The position numbers and the translations under genes are program-made. A model generated the notes under the pieces. That model was given only the letters and a program-made list of their open reading frames with translations. It searched no databases and was not told where the DNA came from. From positions 1-23,415 of the forward strand of contig JAUVXR010000037.1 in NCBI GenBank assembly GCA_030603495.1: DNA of 23,415 bases, written 5' to 3'. The stretch comes from a bacterium. GTDB taxonomy: Bacteria; Armatimonadota; Zipacnadia; Zipacnadales; Zipacnadaceae. Shown piece after piece: positions 1 to 23,415 of the stretch (its first letter is position 1; each line of letters starts with the position of its first letter).

Positions 1-166
1 CGACATTGAGCTGGCCGAGGGCACGGAGATGGTGATGCCGGGGGACAACGCCCAGTTCACGGTGGAACTGATTCAGCCCATTGCGATGGCGGAGGGCTTG
101 CGCTTTGCCATTCGCGAGGGCGGGCACACCGTCGGCGCCGGTGTCGTTACCGAGATTCTGGAGTAG
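1..166 (+). CDS. tuf: Elongation factor Tu, C-terminal end (5' truncated by window)
   Basis: The open frame runs in from the left edge (first full codon at position 2) and stops with TAG at 164-166. The 54 visible residues are the end of the third beta-barrel of EF-Tu. They include the family-typical stretches [29 protein letters not shown] and [10 protein letters not shown]-Tu carries aminoacyl-tRNA to the ribosomal A site as a GTP complex. The GTPase domain lies outside the window. The order tuf-rpmG-tRNA-Trp-secE-nusG is the common bacterial arrangement and supports the call. Confidence 0.97.
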
Positions 167-180
167 GGAAGCTTTGACAT

Positions 181-342
181 ATGCCCCAAACTAAGATAAT
201 ATTGCAGTGTAATAAGTGTAAGGCGAATAACTACGTAACCAGCAAGAACAGACAAAACGTCTCTGACAAGTTGGCGCTCAAGAAGTTTTGTCCGACATGC
301 GGCGGCCATACCAAGCACCAGGAGACCCGCATCAACAGATAG
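181..342 (+). CDS. rpmG: 50S ribosomal protein L33, zinc-binding form
   Basis: This 53-residue gene begins with ATG at 181, 15 bases after the EF-Tu stop, with an AGGGAAG ribosome binding site upstream. The protein has the L33 pattern: a basic N-terminal strand, then Cys10-x2-Cys13 (CNKC) and Cys37-x2-Cys40 (CPTC), then a conserved [10 protein letters not shown] end. The four cysteines mark the zinc-ribbon (C+) version. In bacteria that also encode cysteine-free L33 paralogues, the two are swapped according to zinc supply. The length is normal for the family. Confidence 0.95.
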
Positions 343-368
343 TGGAACGAGTAGCGCATTCGCTGCGC

Positions 369-444
<76 letters not shown>

Positions 445-535
445 TAGAGTTTCGGAGCCCAATGCGGCTGGTTGGATAGAGAGCCGCCGCCGGCGAACGA
501 GGAGTAGTCGCATCAGCGCGATGGAGGAGATACTG

Positions 536-778
536 ATGGCGGCCCAGTTGGGCAGTAAGCCCGGATTTGCGCAAAAACTGGCGCGGCCTTTCGTCAATAG
601 CTGGCGATTCTTGCAGGATGTCCGCCACGAGCTGCAGCGAGTGATTTGGCCGAGCCACGAGGATACCTGGACGTTCACCGTGGTTGTGCTCGTTACCATA
701 CTGATTGTAGGACTATGGATCGGTACGTTGGACTACATCTTTGCCAAGCTCATAGCACTGCTCCACCTGTACAGGTAG
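536..778 (+). CDS. secE: Preprotein translocase subunit SecE
   Basis: This 80-residue membrane protein is of the short, single-span SecE type. An amphipathic cytoplasmic helix (FVNSWRFLQDVRHELQRVIWPS) carries the family signature ending in the V-x-W-P turn. One transmembrane helix follows (about residues 46-67). SecE clamps the SecY channel in the SecYEG translocon. I chose ATG 536 over the upstream in-frame ATG 521, because GGAGGAG at 523-529 sits correctly before 536 and overlaps the upstream start. It lies directly upstream of nusG, as in most bacteria. Confidence 0.95.
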   Translation: MAAQLGSKPGFAQKLARPFVNSWRFLQDVRHELQRVIWPSHEDTWTFTVVVLVTILIVGLWIGTLDYIFAKLIALLHLYR

Positions 779-827
779 TTATGTCATCCCCGGAGCAGCC
801 AAACATCCGAAGTTGGAGTCACGGGTA

Positions 828-1355
828 GTGAGAACAATGGAGTGGTACGTCGTTCATACACTGACAGGCAAAGAAACCGGCGTTAAGACCACCATTGAGA
901 AGATGGTGGCAGCTAACGACTGGGGCCACCTACTCGGACGCATCCTGGTGCCCACCGAGACCGAGATTAGGTCCGCGGGCGGCCAACGACGAGAGGTCCA
1001 GCGCAAGCTATATCCTGGCTACATCATAGTCGAGGCCGAGCTGACCGATGACCTGCGCCATCTTGTCCAACACACCCCCGGCGTTACCCACTTCGTCGGC
1101 TCCTCCGACTCGCCTGTACCCCTCAGTGATGAAGAAGTCGCCAACATTATGGAAACGGTCGGCGAGGAGAGTGGCAAGCTCAAGGCCAGCTGGGAAACCG
1201 GCCAAGCAGTCCGCATCATCGAAGGACCGTTCGCTGAGTTCTCTGGCAAGGTCACCGAGGTCAATATCGAACACGAGACAGTTAAGGTGCTCATCAGCAT
1301 ATTCGGACGGGAAACCCCGGTAGAACTTGGCTTCACCCAGATTGAGAAGCTCTAG
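828..1355 (+). CDS. nusG: Transcription termination/antitermination protein NusG
   Basis: The protein has an N-terminal NGN domain starting with WYVVHTLTGKE, which binds the beta-prime clamp helices of RNA polymerase. A C-terminal KOW domain contains GQAVRIIEGPFAEFSGKV and a final FTQIEKL; this domain contacts Rho or ribosomal protein S10 in characterised homologues. The length (about 175 residues) is normal. The start is uncertain. GTG 828 has GGAG at 815-818 nine bases upstream. ATG 837 would give a protein three residues shorter but has a poor ribosome binding site. The TTG at 813 is unlikely, because it overlaps the GGAG. Confidence 0.95.
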   Translation: MRTMEWYVVHTLTGKETGVKTTIEKMVAANDWGHLLGRILVPTETEIRSAGGQRREVQRKLYPGYIIVEAELTDDLRHLVQHTPGVTHFVGSSDSPVPLSDEEVANIMETVGEESGKLKASWETGQAVRIIEGPFAEFSGKVTEVNIEHETVKVLISIFGRETPVELGFTQIEKL

Positions 1356-1445
1356 GGCACACGGGCAGCGCCTGAGTCATTCTGTCGCCTAACGACTCAT
1401 CGCCACCTTGTCTACGGCAATAATACCGCAGTTCGGGAGTAGCCC

Positions 1446-1871
1446 ATGGCCAAGAAAATACTTACAACCATTAAGATGCACGTGCCCGCCGGAAGGGCAA
1501 GCCCGGCACCGCCAGTCGGCCCCACTCTGGGCCAGCACGGGCTAAACATAATGGAGTTCTGCAAGAGCTTCAACGAGCGCACCGCCAGTCAGATGGGCGA
1601 CATAATTCCGGTTGAGATTACCGTCTACGCCGACCACAGCTTCACCTTTATCACCAAGACCCCACCAGCCGCCAGCCTCCTGAAGAAGGCGGCCGGCATC
1701 GAGTCGGGATCAGGAGAGCCGGGCCGCGAGCCAGTCGCCGAGGTCAGCCGCGAGAAGATCCGCCAGATCGCCCAGGAGAAGCAGGAAGACCTTAATGCTC
1801 GCGACATCGAAGCCGCCATGCGCATCATCGAAGGCACCGCGCGCAGTATGGGCATTAACATAGTTGACTAA
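1446..1871 (+). CDS. rplK: 50S ribosomal protein L11
   Basis: This 141-residue protein is full length for L11. The N-terminal domain contains the proline-rich [20 protein letters not shown] region, where thiostrepton and L7/L12 contacts fall in known structures, then [13 protein letters not shown]. The C-terminal RNA-binding domain shows [16 protein letters not shown] and ends in [13 protein letters not shown], which bind the GTPase-associated region of 23S rRNA in the family. CGGGAGT precedes the ATG. It follows nusG by 90 bases and precedes rplA by 41, so the genes are very likely co-transcribed. Confidence 0.97.
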
Positions 1872-1912
1872 GAACCTGGCCGGGTTACGCCGCCAGAACG
1901 GGGACAGTCAGT

Positions 1913-2605
1913 ATGGCAAAGGTAAGCAAGCGCTACCGTCAAGCTCACGAACAGGTCGATCACACCCAGAGATACTCTCTGGACGAGGCTATCCGCCTGA
2001 TCAAGGAGACAGCTTCCGCCCAGTTCGACGAGACTATAGAGATCCACATCAGGCTCGGCGCGGACCCAGCCAAAGGTGACCAGACCGTGCGGGGGACGCT
2101 GGTGCTGCCTCACGGCACTGGCAAGGTGCCACGGGTGGTGGTTTTCGCCCCGGGTGAGGTTGCTCAGGAGGCCCGTGAAGCCGGCGCTGACCGCGTCGGC
2201 GACGAAGACCTGGTAGAGGCCATCGAACAGGGCTGGGACGAGTTTGACATCCTCGTGGCCCATCCCCAACTGATGGGGATGATCGGCGCGCGCTTGGGCC
2301 CGATCCTGGGCCCCCGCATGCCCAGCAAGAAGGCCGGAGGTATCACCCCAAACCTCGCCCAGGCTATAGAAGAGCTCAAGCAGGGACGTGTGGAGTTCCG
2401 CATGGACCGGGGCAGCGTTGTCCACGTTCCCGTAGGCAGAGTATCCTTTACCGACGAGCAACTGCGGGAGAATATCGTCGAACTGCTGCGCACCGTCAGC
2501 GCGGCTCGGCCTGCTGCAGTGACGGGCCGCTTTATGCGCAGCGCCACTCTGGCCTCCTCGATGGGCCCCGGCATCAAGCTGGACCTGGACGAAGCCCAGG
2601 CCTAA
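1913..2605 (+). CDS. rplA: 50S ribosomal protein L1
   Basis: This 230-residue L1 begins with the typical basic KVSKRYRQAHEQVD and YSLDEAIRLIKETASAQFDETIEIHIRLG. L1 forms the mobile stalk at the E site and, in several bacteria, represses its own operon mRNA. The central signature is atypical. After ILGPR the protein reads MPSKKAGGITPN, where bacterial L1 normally has a GLMPNPKTGTVTPD-like segment, so about two residues are missing and the loop is altered. The remaining C-terminal half (VEFRMDRGSVVHVPVGRVSF) is regular. I judge it functional but divergent. Confidence 0.96.
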   Translation: MAKVSKRYRQAHEQVDHTQRYSLDEAIRLIKETASAQFDETIEIHIRLGADPAKGDQTVRGTLVLPHGTGKVPRVVVFAPGEVAQEAREAGADRVGDEDLVEAIEQGWDEFDILVAHPQLMGMIGARLGPILGPRMPSKKAGGITPNLAQAIEELKQGRVEFRMDRGSVVHVPVGRVSFTDEQLRENIVELLRTVSAARPAAVTGRFMRSATLASSMGPGIKLDLDEAQA

Positions 2606-2609
2606 GCTC

Positions 2610-2638
2610 TTGCATCCTGGGAGCGTTACTGCTATAAT
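2610..2638 (+). promoter_or_regulatory. Sigma-70 promoter (extended -10) for rplJL
   Basis: TTGCAT (2610-2615) and TATAAT (2633-2638) are separated by exactly 17 bases, and TG at 2630-2631 makes an extended -10 element. This is the best promoter match in the cluster. It begins just after the rplA stop codon and would start a roughly 230-base leader before rplJ. It matches the separate L10-operon promoter known in other bacteria. Confidence 0.8.
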
Positions 2639-2644
2639 ACGACA

Positions 2645-2838
2645 GAATTCAGTCGTCATGCCGTCTCAAACAAAGTTGCACTGACCGAAGACCGCCGGTG
2701 CGCGATTAGCGTCTAATGGGCCGTTGAGCCGAGGCCCGCCTGTCGAGGTCGGAGAAGTCAATCCCTATCTGTTCCACTCGTCGTTAGGACAGGGATTTCA
2801 CGAGAGCTTCGACACCGGTAGCTCTCGTTTATTGTTTT
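2645..2838 (+). promoter_or_regulatory. L10-type mRNA leader with transcription attenuator
   Basis: The long leader ends in a perfect 9-bp hairpin (2800-2808 pairing with 2820-2828, loop 2809-2819) followed by TTATTGTTTT, the layout of an intrinsic terminator 37 bases before rplJ. Just upstream, AATCCCT (2760-2766) can pair with AGGGATT (2791-2797), and an alternative CTGTTCC/GGACAG pairing overlaps it. In known L10 leaders the L10-L12 complex binds the mRNA, and in Bacillus this causes termination before rplJ. I infer the same feedback here. The exact protein-binding fold was not computed. Confidence 0.65.
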
Positions 2839-2874
2839 GCGACCGGCTGCCCTAACAAACAGGAGATAAGACTT

Positions 2875-3573
2875 ATGCCAACACCCGAGAAGGAAGCTCT
2901 GGTTGTTGAGCTGCGCGAAGCAGTCGAGAAGAGCACGGGAATGTACCTGGCCGATTTCCATCATCTCAGCGTCGCAGAGATGAGCGAACTGCGCGGGCAG
3001 ATCCTCCAGAACGACGCTTGCCTGCGTGTGGCCAAGAACCGCTTGCTCAAGCTCGCTTTCGCCGGCACCGACGCCGAGGGACTTCAGGAGTTTCTCACCG
3101 GTCCGACGGCAGTTGCCTTCTGCCAGGCTGATCCTATCACCGTCATCAAGACCCTCACGTCATTCGGTCAGGATCACGAATACTTGGCGGTCAAGGCTGC
3201 GCTTTTCGACGGACAGATATTCGACCGCGAGCAGGTTGCACGCTTGGCGCTGCTGCCTCCACACGACCAGCTACTCGCCATGGTCCTGGCCGGACTGGCC
3301 GGACCGGTCACGGGATTAGTGAACCTCTTGGATGGCGTTACCTCGCAATTCGTCTTCACTCTGCAGGCGATTGCCGACAAGCGCAAGGAACAGGAACCTC
3401 AGCCAACAGAGCCGTCAGTTGAAGAGGAGGAAGGCGAATCGGCCGAGAAGCCGGTAGAGCCGTCAGTTGAAGAGGAGGAAGACGAATCGGCCGATAAGCC
3501 GGTAGAGCCGTCAGTTGAGGAGCCAATAGAAGAATCCGCCGAGCAACCGCCAGCGGAGCCGGAGGAAGACTAG
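2875..3573 (+). CDS. rplJ: 50S ribosomal protein L10 with long acidic repeat tail
   Basis: Residues 1-171 are a normal L10. There is an N-terminal 23S rRNA-binding domain ([21 protein letters not shown], then [12 protein letters not shown]) and a C-terminal helix (about 155-171) that in the family recruits L7/L12 dimers. Residues 172-232 are an added tail rich in Glu, Pro and Ser, made largely of two near-identical 16-residue units and a third partial one. Bacterial L10 is usually about 165-180 residues, so the protein is roughly 60 residues too long. The tail follows directly after the L12-binding helix. AGGAG nine bases before ATG 2875 supports the start. Confidence 0.96.
3409..3528 (+). 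repeat. 48-bp in-frame tandem repeat encoding L10 acidic tail
   Basis: Units begin at 3409, 3457 and 3505, each with GAGCCGTCAGTTGA. Units one and two are nearly identical over 48 bases, with changes such as GGC to GAC and GAG to GAT. The third diverges after about 17 bases. The period is a multiple of three and encodes a 16-residue EPSVEEEE-type motif. The near-identity of the units points to recent duplication. Confidence 0.92.
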
Positions 3574-3629
3574 TTTTTGCTTTGAATCCTAACGGAGCAA
3601 AGCCACATCAAATAACAAGGAGGAGAACG

Positions 3630-4007
3630 ATGGCTGTTGACGAAATCATCGAACAAATCAACCAGCTCAGCGTGCTGGAGCTCGTCGAGCTGAAGGACAA
3701 GCTTCAAGAGCAGTGGGGCGTGGAGGCAATGGCGCCTGTGGCGGTAGCCGGGGTAGCAGGCGGGGCGGAGGCCGGGGCGGCTGCTGAGGAACAAGTCGAG
3801 TTTACTGTGAAGATCGCCAGCATCGGCAACGAGAAAATCCAGGTGATCAAGGCCGTGCGTGAGGTGACTAGCCTGGGTCTGAAGGAGGCCAAGGAGCTCG
3901 TCGAGGCCGCTCCCGACGCCGTGGTGGCCGAAGGCGTCAACAAGGAAGAGGCCGACAGCGTCAAGGAGAAGCTGGAAGAGGTCGGCGCTGAGGTAGTCGT
4001 GGAATAG
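3630..4007 (+). CDS. rplL: 50S ribosomal protein L7/L12
   Basis: This 125-residue protein has the three L12 parts. An N-terminal dimerisation helix pair (about 1-33, with [19 protein letters not shown]) is followed by an Ala/Gly-rich hinge (about 34-55). The C-terminal domain (from [39 protein letters not shown]) binds translation factors in the family. AAGGAGGAG lies seven to eight bases before ATG 3630. An in-frame upstream start at 3582 would bypass this ribosome binding site and add a non-homologous segment. The gene lies 56 bases after rplJ and is co-transcribed with it. Confidence 0.97.
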
Positions 4008-4029
4008 TCGGTAGAGCGGTGATAAGACT

Positions 4030-4863
4030 ATGCTTGATAGTAATGACGAGGCAATCTGGCATCATCTGCGCGAGTTTAGCCATATGCCCACTCCCTCGCC
4101 GTTCAGCCAGGTCTTCTACGAGGTGATCGCCGAGTACGCCACCGACAGTGCTGCTGCCGAAGCCAGCCGCGAACTGCTATCCAGGTTCCTGGACCGCGAG
4201 GTCTTCTACTACCGGCAGATCGAGCGCTTGCGCAGCAAGGAGGACGTGACAATCGCCGACCTGGAATCCCTGGCAGGCAAGCGCAGCATTGCCCTCTACG
4301 ATGTGATTGAAGAGGCCACTGACGCTGACAGTCAGACTACCAACGGTGAGATTGCCCGCCAACTCCTGCTCGCCGAGTGTTATTATCACGTCGAAGAACC
4401 CGAAAAAGTCGTGGCTCATCTGGAGTTGGCCCTGGCAGATGGCGCCGACGACTCGATCGTTCACTTCGCCTTGGGCTACAACCGCTATCGTCTGGCTATC
4501 GAGAGCTTCGGTACTACTATCCGAGGCGCAGCCGAGGCCTCCGCCCATCAGCACGCTCTCTTTCAGAAAGCCTGTCTGCAAGCGGTGTCTGCCTTCCAAA
4601 ACGCCCTCACCGGCGCAGACAACGACAGCGAGATCTACCAGTGGATCGCCCGGGTTCTGCAAACCGCCGGCTTTGACGAAGCTGCGGCTCGCGCCCTTGA
4701 CCGGGCCGACGACCTGGGGCTTGTTGAGTCTGACGATGGTGAGCGCGAGTACCCCGACCCGGGGCCGATCACCGAGGCCGAGATTCAGCAAGTGCGCGAG
4801 TTCTTCAAGCGGTCCCACAGGCTCTCAGATCTGTGGCCCGAAGATGACGACGGTGAGGTATAG
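4030..4863 (+). CDS. Uncharacterised alpha-helical, TPR-like protein in the rpoB position
   Basis: This 277-residue soluble protein has no signal peptide or membrane span. I do not recognise a named family. The middle (about residues 105-235) looks like helical repeats: IARQLLLAECYYHVEEPEKVVAHLELALADG, then FQKACLQAVSAFQNALTGADNDSEIYQWIARVLQTAGFDEAAARAL. The alternating Ala/Leu/Tyr pattern resembles tetratricopeptide repeats. The C-terminus ends in an acidic DLWPEDDDGEV. It starts 22 bases after rplL with no terminator between, so it is very probably in the rplJL operon, where rpoB normally sits. A weak GGTGAT-like ribosome binding site precedes the ATG. TPR proteins usually mediate protein contacts; nothing here shows the partner. 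Confidence 0.85.
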   Translation: MLDSNDEAIWHHLREFSHMPTPSPFSQVFYEVIAEYATDSAAAEASRELLSRFLDREVFYYRQIERLRSKEDVTIADLESLAGKRSIALYDVIEEATDADSQTTNGEIARQLLLAECYYHVEEPEKVVAHLELALADGADDSIVHFALGYNRYRLAIESFGTTIRGAAEASAHQHALFQKACLQAVSAFQNALTGADNDSEIYQWIARVLQTAGFDEAAARALDRADDLGLVESDDGEREYPDPGPITEAEIQQVREFFKRSHRLSDLWPEDDDGEV

Positions 4864-4896
4864 GCTGTTACTGGGCAGTCAGACTAGCAGACCTAC

Positions 4897-4925
4897 TTGA
4901 CAGAGTCGAAGAAATGTGGTAAATA
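4897..4925 (+). promoter_or_regulatory. Possible sigma-70 promoter for the small lipoprotein
   Basis: A perfect TTGACA (4897-4902) is followed after 17 bases by TAAATA (4920-4925), a weak -10. It lies between the TPR-like gene and the lipoprotein gene, 42 bases before its start codon. The perfect -35 and correct spacing make it plausible. Confidence 0.5.
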
Positions 4926-4966
4926 CCACTCTGATGCTTAGACCAAAAGAAGGGAGGACCCGTGAT

Positions 4967-5227
4967 ATGTACCGCAAATTACTGTTCGTGGTGATTGTCC
5001 TAGCTGTGGTTGGCTTACTCGTAGGCTTGGCTGGGTGTCCGCAGCCACCGACCGAGGAGGCAGGTATAGGTATCTCGCCCCCGAGACCGCCGAAGGCAGC
5101 AGTTCCGCCAGCGGTCGACGAGCCAGAGCCCACCGAGCCCGGAGAGGCTGTTGAAAAGGGGCTTACGGAAGGCGAAGAGCCTGCTGAAGAAGCAGATGCT
5201 ACCGAAGGCGAGGCTGTCCCCGAGTAA
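4967..5227 (+). CDS. Small acidic lipoprotein of unknown function
   Basis: This 86-residue protein begins with a lipoprotein signal peptide: MYRK, a hydrophobic stretch LLFVVIVLAVVGLLVGL, and the lipobox LAGC with Cys24 as the lipidated residue. The mature part is only about 62 residues, low in complexity and rich in Pro, Glu and Ala, without recognisable domains. It should be anchored in a membrane with a flexible acidic tail. AGGGAGG (4951-4957) nine bases before ATG 4967 decides the start against the longer GTG 4916 frame. It is followed by a strong terminator, so it ends the left gene cluster. Confidence 0.8.
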   Translation: MYRKLLFVVIVLAVVGLLVGLAGCPQPPTEEAGIGISPPRPPKAAVPPAVDEPEPTEPGEAVEKGLTEGEEPAEEADATEGEAVPE

Positions 5228-5291
5228 CTAGCAGACAGATTTGGCAAGCGCTACCACACCAGACCTGGCTTGCCAGAACGTACGCAAGACG

Positions 5292-5332
5292 AAATCCCCG
5301 TTCTCCCTTGCTGGGAGAACGGGGATTTTTTT
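5292..5332 (+). terminator. Strong intrinsic terminator
   Basis: A perfect 16-bp stem (5292-5307 with 5313-5328) has a 5-base loop TTGCT. The stem's right arm runs into a run of nine T (5326-5332 plus stem T's). It ends the rightward cluster after the lipoprotein. Because proB converges from the other side and stops at 5385, the same hairpin may also stop leftward transcription, although only AAA follows on that side. Confidence 0.92.
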
Positions 5333-5384
5333 GGTGATGTCCACAACTGCGCGCGGAACGTTCAACTCACACAGCCTGCGCTGG

Positions 5385-6530
5385 CTATTTCCCGCTGGCG
5401 GTCACCACCAGATTATCGCGGTGGATGACCTCCTCATCGCCCACATGCCCCAGGATCTCTGGGACATCTCGGCTGTGCCGCCCCTCGATAGCACAGACCT
5501 CCTCACTGGAGTAGTTGACCAGACCGCGGGCGATTTCTCCGCCCTCCTGATCCACGACCCGCACCAGGTCACCCGCCTGGAAGCTGCCGTGGACCTCCAC
5601 TATCCCCACCGGCAGCAGGCTGCTGCCATCGCGATGGCGCAACGCCCGGCACGCGCCTTCGTCAACTACCAGGCTGCCCGCCGGCTCCAGCGCGGTCGCT
5701 AGCCACAGCTTGCGGCTGGGCCGAGCTTCCCGCGGGACAAACATCGTCCCCACCTCTTCCCCATCGTGGATCCGCAGCACAATGTTCTCTTCCCTGCCGT
5801 CAGCAATCACCAATGGAATTCCGCAGTCCACTACCATCTGCGCCGCTTCCAGCTTCTTCTCCATACCTCCCAGTGACTCCGCTCCACCTGCCCCCGCTGC
5901 GTACCGCTCTATTTCGTCGCCCGGCCTCACCACTGGCACAAACTCGGCAGCAGGATCGCGGTGGGGGTCCGCAGTAAACAGACCGGCCTGATCCGACAGA
6001 AATATCAGCAACTCTGCCCGTAGCGCCGCCGCCACTACTGCCGCCAATCGGTCATTCTCTCCGAAGGTAACGCCCTCCACGGAAACCGTGTCGTTTTCGT
6101 TAATGATGGGGACGACTCCCTCGCCCAGTAGCACCTGCAAGGTATTCCGAATCCGCAAGTATCGCGTGCGGTCCTGCATATCTGCGGTGGTCAGCAGGAT
6201 CTGCGCCCCGGCCATATCCTGGTCGGTGAGCGCCTCGACATAGTGCCGCATCAAGGTGGGTTGCCCAATGGCAGCGGCCGCCTGGCGTGCGCCTAGCCCG
6301 CCCTGCTGGCTACGCGCCGAGAGATGCCCCGAACCCAGGTGCACAGCGCCGGAGGTGATCACCAGTACCTGCACGCCTTCTTGCTGCAGCCGCTTGATCT
6401 GGCCCGCCAGGCCGGCGAGGAAGTCAGTGTTCAACTCGCCCGGCCCCCGCGTGACCAGCCGCGTCCCCACCTTAACCACCACCAGCTTGGCTTCCCTTAG
6501 CTGCTTACGCAGACTGCTCACTGTCGCCAC
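5385..6530 (-). CDS. proB: Glutamate 5-kinase (with C-terminal PUA domain)
   Basis: ProB phosphorylates L-glutamate to glutamyl-5-phosphate, the first step of proline synthesis. The 381-residue protein has an amino-acid-kinase domain with VVVKVGTRLVTR, VLVITSGAVHLGSG, GQPTLMRHYVEALTDQ and IINENDTVSV. A PUA domain follows from about residue 285 (GSLVVDEGACRALRHRDGSSLLPVGI). The start is GTG 6530, with AGGAG seven bases upstream overlapping the proA stop codon (TAGGAG), so translation is probably coupled to proA. In the family, proline inhibits this enzyme. The length is normal for the PUA-containing form. Confidence 0.95.
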   Translation of the reverse strand: MATVSSLRKQLREAKLVVVKVGTRLVTRGPGELNTDFLAGLAGQIKRLQQEGVQVLVITSGAVHLGSGHLSARSQQGGLGARQAAAAIGQPTLMRHYVEALTDQDMAGAQILLTTADMQDRTRYLRIRNTLQVLLGEGVVPIINENDTVSVEGVTFGENDRLAAVVAAALRAELLIFLSDQAGLFTADPHRDPAAEFVPVVRPGDEIERYAAGAGGAESLGGMEKKLEAAQMVVDCGIPLVIADGREENIVLRIHDGEEVGTMFVPREARPSRKLWLATALEPAGSLVVDEGACRALRHRDGSSLLPVGIVEVHGSFQAGDLVRVVDQEGGEIARGLVNYSSEEVCAIEGRHSRDVPEILGHVGDEEVIHRDNLVVTASGK

Positions 6531-6540
6531 TTCTTCTCTC

Positions 6541-7803
6541 CTATGACGGCCGGATCTGCCCGTCGCCGCGGACCACGTACTTATAGCTCACCAGCTCCCG
6601 CACCCCTACCGGCCCGCGCGCGTGGATCTTGTCAGTCGAGATGCCGATCTCCGCGCCCAGACCAAACTGCCCACCGTCGGTGAAGCGTGTCGAGGCGTTT
6701 CGATAGACGCAGGCCGAATCTACTTCGCGCAAAAAGCGCTCAGCGTTTTCTTCGTTGTCAGTATAGATCGCCTCGGTCAACCCCGAGCCGTGCCGAGCAA
6801 TAAGCACCATCGCCTCGTCCATCGAATCCACCATCCGCACCGCCAGTATCATATCCAAGTACTCAGTATCCCAATCCTCGTCGGCAGCCGGGATGCAGCC
6901 CTCGCACAGTTCCAGCGTCCGGGGGCAACCGCGTATCTCCACCCCGGCATCCTGGAGGTCCGCCGCGATCGCCCGTAGCGCCTCACCGTTGCGCGAATGC
7001 ACATATAGATTCTCGACGGCGTTACACACACCGGGTCGCTGCACCTTGGAATTGTGCACCAACTCGACGGTTATGTCCAGGTCGCAGGTCTCGTCCACAT
7101 AGATCTGCGTCATACCCCGGTCGTGCTTGAGCACCGGCACGGTGGCATTCTCCACCACCGTCCGGATCAGCCCATGGCCACCGCGAGGCACGATCAGATT
7201 CAGGTATTCGTCCAGCCGCACCATCTCGGTTACCGCCGCCCGGTCCGTGAAGTCAATTATCTCCACACAACTTGCCGGCAGCCCGACATCCCGGCAGGCA
7301 TTCTGGAGCACCTCGACGAGCGCAATATTGGAGTTTATCGCCTCCGAGCCACCCCGCAGCAGCACGCCGTTGCCCGCCTTGAGGCACAGCCCAGCGGCGT
7401 CCACTGTCACATTGGGCCGCGATTCGTAGATTATCCCCACCACTCCCAGGGACACTGCCACCTTCTGAATGCGCAGGCTGTTGGGCCGCGTCCACTCCTC
7501 CAGCACCCGCCCCAGCGGATCAGGCAGCTCAATTATCTCTTCCAGCGCTGCCGCCATCTTCTCGATGCGCTCTTCATTGAGCAGCAGCCGGTCGAGCATC
7601 GCCGAGGAGAGTCCCTTCTCCCCGCCCTGCTCCATATCAATGGCATTGGCCCGCATTATCTCGGCACTACGAGCCCGCAGCAGCTCCGCCATCCGCCCCA
7701 ACAGCTCATTGCGCTTATCGCCCGAAGCATTCCGCAGCGCTACGCTGGCCTCGGCCACCCTCATAGCAAAACCAGTAACCCGTTCGGTTACATTCACTGA
7801 CAT
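6541..7803 (-). CDS. proA: Glutamate-5-semialdehyde dehydrogenase (gamma-glutamyl phosphate reductase)
   Basis: ProA reduces glutamyl-5-phosphate with NADPH to the semialdehyde, the second step of proline synthesis. The roughly 420-residue protein has the family blocks GVVGIIYESRPNVTVDAAGLCLKAGN, LIVPRGGHGLI and HDRGMTQIYVD. The catalytic cysteine is in VQRPGVCNAVENLYVH (about residue 260). RFTDGGQFGLGAEIGISTDKIHARGPVGV follows near the end. The start is ambiguous. ATG 7803 is only two bases from the GAGG motif, while GTG 7797 has GAGG at a better 8-base spacing. It is first in a proA-proB pair, the reverse of the E. coli order. Confidence 0.95.
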   Translation of the reverse strand: MSVNVTERVTGFAMRVAEASVALRNASGDKRNELLGRMAELLRARSAEIMRANAIDMEQGGEKGLSSAMLDRLLLNEERIEKMAAALEEIIELPDPLGRVLEEWTRPNSLRIQKVAVSLGVVGIIYESRPNVTVDAAGLCLKAGNGVLLRGGSEAINSNIALVEVLQNACRDVGLPASCVEIIDFTDRAAVTEMVRLDEYLNLIVPRGGHGLIRTVVENATVPVLKHDRGMTQIYVDETCDLDITVELVHNSKVQRPGVCNAVENLYVHSRNGEALRAIAADLQDAGVEIRGCPRTLELCEGCIPAADEDWDTEYLDMILAVRMVDSMDEAMVLIARHGSGLTEAIYTDNEENAERFLREVDSACVYRNASTRFTDGGQFGLGAEIGISTDKIHARGPVGVRELVSYKYVVRGDGQIRPS

Positions 7804-7814
7804 CACCTCAGTAT

Positions 7815-7862
7815 CGGGGTTCCGCGTGCAGTCGCCTGCGCAAAGCAGGCTACGGCACCCCG
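7815..7862. repeat. Nested palindromic intergenic element
   Basis: An outer stem CGGGGT-t-CCG (7815-7824) pairs with CGG-c-ACCCCG (7853-7862). It encloses an inner perfect 6-bp hairpin, GCCTGC (7834-7839) with GCAGGC (7845-7850). It nearly fills the gap between proA and the zinc-ribbon gene. No T-run follows on either strand, so it looks like a dispersed repeat or RNA structure rather than a simple terminator. Confidence 0.6.
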
Positions 7863-7863
7863 G

Positions 7864-8376
7864 TTATTCGCGGGAATTGTCACTATGTCCTTTACCAACG
7901 CCGTGTCGTGCTGCGTACAGGCCGCTCGCGTACAGCAGCGCGCCCAGCCCGACCGCCACCAGCACCACCGTATCCACCCTGCCCCAACCCGCCACGGCCA
8001 TCACCAACACACCCAGCCCCGCCCCACACGCCGCGAGCAGCAGGAGTCGGAAGTTCCGACGACGCGCTCGCGCCAGCCGCTGACCCCACCAGCCGCCTAA
8101 CACTGCACCGAGCAATGCACCAACTCCGGCGCTGAGCAGAAGGACCGCGGCGTCCGGCTCGGGATCGCCGCCGACGAGACCTATCGCCACGCCGATCTCC
8201 AGCCCTGCCAGCAGGCCCAGCACGCCGCATTCTGCACCAGTAAAGTACTCCCCAGCATCAATATCCTCGGGAGGTACAGAGAAGTCATAGCCGCAGTACA
8301 GACAGCGAGGTCCTTTGGGGGTATCCACTATCGCTCTGTCGCAGCGAGGACAGCGCCGCTCGGAGTCAAGACCCAC
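7864..8376 (-). CDS. Zinc-ribbon membrane protein, unknown function
   Basis: This 170-residue protein starts at GTG 8376 behind AGAGGAGG. The N-terminus is a zinc ribbon: Cys9-x2-Cys12 (CPRC), Cys25-x2-Cys28 (CLYC), ending CGYDF. Four hydrophobic segments follow, rich in Gly, Ala and Leu (roughly residues 47-70, 78-97, 110-130 and 135-158). Gly-rich helix patterns such as GVGALLGAVLGGWWG suggest tight packing. Zinc-ribbon plus membrane-span proteins are common, with mostly unknown roles. It lies between thrB and proA on the same strand, but gaps of 150 and 57 bases leave operon membership open. Confidence 0.8.
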   Translation of the reverse strand: MGLDSERRCPRCDRAIVDTPKGPRCLYCGYDFSVPPEDIDAGEYFTGAECGVLGLLAGLEIGVAIGLVGGDPEPDAAVLLLSAGVGALLGAVLGGWWGQRLARARRRNFRLLLLAACGAGLGVLVMAVAGWGRVDTVVLVAVGLGALLYASGLYAARHGVGKGHSDNSRE

Positions 8377-8526
8377 AATCCGCCTCCTCTGGTAAGACCG
8401 GCATCTTGGGACTGAGGGTGTCGAGGTCTCGCCTGTCCTACCGGCACTGACAACAATCCCTTACGCCTCCCCACACCACTTCACCACCACATTCCCCCAC
8501 CCCAGTCGGCTCAGAACTCGTACCAC

Positions 8527-9450
8527 TCACTGCTCCGTCTCTGGCTCAGCGATTACTGCTCCTTCATTGCTTGCGCAAGTCCAGAAGGCGACAGCTTCCA
8601 CGTTGAAGCGGCGGAAAGCTTGCACCATCGCCTCAATAATCTCGTTGTTCTTCTCCTGTGCGAAGGCAACCACGCTCGGTCCCGACCCGCTCAACGCCGC
8701 CCCGTAGGCCCCGGCCTCGCGGGCGGCTTCGATTACCTCGGCCATACCCGGAATCAGGGGCATCCGGTACGGCTGATGGAGGCGGTCATCCATCATCGCG
8801 CCCAGGACTTCCCACTTTCTCCCCACCAGCGCCGCCATCGTGCAGACCGCCCGCGTGGTATTGAACACCGCATCGTCGAACGGCACTTGCTCCGGGAGAA
8901 TGGCTCGGGCTTCTTCAGTACTCACCTCGAAGTTGGGAATCGCCACCCCAATCGCCAACCCCTCGGGCGCATTCAACCGGATACAGAAGACCTCATCTTC
9001 ATCAACCGCGCAAGCCGTCAGCCCGCCGTAGAGCGCCGGCGCGACGTTATCGGGATGGCCCTCGATCTGCGCGGCTAACTGCAAGAGCCGGTCCTTGTCC
9101 AGCCCCGCCTGGAGCAGTTCGTTAGCCGCTACCAGGCCACCGACGATCGCCGCGCTGCTGCTGCCCAGTCCCCGCGCTAGCGGGATATCGTTGTGCTGGT
9201 CCAAGCGCCACCCGGGAACTTGGACGCCCACTTCGTTGGCCACCTGTTCGGCAGCTCGCAAAACGAGGTTACCAGGCCCCAGCGGCAGTTGCCCATGCCC
9301 CTCGCCGGTGATTTCCACCTCGGTGACGGCACTCAGCTCCAGCTCCACGATGTTGTGGAAATCCAACGCCAGGCCCAGGCAATCAAAGCCTGGACCAAGG
9401 TTGGCGGTAGTCGCAGGAACTTCGACAACAACCGAATCAGGCCGGGACAT
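8527..9450 (-). CDS. thrB: Homoserine kinase
   Basis: ThrB phosphorylates homoserine with ATP, the step before threonine synthase. The protein belongs to the GHMP kinase family. It has an N-terminal VPATTANLGPGFDCLGLAL motif, the phosphate-binding loop PLARGLGSSSAAIVGGL (about residues 90-106), and the C-terminal GAYGAALSGSGPSVVAF motif. I chose ATG 9450 (307 residues), because the conserved VPATTAN then lies about ten residues in, as in homologues. The longer GTG 9468 start would overlap alr by 32 bases. ATG 9450 overlaps it by 14, so translational coupling with alr is likely. No other threonine gene is in view. Confidence 0.94.
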   Translation of the reverse strand: MSRPDSVVVEVPATTANLGPGFDCLGLALDFHNIVELELSAVTEVEITGEGHGQLPLGPGNLVLRAAEQVANEVGVQVPGWRLDQHNDIPLARGLGSSSAAIVGGLVAANELLQAGLDKDRLLQLAAQIEGHPDNVAPALYGGLTACAVDEDEVFCIRLNAPEGLAIGVAIPNFEVSTEEARAILPEQVPFDDAVFNTTRAVCTMAALVGRKWEVLGAMMDDRLHQPYRMPLIPGMAEVIEAAREAGAYGAALSGSGPSVVAFAQEKNNEIIEAMVQAFRRFNVEAVAFWTCASNEGAVIAEPETEQ

Positions 9451-10618
9451 CGTTGGTGACACCCCCACTTGCCTCGATCAGCCGCTCGACCCGCCCGTCG
9501 CCCAGCTGACAGGTATAAACACGGGGCAGCCGCGGCGTCAGACGTGCGACGACTTCATGCACTATCGTACCACACCGCTCGGCGATCTCTGCCACCGTAA
9601 CGCTCTCATCACCCTGGTCCCCGATCAGAACCACCTCTTCGCCCACCTCGACACTTGGTACGTCGGTGACATCAATAACCGTCGAGTCCATTGCTATCGT
9701 GCCGATGACCGGCATCCGGCGACCCCGCAGTAGCACGTCGGCGTTGTTCGAAAGCAGGCGGTCATATCCATCTCCGTACCCGACGGACAGCAGCGCCGTG
9801 CGGGTATCGCGTGCCGCTCGCCAGGTGCGACCATAGCCCACCGTCTCGCCCTTCGGGACATCTTTTAGACAGGCAATCTTCGCCTTCAGCGTCAAGGCCT
9901 GCACCATCGTCGGCAGGTAGACTCCGCCGCGATTGCGCGGGATGCCGTAGAGCAGCGCTCCCGGTCGTACCGCATCCAGCCACATCTCCGGGTAGCGCAC
10001 CGTCGCACCGCTGTTGGCGCAGTGCTTCACCGGTACGGGGTACCCCAGAGCGGCCTCAGCGTCCCAGCAGGCCCGCCGAAAACGCTCGAACTGTTCGGTG
10101 GTGAACTGAGGGTCGTCCGAAGAACTGGCAAAGTGAGTGAAAATGCCGCAGATCTGCAAGCCGGCGAGGGTCTTGAGCTGCCGACAATAGTCGCTGATCT
10201 CCTCCGCAGGCACTCCCAGCCGGTGCATGCCCGTATCTACCTTAATGTGCACCTTCGCCGCTTTGCCCAACTCGGCAGCCGCCATGGCGAATGCTTCGGC
10301 TGCGGCCAGATCGCTCAGGGGTACGTGAAAACCGTGGGCGACTGCGGTCTCAGCCGCCGCGCGAGGTACCAGGCCAAGTATCAGGATCTCTGCCTCCGGG
10401 CAGATCTGCTCCAGCTCTAGAGCCTCTTCAAGCAGAGCTACCGCCAGCATCTGCGCCCCACAGTCGTCAACTACTCGCGCCACCACCGCCGCACCGTGGC
10501 CGTAAGCATCATCCTTGACCACCGCAATCAGCTTGCGCTGATGCCCCAGAACCGAGAGCACACGGTGGACGTTGTCAGCGATTGCGGTGAGGTCTATTTC
10601 TAGCCATGCGGGCCGCAT
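9437..10618 (-). CDS. alr: Alanine racemase
   Basis: Alr interconverts L- and D-alanine with pyridoxal phosphate, supplying D-alanine for peptidoglycan. The 393-residue protein starts RPAWLEIDLTAIADNV. The PLP lysine is Lys35 in AVVKDDAYGHGA, KVDTGMHRLG is at 126-135, and the second catalytic base is Tyr262 in ETVGYGRTW. SVGYGDGYDRLLSN, GTIAMDSTVIDVTD and the C-terminal ISPRLPRVY-like TPRLPRVYTC complete the fold. The loop after Lys35 reads DDAYGHG, where most homologues have ANAYGHG. It is first in an alr-thrB unit behind a near-consensus promoter at 10702-10731. Confidence 0.95.
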   Translation of the reverse strand: MRPAWLEIDLTAIADNVHRVLSVLGHQRKLIAVVKDDAYGHGAAVVARVVDDCGAQMLAVALLEEALELEQICPEAEILILGLVPRAAAETAVAHGFHVPLSDLAAAEAFAMAAAELGKAAKVHIKVDTGMHRLGVPAEEISDYCRQLKTLAGLQICGIFTHFASSSDDPQFTTEQFERFRRACWDAEAALGYPVPVKHCANSGATVRYPEMWLDAVRPGALLYGIPRNRGGVYLPTMVQALTLKAKIACLKDVPKGETVGYGRTWRAARDTRTALLSVGYGDGYDRLLSNNADVLLRGRRMPVIGTIAMDSTVIDVTDVPSVEVGEEVVLIGDQGDESVTVAEIAERCGTIVHEVVARLTPRLPRVYTCQLGDGRVERLIEASGGVTNDVPA

Positions 10619-10701
10619 ATAGTTCCATCCTGAAGGCTACGCCTGACTGGGCGCCCCCCCGAACTCAGAGGTCCGGAAAGCCGCCTCATCTTCCCGGCTT
10701 C

Positions 10702-10731
10702 ATTTTACGCATTGCCTGCTGGCGTTGTCAA
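10702..10731 (-). promoter_or_regulatory. Sigma-70 promoter for alr-thrB
   Basis: Read on the - strand, a perfect TTGACA (10731-10726) and TAAAAT (10707-10702, five of six) are 18 bases apart. Transcription would start near 10695, giving a leader of about 75 bases before alr. Apart from the rplJ promoter this is the clearest promoter in the window. Confidence 0.8.
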
Positions 10732-10764
10732 GTTTGCTCGCGGCCGCTTGCTGCCCTACCCACC

Positions 10765-10799
10765 AAAAGCCCTGGGCGGACCGCCTCAGGCCCGCCCAG
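10765..10799 (-). terminator. Probable terminator of the sigma-factor operon
   Basis: On the - strand CTGGGCGG (10799-10792) pairs with CCGCCCAG (10779-10772), an 8-bp GC-rich stem. It is followed by GGC and a short TTTT run (10768-10765). It lies 60 bases beyond the last gene of the sigma cassette and just upstream of the alr promoter, where a terminator is expected. The short T-run keeps confidence moderate. Confidence 0.6.
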
Positions 10800-10858
10800 T
10801 CTATTTGCCTTGTTACCCGTTCTTCTCCTGCTCAGAAGCTCCCCCTGGACCGACTCAC

Positions 10859-11104
10859 TCACCTAGCAATCTGGGCCACGTTGTTGGAAATAGCACGCGG
10901 CTGCTCCTCCTCATCCCGGCCCTCACTGCGCCAGTCCTTCTCTGGCTCAGCTTCGTCCGCCTCGTCGTCATCGCCATGGCAGCATTGTCTTCCCTCGGCC
11001 ATGACCAGCGCGTGAGCGCGCACCAGGGCTTTGTCAATGATCTCCTCCCTTCGTCTAACCAGACTGGCTATCACCTTCTTGCACCGCGAGTCGCGATCGT
11101 TCAT
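10859..11104 (-). CDS. Small acidic protein coupled to sigma factor, unknown function
   Basis: The 81-residue protein begins MNDRDSRCKKVIASLVRRREEIIDKALVRAHALV, a charged, probably helical segment. It continues into a very acidic, likely disordered half with DDDEADEAEPEKD and RDEEEQ. Its ATG (11104-11102) overlaps the TGA of the sigma gene in an ATGA junction. GGGAGGAG lies about five bases upstream, so it is almost surely translated together with the sigma factor. I chose this start over a longer frame from 11236, which would lie inside the sigma gene. Genes in this position often encode sigma regulators, but no anti-sigma zinc motif or membrane span is visible. The function is unknown. Confidence 0.7.
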   Translation of the reverse strand: MNDRDSRCKKVIASLVRRREEIIDKALVRAHALVMAEGRQCCHGDDDEADEAEPEKDWRSEGRDEEEQPRAISNNVAQIAR

Positions 11105-11787
11105 TGTGCTCCTCCCACCTGCATCGGTTCCGACAGACGAGCAAGCTTCTCTCGCCCTCGGTACGCACGCGACTTGACCGTGCCTTCTGGAATCCGCAGG
11201 AGTCCGGCAATCTCCGCCACCGTGTAACCATACCAATGCAGCACCAGAACAGAGCTGAATTCGAACGGCAAGAGGTCCAATACCTGCCGCAGTGCTATCT
11301 CCTGATGCTCGTCCTGTTCCGCGGTCTCCACAGGCAACTCCGCCGGGAGGGGGATCCTGCGGCGGGCCTGCGCGGTCAAGCTCTCAATTACCTTCTTGCT
11401 CTGATTATTGATCATACCGAACAAGTACCTCTGAACTGCCCCCCGGTCCTCGAACTCATACTCCTCAGGTCTGTTAACTAGATTCTCCAGAATGTCGGTC
11501 AGGGCCCCGATGACAACGTGTTCCAGCTCCTCGACATCCTCGGTGTTGACCCTTTTTTGAATTGCTTCTACGCACCTTCTGAAAGTCTCCGGCCTAAGCA
11601 GTTCGTGAACGGCGATTGTTATCTGCTTTGGGCCGCTTTTCAGTTCTGCCAGCGTCTTACCATGTACCCCCCAGGACTCAAGATCCCGTTCCACCGAGCA
11701 GATCACAGCTAACGGCCTCCTCAAATCTGGTCCCTGGACAGGGAAGCTGGACACTATCGCGGAGTCGCCCCGCAGGTCTCCGCGCAA
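11101..11787 (-). CDS. RNA polymerase sigma factor, ECF-like sigma-70 family
   Basis: The C-terminal part (about residues 160-222) is a clear sigma region 4. IALRQVLDLLPFEFSSVLVLHWYGYTVAEIAGLL precedes the recognition helix RIPEGTVKSRAYRGREKLA, which reads the -35 element. Residues 82-145 fit a weak region 2 (EDVEELEHVVIGALTDILENL, then RYLFGMINNQSKKVIESLTAQARRR). About 75 extra residues precede it and match nothing I recognise. A long region 3 is absent, as in ECF sigmas. The start is taken as TTG 11787, nine bases after AGGAG; TTG 11796 is too close to that motif. It is sandwiched between two unknown genes with 2-base spacing and a 4-base overlap. Confidence 0.85.
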   Translation of the reverse strand: MRGDLRGDSAIVSSFPVQGPDLRRPLAVICSVERDLESWGVHGKTLAELKSGPKQITIAVHELLRPETFRRCVEAIQKRVNTEDVEELEHVVIGALTDILENLVNRPEEYEFEDRGAVQRYLFGMINNQSKKVIESLTAQARRRIPLPAELPVETAEQDEHQEIALRQVLDLLPFEFSSVLVLHWYGYTVAEIAGLLRIPEGTVKSRAYRGREKLARLSEPMQVGGAQ

Positions 11788-11789
11788 TA

Positions 11790-12080
11790 TCAACAACTCC
11801 TACGCGCTCGCAGCTCGTATCTCAGGCCATGACAGACAGCCTCGTCCAGCATCTCCGGACTCAAACGCCCAACTGCCGGGCACTGACCGAGGTAACTTAC
11901 CGCCCGCGCGTACGCCCCCACCAGTATGCCCTCCGCCACATCCTCCTCACAGACTTGTCCCTCCTCAACTACGCGGCGCACGTAGCGCTCGTGCGTCGAG
12001 CCCGCTCTCAGATGCCTCCGTAGCTGAGCGTCCGGGCCCCACCCTGCGCCGCTTTTCTCTGCGCCGGGTTTAGTTCTCAT
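11790..12080 (-). CDS. Small protein upstream of sigma factor, unknown function
   Basis: The 96-residue protein has a basic N-terminus (MRTKPGAEKSGAGWGPDAQLRRHLRAG), then a mostly helical part with YVRRVVEEGQVCEEDVAEGILVGAYARAVSYLGQCP and LSPEMLDEAVCHGLRYELRARR. It has three cysteines before a terminal fourth, but no clear zinc motif, signal peptide or membrane span. GGAAGGG precedes ATG 12080. It ends two bases before the proposed sigma start, and the AGGAG for the sigma gene lies inside its last codons, so the two are translationally coupled. It heads the three-gene unit. I do not recognise the family. Confidence 0.65.
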   Translation of the reverse strand: MRTKPGAEKSGAGWGPDAQLRRHLRAGSTHERYVRRVVEEGQVCEEDVAEGILVGAYARAVSYLGQCPAVGRLSPEMLDEAVCHGLRYELRARRSC

Positions 12081-12307
12081 ACTTAATCCCTTCCTCGAGG
12101 CAGCAGCGTTTTAGCGATACAGGTGACTCCTTTCAAGTAGGTTAGCGGTCAACATCTCCCGGCTAGCTCCCCTGTCCAGGTTGAGCCTACGCCTATACTA
12201 TATATACACCAAAGACACCCGAGGGTTCCCCCTGATGCTTGATTCTTTCGCCCCCCCTCGATATTGGTGAGGAGAAGGCACGAAGCCGCAGCCTGCCCAG
12301 CCGCCGA

Positions 12308-12348
12308 GAAAACAATGAGCCCGAAGTCGGTTGGGCCGACCTCGGGCT
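12308..12348 (-). terminator. Terminator after the gamma-glutamyltransferase-like gene
   Basis: On the - strand TCGGGCT-type arms form a 13-position stem: 12348-12336 pairs with 12330-12318, with one A/C mismatch and loop 12335-12331. CATTGTTTTC follows. It lies 46 bases past the stop codon at 12394. The rest of the 313-base gap (12081-12393) holds no gene. It contains an AT-rich stretch around 12190-12210, probably part of the promoter for the sigma cassette. Confidence 0.75.
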
Positions 12349-12393
12349 GCCTCTATTGCTGTATACCCGCTGCAGAATACGGCCGACGGCTTA

Positions 12394-13974
12394 TCAGAAG
12401 GTTAGGGCACAACCGTCACAGCGCGGGTCGGACCCGCCAGTCAACACGCCGTTGTCGGCCAAACCAATGACTTGCACCCGCCCGCCCGCCGCATAGGGCC
12501 CAATGACATCAACTTCATGTCCGCGCTGCGTCAGACCGGCGAATGTCTTGGCCAGCGCGCGCTGCTCCAGGCTGATACAGCGGCCTTCGTGTCGCATCCA
12601 GCGTGGGTCTTCGGCGGCCTGCTGCGGCTCACAGCCAAAGTCCAGCAAAGCCGTAATGACCTGCAGATTGGTCTGGACCTGAACATCCCCGCCGGGTGTT
12701 CCTCCAACAAAAACCGGTCGCCCCTCACGAAACACCATGTAAGTGTTGAGCGTGTGCACCGTCTTTTTGCCCGGCTCCAAGAAGTTGACGTGGGCAGGAT
12801 CCAGCGAGAAGCCGCAGGCGCGGTCGTTGAGCAACACGCCGGTCCCTGCGGCAACCACCGCGCATCCCCACGGAAGGAAGATGCTCTGAATGTAGCTGAC
12901 GGCGTTACCCCAGCGATCCACGCAGCACAGGTAGGTAGTGTCGCTGGCAGCCGGCGGCTGGCCCGGGAGTGGTGGGGATTCGAGGGCTCGCCCCATATCA
13001 ATAAGTGCGGCGCGCTCCGCCGCATATTGCTTGGACAGCAGTCCCAGCGGCAGCGGCGACCACTTGGGGTCGGTGGTATACCTGTCCTTGTCTGCATGGG
13101 CCAGCTTGTTGGCTTCGATGCACACGTGTACGGCCTCTGGCGACAGATGGCCCATTGCTGCCAGGTCGAAGGTCTCTACCATATCCAGCGACTGCAGCAA
13201 TATATGTCCCTGGCTAACCGGCGGCTGCTCGTAGACGCCCCAATCCCGGTACGTAGTGTGCAGGGGCTCGAGGACCTTCGCCTGGTGCGCCGCCAGATCG
13301 CCGGCGGTTATCACGCCACCGCCGGCCCGCCAAAATTCGGCTATACGGCGGGCGATTTTGCCCTCATAAAAGACGCGAAAGCCTTCGTCGGCGAGGGTGC
13401 TGAGCGTCGCGGCCAGGTCAAGCTGCCGCAGGATATCGCCCTGCTCCAGCGCAGCTCCCTCAGGCATCAGCGCAGCCATGGTTGAAGGGAACTGGGCCAG
13501 ATCGCCGTAAGAGCTCTCAAGCAGCGTGCTCAGATTCCGGGATACGGCAAAGCCTTCCCCGGCATAGACTATCGCCTCCTCCAGTACCTCCGCAGGTGAC
13601 ATCGTACCAAACCGCGCAAGCGCAACATCCCAGGCGGCCACCTGCCCGGGGATTGTCGAGCTAAGGAAGCCGCTCGCCGGAATCTGCCCATCGAACATCC
13701 TTGCGTGGAGCCCTGCCGGGGTTACACCAGACGAGTTGATAGCAGTAATCGCCTGCTTCCCGGCATCCCACACCAGCATGAAGGCGTCGCCGCCCAGATG
13801 GCTGGAGTGGGGCTCGACGACATTGAGTACTGCGGCGGCGGAGATAATGGCGTCAATGCAGTTGCCGCCCCGGCGGAGGATGTTCATCCCCGCCTCGGTC
13901 GCCAGACAGTTCGAGGTAGCTATAACGCCCCGGCGCCCTTGCACAGGAGCCCGGGTGGTGAACATTCCAGACAT
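12394..13974 (-). CDS. Gamma-glutamyltransferase-like Ntn hydrolase
   Basis: The 526-residue protein has the gamma-glutamyltransferase fold throughout: ATSNCLATEAGMNILRRGGNCIDAI, VVEPHSSHLGGDAFMLVWD, TIPGQVAAWD, and YGDLAQFP. The autoprocessing site is SDTTYLCCVDRWGNAVSYIQS, where Thr346 (first T of TTY) is the expected nucleophile at the new N-terminus of the small subunit. VGGTPGGDVQVQT holds the catalytic glycines. No signal peptide is visible, so it is probably cytoplasmic, unlike periplasmic glutathione-degrading Ggt. The substrate is uncertain. Cytoplasmic members include acylase-like and unassigned enzymes. AAGGAGG eight bases before ATG 13974 sets the start. It follows mnmA by 56 bases. 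Confidence 0.88.
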   Translation of the reverse strand: MSGMFTTRAPVQGRRGVIATSNCLATEAGMNILRRGGNCIDAIISAAAVLNVVEPHSSHLGGDAFMLVWDAGKQAITAINSSGVTPAGLHARMFDGQIPASGFLSSTIPGQVAAWDVALARFGTMSPAEVLEEAIVYAGEGFAVSRNLSTLLESSYGDLAQFPSTMAALMPEGAALEQGDILRQLDLAATLSTLADEGFRVFYEGKIARRIAEFWRAGGGVITAGDLAAHQAKVLEPLHTTYRDWGVYEQPPVSQGHILLQSLDMVETFDLAAMGHLSPEAVHVCIEANKLAHADKDRYTTDPKWSPLPLGLLSKQYAAERAALIDMGRALESPPLPGQPPAASDTTYLCCVDRWGNAVSYIQSIFLPWGCAVVAAGTGVLLNDRACGFSLDPAHVNFLEPGKKTVHTLNTYMVFREGRPVFVGGTPGGDVQVQTNLQVITALLDFGCEPQQAAEDPRWMRHEGRCISLEQRALAKTFAGLTQRGHEVDVIGPYAAGGRVQVIGLADNGVLTGGSDPRCDGCALTF

Positions 13975-14030
13975 TCCGTATTGCCTCCTTGACGACTACT
14001 CCGGCGCTGTCACGCCCGCTTTGCGTTAGC

Positions 14031-15068
14031 CTACGTGCCGATTGGCCCCGCAATAATGCCGCCGCCCAGCAGCAAATCCCCTCGGTAGAATACTGCCGAC
14101 TGGCCCGGCGTGACTGCCTGGTCGTGCCGAGCCAGCCTCGGTCGAGCTGTATCGCCGCTCGTCATGGCTACGCTGGCTGCTATTGGCCGTCCCCGGTAAC
14201 GCAACTCGACTTCGACGCGCACCCGTTGCCCGATACGCGGCGGCGGCTGCGATACCCAGTTCACCTGATCGAGAATACATTTCTTCCGGGCCAGAGCCTC
14301 GCGCGGGCCGACGATCAGTGCATTCTCTGCCAGGTCCTTTCCGATGACGAAGAGCAACTTCCCGCTGATGCCCAGCCCCCGGCGCTGGCCGACAGTGTAT
14401 AAGGGTAGGCCCTCGTGCTGGCCAACCTCCTCCCCACTTTCCATGCGGATCGGTCCGGGACCAAAAGGCACACGGCCCCGAATGAACTCCTGATAGCGCC
14501 CCTTGATGAAGCAGATATCCTGGCTCTCGACGATTGCGCCGGGATTTACCCCGAGGCGTCGCGCCAGACCATGGGCGTGCTGTTTGGTGGCGTTGCCCAA
14601 GGGGAAGATCGCGCGGGCAAGCTGCCGCTGGCTCAGTCCGTAGAGCACGTACGACTGGTCCTTGCTGCGGTCACGACCCCGCCAGAGGCGGTAACGCCCC
14701 TCACGCCAATCCTTCCGCACATAATGACCCGTAGCTAGGTAGTCGTAGCCCAGTGCAAGTGCCGTGTCCAGCAACGCACCCCACTTGACCAGTTGGTTAC
14801 AGCGCACGCAGGGATTGGGCGTGCGGCCAGCAGCATACTCGGCGCAGAAATAGTCAATCACCTGCTCGCGGAAGTACTCGGCCATATCCGCGATGTAGTG
14901 CTCGATAGCTAGCCTTCGACAGACAGCGGCAGCCCGCCGTACCGCGTGCCGCTGGTCAATGCCCAGATCCATCGTCATACCGGCAACATCCCAGCCCTCC
15001 CCCACCAGCAACGCCGCCGCCACGCTGGAGTCAATACCGCCACTCATTGCCACCATTACTCGGCGCAT
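14031..15068 (-). CDS. mnmA: tRNA-specific 2-thiouridylase MnmA
   Basis: MnmA adds sulfur to U34 of tRNA-Lys, -Glu and -Gln. The protein starts MRRVMVAMSGGIDSSVAA, with the ATP-pyrophosphatase loop SGGIDSS at residues 9-15. TPNPCVRCN carries the first catalytic cysteine (about Cys90) and SQDICFI the second (about Cys186). GHYVRKD, YTVGQRRGLGI and the C-terminal barrel (VGPREAL, VELRYR, TPGQSAVFY) are normal. The frame is open to a TTG at 15137, but ATG 15068 puts the loop where homologues have it. The ribosome binding site there is weak. The roughly 345 residues are slightly short for the family. Confidence 0.94.
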   Translation of the reverse strand: MRRVMVAMSGGIDSSVAAALLVGEGWDVAGMTMDLGIDQRHAVRRAAAVCRRLAIEHYIADMAEYFREQVIDYFCAEYAAGRTPNPCVRCNQLVKWGALLDTALALGYDYLATGHYVRKDWREGRYRLWRGRDRSKDQSYVLYGLSQRQLARAIFPLGNATKQHAHGLARRLGVNPGAIVESQDICFIKGRYQEFIRGRVPFGPGPIRMESGEEVGQHEGLPLYTVGQRRGLGISGKLLFVIGKDLAENALIVGPREALARKKCILDQVNWVSQPPPRIGQRVRVEVELRYRGRPIAASVAMTSGDTARPRLARHDQAVTPGQSAVFYRGDLLLGGGIIAGPIGT

Positions 15069-15123
15069 AAGCTCGCTTAGTACCCCGGGGTGCCGGAAAG
15101 CACCACGAATAAACTGAACATCA

Positions 15124-15162
15124 TCAGTCCAGGCCAATCTCGTTGTACTTCGCCGCTTTCAT
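15124..15162 (-). other. Short upstream ORF or broken gene start before mnmA
   Basis: An ATG at 15162 with GGAAGGG six bases upstream opens a 12-codon frame reading MKAAKYNEIGLD, ending in TGA at 15126-15124. The mnmA frame is already open here (from TTG 15137). It could be a leader peptide, or the true N-terminus displaced by a one-base shift. Its ribosome binding site is better than that of the mnmA ATG. Confidence 0.35.
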
Positions 15163-15183
15163 CTGCCCTTCCTTTGCCCACTC

Positions 15184-15212
15184 TTGACGAAGCCCCCCAC
15201 ACGTACTACACT
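15184..15212 (+). promoter_or_regulatory. Sigma-70 promoter for the cysteine desulfurase
   Basis: TTGACG (15184-15189) and TACACT (15207-15212) are separated by 17 bases and lie 60 bases before the nifS-like start codon, in the region divergent from mnmA. Five of six and four of six positions match consensus. Confidence 0.6.
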
Positions 15213-15271
15213 TAAGGTCTGCCACGAACAGGCTATCCTGCCCCGCTCAGCCAAGGAGTTTAGGCGCAATT

Positions 15272-16447
15272 ATGATATACCTCGACCACGCTGCCACAAC
15301 GCAAGTTGCCCCGGAAGTCTTCGCGGCGATGAAGCCGTTCTTGCAGGACCAGTACGGCAACCCGTCCAGTTGGTACAGGCTGGCTCATGCCTCTGCGGCG
15401 GCGATAGACGAGGCGCGCCAGCGGCTGGCTGAGTACGTTGGGGCCAGTCCTCGCGAAATCTACTTCACCGGCTGCGGCAGCGAGTCCGACAACTGGGCAA
15501 TTAAGGCCACTGCCTGGACGCTGCGTGACAAGGGCCGGCATATCATCACCTCGCAGATCGAGCACCACGCCGTCCTGCACTCCTGCCAGGCTCTGGAGCA
15601 AGATGGCTTTGAGGTGACCTACCTCGCGCCCGACAGTACCGGGCTGATTGCGCCCGAGCAGGTGGCGGAGGCTATCCGCGACGATACTATCCTGGTCAGC
15701 ATTATGCACGGCAACAACGAGGTCGGCACGGTCCACCCGATTGAGGAGATTGGTGCAATCTGCCGCGAGCAGGGCGCATTGTTTCACAGTGATATGGTCC
15801 AGACGTTGGGCAAGCTGCCGCTAAATCTCGCCGATACGCCCGTAGATATGGCGGCATTTTCCGCTCACAAGGTACATGGCTCCAAGGGTGTCGGGGCGAT
15901 GTACTTACGGCGAGGAGTGAAGATTCGCAAACTCCTCGACGGCGGTGGCCAGGAATCGGACCGGCGTGCTGGCACTGAGAACGTCGCCGGCATCGCCGGC
16001 TTCGGCAAGGCCATCGAGCTACTCCAGGAGCACGGCGACACCGAGAGCCTGCGCCTCACCGTCCTGCGCGACAAGCTGCTCGAGGGTATTCCAGAGCGTA
16101 TTCCTCATGTAATCGTCACGGGCCACCGCACTCGCCGCTTGCCGCACATCGCCAGTTTCTGCATCCGATACATCGAAGGCGAGGGCATCCTGCTGTCACT
16201 GGACGACGCTGACATCTGTGCTTCCAGCGGCTCGGCCTGCACTTCGGGGTCGCTGGAGGCCTCGCACGTGCTGCTGGCGTTGGGCTACGATCACGCCACC
16301 GCCCACGGTTCGCTACGCCTGAGCCTGGGGCGTGACAACACCGAAGAAGAAATTGACCACGTGCTGGAGGTGCTGCCAGGAATCATCGCGCGGCTCCGCG
16401 AAATATCGCCGCTGTGGGCCGACGCCCAAAGACACCGGGGAATTTAG
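15272..16447 (+). CDS. Cysteine desulfurase (NifS/IscS family)
   Basis: The enzyme takes sulfur from cysteine as an enzyme-bound persulfide, using pyridoxal phosphate, for iron-sulfur clusters or thio-modified tRNA. The 391-residue protein begins MIYLDHAATTQVAPEV, the NifS signature. The PLP lysine is Lys200 in FSAHKVHGSKGVGAMY. The sulfur-carrying cysteine is Cys323 in SSGSACTSGSLEASHVL, the length typical of group I (NifS/IscS) rather than SufS. RAGTENVAGIAGFG and GSLRLSLGRDNTEEEID are also typical. AGGAG at about 15254 precedes the ATG at a rather long spacing. Its divergent neighbour mnmA is a known sulfur acceptor partner. No iscU or nifU is visible. Confidence 0.95.
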   Translation: MIYLDHAATTQVAPEVFAAMKPFLQDQYGNPSSWYRLAHASAAAIDEARQRLAEYVGASPREIYFTGCGSESDNWAIKATAWTLRDKGRHIITSQIEHHAVLHSCQALEQDGFEVTYLAPDSTGLIAPEQVAEAIRDDTILVSIMHGNNEVGTVHPIEEIGAICREQGALFHSDMVQTLGKLPLNLADTPVDMAAFSAHKVHGSKGVGAMYLRRGVKIRKLLDGGGQESDRRAGTENVAGIAGFGKAIELLQEHGDTESLRLTVLRDKLLEGIPERIPHVIVTGHRTRRLPHIASFCIRYIEGEGILLSLDDADICASSGSACTSGSLEASHVLLALGYDHATAHGSLRLSLGRDNTEEEIDHVLEVLPGIIARLREISPLWADAQRHRGI

Positions 16448-16471
16448 CCCGCAGAATTGATAAACGGATTT

Positions 16472-16511
16472 TGCGGAAAACCCGCTTTTTGAAAAAAGCC
16501 GGTTTTCCGCA
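16472..16511 (+). terminator. Long inverted repeat, probable terminator after the desulfurase
   Basis: TGCGGAAAACC (16472-16482) pairs with GGTTTTCCGCA (16501-16511). Inside, GCTTTTT (16484-16490) pairs with AAAAAGC (16493-16499), giving an 18-bp stem with one mismatch. No T-run follows the outer stem. A shorter inner fold, GCGG-AAAAC-CCGC followed by TTTTT, would be a minimal intrinsic terminator. It sits 25 bases after the stop codon. Confidence 0.6.
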
Positions 16512-16663
16512 CCTTTCCGACAAAAACTTTAGAAGTGGAACAGTACAGCAGGATAGCATACTCTTATTCCTTACGAGAGTCGAATAGTCCCTACTACGAC
16601 GCCTATTGTATGGGAGACAGGCGAGACACCTGTTTTACCAGCAACTCGAAGGAGTGATTCTGA

Positions 16664-17779
16664 ATGCCGTGTAGTTGCCAGCATGGTGAAATACTCGAGA
16701 TCAATGCCGGAGCGCACAACCGCGAGAACGCCGTAGTCACGGTCTGTTGCGAGGAAGACTGCACGGGCATACATACGCTCACCGAGCAGGCGAGCGGCGA
16801 AGAGATTCCCGCCCAGTGCACCGACGGTGAGATGACCTTCATTATTCCGCAGATGGCCTCGGGCGAGGTCAAGCGCTATCAGATCGGCCCATCAACCGAA
16901 ATCGAGCGCGGCGTAGTCATCGAAGAGCAGGACTCCCACTGCGATGTCACCATTGGCGGCGAGCTGCTGACCCGCTACGTCTTCGGCGGCGACATCGCCC
17001 GGCCCTATTGCTACCCGCTACACGGCCCGGGGGGCGTGGAGCTCACCAACTTCGCACCCGGCGACCACATCCATCACAAATCGCTCTATGTTGCCCACGG
17101 CAGCGTCAACGGCTACGACAACTGGAGCGAACTCGAAGGGCATGCGCGGACCGTAGTCGAGGAGTGCCGCGTGACCCAGGGTCCAGTCTACGGCGAGATT
17201 CTGGCCATCGGCGACTGGGTGACCCCCGAGGATGAGAAACTGCTGCGCGAGGAGACGCACTGGCGTTTCTACAACCTGCCCGACAGCAAGCGCTTCCTTG
17301 ACGTGACCACCACCTGGATTGCTGCCTACCAGGGCGTGCTACTGGGCGACACCAAGGAGGCCGGAACGATTTCAGTGCGCGTCAATGAGCAGATGGAAGT
17401 GAAGAACGGCGGGACCTTCGTCAATGCCTACGGGGGGATCAACGACGACGAATGCTGGGGTAAGCGGGCGCCGTGGGTGGACTACTTCGGAACGGTAGAC
17501 GGGCAACAGGTGGGCATTGCCATCTTCGACCATCCCCACAATTACCGCCACCCCACCTGGTGGCACGTGCGCGGCTACGGCCTATTTACCGCCAACTGCT
17601 GGGGCCTGCACGACTTCTACGACGACTTTGCCCTGCGCGGCGACCATAGTATGCCCCAGGGCGACATGCTCCAGTTTAACTTCCGCCTCTACTTACACGC
17701 CGAAGATACCTCAGCCGCCGACGTCAGCAGCCGTTACCTAGACTATGCCTTCCCCCCGAAAGTGGAGGAGCTCGGCTAG
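16664..17779 (+). CDS. DUF6807 (PmoA-like) family protein
   Basis: The 371-residue protein matches what I know of DUF6807, called PmoA in older annotations. Its conserved blocks are TRYVFGGDIARPYCYPLHGPGG, GDHIHHKSLYVAHGSVNGYDNW, and the C-terminal GIAIFDHPHNYRHPTWWHVRGYG with FTANCWG. The His-rich motifs could hold a metal or active site. The old methane-oxygenase name is not supported by chemistry. Neighbouring genes in other genomes often concern sugar metabolism, but none are here. There is no signal peptide, so it is probably cytoplasmic. AAGGAGT about nine bases before ATG 16664 supports the start. It is a single-gene unit. Confidence 0.8.
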   Translation: MPCSCQHGEILEINAGAHNRENAVVTVCCEEDCTGIHTLTEQASGEEIPAQCTDGEMTFIIPQMASGEVKRYQIGPSTEIERGVVIEEQDSHCDVTIGGELLTRYVFGGDIARPYCYPLHGPGGVELTNFAPGDHIHHKSLYVAHGSVNGYDNWSELEGHARTVVEECRVTQGPVYGEILAIGDWVTPEDEKLLREETHWRFYNLPDSKRFLDVTTTWIAAYQGVLLGDTKEAGTISVRVNEQMEVKNGGTFVNAYGGINDDECWGKRAPWVDYFGTVDGQQVGIAIFDHPHNYRHPTWWHVRGYGLFTANCWGLHDFYDDFALRGDHSMPQGDMLQFNFRLYLHAEDTSAADVSSRYLDYAFPPKVEELG

Positions 17780-17813
17780 TTCCGACGGCGGTGCTATCTA
17801 TGCTTGTAATAGC

Positions 17814-17849
17814 AAGCCCTGTGGGCAGTCACATGGTGCCACAGGGCTT
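17814..17849. repeat. 11-bp perfect hairpin between convergent genes
   Basis: AAGCCCTGTGG (17814-17824) pairs with CCACAGGGCTT (17839-17849) around a 14-base loop. It lies between the convergent DUF6807 and DUF4382 genes, so it may end transcription from either side. Neither strand has a T-run after it. The rest of 17780-17930 contains another small palindrome (TGTGG/CCACA near 17866-17880) and no gene. Confidence 0.5.
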
Positions 17850-17930
17850 ACTGCGATAATATGGTTGTGGGGCGACCACAGTCCGGGATTGCGCCGCCTC
17901 ATTCCTAGGGCGAAGGTGGAGGTGGTGGGG

Positions 17931-18815
17931 TCAAGTCAAATCAATCACTCCGGCGTCCGTGTCTTCGCCAGCGACGACCTGATACGTCTTGGCCGGACTC
18001 AATAGCGAAGAATCAAAGGTTGGGTAGCCGTCAGCGGTAACAACCAGGTAGTATTCGCCCGACGGCACGCCGGCCCGGAAGCTACCATCATCCGGATTGA
18101 CGCTGCCCTGCGCGATCGCTGCACTTTCGCCCACGGGAATCACCGAAACCATGGCAGTCGCCTGGGCATCCTCCGGCAGCACAGCGCCCCCAATGCCACC
18201 GTAGCTGGCCAGGATCTCCGCCACCTTGGTGATGCGGATACCGGTGGGCTTGAGCAGAGTTTGGCCGCTCTTCCCGGCTGTAACAACGGCCTTGGCTGGA
18301 TCGAAATCCAAGACAATCGCGTTGATCACTCCGGCTGCGACCTCAAACTGGCCGAGGATCTTCAGCCCTGATTGCTGGCCACTTGGTGTCTTCAGAGGCA
18401 CCATAGTATTGAGGTCGCTTGCGTAGATGAGGTAGTTGACTGGCGCGCCCGGCGGATTGGGCTCCAACACTAGACGGACCTGGCTGTACGCTCCTGCCGG
18501 AACCTGGTTTTCGCCCAGAAGCTGCTGCTGGTATTGTAGCTGCATAATGTCTATCGGCTGGGGAGCCACAAATGTAGCAATCAGCGGCAGGCCCACGCCT
18601 GTTGCCTCCTCTTCCTGGCCAGCCGGGACTACTCTAATCTCACGGATGGTAACTACTAAGCTTGAAACATTTCCGGACAGATCGGTTACGCCAACCTGGA
18701 GCAGCCCAGTAGTGCCACCGGAGCTACCTCCCCCACAACCTGGCAATCCTGATAGTACCAAGGCACCGGCTACCATCAGGCTCACGGAAAGAATTAGTGC
18801 ACGTGGTAGAGACAT
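17931..18815 (-). CDS. DUF4382 domain lipoprotein with carboxypeptidase-regulatory-like C-terminus
   Basis: The 294-residue protein starts with a lipoprotein signal peptide (hydrophobic ILSVSLMVAGALVLSG, lipobox LPGC, Cys27). A Gly/Ser linker follows. Residues about 37-190 are a DUF4382 domain: LLQVGVTDLSGNVSSLVVTIREIRVVP, IDIMQLQ, VPAGAYSQVRLVLEPN, TPSGQQSGLKILGQFEVAAG and IVLDFDPAKAVV. Residues 205-294 resemble the carboxypeptidase regulatory-like beta-sandwich (DGSFRAGVPSGEYYLVVTADGYPTF). It is likely anchored at the cell surface or periplasmic face; the role is unknown. AGGGAGG about nine bases before ATG 18815 sets the start. A GCCGAT/ATCGGC hairpin (18846-18867) lies in its leader. Confidence 0.88.
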   Translation of the reverse strand: MSLPRALILSVSLMVAGALVLSGLPGCGGGSSGGTTGLLQVGVTDLSGNVSSLVVTIREIRVVPAGQEEEATGVGLPLIATFVAPQPIDIMQLQYQQQLLGENQVPAGAYSQVRLVLEPNPPGAPVNYLIYASDLNTMVPLKTPSGQQSGLKILGQFEVAAGVINAIVLDFDPAKAVVTAGKSGQTLLKPTGIRITKVAEILASYGGIGGAVLPEDAQATAMVSVIPVGESAAIAQGSVNPDDGSFRAGVPSGEYYLVVTADGYPTFDSSLLSPAKTYQVVAGEDTDAGVIDLT

Positions 18816-19020
18816 CGCTCTGCCACCTCCCTGTGGATTTGGAGTGCCGATTAAGACTTATATCGGCAAAAACGGCTAATTCTACAGTACGAGCAACCGT
18901 TATACTGACATAAAACATAGCATAATCTGAGCTTATCTGTAGTCATAGGCTACCCAGATGCACAATAAAGCAAACACGGAAGAGAAACTGGTACTGCTGT
19001 AGCGTTAGATTGTGCCTAGC

Positions 19021-19620
19021 CTACCACATCTCCTGCCACAGCACTACAGTCGGACTTACCGTTCCTTCTGTCTGTGTCGGGGTAAGGGTCATTCGCGAGT
19101 AACGTTTGATCAGCCCGTTCAGCAGCCCGTGGCGGGAGTGAATCGAGCGGTCAGCCAGATACCATCCTATTGCCGCCCCGGTCAAGACCTGACCGAAACT
19201 GTGGTCATCACGCCTGAGTCGCGACCAGGACACACCTCCGGCCCACAGGTAGGCCAACTTGCCCCAGTCGTCGTATTCCTCGGAGATGGTCCGGGCGAAG
19301 GCAAATGTCGTACTGGCGTGGCCGCTGGGGAAGCCTTCATTAGCATTGGGATTGCACGGCCGCCCCTGCGAGATCGTTTTTTTCAGCATTACAGTTGCCA
19401 GCCCCGTTACCGCTAGCGCGTCACCTGTCCGCCACCCCACCTCCTCCTGCCGCTCATTACCCAGAAGAATCATCCCGCCAGCGAGTATCGCTGGCAGAGA
19501 ATCGCCGGTATGCGTTAGGCTATTGGCCAGGTCCTCGCTCAGATCCCGATCTACCTCAGCGCGAGCCACTCCCACAAATATAAGCGATGCAACCAATGCT
19601 ACGACGATCTTCTTCGGCAT
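19021..19620 (-). CDS. PAP2-family phosphatase, secreted, with altered third motif
   Basis: This 199-residue protein has a signal peptide (VVALVASLIFVGVARA, cleavage after ARA). Its PAP2 phosphatase motifs are K80-x6-R87-P88 (KKTISQGRP), PSGH at 98-101, and S133-R134-x5-H140. In the last motif the usual Asp three residues after the His is Gln144 (HSFGQVLTG). That Asp normally orients the nucleophilic His, so activity may be altered, though the other catalytic residues remain. Family substrates include polyprenyl diphosphates and phosphatidic acid. It lies three bases after the glycosyltransferase gene, with GGAC right at the junction, so the two are co-translated and may act on the same lipid carrier. 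Confidence 0.85.
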   Translation of the reverse strand: MPKKIVVALVASLIFVGVARAEVDRDLSEDLANSLTHTGDSLPAILAGGMILLGNERQEEVGWRTGDALAVTGLATVMLKKTISQGRPCNPNANEGFPSGHASTTFAFARTISEEYDDWGKLAYLWAGGVSWSRLRRDDHSFGQVLTGAAIGWYLADRSIHSRHGLLNGLIKRYSRMTLTPTQTEGTVSPTVVLWQEMW

Positions 19621-19623
19621 GTC

Positions 19624-20847
19624 CTAGTCCTCGACTTTCTTCGACCTGGCTAGCGATCCGACTATTGCTGCGCGACTTAGCATCGCATATGCAGCCATGG
19701 TCAGCACCACGCCGGTGTGCAGAAGGATGTGCGAGTCCTGGAGTTGATGCAGAAAGCCCCAGTTGGGAATACGGATGCGATAGTGCATATTCAGCGTGCC
19801 CACCACTATCAGAATCAGCCAACTCCACAGTACGCGGATGTCTACAATCAGCCATATCGTCCCCAGAATGGCGGGATAGAAGATATAGCGCTCGTGCATC
19901 ATCGTCATGAACAGGAAGATGCCCAGGTAAGCGAGCGTGAGACTCGCCCACAGCCCCTCGGGCTCCCGATTGCGCCACTGCACGAAGCATGCCCACAGGT
20001 ACGACAGCCCGCCCAGGATCAGTCCCCAGGTCAGATAGGTCAGTCCGGCAATCTTCTGGTACTGGCTTTCAAAGAACCCGCCCAGCCCCCAGATATTGAA
20101 GGCGTTCAGCGACGAGTATTGCACGTTCAGGTCGCCCTTGTGCCCGAGCATGTTGGTGACGAGCATGCTCGGGGGGCTGCCCACCTGGAACGGAGCAACC
20201 AGCACTGCAAAGGCAATCGCCGCCACCACCGCCGCCACCACCGTCCGGCGCAGCCCACACTTCTGGTAGCAGGCCAGAGCGAGCAGGGGCAGAGCCACGG
20301 CAGCGTGCGGCTTGATCAGAATTGCCAGGGCAGCCAGCGACAGCGAGACGATAGGCTGCTTGCGCTGACAGGCGATGACCGCACCGATCACCGGCAGCAG
20401 GACGAGCGACTCAAGCTGTCCCCAGATTGCCCCGTCGTAGATCAGCACCGGATTCAGCGCGATCAGACAGCCGTACAGAAGCTGCTGACGTACCGACATA
20501 GCCCGCAGCAGGGCGAAATAGATGACCAGGAGAATGCCCAGATCACCCAGAATCGCCAGCAGCTTGATAAGCACGCGGAAGGGCACTCCGCCGGGGGTCA
20601 GGTCCCCACCTAGGGCCGACCAAATTGCACTCGCCCCGCCCATCAGGTAGAGCATCACCGGCGGATAGCACGAGTCGGTCTGCCGATAGAAGTCAAAGCC
20701 GTAGCGGAGCATATCCAGCGAGAACTGCTCGTTGGCGACTTCATCGCCCCGGTGCCCCTGCTTTGGCGCTACCGCCAGGCGGGGAGCGAGCGCCAGGACC
20801 ACCAGCACAAAGAGCGGCCAGATTGTAGCTTGTCGAGTGTTACTCAT
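19624..20847 (-). CDS. GT-C type membrane glycosyltransferase (GT87/mannosyltransferase-like)
   Basis: The 407-residue integral membrane protein has about ten hydrophobic segments. An early acidic motif GHRGDEVANEQF lies in the first external loop, where GT-C enzymes place catalytic acids. YPPVMLYLMG, LNPVLIYDGAIWGQLESLVLLP, LAILIKPHAAVALPLL and MMHERYIFYPAILG are typical of the GT87/DUF2029-like polyprenol-phosphate-sugar transferases. Such enzymes move a sugar from a polyprenyl phosphate donor onto lipids, glycans or proteins on the outer face of the membrane. The acceptor cannot be told. No good ribosome binding site precedes ATG 20847. It is first in a pair with the PAP2 phosphatase. Confidence 0.8.
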   Translation of the reverse strand: MSNTRQATIWPLFVLVVLALAPRLAVAPKQGHRGDEVANEQFSLDMLRYGFDFYRQTDSCYPPVMLYLMGGASAIWSALGGDLTPGGVPFRVLIKLLAILGDLGILLVIYFALLRAMSVRQQLLYGCLIALNPVLIYDGAIWGQLESLVLLPVIGAVIACQRKQPIVSLSLAALAILIKPHAAVALPLLALACYQKCGLRRTVVAAVVAAIAFAVLVAPFQVGSPPSMLVTNMLGHKGDLNVQYSSLNAFNIWGLGGFFESQYQKIAGLTYLTWGLILGGLSYLWACFVQWRNREPEGLWASLTLAYLGIFLFMTMMHERYIFYPAILGTIWLIVDIRVLWSWLILIVVGTLNMHYRIRIPNWGFLHQLQDSHILLHTGVVLTMAAYAMLSRAAIVGSLARSKKVED

Positions 20848-20893
20848 AGTCGCAAACTATCAGCTCGGTTGTGCTCACCTATCCGTTTGGCTT

Positions 20894-20914
20894 ACACGGG
20901 CTGGAAGCCCGTGT
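20894..20914. repeat. Palindrome ACACGGGCT-GGA-AGCCCGTGT
   Basis: A perfect 9-bp inverted repeat with a 3-base spacer lies in the gap between the glycosyltransferase start and the end of the ATPase gene. It is not followed by a T-run. I recall similar palindromes as dispersed intergenic repeats in environmental bacterial genomes, but cannot verify copy number. Confidence 0.7.
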
Positions 20915-20935
20915 CACTCACTTACGGAAGTCTTT

Positions 20936-20985
20936 GCGGACTTGTCCGCCGTAGCTTTAGCGAAGGCGGAAGCGAAGGCACAAGG
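20936..20985. repeat. Compound palindrome and short direct repeats
   Basis: GCGGA-CTTG-TCCGC (20936-20949) overlaps a second inverted repeat, TCCGCC (20945-20950) with GGCGGA (20965-20970), which has GCT/AGC nested inside. AGCGAAGGC then occurs twice in quick succession, at about 20959 and 20971. The alternative pairings make this a likely dispersed repeat element or a switchable RNA structure. It lies downstream of the ATPase gene. Confidence 0.6.
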
Positions 20986-21012
20986 CCGTTTGCTTGCCGT
21001 TAACCCACCATC

Positions 21013-22818
21013 TCACATCAATTCAGGTGCGAACATGACTTTGAGCACCTCCTGGGCGGAGGTGATGCCCTGATGGACTTTGGTCAGCGCGTCGTAACGC
21101 AGCGTCTTCATCCCGCTCTTGACCGCAACTTGGCGAAGTTCGGCAGCGTTCGCGCCCCGCGTCAGCGCCGTGCGCAGCTCGTTGTTCATCTTCATCAGCT
21201 CGTAGGCCGCCACCCGCCCGGAGTAGCCGGTATTGCGGCAGTACCGGCAGCCGCGGCCGATGTGGAAGCGGATCTTCTCAGCCTGTTCTCTGCTGAGATT
21301 GAGCCGCTCCAGCTCATTATCACTGGGCTGGTACTGCTCCCGACAGCGAGGGCAGATGCGCCGCACTAGCCGCTGGGAGAGCACACCCAGAATTGACGAG
21401 GCGATAAGATAGGGCGCCATGCCGATATCCACCAGACGGGTGGTCGCGCTGGGCGCGTCGTTGGTGTGCAGGGTACTCAGGACCAGGTGGCCGGTCAGTG
21501 ATGCCCGGAAGGCCATCTGGGCGGTCTCCAGGTCACGGACCTCACCGACCAGAATCACATCGGGGTCCTGGCGCAGGATATGACGCAGGAACTCAGCAAA
21601 GTCCAGGTCAATTGCAGGGTGCACCTGGGTCTGATTGATCCCCTCCACCTCATACTCGATGGGGTCCTCGACGGTGCAGATATTGATGCGGTCCTCGTTG
21701 ATGGTATGCAGCGCTGCGTAGAGAGTCGTGCTCTTGCCGCTGCCGGTCGGGCCGGTGACCAGGAGCATTCCCTGGGGACGAGTGACCAGATCCTCGAATT
21801 CCTTCTGCATCTGGGGCAAGAAGCCCAGCTCACTCAGCGCGACAAAGACCTGGCTCTTGTCCAGCAGGCGCAGAACTGCCTTCTCGCCCCAGTAGGTAGG
21901 CAGCGTGGAGACGCGCAGGTCAATGGCCCGGTCATCAATGACTGTGGCGAAGCGCCCCCCCTGGGGGAACCGGCTCTCGGCGATGTTTTCGTCGGCCAGC
22001 ACCTTGATGCGCGAGAGCACCGCCGCCTGCATATTCTTAGGCAGCCGCGTGACTGTGGTCAGTTGCCCGTCAACGCGGTAGCGGACCTGGAGCGAGTCGG
22101 CGCGCGGCTCGACGTGGATGTCGGAGGCGCGCATCCGCGCCGCATCCTGGATAATCGTCTCCACGACCCGCACTACCGGCGCATCGTCGAGCATACGCAC
22201 CAGATCAGTATCAAGGCCGCTGACTGCTTCCGAATGGGTTACCGTAGCGGAGAGGTCTTTGGCCTGCTGGCTGACTTCGATGCTCTGGCGAGCCAGGAGC
22301 GTGTAGTGCTCGGCAAGGGCTGCCTTAATCTCCTCGGCATCAACCTCGACCGGCTCGACCTTGCGGCCGGTCCGCGAGCGGATGGCATCAATAGCCAACA
22401 CGTTCGTCTCGTCAGCCATTGCTACCAGAATCCGCTCCTGGCTGATCTGCAGCGGCAAAATCGTGTACTCCTCGGCTATCGCCCGCGGGATACTGCGGAT
22501 CGCTTCGGGTTCGATGTCGTACGCCGCCAGTGAAGTCTTGTCCGGTCGGCGCATCGCGGCAGCCGGCGCAGATTCGCCTTCGCTTGGCTCCAGCTCGGGC
22601 ACCGCCTCCTCGGGCGCAGGCTCAGCAGCGGTCTCAGCGGCCTGCTCGACACAAGCGGCGATGTCTCCCGCCGAGACATGGCCCAGCTCCAGCAGAACGT
22701 TGACCAAGCCTGTCCCCCTCTCCTTGGCTTGGGCGCGGGCCTCCTCGAGCTGATCGGCACTGGTTAAGCCCGATTGTAAGAGACTTTGTGCGATAGCTTC
22801 GTCACTGGCCTCACCCAT
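21013..22818 (-). CDS. Type IV pilus / type II secretion assembly ATPase (PilB/GspE/MshE-like)
   Basis: This cytoplasmic hexameric ATPase powers pilus or pseudopilus polymerisation. Of 601 residues, about 1-65 and 95-180 are MshEN-like N-terminal domains, the type that binds c-di-GMP in some homologues, joined by a Glu/Ala/Pro linker. The ATPase core has Walker A GPTGSGKST (356-364), the Asp box with ICTVEDPIEYEVEGINQTQVH, Walker B DVILVGEVRD (420-429) and the His box STLHTND (448-454). The tetracysteine zinc motif is CPRC (489-492) with CRYC (524-527), as in PilB/GspE. ATG 22818 is chosen because GGAGGAG at 22831-22825 precedes it. No pilC, pilT or pilin gene is adjacent. Confidence 0.93.
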   Translation of the reverse strand: MGEASDEAIAQSLLQSGLTSADQLEEARAQAKERGTGLVNVLLELGHVSAGDIAACVEQAAETAAEPAPEEAVPELEPSEGESAPAAAMRRPDKTSLAAYDIEPEAIRSIPRAIAEEYTILPLQISQERILVAMADETNVLAIDAIRSRTGRKVEPVEVDAEEIKAALAEHYTLLARQSIEVSQQAKDLSATVTHSEAVSGLDTDLVRMLDDAPVVRVVETIIQDAARMRASDIHVEPRADSLQVRYRVDGQLTTVTRLPKNMQAAVLSRIKVLADENIAESRFPQGGRFATVIDDRAIDLRVSTLPTYWGEKAVLRLLDKSQVFVALSELGFLPQMQKEFEDLVTRPQGMLLVTGPTGSGKSTTLYAALHTINEDRINICTVEDPIEYEVEGINQTQVHPAIDLDFAEFLRHILRQDPDVILVGEVRDLETAQMAFRASLTGHLVLSTLHTNDAPSATTRLVDIGMAPYLIASSILGVLSQRLVRRICPRCREQYQPSDNELERLNLSREQAEKIRFHIGRGCRYCRNTGYSGRVAAYELMKMNNELRTALTRGANAAELRQVAVKSGMKTLRYDALTKVHQGITSAQEVLKVMFAPELM

Positions 22819-23065
22819 TATCATCTCCTCCATACACTGCAACTTCCCTTGACATCATCCAAACTACTGTCCGGTACATTCGCTTACCAGCAGGGCAATT
22901 CCTCCCAGGCTGCGGCTATCCTTCTAGCTTCACGAAAGCATCAGCATCTGGTATGAGACCTACGCAGGGGCAACCGGCAGACCTCTTCGAGTATGGCAAG
23001 TACTGTGCCAGCGAGAATGTGCCCAAAGAAGTTTCCATTCCCCACGACTGCTACCGAATTCCTAA

Positions 23066-23140
23066 GGGAATACTGATATTGCTGCCCAGACGGAACTGCT
23101 CATGTTCGTGACGCCGCGCATTCTGCGGGAGATTTCATGA
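23066..23140 (+). pseudogene. Probable secretin (PilQ/GspD-type) C-terminal remnant
   Basis: Between an in-frame TAA (23063-23065) and a TGA (23138-23140) the frame reads 24 residues ending TELLMFVTPRILREIS. This closely resembles the end of secretin outer-membrane channel proteins (T-E-L-L-x-F-x-T-P-R-I-hydrophobic). Upstream, no single frame continues the secretin domain. A 52-codon frame at 22953-23111 in another phase has no recognisable match. The position beside a PilB/GspE-type ATPase fits a former secretion or pilus locus. It is short, so chance cannot be excluded. Confidence 0.45.
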
Positions 23141-23206
23141 CAATAGGCTTGGCGATAGTAGAAGACAGACTCTTTCACTAATCAGGAAAATAATTTGGAA
23201 TAACTC

Positions 23207-23235
23207 TTGACAAATAGTGACAAATATATTAACGT
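23207..23235 (+). promoter_or_regulatory. Possible promoter with tandem TGACAAATA repeat
   Basis: TTGACA (23207-23212) is a perfect -35, but the hexamer 17 bases on (TAACGT, 23230-23235) is a poor -10. The motif TGACAAATA occurs at 23208-23216 and again at 23218-23226, a 10-base period or one helical turn. It could be a paired protein-binding site. Any gene it serves lies beyond the right edge. Confidence 0.35.
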
Positions 23236-23321
23236 ACTCGCGATCTTAGGTAACACCAGAACAACGGGGAACAAATCAAAGCGCCTTGATCGAGTTCTTC
23301 CTCCCCTTTTGCTTGGGATAA

Positions 23322-23353
23322 GAGGTGGTAGGGTATCACAATCCTACCACCTC
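23322..23353. repeat. 11-bp perfect hairpin in gene-free right end
   Basis: GAGGTGGTAGG (23322-23332) pairs with CCTACCACCTC (23343-23353) around a 10-base loop. No T-run follows on the + strand. On the - strand TTATCC follows weakly. It may be a leader structure for a gene outside the window. Apart from this, the secretin remnant and the putative promoter, I see nothing in 22843-23415. Confidence 0.5.
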
Positions 23354-23415
23354 CCGTACTTCCTGATTCAGTTCCTACTACGCTACGCCGCGTCTGTGAG
23401 AGAGCTAAAGACCCA

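Follow-up and report, generated by a model that had tools for sequence, protein, structure and literature searches.

A genus-restricted operon of a divergent, predicted ECF-type sigma factor with a conserved long-range stem in its leader

What kind of regulatory unit is formed when the gene of an unusual sigma factor is flanked by two small open reading frames? The locus in question lies in the window (the whole 23,415-nucleotide stretch of DNA that was analysed), part of a 2.67-Mb draft genome of Ca. Zipacnadia (Armatimonadota), labelled G000 in the comparisons; this class is the subject of PMC10290634. The three ORFs of the initial annotation, one of 96 aa (p96), one carrying sigma region 4 and an acidic one of 81 aa (p81), were recovered on the minus strand (Table 1), and the annotation was right to single out an unusual sigma adjoining a small acidic partner. 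Terminator-like hairpins, a class found modestly above shuffle expectation (3 found versus 1.4 expected), bracket the set, which is therefore probably its own transcription unit.

Table 1. Coordinates of the operon, its predicted signals and its flanking genes in the window.
Feature	Position	Strand	Remarks
Alanine racemase gene (alr)	9437-10618		Flanks operon; named from Pfam
Terminator-like hairpin 3' of p81	10772..10799	-	11-pair stem, consensus scan
p81	10859..11104	-	81-aa acidic ORF; adjoins sigma in all six genomes
Sigma gene	11101..11706	-	Predicted divergent ECF-type; 201 aa with revised start
Shine-Dalgarno GAGGAGG, sigma gene	11716..11722	-	Read from sequence, 9 nt before GTG 11706
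Long-range RNA stem, 3' arm	11733..11748	-	AGCTTCCCTGTCCAGG
p96	11790..12080	-	96-aa protein ORF
Long-range RNA stem, 5' arm	12165..12180	-	CCTGGACAGGGGAGCT
Probable promoter	12197..12229	-	GGAACC 12229-12224, 17-nt spacer, TATATATAGT 12206-12197
Terminator-like hairpin, gamma-glutamyltransferase gene/operon junction	12318..12348	-	13-pair stem, consensus scan
Gamma-glutamyltransferase gene	12394-13974		Flanks operon; named from Pfam

Gene content, sigma start and distribution of the operon

Orthologues of the sigma were compared across six genomes, namely G000, G027 (L014), G029 (L013), G030 (L012), G031 (L010) and G032 (L011). The sigma start conserved with the five congeners is GTG 11706, which yields a protein of 201 aa. 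In four orthologues the start ATG aligns adjacent to this codon, a few residues before a conserved DL..WGV block; the open frame of G027 starts somewhat earlier, yet past the p96 stop, and in G030 a 1-nt deletion shifts the frame upstream of the sigma start out of register. Neither TTG 11787, the start chosen in the initial annotation, nor the residues that it adds upstream of GTG 11706 are conserved, and it is this choice that created both an apparent 2-base gap to p96 and an unusual N-terminal extension of the sigma. Both disappear with the revised start: the p96 stop and the sigma start are 83 nt apart, the ribosome-binding site of the sigma gene lies in this intergenic stretch and not inside p96, and the protein has the ordinary size of an ECF sigma. 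With no 2-base junction, an intergenic ribosome-binding site and p96 in only two of seven genomes, the fixed stoichiometry proposed for the three proteins is left unsupported. Sigma and p81 do overlap by ATGA at 11104-11101, as annotated, but this is specific to G000: in its relatives about 7-13 nt separate the two genes. The case illustrates that a misassigned start codon is enough to produce a seeming extension and a seemingly tight coupling.

All six operons are preceded by a GGAACC box (GCAACC in G027) located 17 nt before a TATA-like element. This agrees with the earlier reading of GGAACC at 12229-12224 followed 16 nt on by GTATAT, of which both box and spacing are conserved, and the GGAACC-N17-TATA arrangement is a probable promoter as predicted from sequence. 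A search for the corresponding regulon was unsuccessful: the genome contains 7 sites of the form GGAACC-N16..18-TATA, whereas the reversed pattern gives 11 and a version with a scrambled box gives 5. In the absence of genome-wide enrichment no regulon can be inferred, and autoregulation of the operon by its own sigma is a guess.

The operon was encountered in a single genus of marine, uncultured Armatimonadota. The sigma was found in six of the seven genomes of the genus, the seventh being 68% complete, and was found in none of 284 genomes of other Armatimonadota at E<=1e-15, a cut-off that would miss more remote orthologues. Every genome with the sigma has p81 beside it, and in another genus p81 gives one weak match (E 0.009, G017). 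The p96 gene was found only in G000 and G027, which are mutually closest by alr identity. The proposed synteny of the trio thus holds for the sigma-p81 pair (6/7) and fails for p96 (2/7); the trio consists of a conserved pair and a lineage-specific third gene. Since p81 accompanies the sigma wherever the latter is found, the two are likely to form a functional pair. A first contig search with a single query sequence gave no match; outside the genus, the sole contig match was to Streptomyces, over the C-terminal part of the sigma (L072), and no relatives of the sigma were found on viral contigs. A few literature searches, covering open-licence papers, returned no description of the operon or of its stem.

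The surroundings of the operon vary. Sister genera have other genes upstream of alr, where the sequence stretch reaches. Within the genus, the position between mnmA and the sigma operon is held by the gamma-glutamyltransferase gene in G000 and by a pair of related ORFs, each about 755 aa long, in G027 (L014 9142-13722); in G030 and G031, mnmA lies directly upstream of the operon. Elsewhere, the window contains a tRNA-Trp (369-444), a plus-strand run of ORFs resembling, by eye, secE, nusG, rplK, rplA, rplJ and rplL (521-4007), and a 170-aa ORF (7864-8376) with a zinc-ribbon-like N terminus and hydrophobic stretches, similar to ORFs in L011 and L014.

A conserved long-range stem in the leader

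The leader of the operon has the potential to form a 16-bp stem between the 5' end of the mRNA and a segment located ~10 nt before the Shine-Dalgarno sequence of the sigma gene. In six out of six leaders this stem is the top-scoring helix among partners at least 100 nt apart. Its score in G000 (40.8) exceeds the mean (27.8) and the maximum (36.8) of 60 shuffles. Scores in G029-G032 (31.4-34.6) stand above shuffle means of 22.3-24.0, with at least one shuffle reaching or passing the observed value in G031, G032 and G029, and the score of G027 (27.6 versus a shuffle mean of 25.9) is unremarkable taken alone. When folding is unconstrained, the stem core reaches a probability of at least 0.8 in five genomes, G027 being the exception, and in G029-G032 RNAalifold predicts the stem without prompting. 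A gapped duplex test of the leader against the pre-sigma region, in which as good a result was obtained by 1, 9, 6 and 9 of 1,000 shuffles for G000, G031, G030 and G029, respectively, is weak for G032 (58/1,000) and G027 (164/1,000) and falls below the ungapped helix test.

Conservation of the stem includes compensatory changes. Over the six arm pairs, 92.7% of the cells pair, four pairs are changed on both sides, and the covariation score is reached by none of 500 shuffles; as the six leaders represent about three independent lineages, this covariation rests on few events. In G029-G032 the 3' arm is invariant in 16 of 16 columns (100%), the 5' arm in 81% and the segment between the 3' arm and the sigma start in 94%, compared with 33% for the loop interior. 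The loop interior is unrelated in two lineages, carrying p96 in one and being apparently non-coding in the other, which indicates that it is the arms themselves that are kept.

Could the two blocks instead act as DNA, either as two inverted regulator sites or as the arms of an invertible segment? Both are approximate palindromes around CTGG-CAG and lie in inverted orientation, one of them just downstream of the promoter, as such a reading would have it. However, the motif is unique, with no dispersed copies elsewhere in the genome; departures from perfect complementarity of the arms are often G-U wobbles; and the three 5'-arm positions that vary among G029-G032 all keep their pair. Furthermore, the large ORFs of the window, part of which were searched, showed no evident recombinase gene. 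We consider action as DNA unlikely.

Returning to the RNA stem, several specific roles were considered. Sequestration of the sigma ribosome-binding site by the stem was rejected, the predicted accessibility showing no consistent change, as was a local hairpin hiding the same site, which was proposed by RNAalifold in four genomes and has folding energies like those of shuffles (z -1.9 to +1.6). Rfam returned only sub-threshold, chance-level matches over window positions 10700-12450. Just 3' of the 5' arm, L010-L013 carry a near-perfect and conserved Shine-Dalgarno-like sequence, GGGAGGTGAT (alignment A5, columns 147-172), but G030 has lost the start codon that follows it and the frame is not kept between genomes. 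A conserved leader peptide was likewise rejected, the ATG after this element being absent there in G030 and G027. Pairing of the arms leaves the whole of p96 within the loop, so that translation of p96 alone would not open the stem. The simplest roles for the stem would be to make sigma expression independent of p96 translation or to provide a site of cleavage.

The sigma factor and its two small neighbours

By sequence, the sigma is a divergent ECF-type factor that would initiate transcription. Its region 4 matches PF08281 over the cut-off (3.9e-11) and has the ECF sigmas SigE, SigW and SigR as PDB relatives. Region 2 gives no match to PF04542; however, comparison with six ECF sigmas of G000 (hhalign, 98.8%) produces an alignment that covers the end of region 2 as well as region 4. 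The length of about 200 aa leaves no large extensions. The AlphaFold model is of low confidence (pLDDT 63) and matches sigma factors mainly over region 4, and a PHROGs search returned generic sigma factors only. The sigma evolves fast, G000 sharing 37-45% identity with the others compared with 65-77% for alr. Among other sigma-like sequences, eleven sigma region-2 matches were counted genome-wide in G000, and a 690-aa frame on contig C60 shows a long insertion between its N-terminal part and a primary-sigma-like C-terminal part.

The p81 protein consists of a conserved, helix-like stretch of ~35 residues at its start (RRExI...AL..A..L) followed by an acidic and variable tail, with pairwise dN/dS values of 0.42-0.72 for unsaturated pairs. 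No family and no anti-sigma match was returned by Pfam, NCBIfam or PHROGs, PDB sequences gave no match, and no zinc anti-sigma motif is seen in the sequence. No anti-sigma or other family matches either p96 or p81, in keeping with the earlier remark that the cassette has no transmembrane anti-sigma and no zinc anti-sigma motif. The constant adjacency of p81 to the sigma suggests that it is a dedicated partner of the latter, possibly a soluble anti-sigma.

The p96 protein matches neither Pfam nor any other family, and it behaves as a real gene in that the G000 and G027 copies show a dN/dS of 0.27, indicative of purifying selection. Its AlphaFold model (pLDDT 81) contains four helices. In structural comparisons, the ten top-ranking matches consist mostly of sigma region-2 domains or of sigma chains aligned through that region, including SigR (Z 7.8), a SigH/SigE chimera (7.6), SigH (7.5), BldN (6.8), SigE (6.3) and SigC (6.0), although helical models can attain Z values of this size, the best being 7.8, by chance alone. 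Foldseek matches have E above 1, and comparison with the sigma2 profile is not significant. A duplication of region 2 of the operon's own sigma was also considered as the origin of p96 and set aside, the profile comparison being not significant; the two profile alignments of p96, both of them non-significant, match region 2.2 to the same helix of p96. The model is thus suggestive of p96 being a free-standing sigma2-like domain, which we regard as a fair hypothesis.

If p96 has such a fold, it could supply sigma2 functions to the divergent sigma in a two-subunit factor, as RsoA does for SigO. A split of sigma2 and sigma4 over two proteins has a precedent (PMC8103513), and the gene next downstream of p96 encodes a sigma in which Pfam detects no region 2. 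Against this, the sigma appears to keep a recognisable region 2 of its own, four congeners have the sigma without p96, and the W and N usual in ECF regions 2.3/2.4 are absent from p96 as judged by eye, making a two-subunit factor quite unlikely. The absence of these promoter-contact residues would suit a decoy: p96 might release the sigma from an anti-sigma p81, much as PhyR does with NepR. A PhyR chain is found among the structural matches (Z 5.6), and there are known cases of degenerate sigma-like domains working through mimicry (PMC8103513). However, p96 is a single domain of 96 aa with neither the receiver domain of PhyR nor a known signal input, p81 matches no anti-sigma family, and in four genomes sigma and p81 occur in the absence of p96. 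We therefore give mimicry the same low probability as the two-subunit arrangement.

The divergence of region 2 also raises the question of whether the sigma has lost its initiation activity and now serves, as a sigma-like protein, in another role. In addition to escaping Pfam, this region carries I/V-G in the six orthologues where ordinary ECFs have the Q-E of region 2.2. However, other ECFs of G000 also vary at this Q, an asparagine near regions 2.3/2.4 is invariant across the six orthologues, and pairwise dN/dS values of 0.15-0.4 (unsaturated pairs) place the sigma gene under purifying selection, so that we see only a slim chance of such a loss.

Proposed mechanism and comparison with known systems

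The reading that we tentatively favour, at somewhat less than an even chance, is that of a self-contained, genus-private operon in which the sigma is accompanied by p81 as its soluble regulator, by p96 as an accessory and by a leader stem. The transcript would start from the conserved GGAACC-N17-TATA promoter, and its first bases would reach across some 285-490 nt to pair with the segment just preceding the sigma Shine-Dalgarno sequence, closing a loop that carries the p96 gene in G000 and G027 and appears non-coding in the four others. Beyond the loop would follow the divergent ECF-type sigma and, close behind, the small acidic p81. The sigma may guide RNA polymerase to a limited number of promoters, its own possibly among them, with p81 acting as its dedicated soluble, anti-sigma-like regulator and p96, where present, as an accessory sigma2-like domain touching the same partners. 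The stem would either free sigma expression from p96 translation or mark a processing site of RNase III type between the two genes. A more elaborate scheme, in which RNA structure sets the expression of all three genes, the loop carries p96 as a sigma2 mimic and exchange between this mimic and an acidic anti-sigma sets sigma activity, is improbable.

Two features of the locus are the more surprising, namely the long-range stem, conserved in the six leaders, and the sigma2 fold that p96 may have. If confirmed, the operon would provide a sigma mRNA whose leader is folded around a gene, a possible stand-alone sigma2 domain outside Bacillus and a small sigma partner of a new kind, all within a class that is largely uncultured. 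Sigmas that work with non-standard partners bear on how transcription control arises from few parts.

SigO-RsoA of Bacillus subtilis, in which sigma2 and sigma4 are divided between two proteins (PMC8103513; SigO-RsoA also PMC10141391), shares with the present operon a small sigma2-like protein, here only putative, encoded beside a sigma. In contrast, the sigma described here aligns over both regions 2 and 4 and lacks p96 in four of six genomes, which does not correspond to a split factor. The sigma mimicry system PhyR-NepR (PMC8103513) resembles the operon in the possible presence of a sigma-like domain devoid of promoter-contact residues near a small soluble protein; it differs in that p96 has no receiver domain and p81 no NepR match.

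Parallels in gene organization are offered by the ECF (group IV) sigmas, which likewise measure ~200 aa and comprise regions 2 and 4 only, may have a co-encoded regulator in a small conserved gene directly downstream, and have a GGAAC-like -35 box upstream. The sigma described here departs from them in its strongly diverged, putative region 2, in a partner, p81, that matches no known anti-sigma family and in its confinement to one genus.

Folded sigma-factor mRNA leaders are found in Escherichia coli rpoS and rpoH, where, as predicted for the present operon, the 5' part of the mRNA folds back onto bases close to where the sigma gene begins. Unlike those leaders, the stem described here ends upstream of the ribosome-binding site, which it is not predicted to hide, and consists of 16 bp that span some 285-490 nt and can enclose a whole gene.
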